Source: Phycisphaerae bacterium | GTDB lineage: Bacteria > Planctomycetota > Phycisphaerae > UBA1845 > PWPN01 | Reading direction: 5' to 3' | DNA length: 52,457 bases | Assembly (NCBI GenBank): GCA_018003015.1 | Contig: JAGNEZ010000048.1 | Location: 1-52,457, forward strand | Shown here: one piece after another, positions 1 through 52,457 of the stretch | Numbering within the stretch: the first letter of the stretch is position 1 | Layout of the letters: each line of letters starts with the position of its first letter | Notes under the pieces: generated by a model | The model's database searches: none | What the model was told of the DNA's origin: nothing | What the model saw: the letters and a program-made list of their open reading frames with translations, nothing else | Translations under genes and position numbers: made by a program

Positions 1-1447
1 CGAGGGTGCGGATCATGAATCGAAGCAGGTTGACGTCGCCGAACCACCGGGCGGCGAGTTGTGCTCTCGGGCGGGCGTCTTCGATCCACTGCCCATCCTC
101 GCGGCCGGGGGTGTCCGCATAGGTGTCGATCATGGTCACTTCGGCGTGGCCGAGGCAGAGCTTGACGATCTGGTCGATCCGTTCGTCACCACAGGCGAAG
201 GTACCGATCGGGGTGATCGGATACTGCGATCGAGTGATGCCGGTGTCGACGAGGACCACTCGGCCGTCAACGGGGAAGTGGATGTGCAGGGCGAACCAGC
301 GGGCGGTTCGTTCGTCGGGCATTTCGATGTTCTGGCGACCGGTGCGGGTGATGTAGCGATCGGCGTAGCCTTTGCCGACGACGCCCTCGGGATTGAGCCA
401 GCCGTCCTCGCGGAGGTGCATATCGCCGGTGTAGAGTGCCCGGGAGACCTCGCAGTAGCCGAAGTCGATGGTCGTTCCTGCCGGAGCGTCTGCCAGGGTC
501 AGGAACGGATAGCCGTGTACCGGTCGACCGAAGTCGAAGGTGACGTAGCGGGACTCACCGGCTCGGCCTTCGATGACGACAGGTTGGTGGGCCAGGAGTC
601 GTCCGACCTCGCGCGTTGCGGTGGCGTCGGGTTCACAAGTTGCCGTGCGAATCCCGGCCGCGATGGACAGTGGTTCGGTTGAGATGGGCTGTTGCGGTTT
701 CAATCGGCCGGCGGCGAGAACGGACACTGGCCGGACCGCGAACTCGCGTTGGCCGGGCGTCTCGACGTTGGTCGGCGTTGCGGGCCAGGGGCCATCGTTG
801 ACCGCAACGGAGTGCGACCATCCGCTGTCGTCGAAGCCGGGTTTGTGGATCTCGTCGGGGAGCGTCTTGCGGCCGTCGATGATCTGCGGGTAGCGAATCC
901 GCGGATCACCGATGACGCCGACGATCTGTTTGTCGTGCTCGGCGAACTCAGGGGCACGCAGGCATCGCCACGAGGGGTCGGTGTTGACCCAGGAGGAGCG
1001 GGCGTAGAGGCCGGCGTGCCTGTTGGCCGTCCGCTGGAAAGTGACGAGGTTTCCCCAGTTGTGGTGGAGGACGACGATCACGTTCTTGCCGGGATGCAGA
1101 AGGGGGGCGGCATTCAGGACTTCGGTGGTGATCAACGGCTCGTGATAGCGAGCGACCTTGCGGCGGAGGATCTGGCCGTTGATCCACACCCGGGCGTTGC
1201 TGTCCGCGGCGAGGTGGAACCGGGCGTCGGCGGGGACGGTTGCCAGATGGACCTCCTTGCGGAAGTAGGTCAGGCGGTTCTTGGGAGCGGTTTCGTTGCC
1301 GGGTGACCAGATCCATAGGGCGCTGGGTGGCGGCTGCGGGTCTGCCGGAGACTTCTCCGGCTGGCACAAGCCGAGGCATGCTGACACCAGCGTGCTGCAC
1401 AGAATCGTCTGCCGCGCGCCGTGTCCGGTTCGCATTTTCCTGGTCAT
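1..1447 (-). CDS. Alpha-L-rhamnosidase-like (GH78-type) secreted protein, C-terminus off the left edge
   Basis: The frame is open for 482 codons from the ATG at 1447 to the window edge, so the gene is partial. A GAGAGG ribosome site lies 10 nt upstream. The N-terminus is basic and hydrophobic with a possible lipobox (LVSAC, Cys24), suggesting an exported and perhaps lipid-anchored protein. Residues 45-50 (WIWSPG) and about 85-95 (ARVWINGQIL) resemble the jelly-roll module at the start of bacterial rhamnosidases. A concanavalin-like stretch follows (VTFDFGRPVHGYP). Residues 441-454 (DTYADTPGREDGQW) resemble the entry to the six-hairpin catalytic domain, where GH78 enzymes have D-P-R-E...W-G-D. 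The expected activity is release of terminal rhamnose from plant or algal glycans; substrate is inferred from family only. The rest of the catalytic domain is outside the window. Confidence 0.72.
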   Translation of the reverse strand, partial: MTRKMRTGHGARQTILCSTLVSACLGLCQPEKSPADPQPPPSALWIWSPGNETAPKNRLTYFRKEVHLATVPADARFHLAADSNARVWINGQILRRKVARYHEPLITTEVLNAAPLLHPGKNVIVVLHHNWGNLVTFQRTANRHAGLYARSSWVNTDPSWRCLRAPEFAEHDKQIVGVIGDPRIRYPQIIDGRKTLPDEIHKPGFDDSGWSHSVAVNDGPWPATPTNVETPGQREFAVRPVSVLAAGRLKPQQPISTEPLSIAAGIRTATCEPDATATREVGRLLAHQPVVIEGRAGESRYVTFDFGRPVHGYPFLTLADAPAGTTIDFGYCEVSRALYTGDMHLREDGWLNPEGVVGKGYADRYITRTGRQNIEMPDERTARWFALHIHFPVDGRVVLVDTGITRSQYPITPIGTFACGDERIDQIVKLCLGHAEVTMIDTYADTPGREDGQWIEDARPRAQLAARWFGDVNLLRFMIRTL

Positions 1448-1497
1448 GGGTGTGGTTCCTCTCAAAAACGGGCGAACGAACTGCCGACGGGAGGCGG

Positions 1498-1525
1498 ATT
1501 ATAGCGTGCGAGCATGAGGGTGTAA
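1498..1525 (-). promoter_or_regulatory. Sigma70-like promoter for the rhamnosidase-like gene
   Basis: On the minus strand TTACAC is followed after 16 bp by a perfect TATAAT. Transcription would start near 1491, about 45 nt before the ATG at 1447. Assigned by motif and position only. Confidence 0.5.
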
Positions 1526-1618
1526 CGTGGCGGGCAGGTTGCGGTCTCAGTGAGGTGTTCTGCGGTTGACCGGATTCCAACCACACCATACCGATGGTCG
1601 CTTCCGAACCTCTTCGCT

Positions 1619-4600
1619 TCAGTTACGGCAATTCGGATTGAACGGGATGCCCTCGCCGGTCAGGCACTCACGGAACATCCACAGATCGCTGGCGTCGATA
1701 TGATCGTCGTGGTCGAGATCGACGCCCTGGCACACTGAGCCGGGCAGGGTGATATCGCTCCCGGCCAGGCAGTTCTGCAAAATACCGAAGTCACTCTGAT
1801 CGACGTCACCGTCGAGGTCGAAGTCGCCGTACTGAAACTCGCAGACGTCGGCCACCCCGTTGTGGTTGGCGTCCGGCTCACATTCGTCGGGGAGCAGGTT
1901 GCCGTTGCAGTCCTTGCTCTGGCCGCAGCCGGGCACATCGCACACGCCGCCGGTCGTTCCGCAGCTCACGTCGCAGGAGTCGGGAATGCCGTTGCCGTTG
2001 CAGTCCGGCTCGAACTCGATCGCTCCCATGTCGACGATGGGTGCCCGGCTGGCGCCGGTGTCGGCGGTCAGCGGGGCGTCGACGAACCGCAACCGGCCGT
2101 AGAGATCGAGCGGAAGGGGCTCGAGGTAGTTGTGATCCGAATCGAGGTCGAACGAGTCGCTCGGCACCGCGGTGTTCGAGCCCGCGTCGATGCACGGGGA
2201 TTCGGCTCGCAGGCTCGGATCGCCGGGATCGCTGAGGTTCTGGCTGCTCGGGTTACGCACGAAACGCGGATCCAGGTCGATGTTACCCATGCCGTCGTAT
2301 CGGACTTCATCGCCTGGAGCGTCATCCTGGATGCAGGAGTAGGTTGCGGTTGTCTGGCCGAGGTAGTCGGTGATCTGGGCCAGCCCGGGGGCTGTTTGCG
2401 AGTCGTGATTACCCCAGAGGATGCAGTTGGCCAAAGTCGGTCGGCTGTAACTGTTGTACAGGCCGCCGCCGAGCAGGATCGCCACGTTGCCGGTCATCGT
2501 GCAGTTAGTCAGGCTCGCGTGACTGTGGGTGGCGTTGAACACGGCCCCGCCGGTAGCGGCGCTGTTCACGGCGAACATGCCGCCGATTACCGCCGGCCGG
2601 CTGTACAGCTCGTTACCGAGCCCGCCGCCGCCGCGTCCGGCCACGTTGCCGATGAAGGCGCAGTTGATCAGCTTTGGGTCGGCGTAAGCTGCGCAGGCCA
2701 CTCCGGCTCCATCGTGGAGGGCCGCATTGGATCGGAAGGTGCAGCCGACGATAGTCGGGTTTGCCAGAGTGATGCTCAGTCCGCCTCCCGAGTCGTGCGG
2801 CGCCGGCCCGTCGGCGTTTCCTCCGGTGACGATGAAGCCGTCGAGTAATGCGGTTGCCCCGGCGTTCGTGGCGGCGAGGACGTGGTAGCTGTTCTCGGCG
2901 AGTCGGCCGGTCGCATCGTCGCCTGCCAGGTCGCCGGTCAGCACCGTCATGTCAGTGGATGGCTGGCGCTGGTTGAGGCGGATCTCATGGCCCGAGAAGC
3001 CGCCGTAGAGGGCAATGCCATCGGTCAGCTCGAAGGATGCGGTCCGGTCGCCGGTTCCGTGGTCGGGCCGGTAGGTGCCGGCCGCGACCCAGACCTGCAC
3101 GGGGCCGCGTTCCACGCGACGGGCGGAATCTAGAGCGTTCTGCAGATCGGTGTAGGCATCCGTCCAGCTCGTGCCGTTGCCGGCTCCGCTGGCGGCGGCC
3201 TTCACATAGATCGTGACGGGCGCGCACGCGTTGCCGACGCCGTCGTTGTTGTCATCCACCTGGTCGGGGTTGTGCGTAGAGGGGCAGTTGTCGTCGCAGT
3301 TCTGCGTCTGCATCCCGGTGCAGGGATGATCTCCGGGAACGCCACTGTGGTCGCCGTCGTCGAGAATGCCGTCACCATCCTTGTCTTGGGTGCAGGCATC
3401 GATGAGCCCATCGCCGTCCGTGTCGGCCTCGCAGTCGTCGGGGGTGTGGTTCTCGTTGCAGTCCTTGCTGCTGCCGTCGGCCAACTGGCAGCTGTCGGGA
3501 ATGCCGTTGCGGTCACATTCGGTGGGTAGGAGGCGGGCGGCGGCCGCCGGCTCGATCAGCGATGCGGAGTTGCCGAACTCCGCCTGCATGCCTGCCGCCG
3601 CCGGATCGTGGTCGATGGGCATGCCGGTCAGGGCGTTGAATTCGAGCAGTCGCCCGTTGCCGGTGCTGGCCACGAGGTAATGGCCGCTGGGGCCGCGGGT
3701 GATCTTACCGGGTTGTGAGAGCCCGGCGCTGCCCGGAGGCACGAACTCGGCGCGGAGTGCGCCCCGGCCGTCGAACTTGAGGATCGCGTCGCTGTCCCGA
3801 CTGCTGACCAGAACGGCGCCGTCGTAGCCGACCGCAAGTCCGGCGGGGTGGACCAGGCCGCTGCCGGTGGCCGCAACGCGGACGAACGCCCCGGTGTCCA
3901 GCTGGTAGGTTAGGACTTGATCTGAACCGGCGCTGGCCACCAGCAGGCTGCCCTCTGAAGAGAGGGCCAGGGCCAGGGGCGTATGCAGCCCCTCGTCGCC
4001 CGCGGCCACCAGGGTGCGCAGGATGGTACCGGTTTCGACGTCGAGTTCGATGACCGAATGATCGGCCGCATTGGCCACCAGCAGGGTGGTCGCGGTCTTG
4101 AACAGCATGGCCGTCGGTCGCCGCAGACTATCGCCTCGGTACTCGCGGATGAACGTGCCCGTGATTCCCGAGAAGCAGAGGATGTTGTCTGAACCTGCAC
4201 CGCTGACGTAGACCCTGCGTCGCTGGTCGGTGACGACGTCGCTGGGCTCGAGGAGGACGTATTCGGCGGGTGGAGTGAGTTCGGCGACTTTCCGGCCGGC
4301 GGCATCGAGCAGGGTGGCCCCGGTGCTTTTCGCGTCAGCGATCGCCGCGCGGCTCGACGAGAGCAGCTCGCAGGAGTCGGGGATGCCGTTGTGGTTGCAG
4401 TCGCTGACGGTTTCGGACTCGATCTCGCAGCCGTCCGGGAGGTTGTTGCTGCTGCAATCCGCGAAGGCTGACGATTCGCAGGCTCCCATATCCGCGCGGC
4501 AGTGTTGAATGCGGGCGCGTCCGTCGACGTCGGTTATCACTTCGATCGGAAGGTGTCCGTTGTCGCCGGTATCGATGCAGGGAGAGAAGGGCATAAATCG

Positions 4601-6967
4601 GAAGTCATCGTCCGGTGTTCCGGCCGAGCCGTCGGGTCCGAGGGCGTTGACGAACAGCGGGTTGTAGCCATGATTCCCCTCGCCGCCCAGATCGTCGGTC
4701 CACCGGCGGATGCAGCACTGATTGATTTCAGGGGTGCCTCCCCAGATCTGGGTGGTGACGTCGGCGGTGGTGTGGTCGTCGTCGTCCCACAGAATGCTGT
4801 TGGCGAGGATGGCTTTGGCCCCGCCGAGAATGCCGACGCCGCGGCCCAGGCTTGCCTGATTGCCGTAGAATGTGCAGTTGGTTATCTCGATGCGGCCCCC
4901 GCTCGCGCAGAGCCCGCCGCCGGTGGGAACAAGCTCGCAGGGGCTGTTGATGTTGCCGCTGAAGATGCCGTTGAATAGCCGAGGGTTTCCGCCGCGTGCG
5001 TACATGCCGCCGCCCAGGGGGGCCGAATTGTTAGCCTGGAAGACGCAGCTGATCAGCGTCGGACTGCCGTTCAGGCTGGTGAGCCCGCCGCCGCGTTGGC
5101 CGCTGTTGGCCGTCAGCCGGCAGTTTCTCAGGACCGGGCTGCCGTCGCGGATGGCCACGCCTCCGCCGCCGTCGTAGGACCACGAGATATTCAGGCAGTT
5201 GCCGGCGGTAATGATGAAGCCGTCGAGTACGGCTGTCGCGTCCGTGTCGCTGCCGTCCACGACGTGGGCGCTGTTTTCCCAGATATCCCCCGTTTCGTCG
5301 TCGCCGGCCAGATCGCCGTTCAGCGTGGTGGGGTGGGCGGCCGGATCGCGTTCTTCCAGGGTACTCTCGGTGCCTGCGAATCCGCCATAGATGCCGACGC
5401 CGGTGGCCAGATGGAAGCTGGCGAATCGATCGCCGGTGCCGCGGTCGGGGCGATAGACACCGCGTGCGACCCAGACCTGTGACCCGGCACAGGCCGAGGC
5501 TCGGGCCGCGTCGAGGGCGTCCTGCAGATCGAGAAAGGCGTCGGGCCAGCTCGCTCCGGTATTGGCTCCGTCGGCTGAGGCGTTCACGAAGATGACCCTG
5601 CAGTCCGAGCCGGAGCCGCTCGACGCTGCCCTTTGGGGGTGGTCGGGCGGCGTTGCCGCAGCGTTGGGTTCAGGCCGGCGGGCAGCGGCCTCGTGGCTTA
5701 TTCGCCAGTTGGCGATGGTGGTTGCGTTCTGATTGATGGCCCGGGCGTTGTAGGTCGGCTTGGCCTGATCGAGTGGCGTTCCGGTGGGCCGGCCGTCATA
5801 GAGTACTTCCGGGTTGGAGAAGTGGAGGATCTGGACGCCCGGGGTGTAGGCCATGATGGTGCGGAATCCGCCGGACTGGGCCTCACGATACCCGTACGCA
5901 TCTCCGAGCCCGCAGGTCCCGGCGTTTTCCCGGTCGTGTCGACAGCCCATGAGATGGCCCAGTTCGTGGGCCACGGTGCTGGTGCTGGCGCACATCCGGT
6001 GCACAATGCAGAAGGCGGACGCCTCGAAGGCCGGTGATGCCTCGGTCATCTGGTAGGCCAGCCCGCACAGGCCTGGCACCAGGTTGGTGATCATGCAGAC
6101 CAAATCCGCCCTCAGTTCGTCGCGAAGGACGTGAACGTCGTCTAGTATGCCGTCACCATTGGCCGCGAGTCGCTGGAGGTCGGTATTGCCGTTGCCGGAT
6201 TCGACGTAGTTGACCTCGGCGGTGCCGACGAGGCGGACGCGGGGGTGGATCAGGCTGTTCTGGTAGGCGAGGTTGGTGTTAGCCACCGCCAGGTCGATCA
6301 CCGCATGCATGGCGGCGGTGCCACCCTGGCTTGTCCGGGCAGCCGGGGTGTAGACGACGAGTAGATCGAAAACTGATCCGTCGTCGGCAGGGACTGAGGT
6401 TTCGGTCCGGCCGGAAGGCGATTGGGTGGGCGGGCCGCCCACGGTCGCCGATGGCTCGAGGGCATCAAATGGCGAGTCGCAGGGCTCGTCCTCGCCGAGT
6501 TGGGCAATGACCTGCCGCCCATCGCTGGCCTGAGTAATCTGAAAGGCCCCTTTTCCCGGTACGAGGATCAGTGCCGCGACGGCATCCTGGCAGGCGGCCA
6601 GGCTGAACTGGCCGTGGGGCACGCCGGGCAACCTGCCGGATGCGCTGAAGCGGTCGTGGCCGAACCGGCTCAGGTGCTCGATGTGGCCCTCGACCGCCAC
6701 GTCGTCGAACAAATTGAATCCCAGGGTCTTCTGTCTGCCCGCGGCCACGTCGCCCAGCTGGCCGCGGTCGGTTATCACTATCCTGCTTCGGCTGGCCATG
6801 CTGTTCTCGGTGTTCGAGGAGGAGGACTCGGCGGCGATGGTCGCCGGGCTGAACAGATCAGCGGTTTGGGCGGTCGCGGGGGCGGACAGGACAAGGGCTT
6901 GGATGAGCAGAAGCCAGGCGGGCAACCGGAACGCGGTCGGGCGGAGATGATCTCGCGGGCGGCTCAA
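1619..6967 (-). CDS. Giant secreted zinc metallopeptidase with two beta-helix modules, beta-propeller, TSP3-like repeats and dockerin-like end
   Basis: A 1782-residue exported protein. Residues 1-34 form a signal peptide (LLLIQALVLSAPATAQ). Residues about 195-425 are a reprolysin-like peptidase with HELGHLMGCRH at 334-344 and the Met-turn IMAY at 371-374, giving a complete metzincin zinc site. Two right-handed beta-helix blocks follow (about 455-840 and 1250-1660), each opening with a GxSWxDAxxDLQxALDxA motif. Between them lie NHL-like propeller repeats (about 880-1140) and TSP3-like calcium repeats (DKDGDGILDDGD, about 1190-1245). CNxNxIPDSC repeats recur between modules. The end (about 1718-1775) is a pair of EF-hand-like DxDxDGxVDxxD loops resembling a dockerin. 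It is probably a large calcium-stabilised extracellular protease or adhesin; the target is unknown. A TATAAT promoter lies 60 nt upstream. Confidence 0.85.
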   Translation of the reverse strand: MSRPRDHLRPTAFRLPAWLLLIQALVLSAPATAQTADLFSPATIAAESSSSNTENSMASRSRIVITDRGQLGDVAAGRQKTLGFNLFDDVAVEGHIEHLSRFGHDRFSASGRLPGVPHGQFSLAACQDAVAALILVPGKGAFQITQASDGRQVIAQLGEDEPCDSPFDALEPSATVGGPPTQSPSGRTETSVPADDGSVFDLLVVYTPAARTSQGGTAAMHAVIDLAVANTNLAYQNSLIHPRVRLVGTAEVNYVESGNGNTDLQRLAANGDGILDDVHVLRDELRADLVCMITNLVPGLCGLAYQMTEASPAFEASAFCIVHRMCASTSTVAHELGHLMGCRHDRENAGTCGLGDAYGYREAQSGGFRTIMAYTPGVQILHFSNPEVLYDGRPTGTPLDQAKPTYNARAINQNATTIANWRISHEAAARRPEPNAAATPPDHPQRAASSGSGSDCRVIFVNASADGANTGASWPDAFLDLQDALDAARASACAGSQVWVARGVYRPDRGTGDRFASFHLATGVGIYGGFAGTESTLEERDPAAHPTTLNGDLAGDDETGDIWENSAHVVDGSDTDATAVLDGFIITAGNCLNISWSYDGGGGVAIRDGSPVLRNCRLTANSGQRGGGLTSLNGSPTLISCVFQANNSAPLGGGMYARGGNPRLFNGIFSGNINSPCELVPTGGGLCASGGRIEITNCTFYGNQASLGRGVGILGGAKAILANSILWDDDDHTTADVTTQIWGGTPEINQCCIRRWTDDLGGEGNHGYNPLFVNALGPDGSAGTPDDDFRFMPFSPCIDTGDNGHLPIEVITDVDGRARIQHCRADMGACESSAFADCSSNNLPDGCEIESETVSDCNHNGIPDSCELLSSSRAAIADAKSTGATLLDAAGRKVAELTPPAEYVLLEPSDVVTDQRRRVYVSGAGSDNILCFSGITGTFIREYRGDSLRRPTAMLFKTATTLLVANAADHSVIELDVETGTILRTLVAAGDEGLHTPLALALSSEGSLLVASAGSDQVLTYQLDTGAFVRVAATGSGLVHPAGLAVGYDGAVLVSSRDSDAILKFDGRGALRAEFVPPGSAGLSQPGKITRGPSGHYLVASTGNGRLLEFNALTGMPIDHDPAAAGMQAEFGNSASLIEPAAAARLLPTECDRNGIPDSCQLADGSSKDCNENHTPDDCEADTDGDGLIDACTQDKDGDGILDDGDHSGVPGDHPCTGMQTQNCDDNCPSTHNPDQVDDNNDGVGNACAPVTIYVKAAASGAGNGTSWTDAYTDLQNALDSARRVERGPVQVWVAAGTYRPDHGTGDRTASFELTDGIALYGGFSGHEIRLNQRQPSTDMTVLTGDLAGDDATGRLAENSYHVLAATNAGATALLDGFIVTGGNADGPAPHDSGGGLSITLANPTIVGCTFRSNAALHDGAGVACAAYADPKLINCAFIGNVAGRGGGGLGNELYSRPAVIGGMFAVNSAATGGAVFNATHSHASLTNCTMTGNVAILLGGGLYNSYSRPTLANCILWGNHDSQTAPGLAQITDYLGQTTATYSCIQDDAPGDEVRYDGMGNIDLDPRFVRNPSSQNLSDPGDPSLRAESPCIDAGSNTAVPSDSFDLDSDHNYLEPLPLDLYGRLRFVDAPLTADTGASRAPIVDMGAIEFEPDCNGNGIPDSCDVSCGTTGGVCDVPGCGQSKDCNGNLLPDECEPDANHNGVADVCEFQYGDFDLDGDVDQSDFGILQNCLAGSDITLPGSVCQGVDLDHDDHIDASDLWMFRECLTGEGIPFNPNCRN

Positions 6968-7032
6968 AAACGGTCCTCGACGGTCTTCGCGGCCGATGGT
7001 CTTTCTTGTGCTCCGCGTGTCCCTTCAGCTCG

Positions 7033-7060
7033 ATTATACCCGATTCACCGGCCGATGGAA
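7033..7060 (-). promoter_or_regulatory. Sigma70-like promoter for the giant metallopeptidase gene
   Basis: Minus-strand TTCCAT, 16 bp, perfect TATAAT (7038-7033). Its -35 lies in the last codons of the upstream gene, so the metallopeptidase can be transcribed independently. The predicted 5' leader is about 60 nt. Confidence 0.45.
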
Positions 7061-8160
7061 CCTGGACGCACTTCCAGGTTCGGATTTCCCTTTTCGGTCG
7101 GTTGCGTGGTTGTGTTGCTGTCGCCATGAGCTGCGGAAGTCAGAATCGGGCCGATGTACTCGGTGGCCACGACGATGTCGTCGAACCGGACGTAGCTGGT
7201 TGACGGCGGGTTGGCGACCTTGTTCTGGCGCGCTGCGTTCTCGGTGATGTAGTACAGGAGCCAGAAGAAGTTGACCCTCAGGTCGGGGCTGTTCCGCCAG
7301 CGGAAGCCCTCGAAGGGTTCGCCGCCCGAGGTGACCAGTCTGAAGCCCTCGCCGGTCCAGGGTCCGCGCAGTGTCCCTTTCTGCAGGTGGGTATCCAGTT
7401 TCCCGTCGATCCAGAGGGCGAGTTGGCCGTCGGCCTTCTCGGGGGAGGAGTTGAGCTGAAGCATCACTTCGATGCACTGCCAATGATTGCGAGGGATGAT
7501 GGCAGGGCGAGTGCCGTTGAGAGCGTTGCCCCAGTACTTGCGGTCGGCGCTGATCTTCATCTCGTGCCAGTACGTGTAGAACGTCCAGGCTCCCGGGGCA
7601 GGGTACCGCCCGTGATGGCCGTGCGGTTCGATGCCCACGGTGATGCGATCGTCGCCGCGGGGGCGCTCGCCGGCTCCGCCCTGAGGCCACGCCGTGGACG
7701 GGTTGTAGCCGCCGAGGTGAACGAAGTGGTGAATGTAACCGGTATCCGCCGGGAACTTCACGTGGAAGCGGGCGAAGACCTTGTCCGCCGGGCGTGCCAG
7801 CCGGGCGTACAGATGCCCGCCGGTGTTCTGGCCGAGCGTGGCGGTCATCTGCAGGGATCGATGCCCGCGACTACCCGGTGGTACGTCCTTGCTGAAGATG
7901 AGGACCTTGCCGTCGTTGTTGCTGACGTCGCTCCATCGCTGTTTGAGGTTCTCGAGCGGGCCGCGCTCGAAATCCTCGGCTAGAAGAACAGCCGGGTCAC
8001 GGGCGATGCCGACATCGCCGGGGTAGTTCGCCGACAGGCCGAGACCCTCCGGCAATCGGGGCTGCTCTGCGCCGAGGCATGGTCGTTGGCTCGGGAATCC
8101 CATCAGCCCGCACCCCAGGATGGCGGCCGTCGCGAACGGCAGCGGGTGGTGTGTTCGCAC
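7045..8160 (-). CDS. Secreted concanavalin-A-like (polysaccharide lyase/LamG-type) domain protein
   Basis: A 371-residue protein. The GTG at 8160 is chosen because GAGGAG lies 7 nt upstream and the protein then begins directly with a signal peptide (MRTHHPLPFATAAILGCGL). An in-frame ATG at 8178 lacks a comparable site. The body reads as one beta-sandwich: an 'AEDFERG' start of the type found in LamG or polysaccharide-lyase jelly rolls, a central WHEMKISADRK strand, WQCIEVMLQLN, then LALWIDGK, FRLVTSGG and VRFDDIVVATEYIGP near the end. No catalytic motif could be confirmed, so it may be a carbohydrate-binding protein or an unassigned lyase. It sits 108 nt downstream of the TIM-barrel gene on the same strand and may be co-transcribed with it. 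Confidence 0.72.
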   Translation of the reverse strand: MRTHHPLPFATAAILGCGLMGFPSQRPCLGAEQPRLPEGLGLSANYPGDVGIARDPAVLLAEDFERGPLENLKQRWSDVSNNDGKVLIFSKDVPPGSRGHRSLQMTATLGQNTGGHLYARLARPADKVFARFHVKFPADTGYIHHFVHLGGYNPSTAWPQGGAGERPRGDDRITVGIEPHGHHGRYPAPGAWTFYTYWHEMKISADRKYWGNALNGTRPAIIPRNHWQCIEVMLQLNSSPEKADGQLALWIDGKLDTHLQKGTLRGPWTGEGFRLVTSGGEPFEGFRWRNSPDLRVNFFWLLYYITENAARQNKVANPPSTSYVRFDDIVVATEYIGPILTSAAHGDSNTTTQPTEKGNPNLEVRPGSIGR

Positions 8161-8268
8161 TGGATTCTCCTCTGGCATACGCCCTGGGACGGTCTTGGCG
8201 ATCCGGGCTCCGGATCGGAGCGATGGCCCCGATCCGCAGCGGCATGTTGAGTTGTGCTGCTCGCGGGA

Positions 8269-9288
8269 TCAGGTGTCCAGTTCCTTGAGCACTTTGTTCA
8301 AGTAGGCCAGCGACCGGACGGACTCATCTTCGGTGCCGCACTCAACGGACAGCACACCTTTGAAGCCGGCTTTCTTGAGCCGACCGATGAGCCTTTTCCA
8401 ATCGATGACGCCGTCGCCGCACGCGCAGCCCACGGCCGTTCCGGTCACCTTGCCGCGTTCCTTTTCTGCCTGCTTGACCGAGATGTCCTTGGCGTGCACG
8501 TGGACCACCTTGTCGATGACCGCCTCGAGCATGTCGTAGGGATCGGAGCCCGCCAGGAAGGTGTTGCCGCAGTCGTAGTTGCACTTGATCCACGGGGAAT
8601 CGACGAGGCCGAGAACCCGCTTCATGCGGTCGATTTTGCCGGTGTACGGCCCATGTTGCTCGACGCCGAGGTAAACGCCGTTTTCTTCGCAGGTCTCGGA
8701 GATCGCCCTCAGGTTGACGCGCATGATGTTATACGCCTCGGTCTCGTCGATCCACTTGGGGGGATGCATGTCCTCGCAGATCTGGACGATGTCCACGCCC
8801 AGGGCCTTGGCGTAGCGGATTCCCCGGCGGGCGTAGAGTACGCCGTACTCGGGATTCAGGAGATCGGAGTGCGAGGAGACGGCGCTGATCTTGACGCCGG
8901 CGGCGCTGCACATGTCCTTGATGAGTTGCGGATCCGTGTCCATGCTGGTCACGTGGCAGTAGCCGGCGTTCGAGAGCAGGCAGCGCCCGTCGAGGAAGCA
9001 GGGCTCCACCCACTTGTAGCCGATCTCGCCGGCTTTCTTGATCCCGTAGGCCAGGCTCTTGTCGCCGTGGCGCACGTATTCGAGGTTGATGCCGACGCCC
9101 ATCCTGCCGTCACCGCCGGTGGCCTTGGATGGCCGAGCCTCGGCGGCGAGAGCGGGACCCGTGCCGCCCGCGATGCCCGCAGCGGCGCCTGCCATGCTGG
9201 CGGCGGCCATTGAACTCATCAGGAATTCCCGGCGCGGCATTCCCGTCTGGGCGTCCATCTTTCGTTCTTCTTGGATTGTGGTTGGCAT
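8269..9288 (-). CDS. Tat-exported xylose-isomerase-like TIM-barrel protein (sugar phosphate isomerase/epimerase family)
   Basis: A 339-residue protein. The ATG at 9288 is preceded by GGAGGA at 7-nt spacing; the upstream in-frame ATG at 9417 has no such site. The N-terminus has a twin-arginine-type signal (MPRREFLMSSMAAAS) ending near ALAAEA. The barrel carries the metal-site pattern of the AP-endonuclease/xylose-isomerase superfamily: VEPCF, GVEQHG, YDCGNT, HVHAKD and the terminal SVECG. Such periplasmic members are abundant in planctomycetes and usually act on sugars or inositols, but the substrate cannot be read from sequence. ACDGVIDW near the end matches the GDGxIDW loop common in the family. 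It is followed by the secreted lectin-like gene. Confidence 0.82.
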   Translation of the reverse strand: MPTTIQEERKMDAQTGMPRREFLMSSMAAASMAGAAAGIAGGTGPALAAEARPSKATGGDGRMGVGINLEYVRHGDKSLAYGIKKAGEIGYKWVEPCFLDGRCLLSNAGYCHVTSMDTDPQLIKDMCSAAGVKISAVSSHSDLLNPEYGVLYARRGIRYAKALGVDIVQICEDMHPPKWIDETEAYNIMRVNLRAISETCEENGVYLGVEQHGPYTGKIDRMKRVLGLVDSPWIKCNYDCGNTFLAGSDPYDMLEAVIDKVVHVHAKDISVKQAEKERGKVTGTAVGCACGDGVIDWKRLIGRLKKAGFKGVLSVECGTEDESVRSLAYLNKVLKELDT

Positions 9289-9473
9289 GATCTTCCTCCA
9301 CCGCCGCCGGCCAGCGGCACACTGGTACTCCGGTACTCCTGAGCCGCTGCGAATACGCCTGGTCAGCGATCGATGCCAGGGTGTCCGGCGCTCGTTGCAG
9401 CCTTCAGGAACCCTCAACGACCCACCGCAGGCCGTCGAGAAAAACGGGTGACCCCCGACGAACCGCGAGCTCC

Positions 9474-11093
9474 TTAGTCCTCCAGCCGGTGCAGCAGGAT
9501 GACAGTGATGTCGTCGGGGTGCTTGCCGTTGTAGAAGAACTCGCTCAGCTCGTGACTGATATCCTGGATCGTGGCTCCGGGTGGCTGACCGAATCCGTCA
9601 CAGACCATCTCGATGAACCGGGCCTCGCTGAATCGGTCGCCCTGCTGGTTGACGGCCGTGGCTACGCCGCGGGTGTAGACCGCGAGGGTCTCGCCGGGGG
9701 CAAGCTGGTCGATCTTAGAGGTGTACTCGTAGTGCTTCACCGCGCCGACCGATGGCCCGTCGGCGGTGGGCAGTTTTCGCGGCTCACCGCGGGGATCCAC
9801 TATGAATGCCCCGATCTTGCCCGCCCGGCTATACTGGATCTTGCCCGATTTGGGGTCGAGCAGAAAACACATTGAATCGACCACGGCCGGCTCGTTCTCG
9901 TTGAACACCAGCCAGTTGAGCTCTCGCTCGAAGGCGTGGGGGGGGTCGTTGTGCAACATCGCCACCCGGAAGGTGGACTGGAGGCGGGCCATGGACAGGG
10001 CCAGGGAAGCTCCCGTTGCCCGCACATGACCTAGCAGAAAGCAGGTGATTTCCGTGTCCGGGCGTTTCATCACGTCGTAGACGTCTCCGGGCCGCTCCTG
10101 GCCGGAGCGGCTGTAGGCGGCCATCTGGAACTTCGTCCAGCTGATCGAGGACTTCGGGTCCAGTTGGGCCTGGATAGTCTGAGCCACACTGACTTCGGCC
10201 GCGGAGACTTCGGCCTGACGTGCCTGGCGGCCCTGAAGGATGATGTCCAGCTTGGCGGCGATGGCCGAGCCGAGGGCGGTGAGCATGTCGAGGTCGGGAA
10301 TCTGGAAGCGGAGTGTCTTGGGGCGGCGGTCGACGTAGACCATCCCGAACGTGCCGTTTCGTGTGGAGAGCGGCACGGCCAGGGCCGAGCCGATGTCCTT
10401 CTCGTCGCGGATCTTGCGAACGCAGATGTGCTGGTTCCGCTCACAGCAGCGGTAGAGCAGCAGTTCGATGATTGGATTTGTGTCGCAGCTCTGACCGGAC
10501 GGATATCGGCCGCTGACCACCTCCAGCTCGCCGTGCGGCTGGCGGCGGATGCCGATCCAGGCGGACCGGGCCTCGAAGACCTTGAGCAGGAGACTGATCG
10601 ACCGGTCAATCAGGTCGTGAATATCCCGGCAGTGAGAGACCTCGACACCGAGGTTCGAGGCGTGGTCCAGATCGGCCTTGACCATGGTGATGCCGTCGAA
10701 GGGCCGCTTGACGATCGAACCGGGCGGCAGGGGGAACTGCTTGATTTTGGCGAGTTCCTCCGCTCCGGCGGCCACGTCTTCGACCACATGCTGGTCCAGG
10801 CCGGCGCTGAGATAGATCTTCAGCAGATAGTCGTGAAGGACGATCTCGTCGCCGTCCGTGAGCCGGGTGGCCTCGATCAGGCCGTGGCTGTTGAGCAGGA
10901 AGGTGTTGTTCGGATCCAGGTTTTCGAGGAACCAGATACCGTCGACGGTGGCGCGGATGGCCGCGTTCCGGCTGCTCACGCGCTGGTCAGGAAGATGGAT
11001 GGCGCAGGAGGGATCACTCCCGACCAGAATCTCCTCGTCCTCGAAGGTAAGGTCGGCCAGGACTGAATCGCGCTCTTTGACTAGCACACGCAT
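9474..11093 (-). CDS. FHA-GAF-SpoIIE-like protein with degenerate phosphatase motifs
   Basis: A 539-residue cytoplasmic signalling protein. Residues 1-95 are an FHA fold (ILVGSDPSCAIHLPD, then SSRNAAI, NNTFLN-type and DGDEI motifs), for phosphothreonine binding. Residues about 150-285 resemble a GAF domain (ALAVPLSTRNGTFGMVYVD). Residues about 300-536 align with the SpoIIE/RsbU PP2C family. The first motif (GDVYD, 336-340) and the last (PDDITVI, 526-532) are kept, but the usual DVSGHG is LGHVRATG (His356 replaces Asp) and the usual YTDG is YTRG (Arg475 replaces Asp). Metal binding is therefore doubtful and the domain may act as a pseudophosphatase. It is transcribed divergently from the M24 peptidase gene. 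Confidence 0.85.
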   Translation of the reverse strand: MRVLVKERDSVLADLTFEDEEILVGSDPSCAIHLPDQRVSSRNAAIRATVDGIWFLENLDPNNTFLLNSHGLIEATRLTDGDEIVLHDYLLKIYLSAGLDQHVVEDVAAGAEELAKIKQFPLPPGSIVKRPFDGITMVKADLDHASNLGVEVSHCRDIHDLIDRSISLLLKVFEARSAWIGIRRQPHGELEVVSGRYPSGQSCDTNPIIELLLYRCCERNQHICVRKIRDEKDIGSALAVPLSTRNGTFGMVYVDRRPKTLRFQIPDLDMLTALGSAIAAKLDIILQGRQARQAEVSAAEVSVAQTIQAQLDPKSSISWTKFQMAAYSRSGQERPGDVYDVMKRPDTEITCFLLGHVRATGASLALSMARLQSTFRVAMLHNDPPHAFERELNWLVFNENEPAVVDSMCFLLDPKSGKIQYSRAGKIGAFIVDPRGEPRKLPTADGPSVGAVKHYEYTSKIDQLAPGETLAVYTRGVATAVNQQGDRFSEARFIEMVCDGFGQPPGATIQDISHELSEFFYNGKHPDDITVILLHRLED

Positions 11094-11132
11094 AGGCTAC
11101 TGTCCGTCTAGCGCGTAACCACCCGCATTTCT

Positions 11133-11161
11133 TTGACTTCCGCCGGCCGGCTCCGTAGATT
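11133..11161 (+). promoter_or_regulatory. Sigma70-like promoter for the M24 peptidase-accBC run
   Basis: TTGACT, 17 bp, TAGATT. Transcription would start near 11168, about 45 nt before the TTG start at 11213. It lies in the divergent gap with the FHA gene. Confidence 0.55.
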
Positions 11162-11212
11162 CGCTCCCCGAAGGGGCTCGGCTTTTCCGAGCTGCCCGGG
11201 AGGAGGTCAACC

Positions 11213-12322
11213 TTGGCCCAACGTCGAGCTCACCGGTCGTCACCGGTCATCGAGCGTCGCCTGGAGGCGCTGCGTACAAAGATACAGCAGAAGTTGCTGG
11301 ATGGCTACCTCATCAACAGCCGGGTGGATCAGTACTACGCGACGGGTTTTGACGGGGAGGACGGGGCGGTGCTGATTCTGCCCCGGTCGGTGCATCTCCT
11401 CACCGATGGACGGTTCATTCAGGCCGCGGCGAAGGAGGCTCCGTGGGCAAGCGTGGTCATCCGCAGAGGGTCACTGGTGGAGACCGCCGCCCAGCTCATC
11501 AAGCGCTGTCGCCTTGTCCGTTTAGGCTTCAATCCCGGCACCATGAGCCTGCAGCTGTACCGTGATCTGGGGAAAGCCATCCGTGGCACCCGGCTGGTGC
11601 CGATGCCGGCCATGGTCCACGATCTTCGGTTGCTCAAGGACTCGACGGAAGTTGCAGCGATCGAGAAGGCGGCCGAGATCGCTGAATCGGCCTTCCTGAC
11701 GGTTACCCGGCGGCTGAGGCTTGGGATGACCGAACGGCAGGTGGCCGCCGATCTCCAATGGGAGATGCTCCGGCGTGGGGCGAGCGATGTTGCCTTCCCG
11801 CTTATCGTGGCTGAGGGCCCGAACGCTTCGCTGCCCCATGCGGTGCCCGGTGACCGCCGAATCCGATCTGGCAGCCTGCTGCTCATCGATTGGGGGGCGA
11901 CCTGGAGCCATTACCGGAGCGACTTGACCCGGGTAGTGTTCATCCATAAGATTCTGCCTCGCTTTCGGCGCATGTATGAGCATGTGCTGGCAGCCCAGGC
12001 GGAGGGCATACGGGCTATCCGGCCGGGTGTCCGCATGTGCGACGTGGACCGCCGGGCCCGCGGCCGGCTTAAGGCTGTCGGTCTGGACAAGAAGTTCACT
12101 CACGGTCTGGGACACGGTCTGGGGCTGGACGTGCATGAAGCCCCCCGGCTTGCCGCCAAGATGAAGGATGCCCTGAAGGCGGGTATGGTGGTGACCGTCG
12201 AGCCGGGTGTGTATTGCCCGGGGTTGGGGGGAGTTCGGATCGAGGACGATGTCCTCGTGACCGAAGGTGGTTGTCGGGTGCTGACTCGGCTGGCCAAGGA
12301 CCTGGATTCCATGGTGGTATGA
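11213..12322 (+). CDS. M24 family Xaa-Pro aminopeptidase-like metallopeptidase
   Basis: A 369-residue protein starting at TTG with AGGAGG 6 nt upstream. Residues about 12-130 form the creatinase-type N-domain; 140-365 form the pita-bread catalytic domain. The five metal ligands of M24 peptidases are all visible: Asp226 (LIDWG), Asp237 (YRSDLTR), His301 (HGLGHGLGLDVHE), Glu330 (VTVEPGVY) and Glu344 (VRIEDD). It would remove N-terminal residues before proline from cytoplasmic peptides. It ends 3 nt before accB, so the two are probably translationally coupled. A peptidase-efp-accB-accC order is known elsewhere; efp is absent from this position. Confidence 0.9.
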   Translation: MAQRRAHRSSPVIERRLEALRTKIQQKLLDGYLINSRVDQYYATGFDGEDGAVLILPRSVHLLTDGRFIQAAAKEAPWASVVIRRGSLVETAAQLIKRCRLVRLGFNPGTMSLQLYRDLGKAIRGTRLVPMPAMVHDLRLLKDSTEVAAIEKAAEIAESAFLTVTRRLRLGMTERQVAADLQWEMLRRGASDVAFPLIVAEGPNASLPHAVPGDRRIRSGSLLLIDWGATWSHYRSDLTRVVFIHKILPRFRRMYEHVLAAQAEGIRAIRPGVRMCDVDRRARGRLKAVGLDKKFTHGLGHGLGLDVHEAPRLAAKMKDALKAGMVVTVEPGVYCPGLGGVRIEDDVLVTEGGCRVLTRLAKDLDSMVV

Positions 12323-12325
12323 GAC

Positions 12326-12805
12326 GTGATCGACACGAAGACAATTAAAGAGTTACTGGAGCTGATGGTTGAGCACGGCCTCAGTGAGATGAAGCTGAAG
12401 GACGGGGAGGACCAAATTGTTCTGCGGAAAGGTCCGACTGGAGCTCAGGTGGTGATGGCCGCACCCCTGGCGATGTCGCACCATCCCATGGCTGGGGCTT
12501 CGGTGCTGCCCGCGCCGACTGTGGTTTCGGCTGCGGTGGGGGAACCGAAGGAGGATGATGGTTTGGTGTCCATCAAGAGCCCGATGGTGGGGACCTTCTA
12601 TGCGACGCCTGATCCCGAGTCTTCGCCTTTTGTGACCATCGGGTCGGAGATCGATGTCAACACGACTGTCTGCATCATTGAGGCCATGAAGGTGTTCAAC
12701 GAAATCAAGGCGGAGGTGGCCGGCACCATCGAGCGCATTCTTGTGCAGAATGAACAAGCGGTAGAGTTTGGCCAGCCTCTTATGCTGGTCCGGCCCCGGA
12801 AGTGA
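12326..12805 (+). CDS. accB: Biotin carboxyl carrier protein of acetyl-CoA carboxylase
   Basis: A 159-residue protein starting at GTG 3 nt after the upstream stop. The N-terminal helix region (IKELLELMVEHGLSEMKLKDG) is typical of AccB. A Pro/Ala/Val-rich linker (about 45-72) leads to the biotinyl domain (80-157), with the biotinylation motif EAMKV and acceptor Lys122. The protruding thumb (FYATPDPESSPF) marks it as true AccB. It carries the carboxyl group between AccC and the carboxyltransferase in the first step of fatty acid synthesis. accC follows 60 nt downstream; accA and accD are not in the window. Confidence 0.94.
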   Translation: MIDTKTIKELLELMVEHGLSEMKLKDGEDQIVLRKGPTGAQVVMAAPLAMSHHPMAGASVLPAPTVVSAAVGEPKEDDGLVSIKSPMVGTFYATPDPESSPFVTIGSEIDVNTTVCIIEAMKVFNEIKAEVAGTIERILVQNEQAVEFGQPLMLVRPRK

Positions 12806-12865
12806 CCTGACTGTTCTTTTTGGGGCTTGATGGCCTCCGCATGACCAGGGGTGTCGAACAGGACT

Positions 12866-14203
12866 ATGTTCTCCCGCGTACTGATAGCCAACCGAGGCGA
12901 GATCGCGCTCCGTATCATTCGGGCGTGTAAGGAGTTAGGGATTCAGACGGTCTGTGTCTTCTCTGAAGAGGACCGGGAGGCCTCCTATCTGCGCTTCGCC
13001 GACCGGACGATCTGTATCGGTTCGGGAGCGGCGATCGACAGCTACCTCAAGATTGACCGGATCATTGCGGCCGCCGAGATCGCCAACGTCGATGCGATCC
13101 ACCCTGGGTATGGCTTCCTGGCCGAGAATGCCCAGTTTGCCGACGCATGTCGTGACTCCAAGATTGAGTTCATCGGACCGGAATCGAGTGCCATGCGGCT
13201 GTTGGGGGACAAGATTGAAGCCAAGAAGCTGGCCAAGAAGTCCAAAGTGCCCACGATTCCCTGGACTGAGGGATGCGTGGAAGACGACGAGGAGGCGGTT
13301 CGCTGGGCGGCGCAGGCTGGCTATCCGGTGATGATCAAGGCGGCTGGTGGCGGTGGCGGGCGCGGCATTCGGCTGGTGCACAACGAGGCCGCCCTGCGTC
13401 ACAGTCTTCCGGCGGCTCGGTCCGAAGCCCAGGCGGCGTTCAAGAACGCCGCCCTGTATCTCGAGAAGGCCGTCGAGTCTGCGCGGCACGTTGAGGTCCA
13501 GATCATGGGCGATCGGCACGGGAGCGTGGTTCATTTCTACGAGCGTGACTGCAGTCTACAGCGGCGTCACCAGAAGCTGGTCGAGGAGTCACCCAGTCCG
13601 GGGCTGAGCGATCGGGCCCGGGAGGAGTTGTGCAAGGCGGCCGTCAGGCTGGCCCAGGCCGCCAAGTACCATGGTGCCGGCACGATTGAGTTTCTGGTCG
13701 ATCCCAAGGGCAAGTTTTACTTTCTCGAAATGAACACCCGGATTCAGGTTGAGCACCCGGTGACGGAGGCGGTCACCAGCCAGGATCTGCTCAAGATGCA
13801 GATTGCGGTGGCGGCGGGCGCGCCCATGCCGGTCCGGCAGAAGGATATCAAGCCGTATGGGGCAGCCATCGAGTGCCGGATCAACGCCGAAGACCCGGCC
13901 AACGGTTTCCGGCCCTGTCCGGGTAAGATCGAGCGGTTCTTCCTGCCCGGCGGCCTGGGTGTTCGGGTGGATACCTACGCTCACGCCGGCATGACGATCA
14001 GCCCGCGGTACGACTCGATGATTGCCAAGCTGATCGTCCACCGGCCGAGCCGGAGTGAGGCGATCGCCTGCATGCAGCGTTGCCTGGACGAGTTCACCAT
14101 CGAGCCGATCAGAACGACCATTCCCCTGCTCCGCGAGATCTTCCGCCACGAGCGGTTCGTCACGGGTGACGTGGATACTGGATTCATCGAGAGGACTTGG
14201 TAG
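12866..14203 (+). CDS. accC: Biotin carboxylase subunit of acetyl-CoA carboxylase
   Basis: A 445-residue ATP-grasp enzyme that carboxylates biotin on AccB using ATP and bicarbonate. The ATG at 12866 gives the family start MFSRVLIANRGEIALRI and puts the conserved EMNTRIQVEH glutamate at residue 288, matching the E. coli enzyme as recalled. An in-frame GTG at 12851 would add five residues and cannot be excluded; neither start has a strong ribosome site. Visible features are the N-domain HPGYGFLAEN, the glycine-rich ATP loop AAGGGGGRGI, the lid, and the central AMKIQVEH-like active-site strand. Confidence 0.94.
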   Translation: MFSRVLIANRGEIALRIIRACKELGIQTVCVFSEEDREASYLRFADRTICIGSGAAIDSYLKIDRIIAAAEIANVDAIHPGYGFLAENAQFADACRDSKIEFIGPESSAMRLLGDKIEAKKLAKKSKVPTIPWTEGCVEDDEEAVRWAAQAGYPVMIKAAGGGGGRGIRLVHNEAALRHSLPAARSEAQAAFKNAALYLEKAVESARHVEVQIMGDRHGSVVHFYERDCSLQRRHQKLVEESPSPGLSDRAREELCKAAVRLAQAAKYHGAGTIEFLVDPKGKFYFLEMNTRIQVEHPVTEAVTSQDLLKMQIAVAAGAPMPVRQKDIKPYGAAIECRINAEDPANGFRPCPGKIERFFLPGGLGVRVDTYAHAGMTISPRYDSMIAKLIVHRPSRSEAIACMQRCLDEFTIEPIRTTIPLLREIFRHERFVTGDVDTGFIERTW

Positions 14204-14206
14204 AAT
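14179..14206 (+). promoter_or_regulatory. Possible internal promoter for the phosphofructokinase gene
   Basis: TGGATT, 16 bp, TAGAAT, overlapping the end of accC. It would start transcription about 40 nt before the ATG at 14254. The -35 is weak, so read-through from accC may also contribute. Confidence 0.3.
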
Positions 14207-14253
14207 CCGCCCGTTTGTGCGGTGATTCGAAGGTTCGTGAAAAGGAATATGCC

Positions 14254-15501
14254 ATGGGACATCTATTGACCGGGAACGCTGTGGTAGGTCAGGCTGGCGG
14301 GCCGACCGCGGTAATCAACCAATCGCTGGTCGGTGTCATCCAGGAAGTCCAGAAATACCACCACATTCCCCGGCTCTTGGGGGCCCGCCACGGCGTGCGA
14401 GGCATTGTCAACGAGCAGTTCTACGATTTGAACCGCCAGCCAACCAACATGCTGGAACTGGTGGCGCAAACGCCGGCCGCCGCCCTCGGCGCTACGCGTG
14501 ACAAGCCCGACGTCGAGTACTGCGAGAAGATTTTCAACGTCTTTCGCAAACATGATGTCCGCTATTTCTTCTACATCGGCGGCAACGATTCGGCCCAGAC
14601 CGCCCAGATCGTCAACCGCCTGGCCACCGACGCCAAATACGAGCTTCGCGTCATCCACATTCCCAAGACCATCGACAACGATCTCCTGGTGACCGACCAT
14701 TGCCCGGGTTACGGCAGTGCGGCGAAGTTCGTGGCCTCGGCCTTCATTGGTGACGATCTGGACAACCGAGCCCTCAAGGGCGTCAAGATCAACATCCTGA
14801 TGGGTCGCCACGCCGGTTTCCTGACCGCGGCCAGCATTCTGGCCCGGCAGCGTCCGGACGATGGTCCGCACCTTGTCTATCTGCCGGAGCGACCGTTCGA
14901 TCTGGATAAGTTTGTCAACGATGTCGAGAGCGTGTTCGACCGGTTCGGCCGATGCGTGGTCGCCATCTCCGAGGGCATCAGCGACGTCCACGGGGCTCCC
15001 TGGGCGGAGAAGGTTCAGGTCATGCGTAAGGAAGCCATGGAGCGTGACGATTTTGGGAACGTGCAGCTTTCTGCCGGCGCCGGCTCGCTGGCCGACTACC
15101 TTTCCGCCATGGTCCGCCAGAAATGCAAGAGTATCCGCCGCGTCCGGGCGGACACCTTCGGGTACTTGCAGCGCAGCTTCCCCAGTTCTTACAGCGAAGT
15201 GGACGCCTGGGAGGCCCGACTGGTCGGCCAGATGGCCGTGAGTTACTCGATGGACGCCGACCATGACGGCAGCGTCGCCCTGGTTCGGTTGCCGAGCACG
15301 ACCTACGCGGTGGGTACCAAGCTCGTTCCGCTCCGCGAGGTCGCCCCGGAAAACGCCCCGTTTACCAAGGATGTGCCGGATGAGTACATCAACGAGGCCT
15401 GCAACAATGTGCTCAACAGCTTCCGCGAGTACGTCAGCCCGCTGGTCGGTGATCTGCCCAAGGTTGGCTGGTTCGAGCAGATCACCCAGATGCCGGTCTG
15501 A
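14254..15501 (+). CDS. pfp: PPi-dependent 6-phosphofructokinase
   Basis: A 415-residue protein. The ATG at 14254 has AAAGGA 9 nt upstream. It phosphorylates fructose 6-phosphate, reversibly when pyrophosphate is the donor. Residues 12-19 (GQAGGPTA) and 109-113 (GGNDS) are the phosphoryl-donor loops. PKTIDND at 137-143 has the lysine typical of PPi-using enzymes; ATP enzymes usually have PGTIDND. The non-glycine residue after GG(N) in GGNDS also argues against ATP use. GRHAGFLTA and PERPFDLD follow as sugar-phosphate motifs. Using PPi spares ATP in glycolysis, which fits the fermentative gene set at 30-39 kb. A strong terminator follows. Confidence 0.88.
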   Translation: MGHLLTGNAVVGQAGGPTAVINQSLVGVIQEVQKYHHIPRLLGARHGVRGIVNEQFYDLNRQPTNMLELVAQTPAAALGATRDKPDVEYCEKIFNVFRKHDVRYFFYIGGNDSAQTAQIVNRLATDAKYELRVIHIPKTIDNDLLVTDHCPGYGSAAKFVASAFIGDDLDNRALKGVKINILMGRHAGFLTAASILARQRPDDGPHLVYLPERPFDLDKFVNDVESVFDRFGRCVVAISEGISDVHGAPWAEKVQVMRKEAMERDDFGNVQLSAGAGSLADYLSAMVRQKCKSIRRVRADTFGYLQRSFPSSYSEVDAWEARLVGQMAVSYSMDADHDGSVALVRLPSTTYAVGTKLVPLREVAPENAPFTKDVPDEYINEACNNVLNSFREYVSPLVGDLPKVGWFEQITQMPV

Positions 15502-15545
15502 TGCCCGAGGGCCGGAGCGGCGGAGCAAGTGATGCAAGCCCTGAG

Positions 15546-15576
15546 AAGCCCCGGGCCGCCTTGGCTCGGGGCTTTT
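15546..15576 (+). terminator. Rho-independent terminator after pfp
   Basis: A 12-bp stem (15546-15557 with 15563-15574, one G-T pair), a five-base loop, then a short T-rich run (CTTTTAT). It lies 45 nt after the pfp stop and closes the run from 11213. Confidence 0.82.
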
Positions 15577-15759
15577 ATTCCCTGGGGGCCGATTCCCTCG
15601 GCTATCTTCGGTTGGCTATGGAGGGCGGTCGCCATGCCGAAGCTGGGCTACCATCCTATCGGGATTCCCACGCACAAGCCGCTGCCCGGAACAGACCATA
15701 TTCGTGAGCACAAGCTCTATGCCTCGGGCTACTCGCGCAGTCCGTATGGCGTAGCGAGG

Positions 15760-17487
15760 ATGAAGTCCGATCCGGGCTGCGACCTGCCCGCGTTGGTCAA
15801 GACGGTGCCGCGCGTGGTCTTCGTCGTCCTGCTGCTCGCGATCTTCGCGAACCTGCAGGCCGCACCGACCGATGCGGACCGCCAGTGTGCGGCTCTCTGC
15901 GAGGAATACGCCGCCAGGTTCAAGCCGCTGTTCATTGCCCAGCAGAGGGCGTGGTGGGACGCCAACATCACCGGGACGGAAGCTGCCTACGCCCGCAAGC
16001 AGGTCGCGGACCAGGCCCTGATCGATATGCATGCCGACCGCGCGTTCTTCGCGGGCGTCCAGTCGGCCAGAAAAGCGGGCAATATCACCGACCCGCTTCT
16101 GCGCCGGCAGCTCGATGTCATGTACCGCTCGTTTCTGGAGAATCAGGCCGATCCCGATGTCCAGAAGCGGATCGTTGCCCTGCAGAACGAGGTGGATCGG
16201 CTGTTCAACAACTACCGTCCGCGACTCGGTGACCGGCCCGTTCACGAGAACGACCTCCGCGGGATCCTGGCCAAGACTGCGGATCCGGCCGAGGCCGAGG
16301 CCGCCTGGAAGGCGTACATGGGCGTGGGAGCGCCGATCGCGCCGCGGCTGGCCGAAATGGCCCGGCTGCGCAATGATCTGGCCCACAAGCTCGGCTACCG
16401 CAACTACCATGCCCTCAGCCTGTTCCTGCAGGAGCTCGACGAGACCGAGTTCTTCAAGCTCTTCGATGAGCTGGACGTCCTCACCCGCGCGCCCTACGCC
16501 AAGCTGAAGGCGGAGATCGACCGTGAACGGGCCGTGCGATTCCACATCACGGCCACCGAGCTGCGGCCGTGGCATTACGGCGACTTCTTCTTTCAGGAGC
16601 TGCCGGCCGAGCAGCAGGCGGGGCTGGAGGAGGCCTACACCGGCGCCGACCCCGTCGCCCTGAGCCGCAAGTATTATGCCGGTCTTGGCCTGGCGATCGA
16701 TGACATCCTGGCCCGCAGCGATCTATACGAGAAGCCGGGCAAATGCCCCCACGGTTATGGCACGGACATGGACCGTTCCGGCGACGTGCGTGTGATCGCC
16801 AATCTGAAACCGAACCTCTACTGGTCGACGACGATGATCCACGAAGCGGGGCACGCGATCTACTACAAATACATCTGCGCGGATCTGCCGTTCCTGTTAC
16901 GCGACGTGTCCCACTCCATGACCACCGAGGGCATTGCCCAGATGTTCGGAGCCGCCACCCGTACCGAGCCGTTTCTGACCCGTGTGCTGGGGCTGCCGGC
17001 CGACCGGGCGAACAGCCTGAGCCGCTCGGTACAGGGTGCGATCCACGCGGACCGGCTGGTCTTCAGCCGCTGGTCGCAGGTGATGGTTCGCTTCGAGCAG
17101 GGCTTGTACGCCGATCCGGAGCAGGACTTGGCCAAGCTCTGGAGTGAACTGCGGGGGCAATACCAGTCGCTGGCGGCCGAGGGGCTGGCCGGGCGGCCTG
17201 ACTACGCCGCCAAATTCCACCTTTTCACCAACCCGGTGTACTACCACAACTACCTGATGGGCGAGCTGTTCGCGGCTCAGATCCGCCACCATCTGCTCGC
17301 GAATGTCGCACCGGGCAGGGATGCGGCGGCAGTGCTGTGTGGGCATCCGGAAGTGGGCGAGTACCTGCGCCGGCAGGTGTTCGAGCCGGGCAACCGGTAT
17401 TCCTGGCGGGAGCTGATCACACGTGCGACTGGCGAGCCGCTGACTGCCAGGCATTTCGTCGAGGAGTCTATTCCGGAAGCCCGTTAG
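15760..17487 (+). CDS. Exported M2/M3-like zinc peptidase (peptidyl-dipeptidase type)
   Basis: A 575-residue protein. The ATG at 15760 leads into a signal peptide (VVFVVLLLAIFANLQAAP); 78 upstream in-frame codons run across the pfp terminator and are not used here. The body is alpha-helical. The zinc site is IHEAGHAIYY (His361, Glu362, His365), with the third ligand probably Glu390 in TTEGIAQMFG, a spacing close to angiotensin-converting enzyme (M2). LPFLLRDVSHS upstream of the third ligand and the later NPVYYHNYLMGELFAAQ also fit the M2/M3 gluzincins. It would cleave short peptides outside the cytoplasm. Ribosome-site support for this start is weak. Confidence 0.85.
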   Translation: MKSDPGCDLPALVKTVPRVVFVVLLLAIFANLQAAPTDADRQCAALCEEYAARFKPLFIAQQRAWWDANITGTEAAYARKQVADQALIDMHADRAFFAGVQSARKAGNITDPLLRRQLDVMYRSFLENQADPDVQKRIVALQNEVDRLFNNYRPRLGDRPVHENDLRGILAKTADPAEAEAAWKAYMGVGAPIAPRLAEMARLRNDLAHKLGYRNYHALSLFLQELDETEFFKLFDELDVLTRAPYAKLKAEIDRERAVRFHITATELRPWHYGDFFFQELPAEQQAGLEEAYTGADPVALSRKYYAGLGLAIDDILARSDLYEKPGKCPHGYGTDMDRSGDVRVIANLKPNLYWSTTMIHEAGHAIYYKYICADLPFLLRDVSHSMTTEGIAQMFGAATRTEPFLTRVLGLPADRANSLSRSVQGAIHADRLVFSRWSQVMVRFEQGLYADPEQDLAKLWSELRGQYQSLAAEGLAGRPDYAAKFHLFTNPVYYHNYLMGELFAAQIRHHLLANVAPGRDAAAVLCGHPEVGEYLRRQVFEPGNRYSWRELITRATGEPLTARHFVEESIPEAR

Positions 17488-17527
17488 GGAGGCCGGGTTG
17501 GAGCTGGGAGCGGTCACCGGCGGCCGG

Positions 17528-17556
17528 TTGCCACCCGGAGCGGCCGGTGCCATAAT
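17528..17556 (+). promoter_or_regulatory. Sigma70-like promoter for the prepilin-like gene
   Basis: TTGCCA, 17 bp, CATAAT. Transcription would start near 17563, giving a leader of about 165 nt before the ATG at 17730. Confidence 0.42.
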
Positions 17557-17729
17557 GGAGATATGCTCGCAGCGGAGGGCCGACCGGCTGCACCGGGAAC
17601 ACGTCGATCCTCCCGGTCTGGGCCGGAAGCTGGCGGGCCGGATGCAGCCGTGCCGAGGGATCCTCCGGTCTTCGGTCCTGCTCCTGGATCTTCTCATCTC
17701 GGGAGGGCCAAGCGTCGAAGGAGGCCGCC

Positions 17730-18479
17730 ATGAGACGAAGAGGCTTCACCCTGATCGAGATTCTGGTCGTGGTGTCCATCATTGCCTTGCTGATCGCTGT
17801 CCTTCTGCCTTCCTTGAGCCAGGCCAGAGAAAGTGGGAAGCGAACCGTCTGCCTGCACAACCTAAGAATGCTGGGCGTGGCCTGGGTCGTATACGCGCAA
17901 AGCCACCACGACTACATGGTGAACGGCTTCGCGAACAACGATCCGGCCAGACTGGGTTGGGTCAGGCTTCTGGACTCTCTGCCGACGGCCAAGCCGATCC
18001 AGGAGCAGATTGACGCCCTCCGGTTTGGGGCCCTGTTCAAGTACACGCCCGTGGTCGACGTCTATCGATGCCCCGCCACGAAGAAGAACGAGATCCGCAC
18101 CTACAGCTGTGTGCAGTCCATGCGCGGCTACATCGAGTGGTTCGGTGCGGAATGGGTGATGATCCGCACCACCCAGATCAAGCGGCCCAGTGCCCGGATC
18201 GTGTACCTCGATGACTATCCCGAGGATTGGGATGCCTGCTGGATGGTGTCCCACCTTGAGCCCAAATGGTGGAATCCGATCCCGATGCGTCATGGCAAGG
18301 GCACGGCGTTGAGCTTCGCGGACGGCCACTCCGAATGGTGGCGGTGGACCGATCAGCGGTCCATCGCGTTTGGGTCCTTGAGCTGGGCTGCCGCCGAAGC
18401 GAGTGCGAAGAGTTCCCAGCCAGACAACAAGGATCTGCGGAGGCTGACGCTGGCCGTCTGGGGACGGCTTGGCTACTGA
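17730..18479 (+). CDS. Type II secretion/type IV prepilin-like protein with C-terminal ADGH motif
   Basis: A 249-residue protein with GAAGGAGG upstream of the ATG. The first 35 residues are a prepilin leader and methylation segment: RRRGFTLIE with cleavage expected after Gly5, then a long hydrophobic helix (VVSIIALLIAVLLPSL). The C-terminal part has RHGKGTALSFADGHSEWW, the H-x-DG motif found in the large planctomycete pseudopilin families. These proteins are very numerous in planctomycetes and their role is mostly unknown. No pilus or secretion operon lies alongside, so this is probably one of many scattered paralogues. Confidence 0.9.
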   Translation: MRRRGFTLIEILVVVSIIALLIAVLLPSLSQARESGKRTVCLHNLRMLGVAWVVYAQSHHDYMVNGFANNDPARLGWVRLLDSLPTAKPIQEQIDALRFGALFKYTPVVDVYRCPATKKNEIRTYSCVQSMRGYIEWFGAEWVMIRTTQIKRPSARIVYLDDYPEDWDACWMVSHLEPKWWNPIPMRHGKGTALSFADGHSEWWRWTDQRSIAFGSLSWAAAEASAKSSQPDNKDLRRLTLAVWGRLGY

Positions 18480-18593
18480 GCCACCGCGGGGCGGCGTGAT
18501 GTCGGCTGAAGCGGGTAATGGTCGAAGTGACAAGCGGAAGTCGACCGGGGGTGTCCTGGTCTTGTGTCGCGATTCACGAAGAGGAGAAGCTCC

Positions 18594-19610
18594 ATGCAAG
18601 ATGACGGGGCTACGAACAAGGGAGTCGATGTTCGGGTGAGGGCGGCGTTCCGCCAGGATCGGCGGCGGTTTCTGCAGAAGGTCTCCGCGGGAGCGATGGC
18701 CATCGTCGGTTCCCAGGCCATGCATGGGGCCGCCTGCAAGGCCGAGCAGGCGCCAGCGTCGCCCTCAGCCGGTCCGAGCAGACTGCCCACTATCACGATC
18801 GGCAAGCACCGGCTGACCCGCCTGATCGTCGGCAGCAATCCTCTCGAGGGATACTCCCATTCCAGCTCCAAGCTGGACCTTCACATGCGCGAGTATTTCA
18901 CGCTCGACAAGACGGTCGAGTTCATCAGCTCTTGCGAGCAGCTTGGGATCAACACCTGGCAAAGCGGCCATGGGCCAAGCCCGAAGGTGCTTGATGCGCT
19001 GAAGATCCTCCGCGAACGCGGATCGAAGATCCAGTGGTGTTGCCTGGCCACGGAGACCAGGCCGGGCGACAGTCAGAAATCGGTCAAGGAACTTCTGTCC
19101 TACAAGCCCATCGCCATCATTCACCACGGGGGCGCGACCGACAGTCTCTTCCGTGAGGGCAAGGCCGAACAGGTTCACGATTACGTCAAGAAGGTCCACG
19201 ACGCCGGCGTCGCGGCCGGTGTCTCGGCCCACAATCCTGCGAACATCGCCTACATGGAGGAGCACGGCTGGGAGAACGAGTTCTTCATGACTTGTCTGTA
19301 CCAAGTTTCTCGGCCGGGCGAAGAGATTCGGAGGAAGTTGGGCACCGGCATTCTCGACGAGCCGTTTCTCGAATCGGATCGCGACGAGATGACCGCGGTG
19401 ATTCGGAAGGTCAAGCGGCCGTGCCTGGCTTTCAAGATCCTGGCGGCCGGTCGACTCTGCCGCCAACCCGCGGATGTCGAGTCCGCCTTCAAGTACGCAT
19501 TTGCCAACATCAAGAAGACCGATGGTGTGATCGTGGGCATGTACCCGCGTTTTGCCGATGAGGCCCGGTTCGACGTGGAGATGACCCTTCGGCACGGTGG
19601 CTTGGGCTAG
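18594..19610 (+). CDS. Exported TIM-barrel/aldo-keto-reductase-like protein
   Basis: A 338-residue protein. The ATG at 18594 has GAGGAG 7 nt upstream. The N-terminus carries a Tat-type signal (RRRFLQKVSAGAMAIVG), followed near residue 45 by a Cys that could be a lipidation site. The body repeats beta-alpha units: ITIGKHRLTRLIVGSNPLEGYSH, then INTWQSGHG, IAIIHHGGATD, AGVSAHNP and LAFKILAAGRL. The order resembles an aldo-keto-reductase or related TIM barrel, but the Tyr/Lys/His catalytic set could not be placed. Function is unknown; an extracytoplasmic sugar-related role is a guess from context. Confidence 0.72.
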   Translation: MQDDGATNKGVDVRVRAAFRQDRRRFLQKVSAGAMAIVGSQAMHGAACKAEQAPASPSAGPSRLPTITIGKHRLTRLIVGSNPLEGYSHSSSKLDLHMREYFTLDKTVEFISSCEQLGINTWQSGHGPSPKVLDALKILRERGSKIQWCCLATETRPGDSQKSVKELLSYKPIAIIHHGGATDSLFREGKAEQVHDYVKKVHDAGVAAGVSAHNPANIAYMEEHGWENEFFMTCLYQVSRPGEEIRRKLGTGILDEPFLESDRDEMTAVIRKVKRPCLAFKILAAGRLCRQPADVESAFKYAFANIKKTDGVIVGMYPRFADEARFDVEMTLRHGGLG

Positions 19611-19689
19611 CGGCGACCGGTCCAAGGAGTGGCTCTCCGGTCGGTTCCGGCGGCAGGGGGGACGGCGGTGGTTGGCTGGGTGGGCCGGA

Positions 19690-20370
19690 TCATGGCCCGG
19701 CTGGCCGAGAATCCGCAGGCGACGAGGATGGCTCCGGTCGAGAGAAGGTTTGCTGGCGCTTGCGCCGGGCCTCGTGTTCCTGCCGCTTGTGCTCGGCGAT
19801 AGCCATAGCCAGGGGGGTAGCCCGGGCCCGCTCTTCGGGCGTGGTGCGAGTCAGCACGAGCTGGTTCCAGTCCTGACCTGTGGCCGGAAGGAGGCCCTTG
19901 AACGACTCTCCGATGCCGGTGTCCGGGTTTGTTCCCGCGGCCGGCTCGCCCTGCAGACGGTGGAAATCGGCGATCAGGTCCCCCACGAACTGGTCTCGCT
20001 GGTGGAGGGGGAGGTCCTTGAACCGGTCGGCAGCCTCGAGCATTCGCACGCGAACCACCTCGAAGGTGGCGTCCACCAGGGCCTGCTTCTGCTCATCGGA
20101 CATTCGCCGGATGCACCGGCCGAGCCGCGAACGGCTTTCTTCACTGCTGAAATGCTGGAACGTGCCTCGCAGGTATGCTTCGCGCTCGGCGAGAGGCAGG
20201 CGGATGAGCCCGCGGGGATTGCCGAGAAAACCGGCCACCTCCTCGGGCGAGGCTTGGCCGGGACTGGGTGGTCCGGCGGTGGTGAGCTGGGTATAGCCCC
20301 ACCAGCCGCCCGCCAGAATGACCAGTACGCCAGTGAGGGCCAGCAGCGCGTTTCGTGTGGGCCTGCCCAT
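19690..20370 (-). CDS. Single-span membrane protein of unknown function
   Basis: A 226-residue protein, not recognised. The ATG at 20370 is chosen because GGAG lies 6 nt upstream and the best promoter would start transcription near 20410, which excludes the longest in-frame start (20445). An ATG at 20391 remains possible. Residues 7-26 form one transmembrane helix (LLALTGVLVILAGGWWGY); a Pro/Gly linker and a helical, charged domain follow, with regularly spaced Arg/Glu pairs. The tail (about 190-226) is rich in Arg, Ser and Pro. The bulk should lie outside the cytoplasm. It converges on the TIM-barrel gene at 18594-19610. Confidence 0.65.
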   Translation of the reverse strand: MGRPTRNALLALTGVLVILAGGWWGYTQLTTAGPPSPGQASPEEVAGFLGNPRGLIRLPLAEREAYLRGTFQHFSSEESRSRLGRCIRRMSDEQKQALVDATFEVVRVRMLEAADRFKDLPLHQRDQFVGDLIADFHRLQGEPAAGTNPDTGIGESFKGLLPATGQDWNQLVLTRTTPEERARATPLAMAIAEHKRQEHEARRKRQQTFSRPEPSSSPADSRPAGP

Positions 20371-20416
20371 GCGGACTCCATGCCGACTCATTTCGCCGGA
20401 GGTCTGTTCCGCGAGC

Positions 20417-20445
20417 ATTCTATCGGCTGCGTCGGGAGCCGCCAA
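20417..20445 (-). promoter_or_regulatory. Sigma70-like promoter for the single-span membrane protein
   Basis: Minus-strand TTGGCG, 17 bp, TAGAAT. Predicted start of transcription is near 20410, which supports the downstream ATG choice at 20370. Confidence 0.42.
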
Positions 20446-20548
20446 CGAGCGATGCCGCCGGTTCCGTCATGCTGCCGGAGCTTGCCTCGCGGAGGAATCC
20501 GCGCATGATGAGGCAGAATTGAAGCGTACCACAGGCAGGGAGAACCCG

Positions 20549-21430
20549 ATGTTGAGCTCGTTCCTGGTGAGGTCGTCGCTCGTGTTCGTGGGGTGTGTCG
20601 TCGGGACGGCCCAGGCCGCCTGGGAAAAGAGCGAACAGGGGGAAACAGCGGTGTTCAAGATGCAGAACGCGCCGTATCCCCACGAGAGCCGCAAGGAGGG
20701 ATTCAAGGGCAGGAGCGCGACGTACCCTCGCGATCCCCACTACATCGATAACAGCGTTGCGATCTTCATTCCCAAGGGCTACAAGCCCCAGCAGCGAACT
20801 GACTTGGTTGTCTACCTCCACGGCCACGGCAATCATATTGCCAAGGCCCTCGAGCAGTATAAGCTGCGCGAGCAGGTGGTGGCCAGCGGCAAGAACGTCA
20901 TCTTCGTGTTCCCGGAAGGTCCCAAGAATGCCAGCGACTCCGGCTGCGGGAAGCTCGAGGAGCGGGATGGCCTGAAGAAGCTGCTGACCGAAGTGATGGA
21001 GACGCTGGTGGCCGAGGGCAAGGTCAGGGGCAAGGAGATCGGCCGGGTGCTGCTCACCGGCCACAGCGGGGCGTATCTGGGGCTTTCGTTCTGTGTGAAG
21101 CACGGCGGGATGGGAGAGCGCGTGACCGAGGTGGGGCTTCTCGATGCCAGCTACGATCTGCTCGATCCGTTCGTCGCCTGGGTGGCCGGCCACCCCAAGG
21201 CCCGCCTGTTCAGCATCTTCACCGACCATCTGGCGGCGGACAACGTCTACATGATGACCGAATTCCGCAAGCGCAGGATTGCCTATGAGCTGCTCGATGA
21301 TCAGGAGGTCAAGCCGGAGGACCAGGCTAAGAACCGCATCCTCTTCGTGCACACGCTCAAGCTGACCCATGATCAGACGGTGCAGTGGTTGGAGAGCTGG
21401 CTCCGAGCGAGCTCTCTGGAAGCGAGGTAG
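20549..21430 (+). CDS. Secreted alpha/beta-hydrolase (esterase-like)
   Basis: A 293-residue protein. The ATG at 20549 has AGGGAGA upstream and opens a signal peptide (LVRSSLVFVGCVVGTAQA). The fold is an alpha/beta hydrolase: VVYLHGHGNH gives the oxyanion-hole HG, GHSGAYLG gives the nucleophile Ser173, and THDQ near the end gives the likely catalytic His274. The acid is probably one of the aspartates in LLDASYDLLDP. The layout resembles secreted esterases and PHB-depolymerase-like proteins; the substrate is unknown. The longer in-frame extension upstream overlaps the divergent promoter region and is not supported. Confidence 0.78.
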   Translation: MLSSFLVRSSLVFVGCVVGTAQAAWEKSEQGETAVFKMQNAPYPHESRKEGFKGRSATYPRDPHYIDNSVAIFIPKGYKPQQRTDLVVYLHGHGNHIAKALEQYKLREQVVASGKNVIFVFPEGPKNASDSGCGKLEERDGLKKLLTEVMETLVAEGKVRGKEIGRVLLTGHSGAYLGLSFCVKHGGMGERVTEVGLLDASYDLLDPFVAWVAGHPKARLFSIFTDHLAADNVYMMTEFRKRRIAYELLDDQEVKPEDQAKNRILFVHTLKLTHDQTVQWLESWLRASSLEAR

Positions 21431-21490
21431 GAGACCGGAAGGCCGCAAGCCCGAATGTGGAGCTCGCCCAACATTGGCACGGCGGGTCCT

Positions 21491-21512
21491 CTGCCGAGAG
21501 AGTGCTCGGCAG
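21491..21512. other. Perfect 8-bp hairpin in the convergent gap before argS
   Basis: CTGCCGAG and CTCGGCAG are separated by six bases. There is no T-run on either side, so it is only a possible weak or factor-assisted end for the hydrolase (+) and argS (-) transcripts. Confidence 0.3.
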
Positions 21513-21601
21513 GCTCCACAGGTGAACGGGCAGCGGCCGCTCACGGGTGAGGGAGATGCGAACTCGGCTCCTGGTCTTCGCTGGGGCGTTTCGGCGCTGC
21601 T

Positions 21602-23470
21602 CTACATTCGCTCCACCGTTCGTATCCCCAGCAGGTCGAGGCCGATGGCCAGGGTTCGGGCGGTGAGGTCGCAGAGGCGCAGGCGGCTGGCGCGCTGTTC
21701 GGGGGTGGCGGCGCCGAGGACGGGACAGGACTCGTAGAACTTCATGAACAGGCCGGCGACCTCGTAGAGGTACTCGGTTAGCAGGTTGATCCGCAGGCCG
21801 GCGGCGGCGTTCTCGATTGTCTCGGCGAAGCGGAGGATCGCGCGAGCCAGGACGCGCTCGGCCGGTTCAGTGAGCGTGATCCGCCCGCCGGTCAGGTTGC
21901 TGCTCGACTCTGCCCCTTTGCGGTAGATCGAGCGAATGCGGGCATAGGCGTACATAAGGTAGGGGGCGGTGTTGCCTTCGAGGGCGAGCATCTTGTCCCA
22001 ACTGAAGACGTAGTCGCTCTGACGGTTTTGCGAGAGGTCGGCGTATTTCACCGCTCCGACGCCGACCGCCTGGGCGATGTCGTTGATCTCTGCCGCGGTG
22101 AAGCCGCGCTTCTTGTTCGGATCGGCTTCGTTCGCGCGGATCAGGTTGGCCGCTCGATTGACGGCCTCGTCGAGCAGGTCGGACAGGCGGATGTTCTCGC
22201 CGCTCCGGGTCTTGAGCGGCTTGCGGTCCTCCCCGAGGATCGACCCGAAGCTCGCGTGTTCGAGCTGCACCTCGGGCTTCCCGGATCGCCTGGTCCATCC
22301 GGCGGCGCGAACGGTAGAGAACAGCATCTCGAAGTGCTGAGCCTGACGAGCGTCGGTGACGTAGATGATACGGTCGGCGCCGAGATCACGGATGCGGAAC
22401 TGCACGGCCGCCAGGTCGGTGGTCGCGTACAGGTATGCGCCGTCCGATTTGCGGATGATGAAGGGGAACGGCTTGCCCTCGGGGCTCTTGAACATCGGCT
22501 CGCCCGACGGCAACCAATGGAAGATGCACAGGGCGCCGTCCGACTCGATGACGGTGATATGCGGTTCGCGGACTCCCGGCCTGGGCTGCGGCAATGCGTC
22601 GGCCGCGCCGAACTCCCGTTCGAGATCGGCGACGACGTCGGGCAGCCGGTGGTTGTAGAAACTCTCCCCGCGTTCGTCCGCTGCGGTGAGCTTGACGCCC
22701 AGTCGGCCGTAGACCGGCATGTAGTGATTGCGGGACTCGTCCACGAAATACTGCCACGCCCGGAGTGTCGCCGGATCGCCGCCGTGCAGAGCCACGACTT
22801 CGGCTCGGGCCTTGTCCTGGAAAGCCGGGTCCTCGGCCGCCTTGGCGTTGGCCTCGCGGTAGAACTGCTCAAGGTCGGCCAGATGCACGGTGCTCGAGCC
22901 GTCCAGAGCGGCGGGCATCTTCTCCTTCAGGTAGGCGATGAGCATGCCGAACTGCTTGCCCCAGTCGCCGACATGGTTCTGGCGGATGACCTGGTGACCC
23001 TCGAACTCCAACATGCGGGCGAAGGTGTCACCGATGATGGTGCTTCGCAGGTGGCCGACGTGCATTTGCTTAGCGACGTTCGGACTGGAGTAGTCCACGA
23101 CCACCGTCTGGGGATCGGCCGGCTCGATCCCAAGGCGGTCACACGCCTCGGCGGGCGGGACGGCATTCAGATTGCCCGCGAGCCATTCGTTTCGGAGGCG
23201 GATGTTGATGAATCCCGGGCCGGCGATCTCAAAGGGCTCGCAGAGGGCGGTGGCGAGGGGGGTGATCAGGTCGACCAGTCTCTGAGCGACGTCCCGCGGT
23301 CTCTGCTTGAGCTGCTTGGCCAGACTCATGGCCACGTTGCTCTGATAGTCGCCGAAGCGGTCGTCGGCGGCCGGGCGAATCAGCGGGTCTACGCTATGCC
23401 CCTGCTCGCCGAGCGACTGGACGAGCGCGGTCTGGAAGAGTCTCTGTATCTGGCCAAGCATCGACTTCAT
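21602..23470 (-). CDS. argS: Arginyl-tRNA synthetase
   Basis: A 622-residue class I synthetase, somewhat longer than the usual 550-580. The ATG at 23470 (MKSMLGQIQRLFQ) has AGGA upstream and lies after a good promoter; 78 further in-frame codons upstream precede that promoter and are rejected. The N-terminal domain carries FGDYQSNVAMSLAK. The HIGH signature appears as HVGH at about 136-139 (SSPNVAKQMHVGHLRST). FKTRSGE-type sequence (LKTRSGENIRLSDLL) stands in for KMSKS, as is usual for ArgS. The anticodon-binding domain contains NTAPYLMYAYARIRS. It charges tRNA-Arg. Confidence 0.96.
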   Translation of the reverse strand: MKSMLGQIQRLFQTALVQSLGEQGHSVDPLIRPAADDRFGDYQSNVAMSLAKQLKQRPRDVAQRLVDLITPLATALCEPFEIAGPGFINIRLRNEWLAGNLNAVPPAEACDRLGIEPADPQTVVVDYSSPNVAKQMHVGHLRSTIIGDTFARMLEFEGHQVIRQNHVGDWGKQFGMLIAYLKEKMPAALDGSSTVHLADLEQFYREANAKAAEDPAFQDKARAEVVALHGGDPATLRAWQYFVDESRNHYMPVYGRLGVKLTAADERGESFYNHRLPDVVADLEREFGAADALPQPRPGVREPHITVIESDGALCIFHWLPSGEPMFKSPEGKPFPFIIRKSDGAYLYATTDLAAVQFRIRDLGADRIIYVTDARQAQHFEMLFSTVRAAGWTRRSGKPEVQLEHASFGSILGEDRKPLKTRSGENIRLSDLLDEAVNRAANLIRANEADPNKKRGFTAAEINDIAQAVGVGAVKYADLSQNRQSDYVFSWDKMLALEGNTAPYLMYAYARIRSIYRKGAESSSNLTGGRITLTEPAERVLARAILRFAETIENAAAGLRINLLTEYLYEVAGLFMKFYESCPVLGAATPEQRASRLRLCDLTARTLAIGLDLLGIRTVERM

Positions 23471-23507
23471 CGTGGCGTTCCTATCCAGGAGGCCGATCAA
23501 AGCGGAG

Positions 23508-23537
23508 ATTGTACCCACAACGCAGACCGGACGGCAA
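23508..23537 (-). promoter_or_regulatory. Sigma70-like promoter for argS
   Basis: Minus-strand TTGCCG, 18 bp, TACAAT. It lies about 37 nt upstream of the argS ATG at 23470. Confidence 0.5.
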
Positions 23538-23655
23538 AACCGGAGCTTGTCGTCAGGGTGGAGACAGCCTGAGATGGCCCTGGTCGGGTGGCGCGGGGCG
23601 ATGCGGCTCGACCGCCCCGATCGTCGGGACGAGTTGCGGTCAGGATCAGGCGGTA

Positions 23656-24502
23656 TCAGTTGCCGCAGGCCGGATCGACCTGCAGTTCCATGCCCCGAAG
23701 ACATCGCTGCAGAATACCGAAGTCATCGAGGTCGGCATCACCGTCACGGTCGAGGTCCGCCGGTTCGCATCCCGGGGCCGCATCGACGTTCGCTGAGGTG
23801 AGGCAGGCGGTGAAGAAGGCGAGGTCGTCGGCGTTGACGTAACCATCGAGATCGAAGTCCGCCGGTGTGCCGACAACAACCTCGATCGCGGCGTCAGCGG
23901 ATGCGTTCCCACATAGATCGATGGCTCGCACCGTGTAGACATAGGTGGAACCGGAGTGACAGCCGTGTCCGTGAAGTTCGGCTCGCTTTGGCCGGAGATG
24001 AGGACAGCGTCGCGCCGGACCTCGTACCCGACAACGCCCGAATCATCCACGGCCGGTGCCCATGCCAGCGAGACGGTGTTGCGGTCCAGTTCCGCAGGTA
24101 GCCATAGCGCGGGTACCGCGTCCAGGTGCTGGACACGTCCAGAGCCGTCGACGCGGAAGCACCGCCCGCCCGGGCCACCAGGGTGTACCCGCGATAGTCC
24201 AGGGGTGGGGCGGTCCAGGTGAGTATTTCGGTCTTCGGGCCGGGGGGCACCGTGATGTTTCGGCCAAGCGCGTGCAGAAGGGTAGTGGATTTCCAGATCT
24301 CCACCGAAAGCCAGCCGCTCCAAGGGGAGCCGGTGGCGTTGTTCAGCTCGGCGGTGATGGTGACGGAGTCACCCGGTCCATAGCGTGACCGGTCCACGAC
24401 CACTCGGTGGACGAGTCCATCGGCCAAGGCCGAGGAACTGGCTGCAAGCAGACTCGCGACAAGACGCAGCCACCGCACAGAGCGATTCCCTCCTGCCGGC
24501 AT
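23656..24502 (-). pseudogene. Decayed GH66-like/FN3/dockerin gene with the catalytic domain missing
   Basis: Three consecutive reading frames encode parts of one secreted protein. The first (from the ATG at 24502) has a signal peptide (LVASLLAASSSALA) and an Ig-like domain ending DVSSTWTRYPRYGYL, which resembles the module before the catalytic barrel in GH66 dextranases. The frame then changes near 24085 straight into an FN3 domain (NTVSLAWAPAVDDSG). A second change near 23955 leads to the FN3 end (VRAIDLCGN) and a dockerin-like pair of DxDxDG loops reaching the stop at 23656. The GH66 barrel is absent. It is either a pseudogene or a misassembly. A TACAAT element at 24540-24545 supports the 24502 start. 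Confidence 0.7.
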
Positions 24503-24659
24503 GCGGTTTCCGGCGACACCATCAGGGCGGACATGGACTATTGTACCAGCCATTTCCCGCCGCGACGGCCGCCTCGCGGCTCTTTTCGCTTCATGGGAGA
24601 GACTGACGAGATTCTATCGGACCCACGGCTTATCGGCGTGGCCTGGCGGGGCTCGTGTC

Positions 24660-27020
24660 TCAGAAGCGGCCATGCTCGGTCCGCTCGATGATCTCATTCT
24701 GGAGCTCGGGGGAGAGGTCGCAGAAGTAGTCGCTGTAGCCCGCCACGCGTACGATCAGGTCGCGATGGGATTCGGGCGCGGCCTGGGCCCTGCGAAGGGT
24801 GTCGGCGGTCACGACGTTGAACTGGACGTGGTGGCCGTCCATCTTGAAGTAGGACCGCACGAGGTGGCCGAGCTTGTCGAGGGTGTCATCGTCGGCCAGC
24901 AGTGAGGGCGAGAACTTCATGTTGAGCAAGGCCCCGCCGGCCTTGATGTGGTCCATCTTGGCCGCGGACTTGAGCACGGCGGTGGGTCCGTTGCGATCTG
25001 CGCCCTGGACGGGCGAAATGCCCTCGGACAGAGGCAGTCCGGCCTTTCGGCCGTCGGGCATTGCCCCGGTCACCGAGCCGAAGTACACGTGGCAGGTGGT
25101 TGGGAGCATCTCCACGCGGTAGTGGCCGCCTTTGCTGTTGGGCCGGCCATCGAGATCCTCGACCAGCATGTCGAATACCGCGACCGCCAGATGGTCGGCC
25201 GCGTCGTCGTCGTTGCCGTATCGATGGGTCTTGTTGACCAGTCGCTGGCGCAGGATCTCGTGTCTCTCGAAGTTAGCGTCGAGGGCCGCGAGTAGTTCGG
25301 CGGGGGTGATGGCCTGGTCCTGGAACACGAGCTGGCGGATGGCGGACAGGCAGTCGGTGAGGCTGCCGATGCCGACGAACTGGATGTAGGTGTTGTTGTA
25401 CCGGGCTCCGCCGGCGTTATAGTCCAGCCCCTTGCGGATGCAGTCGTCGGTGATCACCGACAGGAACGGTGCCGGCATCAGCGTGGCGTACATCTGCTCG
25501 ATGACCTGGTTGCCGCGGATCTTGAGGTCGATGAAGTGCCGCACTTGCCGCCGGAACGCAGTAAAGAGCTCCCCGAAACTCCTGTAGGTGGTCAGGGTGC
25601 CGGTCTTGAGCCCGAGCTGCCGGCCGGTGCCCGGATCGACGCCGTCGTGCAGGGTCAGCTCGAGGATTTTGACCAGGTTGAAATAACCGGTGAGGATGTA
25701 AGCCTCCTTGCCGAACGCTCCGGTTTCGACGCATCCGCTGCATCCTCCGGCCCGGGCATCTGCGAGCGTCTTGCCTTGACGGAGCTGCTCCTCGACCACG
25801 GCGTCGGCGTTGAAGATCGAGGGAAATCCGTACCCATTCCGGAGCACGCGCAGCGTGTGCTTGAGAACCGCGTCGGGGGTCTTGCGCGAGAGCTGGACAT
25901 TCGAGCTCGGCTGGAGCAGGTGCATCTCCTCGACAATATCGAGCAGGAGGTGGGTCAGTTCATTCGAGCCGTCGGACCCGTCGGGAAGCAGGCCGGCGAG
26001 GTTGATGTTGGCGAAATCGGTATAGGTACCGCTTTCCTCGGCGGTGACGCCAACTTTGGGTGGCGCGGGGTGGTTGTTGAATTTGACGAAGAACGCCTCA
26101 AGCAGTTCGCGGGCGGAATCACGGGTGAGCTCGCCCATTTCCAGCCCGCGGCGATAGAACGGCAGCAGATGCTGGTCCAGGTGGCCGGGGCTGAACGAGT
26201 CCCAGCCGTTGAGCTCGGTGATGACCGCGAGATGGCAGAACCAGTAGTACTGCAGGGCCTCGTGGAAATCGCGCGGGGCGTGGGCGGGCACGTGGGTGCA
26301 GACGTCGGCGATCTTCTCCAGTTCCGCACGCCGGCGAGGGTTCGATTCCGCTGCGGCCCGGTGACGGGCGAGTTCCGCGTGCCGCCGGGCGAGGAGGATC
26401 ATGGCGTCGCAGGCGATGTCCATGGCCAGGAGTTGTTCGCGCTTCGCGTACGCCAGCGGATCAGTGAGCGGATCCAAACCGGCCAGGGTGTCAGCGATGT
26501 CCTGCTTGAAGTCGAGCATGCCTTTGCGGTAGATCTTGTCGTCGAGCACGGTGTGACCTGGTGCGCGCTGTTCCATGAATTCGGTGAACAGGCCCGCCCG
26601 GTAAGCATCGAGCCACTCGGGGGTCATGACCTTGAAGATCCGGTCGCGGATGCTGCGGTCCCGCCAGTAGGGGATGATCTTGTCGGCGTAGGCCTTCATG
26701 CACTCCTCGGAAACCGCGTAGCTCGTCTTCGGTCGGGAGTTGAGGATGCGCAGATCTTCCAGGCTGTGACAGGTGAGCTCGGGATAGGTCGGTACCGACT
26801 TGGGGGCCGGACCGCGCTCGCCGACGATCAGCTCCTCGTCCCCCAGGCAGATCGTCTTGTGCTCGCAGAGGTCGTGGAAAGACCGCCCGCGCATGACTGG
26901 CACCGAGAACTTGCCCTCGTTGGCCAAGTAGAAGTCGGTCAGGAGGCTGGCCCGTTCGTGGGAGAGGTGGGGCTTGGCATCGAGGCTCGCTTTTCGGAGT
27001 CTGGCGGTACGTTCGGTCAT
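24660..27020 (-). CDS. hypD: Glycyl-radical enzyme, likely trans-4-hydroxy-L-proline dehydratase
   Basis: A 786-residue glycyl-radical enzyme starting at ATG with GGAAGG upstream. The thiyl-radical site is GCSGCVETG (Cys430, Glu432) and the radical glycine is Gly761 in RVAGYSDYF. Compared with the Clostridioides difficile hydroxyproline dehydratase as recalled, every key residue is present at a constant offset of four: His156, Asp274, Ser330, Asp335, Phe336, Cys430, Glu432, Tyr446, Thr641 and Gly761. The reaction removes water from 4-hydroxyproline to give pyrroline-5-carboxylate, which a reductase turns into proline; no such reductase is in the window. It lies 4 nt after its activase in one operon. 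This is not the hydrogenase-maturation HypD. A related GRE substrate remains possible. Confidence 0.85.
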   Translation of the reverse strand: MTERTARLRKASLDAKPHLSHERASLLTDFYLANEGKFSVPVMRGRSFHDLCEHKTICLGDEELIVGERGPAPKSVPTYPELTCHSLEDLRILNSRPKTSYAVSEECMKAYADKIIPYWRDRSIRDRIFKVMTPEWLDAYRAGLFTEFMEQRAPGHTVLDDKIYRKGMLDFKQDIADTLAGLDPLTDPLAYAKREQLLAMDIACDAMILLARRHAELARHRAAAESNPRRRAELEKIADVCTHVPAHAPRDFHEALQYYWFCHLAVITELNGWDSFSPGHLDQHLLPFYRRGLEMGELTRDSARELLEAFFVKFNNHPAPPKVGVTAEESGTYTDFANINLAGLLPDGSDGSNELTHLLLDIVEEMHLLQPSSNVQLSRKTPDAVLKHTLRVLRNGYGFPSIFNADAVVEEQLRQGKTLADARAGGCSGCVETGAFGKEAYILTGYFNLVKILELTLHDGVDPGTGRQLGLKTGTLTTYRSFGELFTAFRRQVRHFIDLKIRGNQVIEQMYATLMPAPFLSVITDDCIRKGLDYNAGGARYNNTYIQFVGIGSLTDCLSAIRQLVFQDQAITPAELLAALDANFERHEILRQRLVNKTHRYGNDDDAADHLAVAVFDMLVEDLDGRPNSKGGHYRVEMLPTTCHVYFGSVTGAMPDGRKAGLPLSEGISPVQGADRNGPTAVLKSAAKMDHIKAGGALLNMKFSPSLLADDDTLDKLGHLVRSYFKMDGHHVQFNVVTADTLRRAQAAPESHRDLIVRVAGYSDYFCDLSPELQNEIIERTEHGRF

Positions 27021-27024
27021 GGTT

Positions 27025-27897
27025 TTACCTTCCGATCATCACTTCGAGGCCGGCGGCTTGAAACACGCGGGCAGCCCGGTCCAGCTGTTCCGGATCCGGG
27101 GCGCGGGTTCCGTTCATCCGGTAGGGCCGGCCGAGCCTGCGGCTCTTGTGCATGCCCAGCTCGTGGTAGGGTAGCAGGCACAGTCGGCGGACGCCCGGGA
27201 CGCCGGCCGCGAATCGGGCGATGCTCGCCAGTTCGGTCGCGTCGTCGTTCACCCCGGGTATGAGCGGCACGCGAATCCAGATCGTGCGGTGCCGACGGCT
27301 GAGGACAAGCAGGTTCTCGAGGATCGTCGCGTTCGACACCCCGGTGTATCGGACATGGCGGGCATCGTCCATCAGCTTGAGGTCATACAGTACCAGGTCG
27401 GCCAGTTCCGCGACGGCGAGAAGCGGCTCTTGCGGGGCATAGCCGCTCGTGTCGATGGCGGTATGGATGCCTTCGTCGCGGCAGGCACGGAGCACGCTTC
27501 GGGCGAAGTCGTGCTGCATGGCCGGTTCACCGCCGGACAGGCTGACACCGCCGCCCGATTCCTCGTAGAAAACGAGGTCTTTGCGGATTTCCGTGAGTAC
27601 CTGCCGGGTGGTCATGGTTCGGCCGGCCATCTGGCGGGCGTCGGTTGGGCAAGCCTCGACACACGCCCCGCACCGGGTGCACGGCCCGGCCAGATCGGTC
27701 GGACAGGCCTCGCGGCAGTGTCCGCACCGCATGCAGCGGTTCTCGACGACGATGATTTCCTGCTCGTGCGACCGGCTCTCCGGGTTGTGGCACCACCAGC
27801 AGTCCAGCGGACACCCTTTGAGGAAGACCGTGGTGCGGATGCCGGGTCCATCCTGGAGCGAGTACCGCTGAATGTTGAGCACGACTCCGCTTGTCAA
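27025..27897 (-). CDS. Glycyl-radical enzyme activase (radical SAM)
   Basis: A 290-residue protein. The TTG at 27897 is chosen: GGAG lies 9 nt upstream and the protein then opens MTSGVVLNIQRYSLQDGPG, as family members do. An in-frame ATG at 28086 lies upstream of the promoter. The radical-SAM cysteines are in CPLDCWWC. An inserted ferredoxin-like region has two cluster motifs, CMRCGHCREACP and CTRCGACVEACP. The SAM-binding GGE is in LSGGEPAMQ. It makes the glycyl radical on the downstream dehydratase. The stop codon overlaps that gene's ribosome site, implying coupled translation. Confidence 0.93.
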   Translation of the reverse strand: MTSGVVLNIQRYSLQDGPGIRTTVFLKGCPLDCWWCHNPESRSHEQEIIVVENRCMRCGHCREACPTDLAGPCTRCGACVEACPTDARQMAGRTMTTRQVLTEIRKDLVFYEESGGGVSLSGGEPAMQHDFARSVLRACRDEGIHTAIDTSGYAPQEPLLAVAELADLVLYDLKLMDDARHVRYTGVSNATILENLLVLSRRHRTIWIRVPLIPGVNDDATELASIARFAAGVPGVRRLCLLPYHELGMHKSRRLGRPYRMNGTRAPDPEQLDRAARVFQAAGLEVMIGR

Positions 27898-27950
27898 GAC
27901 GAGTACTCCAGCCGCTGGCACGCTCACCGATGTGGGGCCCCACGCGTTCC

Positions 27951-27979
27951 ATTGTAGAATCGTTGGCGATCCAAGGCAA
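27951..27979 (-). promoter_or_regulatory. Sigma70-like promoter for the activase/hydroxyproline dehydratase operon
   Basis: Minus-strand TTGCCT, 17 bp, TACAAT. Predicted transcription start is near 27944, about 47 nt before the TTG start at 27897. Confidence 0.55.
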
Positions 27980-28017
27980 CCAGGCCTTCGGCTTCCGCAG
28001 GGCCTCGGTCTGCCGCA

Positions 28018-28046
28018 TGGACCCGGCCTGTTCGGGACGGTATGAT
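28018..28046 (+). promoter_or_regulatory. Sigma70-like promoter for the secreted protein at 28101
   Basis: TGGACC, 17 bp, TATGAT, about 55 nt before the ATG. The same TGGAC-type -35 appears ahead of the HU gene. Confidence 0.42.
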
Positions 28047-28100
28047 GCGTTTGTTCCAGGTCGACCGGTTCACAGGTCACGTTCAACGGAGGAGTAAGTC

Positions 28101-29003
28101 ATGCTTAGAACTATGCAGATCCTCATGTTGTTTCTGGTGTTCGGTTCCATCGCCGCAGCGGAGGACAGGGTCGAGCTGAGCTACAGGGCGGAGCCCAGTT
28201 TCCAGCTGACTGTCAGCGTCGAGGGAACGGCCGAGGGACACGTGTTAGGTCTTCCCAACACGGGGAAGCTGGTCCTGGTCAGCAGGGAGAAGCGCAAGCT
28301 GCTGGCCCAGATGAGCGAGGTGCCGGCGGGTGAAACCGCAAGCCTGAAGATGACCGGCGAGTCATCGAGCGAAAGTACGGTCAACGGCAACACGCGCGAT
28401 CCCATGACCGAGGCCGTCGGGCCGGTCGTCTTCACATTCGATCGGCGGGGCCAGGTGGTTCGTACCGAGGTTGACCCGTTCGAGGCCTCGCCACAGAACT
28501 TGATGCGGTTCCGCTGGTGGCGCTACATTGTGCAGCAGCTCGATCTTCCGCCGGTTCTGCCGGAAGAGCCCGTCGCTCCCGGAGCGACCTGGACGGCCGC
28601 CGCGAACCTCACCGGTCCCGACGGCAAACCCCTCAAGGCCAAGCAGGAGTTTCGCTTCCTGGGAACCAGCGACGAGTCGGAGGTCCGGACCGCCTGGCTG
28701 CGTGGCGAGATCATGGTCCCTCTGGAACTCAGCTTCAAGTCGGACGAGGGTGTGTACCAAGTTGAAGGCAAGGTTCGCATCGACAAGCTGTATGCCTTTG
28801 ACATCGACAAGGGCTTGCCCCTCGGCAGCACCGACCGGGCGGTCATTGACATGTCGATCACCGCCAAGCGAGCGGAAGGAGAGGAGTTTCGCTCGCAACT
28901 GTACATGCGCGCCGATGGCAAGACGACCATGAAACCGAAGACCGACGAGCTCGGGACGGCCGACGTCAAGAAGCCGGAGTCCGAACAAACGAAGGACAAG
29001 TAG
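28101..29003 (+). CDS. Secreted protein of unknown function, beta-rich
   Basis: A 300-residue protein with GGAGGAG ahead of the ATG and a signal peptide (QILMLFLVFGSIAAAED). The mature part is rich in alternating beta-strand pattern with segments GPVVFTFDRRGQVVRTEVDPF, LPPVLPEEPVAPGATWT and a late strand VIDMSITAKRA. The layout resembles planctomycete proteins annotated only as domains of unknown function of about this size. No catalytic motif is seen. It ends 45 nt from the convergent lipoprotein gene. Confidence 0.7.
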   Translation: MLRTMQILMLFLVFGSIAAAEDRVELSYRAEPSFQLTVSVEGTAEGHVLGLPNTGKLVLVSREKRKLLAQMSEVPAGETASLKMTGESSSESTVNGNTRDPMTEAVGPVVFTFDRRGQVVRTEVDPFEASPQNLMRFRWWRYIVQQLDLPPVLPEEPVAPGATWTAAANLTGPDGKPLKAKQEFRFLGTSDESEVRTAWLRGEIMVPLELSFKSDEGVYQVEGKVRIDKLYAFDIDKGLPLGSTDRAVIDMSITAKRAEGEEFRSQLYMRADGKTTMKPKTDELGTADVKKPESEQTKDK

Positions 29004-29048
29004 CTCCTTGCCGGCTCCGGCGACCCCGGGTGATGAGAGAGCATCCCC

Positions 29049-29351
29049 TCAATCCGTTGCCTCTTTGTATCGGCGCTTGTACTCGTCCCGCTCTCTCTTG
29101 AGCTCGTCCTTCTCGCGCTCCAACTTCTCGACCTTGGCCTCGAGATAGCGGTTTCGCTCGTAGGCTTCCCCGAGTCGTTGACGGGCCTCGTCATGGCTTT
29201 GCGTCGGCGGAACGCGGCTCGAATCCACCCGGTGCGGATGGTTGCCGATGCTGATCGACTCGGGGGCCTTGACGCTCACGCAGCCCCCGAGCCAAAGGCC
29301 TGTCGCCAGGAGAGCCGCTAAACCCACAGTAACCGGTTTGACTTTCAACAT
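29049..29351 (-). CDS. Small coiled-coil lipoprotein
   Basis: A 100-residue protein. The ATG at 29351 has GGAGGATCA just upstream; the longer in-frame extension begins before the promoter. The signal ends in a lipobox (LGGC) with Cys near residue 24. From about residue 55 to the end the sequence is a charged coiled coil with regular heptads (RYLEAKVEKLEREKDELK). It is probably anchored to a membrane and oligomeric, perhaps bridging envelope layers as small coiled-coil lipoproteins do. Function is not established. Confidence 0.8.
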   Translation of the reverse strand: MLKVKPVTVGLAALLATGLWLGGCVSVKAPESISIGNHPHRVDSSRVPPTQSHDEARQRLGEAYERNRYLEAKVEKLEREKDELKRERDEYKRRYKEATD

Positions 29352-29368
29352 GATTGATCCTCCGCCAG

Positions 29369-29397
29369 ATTGTACCCCGGGCCCGGGTTTCACGTAA
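29369..29397 (-). promoter_or_regulatory. Sigma70-like promoter for the coiled-coil lipoprotein
   Basis: Minus-strand TTACGT, 17 bp, TACAAT. The -10 lies only 17 nt before the ATG, so the leader would be very short but still include the GGAGG site. Confidence 0.45.
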
Positions 29398-29638
29398 GCA
29401 GACAGATGCGGTTGCCTGAGGTCAGCGTCGCAAGGCGGTTTGAGCTGGCGGCCATCACCCGGTGATTCTTGATTCGGTGGTGCCACGCCCCGGCGATGGC
29501 GCGTTCGGCAGCGGGGAGGCGGTTCGTGCCCGTTGACTCAGGGATGGTCGGAACCGATAGCTGACGGATAACCGCGGTTCTTCTTGCAGCGAGGTTGGAG
29601 TCGCTATACATATGCCCACTGGCTTTAAGGAGAAACAC

Positions 29639-29902
29639 ATGGCTGACAAGCATGTCATCTACGGTATTCACGTGACCGACCGGGCCCACAACGCGAGCGG
29701 GGTTCAGAAGATCCTCAGCGAGTACGGATGCAATATCAGGACACGGCTCGGGCTGCACGAGGCATCGAACAACGTGTGCTCGCCGAATGGTCTGATTCTG
29801 CTGGAGATGGTCGGCGACGAAGCGCTCTGCGGCCAGATGGCCGCCAAGGTCGCGGCTCTTGCGGGTATCGAAGTACAGAGCATGGTCTTTGATCATCCGT
29901 GA
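29639..29902 (+). CDS. ACT-domain regulator, TM1266-like
   Basis: An 87-residue protein with AAGGAG 7 nt before the ATG. The whole length is one ferredoxin-like ACT fold: YGIHVTDR, VQKILSEYG, IRTRLGLHEA, LILLEMVGD and a final strand VQSMVFDHP. The pattern matches the small TM1266 family, often named iron-only hydrogenase system regulators, found beside FeFe hydrogenases and other anaerobic redox genes. No hydrogenase is visible here; nifJ is the next gene downstream, 416 nt away. A role in sensing a small ligand and tuning ferredoxin metabolism is inferred only. Confidence 0.72.
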   Translation: MADKHVIYGIHVTDRAHNASGVQKILSEYGCNIRTRLGLHEASNNVCSPNGLILLEMVGDEALCGQMAAKVAALAGIEVQSMVFDHP

Positions 29903-29983
29903 CCTGGGGCAGCAGGCAGGGTCCAGGGGAGCTGCCGTGCTGACGGGGGGGTGTCGCCGGATAGCGGAAGGCCGCCAGGATAC

Positions 29984-29998
29984 TGAGACTCAGTCTCA
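29984..29998. promoter_or_regulatory. Perfect inverted repeat upstream of nifJ (operator candidate)
   Basis: TGAGACTCAGTCTCA has 7-bp arms around one base. It lies in the 416-nt gap between the ACT-domain gene and nifJ. No T-run follows, so an operator is more likely than a terminator. Confidence 0.35.
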
Positions 29999-30073
29999 TA
30001 TTGCGGCTTGGCCTCCCGGTTCTCGGCCGCATGGAGGGCGATGGCGGTCTGCCTTTGGGCGTTCTCGGGCGGC

Positions 30074-30124
30074 TTGCGGACACCCGGGAAAACGGGCACA
30101 ATGTGGGTTCGCGACAGACTGTCG
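30074..30124 (+). promoter_or_regulatory. Candidate nifJ promoter with overlapping inverted repeat
   Basis: TTGCGG, 17 bp, CACAAT (30074-30102), followed immediately by the inverted repeat CGACAGACTGTCG (30112-30124). The repeat would cover the transcription start, as repressor operators often do. The -10 is weak. The remaining bases of this gap show no gene. Confidence 0.3.
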
Positions 30125-30318
30125 GGTAGGTGAGCGTGCGCCCTGCCAAGCCGGCGTGCCGTGAGTGTCGCTCGCTTTGCCTGGCTGGCCGGGCGGGCCC
30201 ACAGCCAACCTTGGAAGCGACGGTAGTAATCGCCGGGCAGAATCCGTGACGACCAAAGTACCGCCTTCAAGCGGTCGCCGAGACCGCCGGGCGGGATTTC
30301 GCTAAAAGGAGACGATGG

Positions 30319-33894
<3,576 letters not shown>

Positions 33895-33915
33895 CGTGTA
33901 GCGACTGGATGTCGG

Positions 33916-33941
33916 GAAGCGGAGTCAGCCGGCTCTGCTTC
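33916..33941 (+). other. Hairpin between nifJ and the DHOD-like gene
   Basis: GAAGCGGAG and CTCTGCTTC form a 9-bp stem (one G-T pair) around eight bases, 22 nt after the nifJ stop. There is no T-run. It may protect the nifJ mRNA end or partly uncouple the downstream genes. Confidence 0.35.
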
Positions 33942-33980
33942 TCGACGCGGGTGAATACCCCGAAACCGAAGAGTCGATGA

Positions 33981-34015
33981 TTGGCTGCTGATAACCGATA
34001 ACCGACAACCCTCAA
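33981..34015 (+). repeat. Heptameric tandem repeat (five degenerate 7-mers)
   Basis: Five 7-base units in a row: TTGGCTG, CTGATAA, CCGATAA, CCGACAA, CCCTCAA. It lies between nifJ and the DHOD-like gene and ends just before the latter's ribosome site. A second heptamer tract is at 47904-47938. Confidence 0.5.
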
Positions 34016-34029
34016 TGGAGGTCCCGTTC

Positions 34030-35025
34030 ATGGATCTTTCCACGCATTACCTCGGATTCAAGCTTACCCACCCGTTCATGTGTGGTGCGTCGCCGCTGGC
34101 GGACAAACTCGACAACGTCCGGAAGATGGAAGACGCCGGTGCGGCGGCGATCGTCATGCGCTCCCTGTTTGAGGAGCAGTTGATTGCCGAGGGGCTGGCG
34201 ACGGCCAGTGCGATGGATGGCCCGGCCGAGTCCTTCGCCGAGGCGCTCTCGTATCTGCCTCAGCCGGACGAGTTCGTTCTGGGGCCGGATGAGTACCTGG
34301 AGCAGATTCGCAAGGTCAAACAGGCGGTGAAGGTGCCGGTGATCGCCTCGTTGAACGGCACGACGCTGGGTGGCTGGCTGGACTACGCCAAGCGGATGCA
34401 GCAAGCCGGAGCCGATGCTCTGGAACTCAACGTCTACTACCTGGCAACGGACATGACCGAGCCCGGCGAGGCCGTGGTGAAGCGTACCGTGGACATGGTC
34501 CGGTCGGTCAAGAAGACGGTCACCGTTCCGGTGGCCGTGAAGCTATCGCCGTACTACTCCTCCTTCGCCAACGTGGCCAAGCAGCTCGACGCGGCCGGGG
34601 TGGATGGCATGGTGCTGTTCAACCGGTTCTACCAGCCGGATATTGACGTCGAGACGCTGGAAGTGCTCTCGGATCTGAACTTGTCCTCGTCGGGCGCGTT
34701 GCTGCTTCGCCTGCGGTGGCTGGCGATCCTGTCGGGGCGGATTCAAGCCGATCTGGCAGTGACCGGCGGCGTGCACACCTGCCTCGACGGGGTCAAGGCG
34801 GTGATGTGCGGGGCGCACGCAGTCCAGATGGTGTCGGCCCTGTTGCAGCGCGGTCCGCAGCACCTGAAGACCATTCGGCAAGACGTCGCCCAGTGGCTGG
34901 AGGAACACGAGTACGATTCGCTGGCCCAGATGCAGGGTAGCATGAGTTTGCTGAAGGTGCCAAATCCGAAGGCCTACGAACGCGCCAACTACATGCACAT
35001 TCTGCAAAGCTGGCAGCCGGCGTAG
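34030..35025 (+). CDS. Dihydroorotate-dehydrogenase-like flavoprotein lacking the DHOD active-site loop
   Basis: A 331-residue TIM barrel. The ATG at 34030 has GGAGG 8 nt upstream; the in-frame ATG at 34015 overlaps that site. The opening (THYLGFKLTHPFMCGASPL), VPVIASLNGTT, VAVKLSPYYSS and the phosphate-binding AVTGGVHTCLD resemble class 1 dihydroorotate dehydrogenases and would bind FMN. However, the loop that should read N-x-S-C-P-N reads ELNVYYLATD, so the catalytic Cys or Ser is missing. A pyrimidine role is therefore unlikely. Such proteins often sit beside nifJ in anaerobes and cyanobacteria, suggesting a redox or accessory role with ferredoxin. It starts the downstream run of three closely spaced genes. 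Confidence 0.82.
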   Translation: MDLSTHYLGFKLTHPFMCGASPLADKLDNVRKMEDAGAAAIVMRSLFEEQLIAEGLATASAMDGPAESFAEALSYLPQPDEFVLGPDEYLEQIRKVKQAVKVPVIASLNGTTLGGWLDYAKRMQQAGADALELNVYYLATDMTEPGEAVVKRTVDMVRSVKKTVTVPVAVKLSPYYSSFANVAKQLDAAGVDGMVLFNRFYQPDIDVETLEVLSDLNLSSSGALLLRLRWLAILSGRIQADLAVTGGVHTCLDGVKAVMCGAHAVQMVSALLQRGPQHLKTIRQDVAQWLEEHEYDSLAQMQGSMSLLKVPNPKAYERANYMHILQSWQPA

Positions 35026-35066
35026 GCTTGAGCAGAGACCCTGGACACTGAGAGGATGCTGATCTC

Positions 35067-37265
35067 ATGGCTCGTAGTGCAAAGTCCAATTCCAGCAAGC
35101 CGGAGATGAACCAGGCCGCCGGCCCGGCCGAGACCGGACGGACGGTGCGTGATCTGGAGCCGCTGTTCGCCCCGCAGTCCATCGCGGTGATCGGCGCGTC
35201 TCGTCGTCTGGGAACCGCCGGGAGCGAGATTCTCAAGAACCTGGTGATCGGTTCCTTCGGTGGGGTGATCTACCCGGTGAACCCCAAGTCGAAGAGCCTC
35301 ATGGGCATCCGGTGTGTGCCCGCGGCTTCGGCCATCGACGACCAGGTGGATTTAGCGGTGGTCATCGTGCCCTCCAACTCGGTCGAAGCCGTGTTGAGCG
35401 AGTGTGCCGACCACGGAACCAAGCACTTCATCGTGATATCCGCGGGCTTCAAGGAAGTGGGCGGCGAGGGCGTGGAGCGGGAGAATCGGCTGAAGGCTCT
35501 GGCCAAGGAACGCGGGCTGTCGATCCTGGGCCCCAACTGCCTGGGCTTGATCAACACTGCGCCGGGAGTGAGCATGAACGCGGCCTTCGGTGGTGCCCTG
35601 CCCAAGGCCGGGTGCATGGGCCTGATCAGCCAGAGCGGTGCCTTGGCCGCCGCCCTCCTGGACTACGCCAAGGGGCGAGGGATTGGCTTCTCCCGGTTTG
35701 TCAGCTTCGGCAACAAGGCCGACATCAACGAGATCGACCTGCTCCAGTCTCTGGCCGGCGACCCGGCGACCAAGGTCATCCTGATGTATGTCGAGGATCT
35801 GTCCAGCGGCCAGGCCTTCGTTGACGTGGCCCATTCGATCACCCACGGGCGCAATCCGAAGCCGATCCTGGCGATCAAGACTGGCCGCACCCAGGAAGGC
35901 GCCGCCGCCGCGGCGTCCCACACTGGCTCACTGGCCGGCTCGGACGAGGTCTACGACGCGGTGTTCTCCCAGGCCGGCGTGATCCGCGTGGAGAGCGTCG
36001 AGGATCTGTTCGACTATGCCGAGGTCTTTGCCGAGCCGACCTTGCCCCGCGGCCGGAAAACGGCGATCATCACCAACGCAGGCGGTCCGGGGATCATGGC
36101 CACGGATGCGTGCATTCGGTATGGCCTCAAGCTCTCCAAGTTCCAGGAATACACCATCAAGTCGCTCAAGTTCCAGATGCCGCCCACCGGGAGTCTCAAG
36201 AATCCCGTGGATGTCATTGGAGACGCGCGCCATGACCGCTATCGGGCGGCCCTGGATGCGGTCACGGCCGATGAGGAAGTCGACCAGGTCATGGTCCTGG
36301 TCACTCCTCAGGCGATGACCAATGCCAAGGAAATCGCCGAGGTCGTGGTCGAGATGGAGAGCTACTGCGAGAAGCCGATTGTGGCTTGCATGATGGGTGA
36401 AAGCGACGTCGAGCCGGGTGTTCGGGTGCTCAAGGAGCACGGCGTTCCGACGTATCAGTTTCCTGAGAACGCCATGCGATCGATGGCCGCCAAGGCCCGT
36501 TTTGCCGAGTGGATTCGTTCCCCGATCCTCGACTACCGCCGGTTCGAGGTCAACCGGGCCGCGGTGGATGAACTGTTCCGGCAGGAGACGGCCGCTGGAC
36601 GCAACCAGCTGGTTGAGGTGCGGGCTTTGGAGGCTTTCACCTACTATGGCTTCCCAATCGTACCCTACAAGCTAGCCAAGTCGGCGGACGAGGCCGCGGC
36701 CGCCGCGATCGAGATGGGTTTCCCCGTGGTGATGAAGATCTCCGGCCCGAAGATTCTGCACAAGACCGATGTCGGCGGCGTGAAGCTCAATTTGACCGAC
36801 GAAGCCTCGGTTCGCGCAACCTACGAGGCCATGATTCAGTCCGTTCGGGGCAAGCTGGGCAGCGAGGTCGAGATCTGGGGCGTTCTCGTTCAGAAGATGC
36901 TGCAGCCCGGCAAGGAGATCATTCTGGGAGTGACCCGCGACCCGCGATTCGGGCCTCTGCTCATGTTCGGACTCGGCGGCATCTACACCGAGGCCCTGCG
37001 AGACGTGGCCTTCCGCCTCGCGCCGATCCGGGAGAACGTGTCTTTGGAGATGATCAAGGATATTCGCTCCTACCGCCTGCTCGAAGGCGTGCGCGGCGAG
37101 CCCCCTTCGGATCTGACGGCCATTGCCGACTGTCTCATGCGGCTCTCGCAAATGGTCACGGACAATCCCAGGATCAAGGAACTTGACATCAACCCGCTCA
37201 TCGTCTACCCCCGTGGCAAGGGATGCATGGTAGCCGATGCCCGGATTATTCTGTCGGAGAGCTAA
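35067..37265 (+). CDS. ADP-forming acyl-CoA (acetyl-CoA) synthetase, alpha-beta fusion
   Basis: A 732-residue protein with GAGAGG before the ATG. It converts acyl-CoA, ADP and phosphate to acid, CoA and ATP. Order of domains: CoA-binding Rossmann fold (about 30-160, AVIGASRRLG and GPNCLGLIN), two succinyl-CoA-ligase-like domains with the phospho-histidine His285 in AASHTGSLAGSDE, then an ATP-grasp domain (about 510-730) opening with EVRALEAFTYYGFPIVP and including KISGPKILHKTDVGGV. All halves of the archaeal-type enzyme are in one chain. With NifJ it completes ATP-yielding acetate formation. It is 41 nt after the DHOD-like gene and 3 nt before the CoA-transferase. Confidence 0.93.
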   Translation: MARSAKSNSSKPEMNQAAGPAETGRTVRDLEPLFAPQSIAVIGASRRLGTAGSEILKNLVIGSFGGVIYPVNPKSKSLMGIRCVPAASAIDDQVDLAVVIVPSNSVEAVLSECADHGTKHFIVISAGFKEVGGEGVERENRLKALAKERGLSILGPNCLGLINTAPGVSMNAAFGGALPKAGCMGLISQSGALAAALLDYAKGRGIGFSRFVSFGNKADINEIDLLQSLAGDPATKVILMYVEDLSSGQAFVDVAHSITHGRNPKPILAIKTGRTQEGAAAAASHTGSLAGSDEVYDAVFSQAGVIRVESVEDLFDYAEVFAEPTLPRGRKTAIITNAGGPGIMATDACIRYGLKLSKFQEYTIKSLKFQMPPTGSLKNPVDVIGDARHDRYRAALDAVTADEEVDQVMVLVTPQAMTNAKEIAEVVVEMESYCEKPIVACMMGESDVEPGVRVLKEHGVPTYQFPENAMRSMAAKARFAEWIRSPILDYRRFEVNRAAVDELFRQETAAGRNQLVEVRALEAFTYYGFPIVPYKLAKSADEAAAAAIEMGFPVVMKISGPKILHKTDVGGVKLNLTDEASVRATYEAMIQSVRGKLGSEVEIWGVLVQKMLQPGKEIILGVTRDPRFGPLLMFGLGGIYTEALRDVAFRLAPIRENVSLEMIKDIRSYRLLEGVRGEPPSDLTAIADCLMRLSQMVTDNPRIKELDINPLIVYPRGKGCMVADARIILSES

Positions 37266-37268
37266 CCG

Positions 37269-39158
37269 ATGAGCCAACCTTGGCGTGAACGATATGCAGA
37301 CAAGACGGTGGAGGCCGCATTCGCCCTGCGCAAGATCAAGCCCGGAGATCGGGTCTTCATCGGCTCGGCCTGCGGGGAGCCCCAGCACTTGGTCCACTCC
37401 TTGTGCGACGCCGGCAGCCATCTGGCCGACACGGAGCTCATCCAGGTCCTGACCTTCGGTGTGGCCCCCTATACCGATCCGCAATATGCCGCCAACTTTC
37501 GAGCGAACGCGTTCTTCATCGGGGCCAGTCTGCGCGATTCAGTCAACCAGGCCCGGGCCGACTACACGCCGATCTTCCTGTCGCAGGTGCCCGATCTGTT
37601 CAAGTCGCGACGGGTGCCCATCGACGTGGCCTTGGTCACGGTCAGTCCTCCTGACGAGCACGGATTCTGCAGCCTTGGGGTGTCCGTGGATATCACCAAG
37701 GCCGCGGTCGAGTCGGCCGAGGTAGTGATCGCCCAGGTCAACACGAACATGCCGCGGGTGTTGGGCAACAGCTTCATCCACGTGCGGCAGATTGACTACC
37801 TCGTGGCACACGACGAGCCTTTGCTGGAGTGGCCCGGCCTTGCCGGAGATGATGAGGTCACTCGCAAGATCGCTGCCAACATCGCCCGCTTGATCTCCGA
37901 TGGCGCCACCCTCCAACTCGGCATCGGCCGAATTCCCGACGCCGTGCTGGCGCTGCTGACCGACCGGAACGATCTGGGTATTCACACCGAGATGTTCTCC
38001 GACGGCGTGATGAAACTGGCCAAGGCCGGCAACATCACGGGCAAGTACAAGACCCTCCACGCCGGGAAGATCGTCGGCAGTTTCGCTGCGGGATCGAAGA
38101 CGCTTTTCGACTTCGTGGACAACAACCCGATGATCGAGATGCACCCCTCCGACTACACCAATGACCCGTTCGTCATCGCCCAGCACGACAATCTGACGGC
38201 CATCAACTCGGCCCTGGAAATTGATCTCACCGGCCAGGTCTGCGCTGATTCGCTGGGCAACAGTTTCTACAGCGGCATCGGTGGCCACGCGGATTTCGTG
38301 CGCGGGGCGGCCATGGCCCGGAACGGCCAGCCGATCATCGCCATGCCCAGTACCGCCGTCACCGCCGACGGAGTCCGCTCTCGTATCGTGGCGGCGCTTC
38401 AGGAAGGAGCCGGCGTGGTCACGACCCGTGGCGACATTCACTACATCGCGACGGAATACGGCGTGGCCTACCTGCATGGCCGCAACCTCCGCGAGCGGGC
38501 GATGTCCCTGATTGGTATCGCCCACCCCGACTTCCGGGGCGAGTTGTTGTTTGCCGCCAAGAGACGGAGAATCGTCTACGCCAATCAGATCTTGCCGCCG
38601 ACGTCGAGACCCTATCCCGCGGAGATGGAAGCGACCACGACACTGAACGATGGTACGGAGATCATGGTTCGGCCGATTCGCCCGGACGACGAACGCCTGA
38701 TCAAGGAGATGTTCTACTCGTTCAGCGAGAAGACGGTATACCTTCGGTACCACAACACGCTTAAGTCGATGCCCCACAATAAGTTACAGGTGTTCTGCAA
38801 CGTCGATTACGATACCGAGATGGCTTTGATTGGCGTGACCGGCGTGGCGGGCAGCGAGGAAGTGATCGGTGTTGGACGGTACATGACCGACGCCGCCAAA
38901 CGCTCGGCAGAGATGGCTTTCGTGGTTCGCGACGACTATCAGCGCAAGGGGTTGGGGTCGTTCTTGTTCAAGCGATTGGTCGAACTCGCCCAGGCCCAGG
39001 GCCTCCGCAAGTTCCATGCTGAGGTCCTGGCCGAGAACAGCGGAATGCTGAAAATCTTCCATCGCTCCGGCCTGAAAGTCGAAACGACTACAGAAGAAGG
39101 GGTGGTTGGTGTCGATATGCAGATACCGGAGCCGCCGGCGATGCATCAACCCCAGTAG
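37269..39158 (+). CDS. Acetyl-CoA hydrolase/CoA-transferase fused to a GNAT acetyltransferase
   Basis: A 629-residue two-part protein, 3 nt after the synthetase. Residues 1-440 form the CoA-transferase fold of the acetyl-CoA hydrolase/4-hydroxybutyrate CoA-transferase family: GSACGEPQ near the start, GIGRIPDAVL and LGIHTEMFSDG with the likely catalytic Glu241, then ATEYGVAYLHGRNLRERA. Residues about 455-620 are a GNAT domain, with MVRPIRPDDERL, a pantetheine-binding QRKGLG at 558-563 and NSGMLKIFHRSGL. The first part would exchange or hydrolyse CoA thioesters; the second would acetylate a protein or small amine from acetyl-CoA. Fusion to the energy module suggests acyl-CoA-linked control of the pathway by acetylation, which is inference. 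Confidence 0.9.
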   Translation: MSQPWRERYADKTVEAAFALRKIKPGDRVFIGSACGEPQHLVHSLCDAGSHLADTELIQVLTFGVAPYTDPQYAANFRANAFFIGASLRDSVNQARADYTPIFLSQVPDLFKSRRVPIDVALVTVSPPDEHGFCSLGVSVDITKAAVESAEVVIAQVNTNMPRVLGNSFIHVRQIDYLVAHDEPLLEWPGLAGDDEVTRKIAANIARLISDGATLQLGIGRIPDAVLALLTDRNDLGIHTEMFSDGVMKLAKAGNITGKYKTLHAGKIVGSFAAGSKTLFDFVDNNPMIEMHPSDYTNDPFVIAQHDNLTAINSALEIDLTGQVCADSLGNSFYSGIGGHADFVRGAAMARNGQPIIAMPSTAVTADGVRSRIVAALQEGAGVVTTRGDIHYIATEYGVAYLHGRNLRERAMSLIGIAHPDFRGELLFAAKRRRIVYANQILPPTSRPYPAEMEATTTLNDGTEIMVRPIRPDDERLIKEMFYSFSEKTVYLRYHNTLKSMPHNKLQVFCNVDYDTEMALIGVTGVAGSEEVIGVGRYMTDAAKRSAEMAFVVRDDYQRKGLGSFLFKRLVELAQAQGLRKFHAEVLAENSGMLKIFHRSGLKVETTTEEGVVGVDMQIPEPPAMHQPQ

Positions 39159-39212
39159 GGCGGTGGCGTGGCCTCGGGTGTTCTTGCATGTCTCGGACGA
39201 ACGGCGAGGAAT

Positions 39213-39241
39213 TTGATTTCCGCCCGGAGGACAGGTAATCT
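39213..39241 (+). promoter_or_regulatory. Sigma70-like promoter for the small lipoprotein
   Basis: TTGATT, 17 bp, TAATCT. Transcription would start near 39248, leaving a leader of about 118 nt that contains the inverted repeat at 39322-39335. Confidence 0.35.
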
Positions 39242-39321
39242 GTGTGGGTGCGGGCCCGGGGATCCTGTCCCGGCAGCTTCTAAAACCCCGAAACCGCCTC
39301 ACATCGCGGTCAGTGGGGTCG

Positions 39322-39335
39322 TGTGACGGATCACA
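39322..39335. promoter_or_regulatory. CRP-like inverted repeat in the lipoprotein leader
   Basis: TGTGACGGATCACA: TGTGA and TCACA arms as in CRP/FNR-type sites but separated by four bases rather than six. It lies 31 nt before the lipoprotein ATG. Confidence 0.2.
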
Positions 39336-39365
39336 TTCTGGTTGTCGCTTGAGGAGATAGGACTC

Positions 39366-39614
39366 ATGAAAAGAGCGCACATGGTGGGTAGGGCGATGAG
39401 GAAACTGGCTGTCGTAGGTGCGATGGTCATTGGCGGCAGTTTTGTGTTCGGCGGCTGTACCCTCACGACCGTCAGGGATCAGATCGTGTCGGGTGGACTG
39501 GCTGCCATCAACGCCACGGCGAAGGAAGCTGTGGGTGCCCTGATTCCGACCTTCGCCGAGTTCTTCCCGAGGATTCCGAACACCTCGCCGCTTTTCAACA
39601 GCTGGGGCCTTTGA
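39366..39614 (+). CDS. Small lipoprotein of unknown function
   Basis: An 82-residue protein starting at ATG behind GAGGAGATAGGA. Residues about 5-31 form a lipoprotein signal (VVGAMVIGGSFVFGGC), with Cys as the predicted lipidated residue. The mature part is about 50 residues with an amphipathic segment (LAAINATAKEAVGALIPTF) and an ending rich in Pro, Asn and Ser. No family was recognised; short planctomycete lipoproteins of this size are common. A bidirectional hairpin follows and separates it from fusA. Confidence 0.68.
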   Translation: MKRAHMVGRAMRKLAVVGAMVIGGSFVFGGCTLTTVRDQIVSGGLAAINATAKEAVGALIPTFAEFFPRIPNTSPLFNSWGL

Positions 39615-39680
39615 TCCAATGATCAGACGCCGTCTCGTGGGTGAGGCGTTTGTCTGACTGCTTTCGCGATTGACGAAAGG

Positions 39681-39718
39681 ACGGGCTGTTCCTCGTTGAA
39701 GCGAGGAGCAGCCCGTTT
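39681..39718. terminator. Bidirectional terminator-like hairpin between the lipoprotein and fusA
   Basis: A 15-bp stem (39681-39695 with 39702-39716, one G-T pair) and a six-base loop. T-runs are short on both sides. It sits in a convergent gap and can serve both genes. Confidence 0.6.
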
Positions 39719-39816
39719 ACGCGTCTGGCTCTCTTCGGGGGGTGGGCTTGGTGTCGTCACCCGCTTCATACCGATGATCCTTGCCCCGTGCTGCTCCCAA
39801 CCGCCCGGGCCGGGCC

Positions 39817-41907
39817 TCACCGTCGCTGGGCCTCGGCCTTGCGGTGGGTGGTGACGACCTCCTCCTGTACATCGCGCGGTGTCCGGCGATAGCAGGCGAA
39901 TTCCATGGTGAATGTGCCCTTGCCCTGAGTGGCCGACCGCAGATCGGTCGCATAGCCGAACATGTTGGCGAGCGGAACCTCAGCGTTGATGACGGTGACA
40001 TTCTGCTTCAGCTCGCTGCCCAGGATGATCCCGCGGCGGCTGGACAGATCGCCGACTACGCTGCCCTGGTATTCGGGCGGCGCCTCGACCTCGACCTTCA
40101 CGATCGGCTCGAGCAGGGCGGGCTGCGACCGTTTGAACGCTTCGACGAACGCGTCTCGGGCGCAGATCTGGAACGCCAGGTCGGAGGAGTCGACCGAGTG
40201 GTAGGTGCCGTCCTCGAGCAGGATCTTGACCTTCACGATCTCGAAGCCGGCCAGCGGGCCCTTGCCCCGGGCGCTCTGGAAGCCCTTGTCGCAGGACGGA
40301 ATGTACTCGGTCGGGATTCGCCCGCCCTTGACCGTGCTCTCGAACTCGTAGTCGTCTTCGGCGCCATGCGGGAGCGGAATGAGCTTGCCGACGACATGGG
40401 CATACTGACCGGACCCGCCGGTCTGCTTGCGATGCTTGTAGTCAAAAGGCGTCTCGCGGGTCGGGGCCTCGCGGTAGCTGACCTGCGGAGCCCCCACCTC
40501 GATCTTGATCTTCTGTTCTCGCCGCAGCCGTTCAATGTAGATGTCCAGGTGCAGCTCGCCCATGCCGGAGATGATAGTCTCGCCGGTCTTCTCGTCGGTA
40601 TGGGTGTGGAACGTCGGGTCCTCGCGGCAGAACCGGTGTAGTGTCTTGCTCAGCTTGTCACGATCGGTGCTCTGGGCGGGCTTGATGGACAGGGAGATGA
40701 CCGGCTCGGCCACATGGATGCTCTCCAGCGAGTAGTTGTGCGCCGTGTCGCAGATGGTGTCGCCCGAACTGCATTCCACGCCGATCAGGGCGACGATGTC
40801 GCCGGCCTCGGCCACGTCGATGTCCTCGCGCTCGTTGGCGTGCATCCGCAAGATGCGCCCGACGCGCTGTTTCTTGCCCGCCCGGCTGTTGTAGTACGTT
40901 CCCCCGCGGACAATTCGGCCCTGGTACACGCGGGTGAAGGTCAGCTGCCCGAACGACTCCTCGACGATCTTGAACGCCATCGCGACGGCCGAGCCGTCCG
41001 GATCGGCGCTCAACGTCATCTCCGCCCCCTGGTTCCGGTTGTCGCGGGCGTAGATCACCCGATCCAGCGGGCTGGGCAGATAGCGGGTGACGGCATCCAG
41101 GAGGGGCTGCACTCCCCGGTTCTTGAAGGCCGAGCCCATCAGCACCGGTGTGATCTCCCGGGCAATGGTCTGCTCGCGGACGATCCGGTGGATCAGCTCC
41201 TCGTCGATGGGTTTCTCCTCGAGCATGAACTCCATGAGTTCGTCGCTGTAGAGTGAGAGCGTGTCGAGCATTCCGTGGCGGGCCCGGTCCGCCGCCTCGC
41301 GGAGCTCCGCGGGGATCTCCTCCATGCGAATGTGCTCGCCGTTTTCTCCCTCGAAGTAGAGGGCTTTCATCGCGATCAGGTCCACCACCCCTTGGTGGTG
41401 TCCTTCCAGTCCGATGGGGATCTGCAGGGGTACGCCGGTGTGTCCCAGCTTGGTCTCGATCTCGTTGACCACGCGCGCGGGATCGGCGCCCACCCGGTCG
41501 CACTTGTTGATGAACGCGATGCGGGGCACGCTGTAACGCTTCATCTGCCGATCGACGGTGAGCGACTGCGACTGCACGCCGCCGACGGCGCACAGCACCA
41601 GGACGGCGCCGTCCAGAACGCGCAGCGAACGCTCGACCTCGATGGTAAAATCGACGTGACCCGGCGTGTCGATGATGTTGATGGTCTTGTTCCGCCAGCG
41701 GACCGTGGTCGCGGCCGACGTGATGGTGATGCCACGCTCTCTCTCGAGCTCCATGTGGTCCATGGTGGCGCCGCGCTCGTCGTCCTTGACGTCGCCCATG
41801 CGGTGAATGCGACCCGTGTAGTACAGCATTCGCTCGGTCAAGGTGGTCTTGCCCGAGTCGATGTGGGCCGAGATTCCGATATTTCTCAGATGACGCAGGT
41901 TCGACAT
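39817..41907 (-). CDS. fusA: Translation elongation factor G
   Basis: A 696-residue GTPase. The ATG at 41907 ([13 protein letters not shown]) is chosen over an ATG 27 codons upstream because the family begins there. It moves tRNA and mRNA after peptide bond formation. G1 is AHIDSGKTT (14-22), the switch region has [22 protein letters not shown]3 is DTPGH and G4 is NKCD. The Ser in IDSGKTT and the [10 protein letters not shown] pattern match the EF-G1 of spirochaetes, planctomycetes and mitochondria rather than the common AHIDAGKTT/MEQE form; that subgroup claim is from memory. Domains III-V are complete ([21 protein letters not shown]). Confidence 0.95.
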
Positions 41908-42253
41908 GACAGCTCGCTTCACCTTTTCACTTCGTGTGTCCTTCCGACGCTCGATGCGGATCACACTCGACCACGACACGCCGGACAAGACGGCTTTGCA
42001 GAATACTCAACTCAACCGGTTCATTTCGTGGAAACCCACCTCGGCGGTCCTGGGAATCGACCGCCGATGCCGGTGGCGGGCGATTAGCAGAACAGCCGGA
42101 GGGGTGGAAACACCTTCAAATCCAGCCGCATGGCGGTACTTCTCCATGACGAGCTCGTGGCCCCGGGTGCGGAGGGGCGGGCCGATAAACGGCCGGCCGC
42201 TACCCTGTCTCAGGCTTCGGCACTGATCGGGGTCAACCGAGCACAGATTCTTA

Positions 42254-42282
42254 ATACTACCACGAAGCCCTTTGCCTTTCAA
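42254..42282 (-). promoter_or_regulatory. Sigma70-like promoter for fusA
   Basis: Minus-strand TTGAAA, 17 bp, TAGTAT. It gives a leader of about 340 nt to the fusA ATG. Its -35 (42277-42282) touches the -35 of the NAD kinase promoter on the other strand. The rest of the gap 41908-42345 shows no gene. Confidence 0.5.
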
Positions 42283-42300
42283 GGGCCACCCGTTTATCAT
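42272..42300 (+). promoter_or_regulatory. Sigma70-like promoter for the NAD kinase gene
   Basis: TTGCCT, 17 bp, TATCAT, 45 nt before the ATG at 42346. It overlaps the divergent fusA promoter at the -35 elements. Confidence 0.52.
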
Positions 42301-42345
42301 GCCCGCAACCGCAAAGAACCGGCACCAGCCGGCGGGAGTCGGGCC

Positions 42346-43179
42346 ATGCACGATCGTCCCAGCGTCGTCGTCCTCTACAACCCGGCCAAACCCGATGCCA
42401 AGGCGACCACGGCGTCCCTGGTTGAGACCCTTCGCCCCAAGGCGACCGTGCTGGCCACCGGTCCAATCACCGATGTGCTGGCCTGCGTGAACCGGAATCC
42501 CGGCCGGATCCTCGTCCTCGGCGGCGACGGCAGCCTGCTCTCCGTCGCTCGCTCGACCGCTCATCTGGGAATCCCGCTCGTCGGTGTCAATTTTGGCAAA
42601 CTCGGCTTCCTGGCTGAGTTCAGCCTCGACGATGTCGCTGCGTACCTGGATGCTGTCCTGAACGACCCTGCGATTGTCAGTTCCCGCATGATGATCGAGG
42701 TGACGATCACTCGCCCGGATGGCTCCTCAGTCCGATCCCTAGCGGTGAATGACTGCGTCGTCAATACCGGGCCACCGTTCCGGATGATCGAGCTGTCGAT
42801 TGCGATTGACGGCCACTTTCTGACCGATGTCAGCGGCGACGGTCTCATCCTTGCCACCCCCTGCGGATCCACCGCACACAACATGTCCGTCGGCGGACCG
42901 ATCGTGCATTCGGGCGTGCAGGCCCTGATCATGACTCCGATTGCCCCGCATTCCCTGACCCATCGTCCGCTGGTCATGTCGGGTGAATCGAGCATCGAGG
43001 TGCTCGCCCGCCAGGCCAACGCCGGTACGACCGTGGTCATCGATGGGCAAGCCATGTTCCCGCTGGGGATTGGCGACCGGCTCGTTGTTCATCGGGCGGA
43101 CGTGGCGTTTCAATTGGTCTGCCATCCCACCCAGCACCGCTGGCACACGCTGACTCGGAAGCTCAAGTGGGGACAGTAG
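42346..43179 (+). CDS. nadK: NAD kinase
   Basis: A 277-residue protein. The ATG at 42346 has GGGAG upstream; the in-frame extension runs across the promoter and is rejected. It phosphorylates NAD to NADP using ATP. The signature GGDGSLL is at 59-65, followed by GVNFGKLGFLAEF. NDCVVNTG, TPCGSTAHNMSVGGPIVHSG and PHSLTHRPLV are the later conserved blocks. The TPCGSTAH form in place of TPTGSTAY is a modest variation. Divergent to fusA. Confidence 0.94.
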   Translation: MHDRPSVVVLYNPAKPDAKATTASLVETLRPKATVLATGPITDVLACVNRNPGRILVLGGDGSLLSVARSTAHLGIPLVGVNFGKLGFLAEFSLDDVAAYLDAVLNDPAIVSSRMMIEVTITRPDGSSVRSLAVNDCVVNTGPPFRMIELSIAIDGHFLTDVSGDGLILATPCGSTAHNMSVGGPIVHSGVQALIMTPIAPHSLTHRPLVMSGESSIEVLARQANAGTTVVIDGQAMFPLGIGDRLVVHRADVAFQLVCHPTQHRWHTLTRKLKWGQ

Positions 43180-43180
43180 C

Positions 43181-43198
43181 CGGCGTTTTTGTGCCGGA
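43181..43198 (+). terminator. Weak hairpin after the NAD kinase gene
   Basis: CCGGC and GCCGG are separated by eight T-rich bases, directly after the stop codon. The T-run lies in the loop, not after the stem, so termination is uncertain. Confidence 0.3.
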
Positions 43199-43308
43199 TT
43201 TCCGAGAGAATTTGCCCATCGTGGTCCTCAACAAGGCTGTTTCCTCCGGTTTTCACCCCTTTCCGGCGTGATTCTGACGAAATTCGTTGATTTTGCCGCG
43301 TTTTTTAC

Positions 43309-43337
43309 TGGACGTTGCCTAGGTGAGTGTTTATATT
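43309..43337 (+). promoter_or_regulatory. Sigma70-like promoter for the HU-like gene
   Basis: TGGACG, 17 bp, TATATT, about 55 nt before the ATG at 43391. The local AT-richness (T-run at 43301-43306) supports it. Confidence 0.5.
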
Positions 43338-43390
43338 CCCGGTGCGCACGAGCCCGTGTAAGGCTCGCCTTATGTTACAAGGAGGTAGCC

Positions 43391-43720
43391 ATGGCTAAGG
43401 CAATGTCAAAATCCGCCGTCGCGGCGGCACTCGCGGAACGAGTGTGTGTTCCCAAGAAGCAGGCCACCTTGTTCCTGCAAGAGCTGGCCGCTCTGGCCTA
43501 CGATGAGGCCAAGAACAGCTTCACGCTGCCGGGGCTCGGCAAGCTGGTGCTCGTCCAGCGGAAGGCCCGCATGGGCCGCAACCCCGCCACCGGCGAGACC
43601 ATCAAGATTGCGGCCAAGAAGGTCGTGAAGTTCCGCGTGGCCAAGGCCGCCAAGGACGCGATCCTGGGCGGTGGCGCGCCCAAGAAGGCCGGCAAGAAGT
43701 CGGCCAAGAGGAAACGCTGA
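43391..43720 (+). CDS. HU-family DNA-binding protein with lysine-rich tail
   Basis: A 109-residue protein behind AAGGAGG. The body matches HU/IHF: a helical start (SKSAVAAALAERVCVPKKQATLFLQEL), the dimer strand FTLPGLGKLVLVQRKARMGRNPATGE with the DNA-inserting arm RNPATGETIKI, and KVVKFRVAKAAKDAIL at the end. HU is usually about 90 residues; here 15-20 extra residues form a Lys/Arg/Ala tail (KKAGKKSAKRKR), as seen in some actinobacterial and planctomycete HU. It bends and compacts DNA. A clean terminator follows. Confidence 0.93.
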   Translation: MAKAMSKSAVAAALAERVCVPKKQATLFLQELAALAYDEAKNSFTLPGLGKLVLVQRKARMGRNPATGETIKIAAKKVVKFRVAKAAKDAILGGGAPKKAGKKSAKRKR

Positions 43721-43809
43721 TCCGCCTGCCGGCCGCGTCGATGGAGTGGCATGGCCGATTGAGCGGCCTGCGATTCGGCGACCGGGTCGGCTGTCGGAAA
43801 AGCCAATGA

Positions 43810-43846
43810 AAACGGGGCGTCTCCTGATCAACGAGACGCCCCGTTT
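43810..43846. terminator. Bidirectional Rho-independent terminator between HU and rny
   Basis: A perfect 14-bp stem (AAACGGGGCGTCTC with GAGACGCCCCGTTT) and a nine-base loop. The A/T ends give short T-runs on both strands, so it can end both convergent transcripts. Confidence 0.85.
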
Positions 43847-43919
43847 GTGCTTACAGTTTCCGGAGTACAGCCCGTCCGGTCGGCGATGGTCCCAGGACGG
43901 ACGACGAAAGGCCGCTGCT

Positions 43920-45500
43920 CTACCGCGCGAACTCGGTTGCCCGCATTTCCCTGATCACCGTGACCTTCACTTCGCCCGGGTAGGTCATTTCCGCCTCGAT
44001 CTGCTTGGCGATGTCGATCGCGGTCTTGGTCGCCAGGCCGTCGGTTACCCGGTTGGCGTCGACGATCACCCGGATCTCGCGTCCGGCTTGTACGGCGTAC
44101 GCCTGCTTGACGCCGGGGTAGCGGCCGGCGATTTGCTCAAGCTGCTCCAGCCGCTTGATGTAACGTTCCAGCGATTCGCGGCGGCTTCCTGGCCGCGAAG
44201 CGCTCACCGCGTCCGCGGCGGCGACCAGCGGCGTGTAGACGCTGGTTGCCTCAATGTCGCCGTGGTGCCCCGCGATGGCGTTGATCACCTCCGGCCGTTC
44301 GTTGAACCGTCGGCAGATGTCTGCCCCGATCTGGGGGTGGCCGCCCTCGACCTCATGATCCACCGCCTTGCCGATGTCGTGCAGCAATCCGCATCGCCGG
44401 GCAAGGGTGCCGTCCAGGCCGAGTTCGTCGGCCATGATCTGGCACAGGAAAGCGACCTCCATGCAGTGCTGCAGGACGTTCTGCCCGTAACTGGTGCGAT
44501 AGCTCAGGCGGCCGAGCAGGTCGATCTGCTTGCGGTTCAGGCCGCCGACATTGGCCTCGACCGCGGCTTTCTTGCCCCGCTCGGTGATCTCGCGGGCGAC
44601 CTGTTCGCTGGTTTCCTGCACGATTTCCTCGATTCGGGTGGGGTGAATGCGGCCGTCCTGGATCAAGTGCTCCAGCGACAGACGGGCGATTTCCCGCCGC
44701 ACCGGATCGAAAGCGCTGACTACGACCACGCCGGGGGTATCGTCGACGATCACGTCCACGCCCGTGGCCTTCTCGAACGCCCGGATATTGCGGCCTTCGC
44801 GGCCGATCACGCGCCCTTTCATGTCGTCCGAGGGGATGTCGACCGTACTGACCGTGGCAGCGCTGGTGTGTTCGGTGGCGTATCGCTGAATGGCGGTGAC
44901 GACGATCTCACGGGACTTGGCCTGGGCTTCCTCTTTGGCCAGATTGACCGTTTTCTGGACCATCTCGGCCGCATCATGTTCGACCTCGTCCTTCAAGCGG
45001 TTGAACAGGAGCTGCTTGGCCTCTTCGATGGACATGCCGCTGATCCGCTGCAGCTGCTCGCGCTGCTGCTTAAGAACCCGGCCGACCTCCTCCTCTCTCT
45101 GAGTCAGGCTCGTTTCACGATCCTTGACCCGCTGCTCGCCCTGCTCCAGGGCCCGTTCCTTGGTACTCAGGGTATCCAGCTTCTTGTCGAGATTGTCCGC
45201 GCGTTTCTCGAGCTTGCGTTCGAGTTCCTTGATTTCGTCCCGGTCCTTGGCGCTTTGTTTTTCGAACTCCTCCTGTTTCTGGATGAAGTGTCTCTCAGCG
45301 TTAACCTGGGCTTTCTCAACGATGACTTCGGCTTGCTTCTGCGCCTCGTTGACGATGCGCTCCGCTTCCTCGAGGGCGGCCACGCGGCGGCGTTTGCTCA
45401 ACACGGTCAACAGGCCCCAGCCGATGACCACGCCCGCCACAAAGTCGAGGATCCAGAGGGCGATCATCGCGGAGTTGTCCATCGCGATGGGCACTCCCAT
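43920..45500 (-). CDS. rny: Ribonuclease Y
   Basis: A 526-residue membrane-anchored endoribonuclease that starts mRNA decay. The ATG at 45500 has AAGGTGG upstream; an ATG 17 codons earlier is less likely. Residues about 12-32 form the N-terminal membrane anchor ([15 protein letters not shown]). A long coiled coil (about 40-190) follows. The KH domain contains [15 protein letters not shown], and the HD domain contains the metal-binding [12 protein letters not shown]. Domain order and length match the family. It is preceded by a gap of about 945 nt whose strong promoter reads into it. Confidence 0.96.
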
Positions 45501-46215
45501 GATTACCACCTTCTTCCTTATATGATCATCACCCGCCCCGCGAGTCAGCATCCGGCGAACTCATGCCGGCGCCCCGGACTCGGTTGAACCGCAAGGCAGC
45601 GATGCTATCCAGTGGGGGATCGGGAAGACGCAAGGAGGGAACCGCGTGGACTTCGCGCACGACCGAAGGCCGGGCGGCGCCACGATTTCAGGTGGACCAC
45701 CTGTCGGAGGCAGATCGTAACTCCCGCCGATACAACGGGATGAGCAGGCTCACGTCAGAGTCATCCGTTCGGGATACCGCACGAACCACACTCGGGTGCT
45801 AGGCATGAGAACGGTCACGCGTTACCCCTGTTGCTTCATCCTCACTCCGGTCATGACACGGGCGAAGAAGTCGCACTCTTGGCACTCTCCGGCGACCTTC
45901 GCCCTGACGCTTGCCTGTACCCTCGAACCGCCGCGACTGGCGGACACACGACGATGGCGCCTTCGTACACCTCCGGGCATCGCCCGTGTCATCCACGGCC
46001 ATCGCCCGACGAATACCTGAGCCCTCAGGCATCCGAGAAGACGCACTCAGCTTAACAAACGCTCCTCATGTCCGGTCGGTGGAGCCTTCTCTATCACCGA
46101 CCTCGATCCCCATAGGTTACGGCCACCGCCCGCGGCCTCCCTCGGTCTCGCGAAAAGCGGGCCACAACCTCTTGGAGAATAGGTGATTGCGCAACCCGTG
46201 CGCACTATTCACGCG
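45501..46215 (-). ncRNA. Candidate structured RNA or very long leader upstream of rny
   Basis: No credible gene is seen here, but a near-consensus promoter (46222-46249) starts transcription near 46215 towards rny. The predicted RNA has several hairpins: 46188-46204 (6 bp), 46074-46102 (perfect 8-bp stem), 46011-46034 (10 bp, four-base loop), 45975-46007 (14 positions, two mismatches), 45928-45943 and 45867-45900. No T-run terminator was found before rny, so it could be a leader of about 715 nt or a stable RNA processed from it. It does not show conserved blocks of RNase P RNA, tmRNA or SRP RNA, and 6S RNA could not be confirmed. Confidence 0.4.
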
Positions 46216-46221
46216 TCGTTC

Positions 46222-46249
46222 ATTATAAGTCAGGAATCCGGGACGTCAA
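46222..46249 (-). promoter_or_regulatory. Near-consensus sigma70 promoter reading towards rny
   Basis: Minus-strand TTGACG, 16 bp, perfect TATAAT: one of the strongest promoters in the window. It lies about 200 nt after the oxidoreductase stop (46446) and fires into the structured region. The 46250-46445 stretch shows nothing else. Confidence 0.62.
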
Positions 46250-46445
46250 GAGAGAAAGCGTCCAGCCTAAGCACAATAAGTTCACCTTCGGCGTATGCCT
46301 TCCTGCCCTGCCTCGTTCGTCTTGGTGAGACGGCCCGATTCCTGTCGGAAGGGTGCATTCCCTCTGGGGCAGACGGCCCCGGACGGACCGTCTTCCGCGT
46401 CGGGACACGCCGTCGGCTGGCGATGATCTTCCCTGGTCGCCTGGG

Positions 46446-49400
46446 TCACTGATCGTCACGGCGAGCCGCGGAGGGCAGCCGGCCCCGCTGGCAGCCGGCG
46501 AGGAGTCGCTCGGCCTTGGATTGGGCGGAGGCCATCTTTGGCCAGCGGATTTCGGCGTAGCCGGTGACCGATTCGACGCACCGGAGGGCCTCAAGGTAGG
46601 CGGCGTACTCCGTTTCAGTCGTCCAGGTGAAAGCATCGACCCGCTGTTCATACCACGCTAAGAAGGCTTGCTCACGGTGCCGCCAGTAGGGAATGATCCG
46701 CCGCAGGAAACGCATGTTGCGAAGGACATACAGTGTCCAGTGCGGTACCACGATGTCGATCTGCTTGCCGAAGAACCGCGGGTGGAACGTGCGTCGATAC
46801 CGCATCTTGTCGCCGTTGGCGGGGTTGACGTTGTAGCGTTGCCGGTCTCGGCGGCGTTTCTCGTAACTGGTCAGGAGGTGGGCGACGAAGAACTCGTCCT
46901 TGATCAGCATCAGCTTGGCCAGGTTCCAGATCACCGCCCGGGTAGCCGCGAAACCGTGCCGCTCGTCATCCGCCAGGAAGGTGCGGCGAACACGGTCTAC
47001 ATAGCGCCTCGCGTAGCTCAGGCCGCCCCAGTGAATAAGGTCATAGATGCGGATGGCGATGTCGCGCATCGTTTCTCGATCGAGTTCCCGGCAGGCCCGC
47101 AGCGTGGTGTAGGTCATGTGCTTGTAGGCCCGAGCGAGCTTGGTGTCGGGAAGCCGCCGGCTCCCCGTCGGTCCCGGCCGCTCGGAGCGAGGAAGTCTCC
47201 GACCGCCGCGAGTGGTCTTGCGGTCTGCCCGGAGGGCCTTCCGGCTGCCGAGCAGACGCATGTTGAGGTAGGCGGCCTTGGCGCGCACCGTTCTGGCCAG
47301 CGAACGGGACCGCGTGCTTCGCGATTCGCCGAGCCCGCTCGACTCACCGTCGGCCGCAGCCAGCAGGTCTCCTCGGCTGTCGGCGAAGAGATCGGCGAAC
47401 AGATCCGGTCGGCAGACGAGTTTTCGCCCTACGTCGAAGGCCCGCAGGTTCTTCTTGAAATCCGCCCGGATAGTACCGCGGATTCCCTCCTTCAGGGCAT
47501 CCAGCGAGACGGGAATGAGCCCGCGCTGCCAGGCGATTCCCAGCATGGTGATGTTCATGTACAGCTTGGTGCCGAAGATGCGTTCACACAGCAGCGACAC
47601 GCGGGCCGCGAAGTAGCCGTCCGGTCGGGTGGCCTTCCGCAGGCACAGCTCGAGGTACTCGACGTTGATTTCGTCCCGGCCCATGAGCGTTCGAATCGTG
47701 GGGCTGGCATCGGTGTTGACAACCACGGCCGTCCGCTTCGGGCTGGCCACGCGGAACTTCTGCCCGGCATCGATCGCCCGCACCGCCTCCAGCGGGTCCA
47801 TGCCGATGAGCAGGTCAGCCTTCCCGTACCCAACGACCATGGACGCCACCGGTTCGTTGGCCGGCGTGCCCGGCTCACGACCCCCTGGTGCCGAGGGGGC
47901 ATCGCTGCTGACCGCTGACTGCTGGCTGTTGGCTGCTCGGGTATACACAATCTGCGAGTAGACCGCCCCATTCCGGATCGCCAGACCCTTCTTGTCGCTG
48001 AACTGGACGTGGTAGCCTTCCTGCTGACCGGCCAGGACCAGAATGCTGCCCGCCGTGCCGATCCCCATGCCGCCGACTCCGGCCAGCCAGACTCGCCATG
48101 TGTCGCCTTTGAATTGGACGGGGACCTCGGGGATGTCCTCGAGGGCGATCTTGTGTCCCCGGGGCGTGGGCCGGCGCCGGCGGGTGATGATGACTTCCTC
48201 GAACGAGGGGCAAGCCTCGACTTTGGCACACGCCCCGTCGTTGACGCACCAGGACAGGTCGGTCTGCACCTTGGGGCCGTAGTCGGTGGGCACCACGGTC
48301 AGGCCCGGGCAACCGGTGTTGTTCGTGCACTCCAGGCAGTAGTCGCAGACCTCCGGGGTGACGTTCATGTGCACCTGGCGGCAGACAAAGCCGAACTTCC
48401 GCTGCTCGTTGCGCTGGGCCCTGAGCCGCCGACGGTTGAAGGTGATGCCGCACTCCTTGTCGGCGATGATGATCTTGACCCCGTCGGCCAGGATGGTCTG
48501 CTCGAGGGTGCGGTTGTATTCCTTGTGATTGTCCGGATCTGTCCGGATGACTGGACACTGCCCGCCGGTGATGGCCCGGACCATCTGCTCGATTTCCTGG
48601 GTGGGAATGGGGCGATTGAGCAGGTCGTTTGGTACGGAAGGCAGCGGCTGGTGGCCGGTCATGGCCGTCGTCCCGTTGGCCAGGATGATGTAGGTGATGT
48701 CCTGGCAGGCGGCTATCGAGTTGCTGATCGCGGTGAGGCCGGAGTGGAAGAAGGTCGAGTCGCCCATGAACACGACCTGCTTGTTATTGATGAACGGATC
48801 GATGCCGCTGCCGGTGCCGCCGCCCAGACCCATGCCGGAGTAGTTGTGCATGAGCTGGGAATTGGGCTCGAACATGAGCATTGTGTAGCAGCCCGTGTCG
48901 CCGTGAAAGACCAGGTCGACGGCCCCGCGGCCGTGCCGGCGACGCATGTAACCCTCGTCTGCGAATCGCCTCTTGATCTTCAGTAAAAGTCCGGACGAAT
49001 CGCGGTGCGGGCAGCCCGGGCAGAATGTTGGAGTGCGTGCCGAGATGCTCGCATCGAACTTAGCGGTTTCGGCAATGACCCGCAGCTCGGAGTCGATGGC
49101 CTTGGCCGCCTTGCGGGCCAGCGGTGACTGGATGGACCGCAGGAAGCGCCCGAGGCGATCGGTCACGATCGAGACGTTCAGGCCCTGGACCGACGGAAAT
49201 CCGCTCGCCTCCTGAGGGAATTGTTTGCCCCACAGTTGTGCGATGCGGCGGCCGCCGGCTTGCGCGTAATGAATCGCGAGTCCTGCCATCTGCTCCTCGA
49301 TGAACGACCGGCGTTCCTCGATGATGACCAGGTGCTTGAATCGGGCCAGGAGCGGCTCGATCTGCCGCGGGTTGAGCGGGTAGCTCACTGCCAGTTTCAG

Positions 49401-50267
49401 CACCGGCACGCTGTGCAGAAGCCCGAGATCACTCAGTGACTGGCGAACATATTGCCACGCCATGCCGCTGGTGACGATGGCAACCTCGTTCTGGCCGGGT
49501 ACGTCGTCGAGGCGGTTGAGGCCGAGCCGTTCGACTTCGCGGAGCAGTCTGTCGAGACGCTGGGGGAGGTCCAGCTCGCGGCGACCGGTCCGCGGAGGCA
49601 GGAGCACGCGGCTCTCGAGATCCAGCGTGTCGGTCTGCAGATCGAACCGGTGATTGGCGTTGGTCAGCGGGTAGTGGTTGGGGCAGCAGATCACCGATCC
49701 GCCACCGTCGGCCAGCGGCGTGGTCAGCACATAGCCCGTGTAGAGTCCTGAGGCCCGGGAGAGAGAGAAACCCGCACCGACGTAGTCCTTGATCTCCTGC
49801 GGGGTGCTCGGCTCGATGACGGGTACCTGGTGGTGCCGGAAGAGGAAGCGTGAATCGGCTGGGACCTGGGTGCTCTCGTTCCAGGGGTCGTCGCCGGCGA
49901 CGATGACCGCCCCGCCGTCGGCGTGTGGGCCGGCCAGATTGCCGAGGGCCAGCGCGTCGCTGGCCACGTGGAGCCCCACGCTCTTGAATGCGGCCAGGGA
50001 CCGGAGCGGTCCCATCTGGGAGCCATTGACCGCGGCCACCGAGAGGGCTTCGTTGTTGGCAATCCGGCCCTCGATGCCCCGTTCCTTGAGCAGGTCGGCC
50101 AGATCGGCAAGCACGTCGAAGAACGTGGCCACCGGCGAACCGGGGTAGCCGGTCAGCAGGTGCACGCCGCCCTCGGTCTCGAGGGCGCCTTTGACCAGCA
50201 ACTCGTTGCCGTTGAAGACATCGACGCCGGACTCACGCAGGAACTTGGATTGTGCCGTCTTGCTCAT
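46446..50267 (-). CDS. Indolepyruvate:ferredoxin oxidoreductase, fused alpha-beta type
   Basis: A 1273-residue single-chain enzyme that oxidatively decarboxylates aryl-pyruvates from aromatic amino acids to aryl-acetyl-CoA with reduction of an iron-sulfur acceptor. The N-domain opens with GNELLVKGALETEGG and TGYPGSP. FCPGCPHR (about 417) and GDTGCYTML lead to the TPP domain with FMGDSTFFHSG (about 503). A cluster region (about 642-690) has CDYCLECTNNTGC and CVNDGACAKVEAC. The gamma-type domain begins VWLAGVGGMGIGT (about 731). The last 300 residues resemble the C-terminal extension (DUF6537-type) of this group. A Ser/Ala/Gly-rich linker near residue 780 is encoded by heptamer repeats. The start codon has a weak ribosome site. 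Confidence 0.92.
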   Translation of the reverse strand: MSKTAQSKFLRESGVDVFNGNELLVKGALETEGGVHLLTGYPGSPVATFFDVLADLADLLKERGIEGRIANNEALSVAAVNGSQMGPLRSLAAFKSVGLHVASDALALGNLAGPHADGGAVIVAGDDPWNESTQVPADSRFLFRHHQVPVIEPSTPQEIKDYVGAGFSLSRASGLYTGYVLTTPLADGGGSVICCPNHYPLTNANHRFDLQTDTLDLESRVLLPPRTGRRELDLPQRLDRLLREVERLGLNRLDDVPGQNEVAIVTSGMAWQYVRQSLSDLGLLHSVPVLKLAVSYPLNPRQIEPLLARFKHLVIIEERRSFIEEQMAGLAIHYAQAGGRRIAQLWGKQFPQEASGFPSVQGLNVSIVTDRLGRFLRSIQSPLARKAAKAIDSELRVIAETAKFDASISARTPTFCPGCPHRDSSGLLLKIKRRFADEGYMRRRHGRGAVDLVFHGDTGCYTMLMFEPNSQLMHNYSGMGLGGGTGSGIDPFINNKQVVFMGDSTFFHSGLTAISNSIAACQDITYIILANGTTAMTGHQPLPSVPNDLLNRPIPTQEIEQMVRAITGGQCPVIRTDPDNHKEYNRTLEQTILADGVKIIIADKECGITFNRRRLRAQRNEQRKFGFVCRQVHMNVTPEVCDYCLECTNNTGCPGLTVVPTDYGPKVQTDLSWCVNDGACAKVEACPSFEEVIITRRRRPTPRGHKIALEDIPEVPVQFKGDTWRVWLAGVGGMGIGTAGSILVLAGQQEGYHVQFSDKKGLAIRNGAVYSQIVYTRAANSQQSAVSSDAPSAPGGREPGTPANEPVASMVVGYGKADLLIGMDPLEAVRAIDAGQKFRVASPKRTAVVVNTDASPTIRTLMGRDEINVEYLELCLRKATRPDGYFAARVSLLCERIFGTKLYMNITMLGIAWQRGLIPVSLDALKEGIRGTIRADFKKNLRAFDVGRKLVCRPDLFADLFADSRGDLLAAADGESSGLGESRSTRSRSLARTVRAKAAYLNMRLLGSRKALRADRKTTRGGRRLPRSERPGPTGSRRLPDTKLARAYKHMTYTTLRACRELDRETMRDIAIRIYDLIHWGGLSYARRYVDRVRRTFLADDERHGFAATRAVIWNLAKLMLIKDEFFVAHLLTSYEKRRRDRQRYNVNPANGDKMRYRRTFHPRFFGKQIDIVVPHWTLYVLRNMRFLRRIIPYWRHREQAFLAWYEQRVDAFTWTTETEYAAYLEALRCVESVTGYAEIRWPKMASAQSKAERLLAGCQRGRLPSAARRDDQ
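47904..47938 (+). repeat. Heptameric tandem repeat inside the oxidoreductase gene
   Basis: Five 7-base units (GCTGCTG, ACCGCTG, ACTGCTG, GCTGTTG, GCTGCTC) lie within the coding region and encode part of the linker NSQQSAVSSD. The reading frame is kept on both sides. Confidence 0.5.
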
Positions 50268-50594
50268 CGCTGGTCACTGCAGGTCGCCGGTCCGGTCCGC
50301 CTCCCGGACTGATCCACGAGTATAGCGGCTCTGTCCGGGGGAGACAAAGCCTCACTGAACGGTCGTGCTCTGCGGGGACCCGCGGAAATGCGACCGCGGG
50401 CGGAGTGGCGCGGATTGGCTCGATCCCGGGCATGCGGTTCCGGGTATCGTCAGGCAGGCGGATCAGCAGGTGGACGACCTGGCCGTGAAACCAGCTTGCT
50501 GGTGGTGCACCACCTGTCGATGGCGCGGCCGAGGGCGCTCGGGTATCTCCACGCTGCGGGCCATCGGCGGCCTGTCACGTGAAAGGAGCACGCG
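50268..50594. other. Divergent gap without a gene
   Basis: This 327-nt gap separates the oxidoreductase from the gutted isomerase-like gene. Besides the promoter at 50319-50347 it holds a small palindrome (ACCAGCTTGCTGGT, 50490-50503). No small gene or RNA was recognised. Confidence 0.4.
50319..50347 (-). promoter_or_regulatory. Sigma70-like promoter for the indolepyruvate oxidoreductase
   Basis: Minus-strand TTGTCT, 17 bp, TATACT. Transcription would start near 50312, about 45 nt before the ATG at 50267. Confidence 0.55.
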
Positions 50595-51141
50595 ATGCAC
50601 GGCAGATGGACGCGGCGCACGGTTCTCGGTACCGCATCGGCGGGAGTTCTGGCCGCCACGACACTCGCCAAAGCTGAGAGCGAGACTGGCGGGGCGGGGC
50701 CCGCGGTTGGCCCTCGGGGCGGCTTCACCAAGACGTGCGTCTTGCGGGTGTTCATCGGGGTGAACCCGGCCTGGCCGAAGCCTGACCCGGACTTGCAGGC
50801 AGAGGCCAAACGGCTCCAGGCCGGAATCGATCAGGTGCCGGGCCTCGAGGACGTCGAGTTCCTGAGCAACGCTCTGGTCAGGGACGCCGACACGCTGGGC
50901 GGCCTCACCCGCCAAGTGCTATGGGGTGGGCACCATGCTGGTGTCAACCGGCAAGATCGTGGACGTCCCCGATGTGGACCGGGGCTGCCGCACCAAGATC
51001 ACGGTCAAGGTCCGCGATGCCCGCAAGATGTTCGAGGGTTGGTCCCATGGTTTGCACCGGGTGATCTTCTACGGCAATCACCTGGCGGACACACGACGGC
51101 TGGCGCGGTTCATCGGTGTCGACGTGTTCGAGGAGGGGTAG
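50595..51141 (+). pseudogene. Gutted sugar-isomerase-like gene (N- and C-termini only)
   Basis: The ATG at 50595 has AAGGAG upstream and opens a Tat-type signal (RRTVLGTASAGVLAATTLA), then GGFTKTCVLRVFIGVNPAWPK, the start of exported FucI-like sugar isomerases of planctomycetes. Around 50915 the homology jumps to another frame, which encodes the usual C-terminal end (GTMLVSTGKIVDVP, GCRTKITVKVRDARKMF, HGLHRVIFYG) and stops at 51141. About 300 middle codons with the catalytic region are missing. Together the pieces make about 180 codons in two frames. Either a deletion has destroyed the gene or the assembly has collapsed here. Confidence 0.65.
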
Positions 51142-51190
51142 GAGACAAGCAGGGCCCAATGAGGTCCGCTGACGGGAAGAGGAGGAGGGC

Positions 51191-51234
51191 GCGGCGGAGA
51201 GGATCGGCATCGCCTACCTTTCCGCCGCTCGTTT
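51191..51234 (+). terminator. Rho-independent terminator after the isomerase-like pseudogene
   Basis: A 12-bp stem (51191-51202 with 51217-51228, one G-T pair), a 14-base loop, then TCGTTTT. It lies 50 nt after the stop codon and suggests that the locus was once an expressed gene. Confidence 0.7.
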
Positions 51235-51419
51235 TGTGCTCCGCTCCGGCCGGCTTCGCCGCGATCTGGCCGTGCTCGGACATGATCGCAGTGCGATCGA
51301 CACGTACGAGCGACCTCTCGAACCGTTGGTCCACGAGCTGGTATGAGGGGCGGGCAGAAACCACGCTGTCTCTCCTTGTTGGGTACAGAGTGATGTAGCG
51401 CAGGCGCTCTGGTACCAGA

Positions 51420-52457
51420 TCAGCCCCGGCTCTCCCACGCCGCGTTGAGCACAGCCAGTTCTGCCCTCAGCCGGTCCGACTCCGCCCTCAACGCACGGGC
51501 CCGCTCTGCGTCACGGTAGATGGCCGGGTCGGCGAACTGCTGCTCGAGCTCGCTTAAGGCCGTCTCCTTTTCGATGATCTCCTCTTCGATGCGATCGATG
51601 GACCACGAGGCGTACGGCGAATCGTCCTCGACGACCTCGCCGGACGGCAGTCGCTTGGTGCGAGTCTTGGTTGTACGCCGGGCCTGCTTGCGGGCCTCGT
51701 CCAGTTCCGCTCGCCGGCGGGCTTCCTGCTCCGCCTGTCGATTGGCGTAGGTGCTCCAGTTGCCGGTCATGGTCTCGTACTTGGCCCGCTCGGGCAGGAC
51801 CAGCAGCTTGTTGACCACGCGATCGAGGAAGTACCGGTCGTGGCTCACCAGCAGTACCGCACCCGGATATGAAATCAGGGCGTCCTCCAACACTTCCTTG
51901 GCCGGAATATCCAGATGGTTGGTCGGCTCGTCGAGGATCAGCACCTGGGGATTGCTGTACATGAGCCGAGCGAGCATGACCCGGCTCTGCTCGCCGCCGG
52001 AGAGCGCACCCACCCGCTTGAACACGTCGTCGCCCTGGAACAGAAACCGGGCCAGGAACGAGCGGATCTGAGCCTGCTGGCTCTGCGAGGCCTTGGGTTC
52101 AATCTCCTCCATCACGGTGAGTTCCGGCCGAAGGTCCTCGTGCTCCTGGTCGTAGTAACCCACCTGCAGGTTCTCGAAGAGCCGCACTGTCCCCGCGTCC
52201 GGTTCGGTCTTGTGCATGGCCATGCGCAGCAAGGTGGTCTTGCCGACGCCATTGGGTCCCACGATGCCGATCTTCTCGCCGCGGTAGATCTCGAGGTTGA
52301 AGTCATCGAACAGGACCACGTCGCCGTAGGCCTTGCGTACGCCCTCGCAGCGCAGCACCATGTCCCCGGCCCGCTGGGTGGGGGTGAACTGAATCGCCAG
52401 CCTGCGATGGGACGCCACCCGCCGGGCTAGGACCGTACCCTCCCGCTCCATACGCTC
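51420..52457 (-). CDS. ABC-F family ATPase, N-terminal half off the right edge
   Basis: The frame is open to the window edge, so the Met at 52451 need not be the start. The visible 345 codons contain the second ATPase domain of an ABC-F protein: Walker A GPNGVGKTT, signature LSGGEQSRV, Walker B VLILDEPTNHLD and the switch LLVSHDRYFLD. The region before the domain (ARRVASHRRLAIQFTP) looks like the end of the inter-domain linker. A charged coiled coil (about 240-345) ends the protein, as in several ABC-F subtypes. These soluble factors act on the ribosome, in translation rescue or antibiotic protection; the subtype cannot be fixed without the N-terminal half. Confidence 0.88.
   Translation of the reverse strand, partial: ERMEREGTVLARRVASHRRLAIQFTPTQRAGDMVLRCEGVRKAYGDVVLFDDFNLEIYRGEKIGIVGPNGVGKTTLLRMAMHKTEPDAGTVRLFENLQVGYYDQEHEDLRPELTVMEEIEPKASQSQQAQIRSFLARFLFQGDDVFKRVGALSGGEQSRVMLARLMYSNPQVLILDEPTNHLDIPAKEVLEDALISYPGAVLLVSHDRYFLDRVVNKLLVLPERAKYETMTGNWSTYANRQAEQEARRRAELDEARKQARRTTKTRTKRLPSGEVVEDDSPYASWSIDRIEEEIIEKETALSELEQQFADPAIYRDAERARALRAESDRLRAELAVLNAAWESRG

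Follow-up and report, generated by a model that had tools for sequence, protein, structure and literature searches.

The stretch between positions 46215 and 45501 (minus strand) of the window, the whole 52,457-nucleotide contig of a Phycisphaerae bacterium analysed here, appears to be the 5′ untranslated leader of rny, the gene encoding ribonuclease Y, most likely limiting the level of RNase Y in cis, a reading that we consider fairly probable. Sequence comparisons establish a promoter motif, the absence of a gene, selective constraint, conserved structure and a fixed position before rny. The conservation of promoter and position, the constraint, the folding specific to the sense strand and a covarying motif without Rfam match in the rny leaders of another order (families f21 and f28) together indicate that it is a new, fast-evolving structured rny leader. 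The features of the region are the following:

46222-46249, minus strand: predicted sigma-70 promoter TTGACG-16-TATAAT (16-nt spacer), from a motif scan
45501-46215, minus strand: rny 5′ leader RNA of about 715 nt, gene-free, of low divergence, without credible ORF, terminator, Rfam match or tRNA
46183-46212, minus strand: 5′ hairpin P1, GUGA..UGCGCA-CGGGU-UGCGCA..UCAC; a hairpin is found at the equivalent position throughout the order, its stem sequence varying
46074-46081 with 46095-46102, minus strand: hairpin P2, perfect 8-bp stem GGTCGGTG/CACCGACC, immediately upstream of the purine motif, present in the sequence
46062-46067, minus strand: purine linker GAGGAG (order consensus AAGGAGA) between P2 and P3, from motif enrichment in leaders of the order
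46011-46034, minus strand: hairpin P3, stem GAUGCCUGAG/CUCAGGUAUUC, present in the sequence
43920-45500, minus strand: rny, ribonuclease Y, 526 aa, ribosome-binding site GGAAGAAGGTGG; TIGR03319, 675.7 bits (cut-off 454)

The ATG start codon of rny is located at 45500. The co-directional gene found 5′ of the leader encodes an indolepyruvate ferredoxin oxidoreductase whose alpha and beta subunits are fused into a single 1273-aa protein (46446-50267, minus strand); the C-terminal part of this protein, after about position 951, lies outside the IOR subunit models. The minus-strand TTGACG-16-TATAAT promoter announced in a preliminary description of this DNA was located at 46249-46222. With both strands of the entire window considered, it is the sole site scoring at least 11/12, the number of such sites per strand being 0.00 in first-order Markov copies, and none of its 28 sites has changed in a genome of the same genus (G001). 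The predicted transcript would start near 46215, and the stretch from the promoter to the rny start is a gene-free interval of 722 nt on the minus strand.

The preliminary description had seen neither a credible gene nor a T-run terminator ahead of the RNase Y start, and both observations were borne out. Ten ORFs of at least 40 aa can be drawn in the leader; none of them exhibits protein-level constraint relative to the same-genus genome or has convincing matches in the leaders of relatives (a single hit, E 0.01, is at chance level), and no start or peptide is conserved among the small ORFs, including those that follow AAGGAG. A small protein-coding gene was rejected, since no ORF is conserved with protein-level constraint. 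Searches of the leader for intrinsic terminators, tRNA and tmRNA detected none. Membership of a known RNA family, above all 6S RNA, had also been raised, and the Rfam searches speak against it: the leader of the window matched nothing at the gathering score or at E ≤ 5, no planctomycete rny leader was matched among 20 loci of the order and Acidobacteria at gathering or relaxed E-values, and no rny leader was matched among 20 loci of other orders. 6S RNA (RF00013) was rejected as the identity of the leader, there being no leader match at E ≤ 5 and 6S being encoded elsewhere in 30 of the 41 genomes of relatives. An rne5 or rne-II element was likewise rejected, without a match to the Rfam covariance models and with rny, not the RNase E gene, downstream. 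A riboswitch would be expected to retain an aptamer core conserved in sequence across the order, where only the promoter, the short AAGGAGA motif and the ribosome-binding site are conserved between genera, and an intrinsic terminator as expression platform, absent from the window and found in 17 of 78 leaders (16.8 expected by chance).

Two side observations concern 6S RNA. It was not found at E ≤ 1 in six genomes of family f1 (G000, G001, G003, G009, G011 and G012), while sister genera have it, which may reflect divergence or absent contigs. Moreover, three loci, two from Acidobacteriota and one from Aminicenantes, have 6S RNA immediately 5′ of rny and in the same orientation (L024:3758-3935, L025:2972-3149 and L029:3695-3872).

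Comparison with the same-genus genome (contig JAKLEZ010000011.1, locus L002), which aligns along most of the window, revealed 34 differences among the 722 sites of the leader (4.7%), versus 44 of 195 (22.6%) in the stretch immediately upstream of the promoter and 41 of 261 (15.7%) at fourfold-degenerate sites of rny (Fisher p = 9e-13 and 8e-8, respectively). Since the leader diverges less than both of these references, it is under purifying selection, which sets in sharply at the promoter and continues up to the start codon, with no change in the final 120 nt; the leader is functional. At larger distances the similarity of leader DNA is lost: a search in 61 relatives returned the same-genus genome as the sole real match, and leaders of different genera do not align.

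When folded as a whole, the 723-nt region outperforms its dinucleotide-shuffled versions on the minus strand (z −3.2, 20 shuffles) but not on the plus strand (z −0.7). In the pair formed with G001, windows starting 60, 120 and 180 nt downstream gave z-scores of −1.2, −1.8 and −3.2; single-window fold z-scores are modest. Two hairpins pointed out in the preliminary description are present. In the 8-bp stem at 46074-46102, pairing is maintained at both positions that vary in the same-genus genome, where G-C is replaced by G-U and U-A by U-G; in the hairpin at 46011-46034, it is the loop that has changed. Across the order, the hairpin that follows the −10 box has a mean fold z of −1.14 over 73 leaders, and structure fades after about 220 nt. 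The motif AAGGAG occurs at 90-270 nt in 27 of these 73 leaders, whereas a control stretch taken from them contains it in one of 73. Around the AAGGAGA motif in 37 genomes, the mean z versus shuffles is −1.04 for the preceding 50 nt and −1.54 (59% below −1) for the following 50 nt; stretches farther away mostly fold no better than shuffles. The AAGGAG itself is not left unpaired to a greater extent than when its flanks are shuffled.

Alignment of the AAGGAG domain by sequence only with MAFFT, followed by RNAalifold, produced no consensus in any family, as the arms are too divergent, and genus-level alignments yielded mixed structures with many broken pairs. For the latter reason, up to 18 close-pair alignments (101 windows) were folded against column-shuffled copies on both strands. 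The 5′ domain exhibits a mean z of −1.53 in sense versus −0.51 in antisense (p = 0.0001); farther down the leader, the values are −0.81 and −0.40 (p = 0.06). The helices are therefore not lost in relatives, the outcome that would have told against the initial proposal: sense-strand folding and hairpins flanking the motif persist. By these sequence criteria, the architecture of the first ~240 nt, composed of a hairpin, a second hairpin, the AAGGAGA linker and a third hairpin, is kept between genera.

The arrangement of promoter, leader and rny is conserved in the order. Among rny upstream regions from 100 genomes (at least 900 nt each), a sigma-70 site of at least 10/12 located 457-1125 nt before rny is present in 73 of the 80 genomes outside family f4 (12/12 in f1, 3/3 in f2, 1/1 in f5, 1/1 in f6, 14/15 in f7 and 42/48 in f8), nearly always with a 16-nt spacer; 1.75% would be expected by chance, and the reverse strand gave 4/100. 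In family f4, a single genome out of 20 satisfies the same definition. In most members of f4, a TATAAT or TATACT that lacks an accompanying −35 box is located about 340-450 nt before rny; in f4 upstream regions such as L130, L132 and L134, TATAAT is found ~400 nt before rny, often with CTGGCG upstream, and is followed by GGTGACGATGGTTGCG. Family f4 thus seems to have another promoter type and a shorter leader. Inside 78 leaders, neither second promoters (4 at 9/12 versus 9.1 expected) nor the terminators counted above are more frequent than expected by chance; hence, rny seems dependent on the distal promoter and the RNA should read through into rny.

In other orders of the class, a TTGAC promoter is located 434-839 nt before rny in 58 of 80 genomes (control, 3.8%), including 25 of the first 40 genomes. 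A looser survey of rny in other planctomycete groups and other phyla (L006-L032) revealed no regular pattern. The rny leaders of families f21 and f28, which belong to another order, share the motif ACAYCG-stem-GGGCGAAAGGC-stem-GNCAAGUCC-stem-CGGUGAAUA. A first covariance model, built from 11 f21 and f28 sequences and excluding f25, recovered all five f25 leaders at the correct place and strand (E 1e-4 to 0.03). In the resulting alignment of 16 sequences (loci L205-L207, L216, L217, L221 and L223-L232), 13 of 19 pairs exhibit compensatory double changes. Pairing holds in 90% of the cells, versus 27-41% after sliding the partner by 1-3 columns, although fitting the alignment to the model works in favour of this result. 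The motif has no match in Rfam at E ≤ 1 (loci L205-L207, L217 and L221 included). A second model, run on 119 genomes of the phylum, gave two hits: an rny leader in an f21 genome and, weakly (E 0.056), a site in another genome with no rny in the 3.1 kb around it.

The f21 covariance models gave no hits in the window or in the leaders of its order, so that homology between the orders is argued from position, promoter and architecture. The leaders have a common position and probably a common function; we do not claim proven sequence homology. Other families present conserved blocks of their own. The rny leaders of f17 (L196, L198, L199 and L235-L248) contain the strongly conserved blocks GACGGCCGAG..GGCCGUC..AGCGGCGUUC, CGCCC..GGG..AAAGGGCG and GAGGCCUUCGGGUCAUA, which probably correspond to a larger structured core, and those of f11, f20, f22 and f24 carry a AUAGAUUGA block at a consistent place in all four families.

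The preliminary description had left the choice between a new stable RNA and an autoregulatory leader cleaved by RNase Y. The promoter conserved in 73 of 80 genomes and the lack of enrichment in second promoters or terminators provide good support for a leader that continues into rny, and far more speaks for a leader than for a separate stable RNA. The latter would be a trans-acting RNA formed by the 5′ domain, cut from or co-transcribed with the rny mRNA, its synteny with rny being a regulatory convenience comparable to that of 6S in Acidobacteria. The concentration of structure in the first ~240 nt behind a very strong promoter, the large conserved cores in the leaders of other orders and the adjacency of 6S and rny in the three Acidobacteriota/Aminicenantes loci would fit such an RNA. 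We nevertheless consider it unlikely: terminators are not enriched, rny has no second promoter of its own, the constraint continues through the invariant last 120 nt up to the rny start, and 6S itself lies elsewhere in 30 of 41 genomes of relatives. Far less credible is the idea that this is simply a long stretch of ordinary intergenic DNA, with a promoter that arose by chance and the hairpins usual in GC-rich sequence. GC-rich sequence does fold readily and no DNA similarity is left between genera, but the recurrence of the promoter, the constraint relative to synonymous sites and the specificity of the structure for the sense strand contradict this explanation.

Control of a leader could also lie not with RNase Y but with another factor, e.g., CsrA or RNase E/G. 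CsrA binds ANGGA, which AAGGA fits, hence its place among the candidates; all of the 15 genomes tested encode it, and 14 of them, the source genome included, encode RNase E/G. The leaders show a strong enrichment of AAGGAG at a single place, between hairpins, and AAGGA is also found at many rny ribosome-binding sites. However, the AAGGAG is located between hairpins and not in a hairpin loop, shows no unusual exposure, can be recognised in roughly half of the leaders only and lies several hundred nucleotides from the ribosome-binding site, and the f21 motif lacks it. Control by another such factor appears still less likely than a separate stable RNA. As a side observation, RNase E/G (G000:C16:25238-26050 and its counterparts in relatives) is present alongside RNase Y in 13 of 15 genomes.

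Returning to the leader controlled by RNase Y, we infer that it is transcribed, cut or processed by this enzyme and involved in feedback autoregulation. Transcription from the strong housekeeping promoter would begin near 46215 and reach rny after about 715 nt. Within the first ~240 nt, the RNA would fold into the 5′-terminal hairpin, the second hairpin, the AAGGAGA-type purine linker and the third hairpin, the remainder being less structured. Abundant free RNase Y would bind or cut the leader, and the rny mRNA would be lost; when RNase Y is busy, the leader would survive and rny would be translated. The cutting enzyme would be RNase Y; RNase E/G is also encoded in the genome. A broader proposition, which we put forward tentatively as somewhat short of an even chance, is that these leaders form a class-wide Phycisphaerae family of large structured RNAs, located between a dedicated promoter and rny and with family-specific covarying cores outside known families, that act as direct sensors of RNase Y activity or are also released as stable RNAs. 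If so, the RNase Y sensor would be an independently arisen planctomycete counterpart of the rne sensor. The leader RNA being absent from Rfam, it is currently missed by genome annotation; it provides a concrete RNA and a covariance model for tests in a phylum whose RNA biology has hardly been studied.

Feedback control of a decay nuclease, like that of the rne and Bacillus rny leaders, is most plausibly the function by analogy. The rne5 element (Rfam RF00040) of the rne 5′ UTR mediates such feedback. RNase E of E. coli limits its own synthesis via a leader stem-loop (cited in PMC10303841), and an rne-II motif (RF01756) is also listed (PMC2864571). The planctomycete leader resembles rne5 and rne-II in being a conserved structured leader on the mRNA of a decay-initiating endonuclease, but the enzyme and the phylum are different, and the planctomycete leader is longer, faster-evolving and without Rfam match. 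The likeness to 6S RNA is limited to strong structure and to the position directly upstream of rny that 6S occupies in some Acidobacteriota; the leader differs in having no RF00013 match at E ≤ 5, and most relatives encode 6S elsewhere. The mRNA stabilisers of B. subtilis, aprE and the polypurine elements with a 5′ stem-loop and Shine-Dalgarno-like sequence (cited in PMC10303841), similarly combine a 5′ hairpin with an AAGGAG-type sequence not followed by a gene; here, the motif is located about 150 nt from the 5′ end, between two further hairpins.

The closest parallel is found in B. subtilis, where RNase Y restrains its own synthesis by cleaving the 164-nt 5′ UTR and the early ORF of rny; the first 50 nt of this leader are AU-rich with one stem-loop, and the control involves RNase J1 (PMC10303841). 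Both cases concern the same gene, an untranslated leader upstream of rny and a proposed control of the RNase Y level in cis, and a predicted promoter with its leader is located directly upstream of rny here as well. No RNase J above the family cut-off was detected in the 15 genomes tested, that of the source included, so that the 5′-exonuclease step of the B. subtilis mechanism is absent as such; with RNase E/G and CsrA present, the cutting partner or binder may differ from that of B. subtilis. In contrast with the 164-nt B. subtilis leader, AU-rich in its 5′ part, the planctomycete one is about 715 nt long, GC-rich and multi-hairpin, and it is far longer than the known rne or rny leaders. Among decay nucleases, E. 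coli rne and, more recently, B. subtilis rny have feedback leaders that are described in detail; the conservation of a much longer structured rny leader throughout a planctomycete class suggests that the control of the main decay nuclease via its own mRNA has evolved repeatedly.
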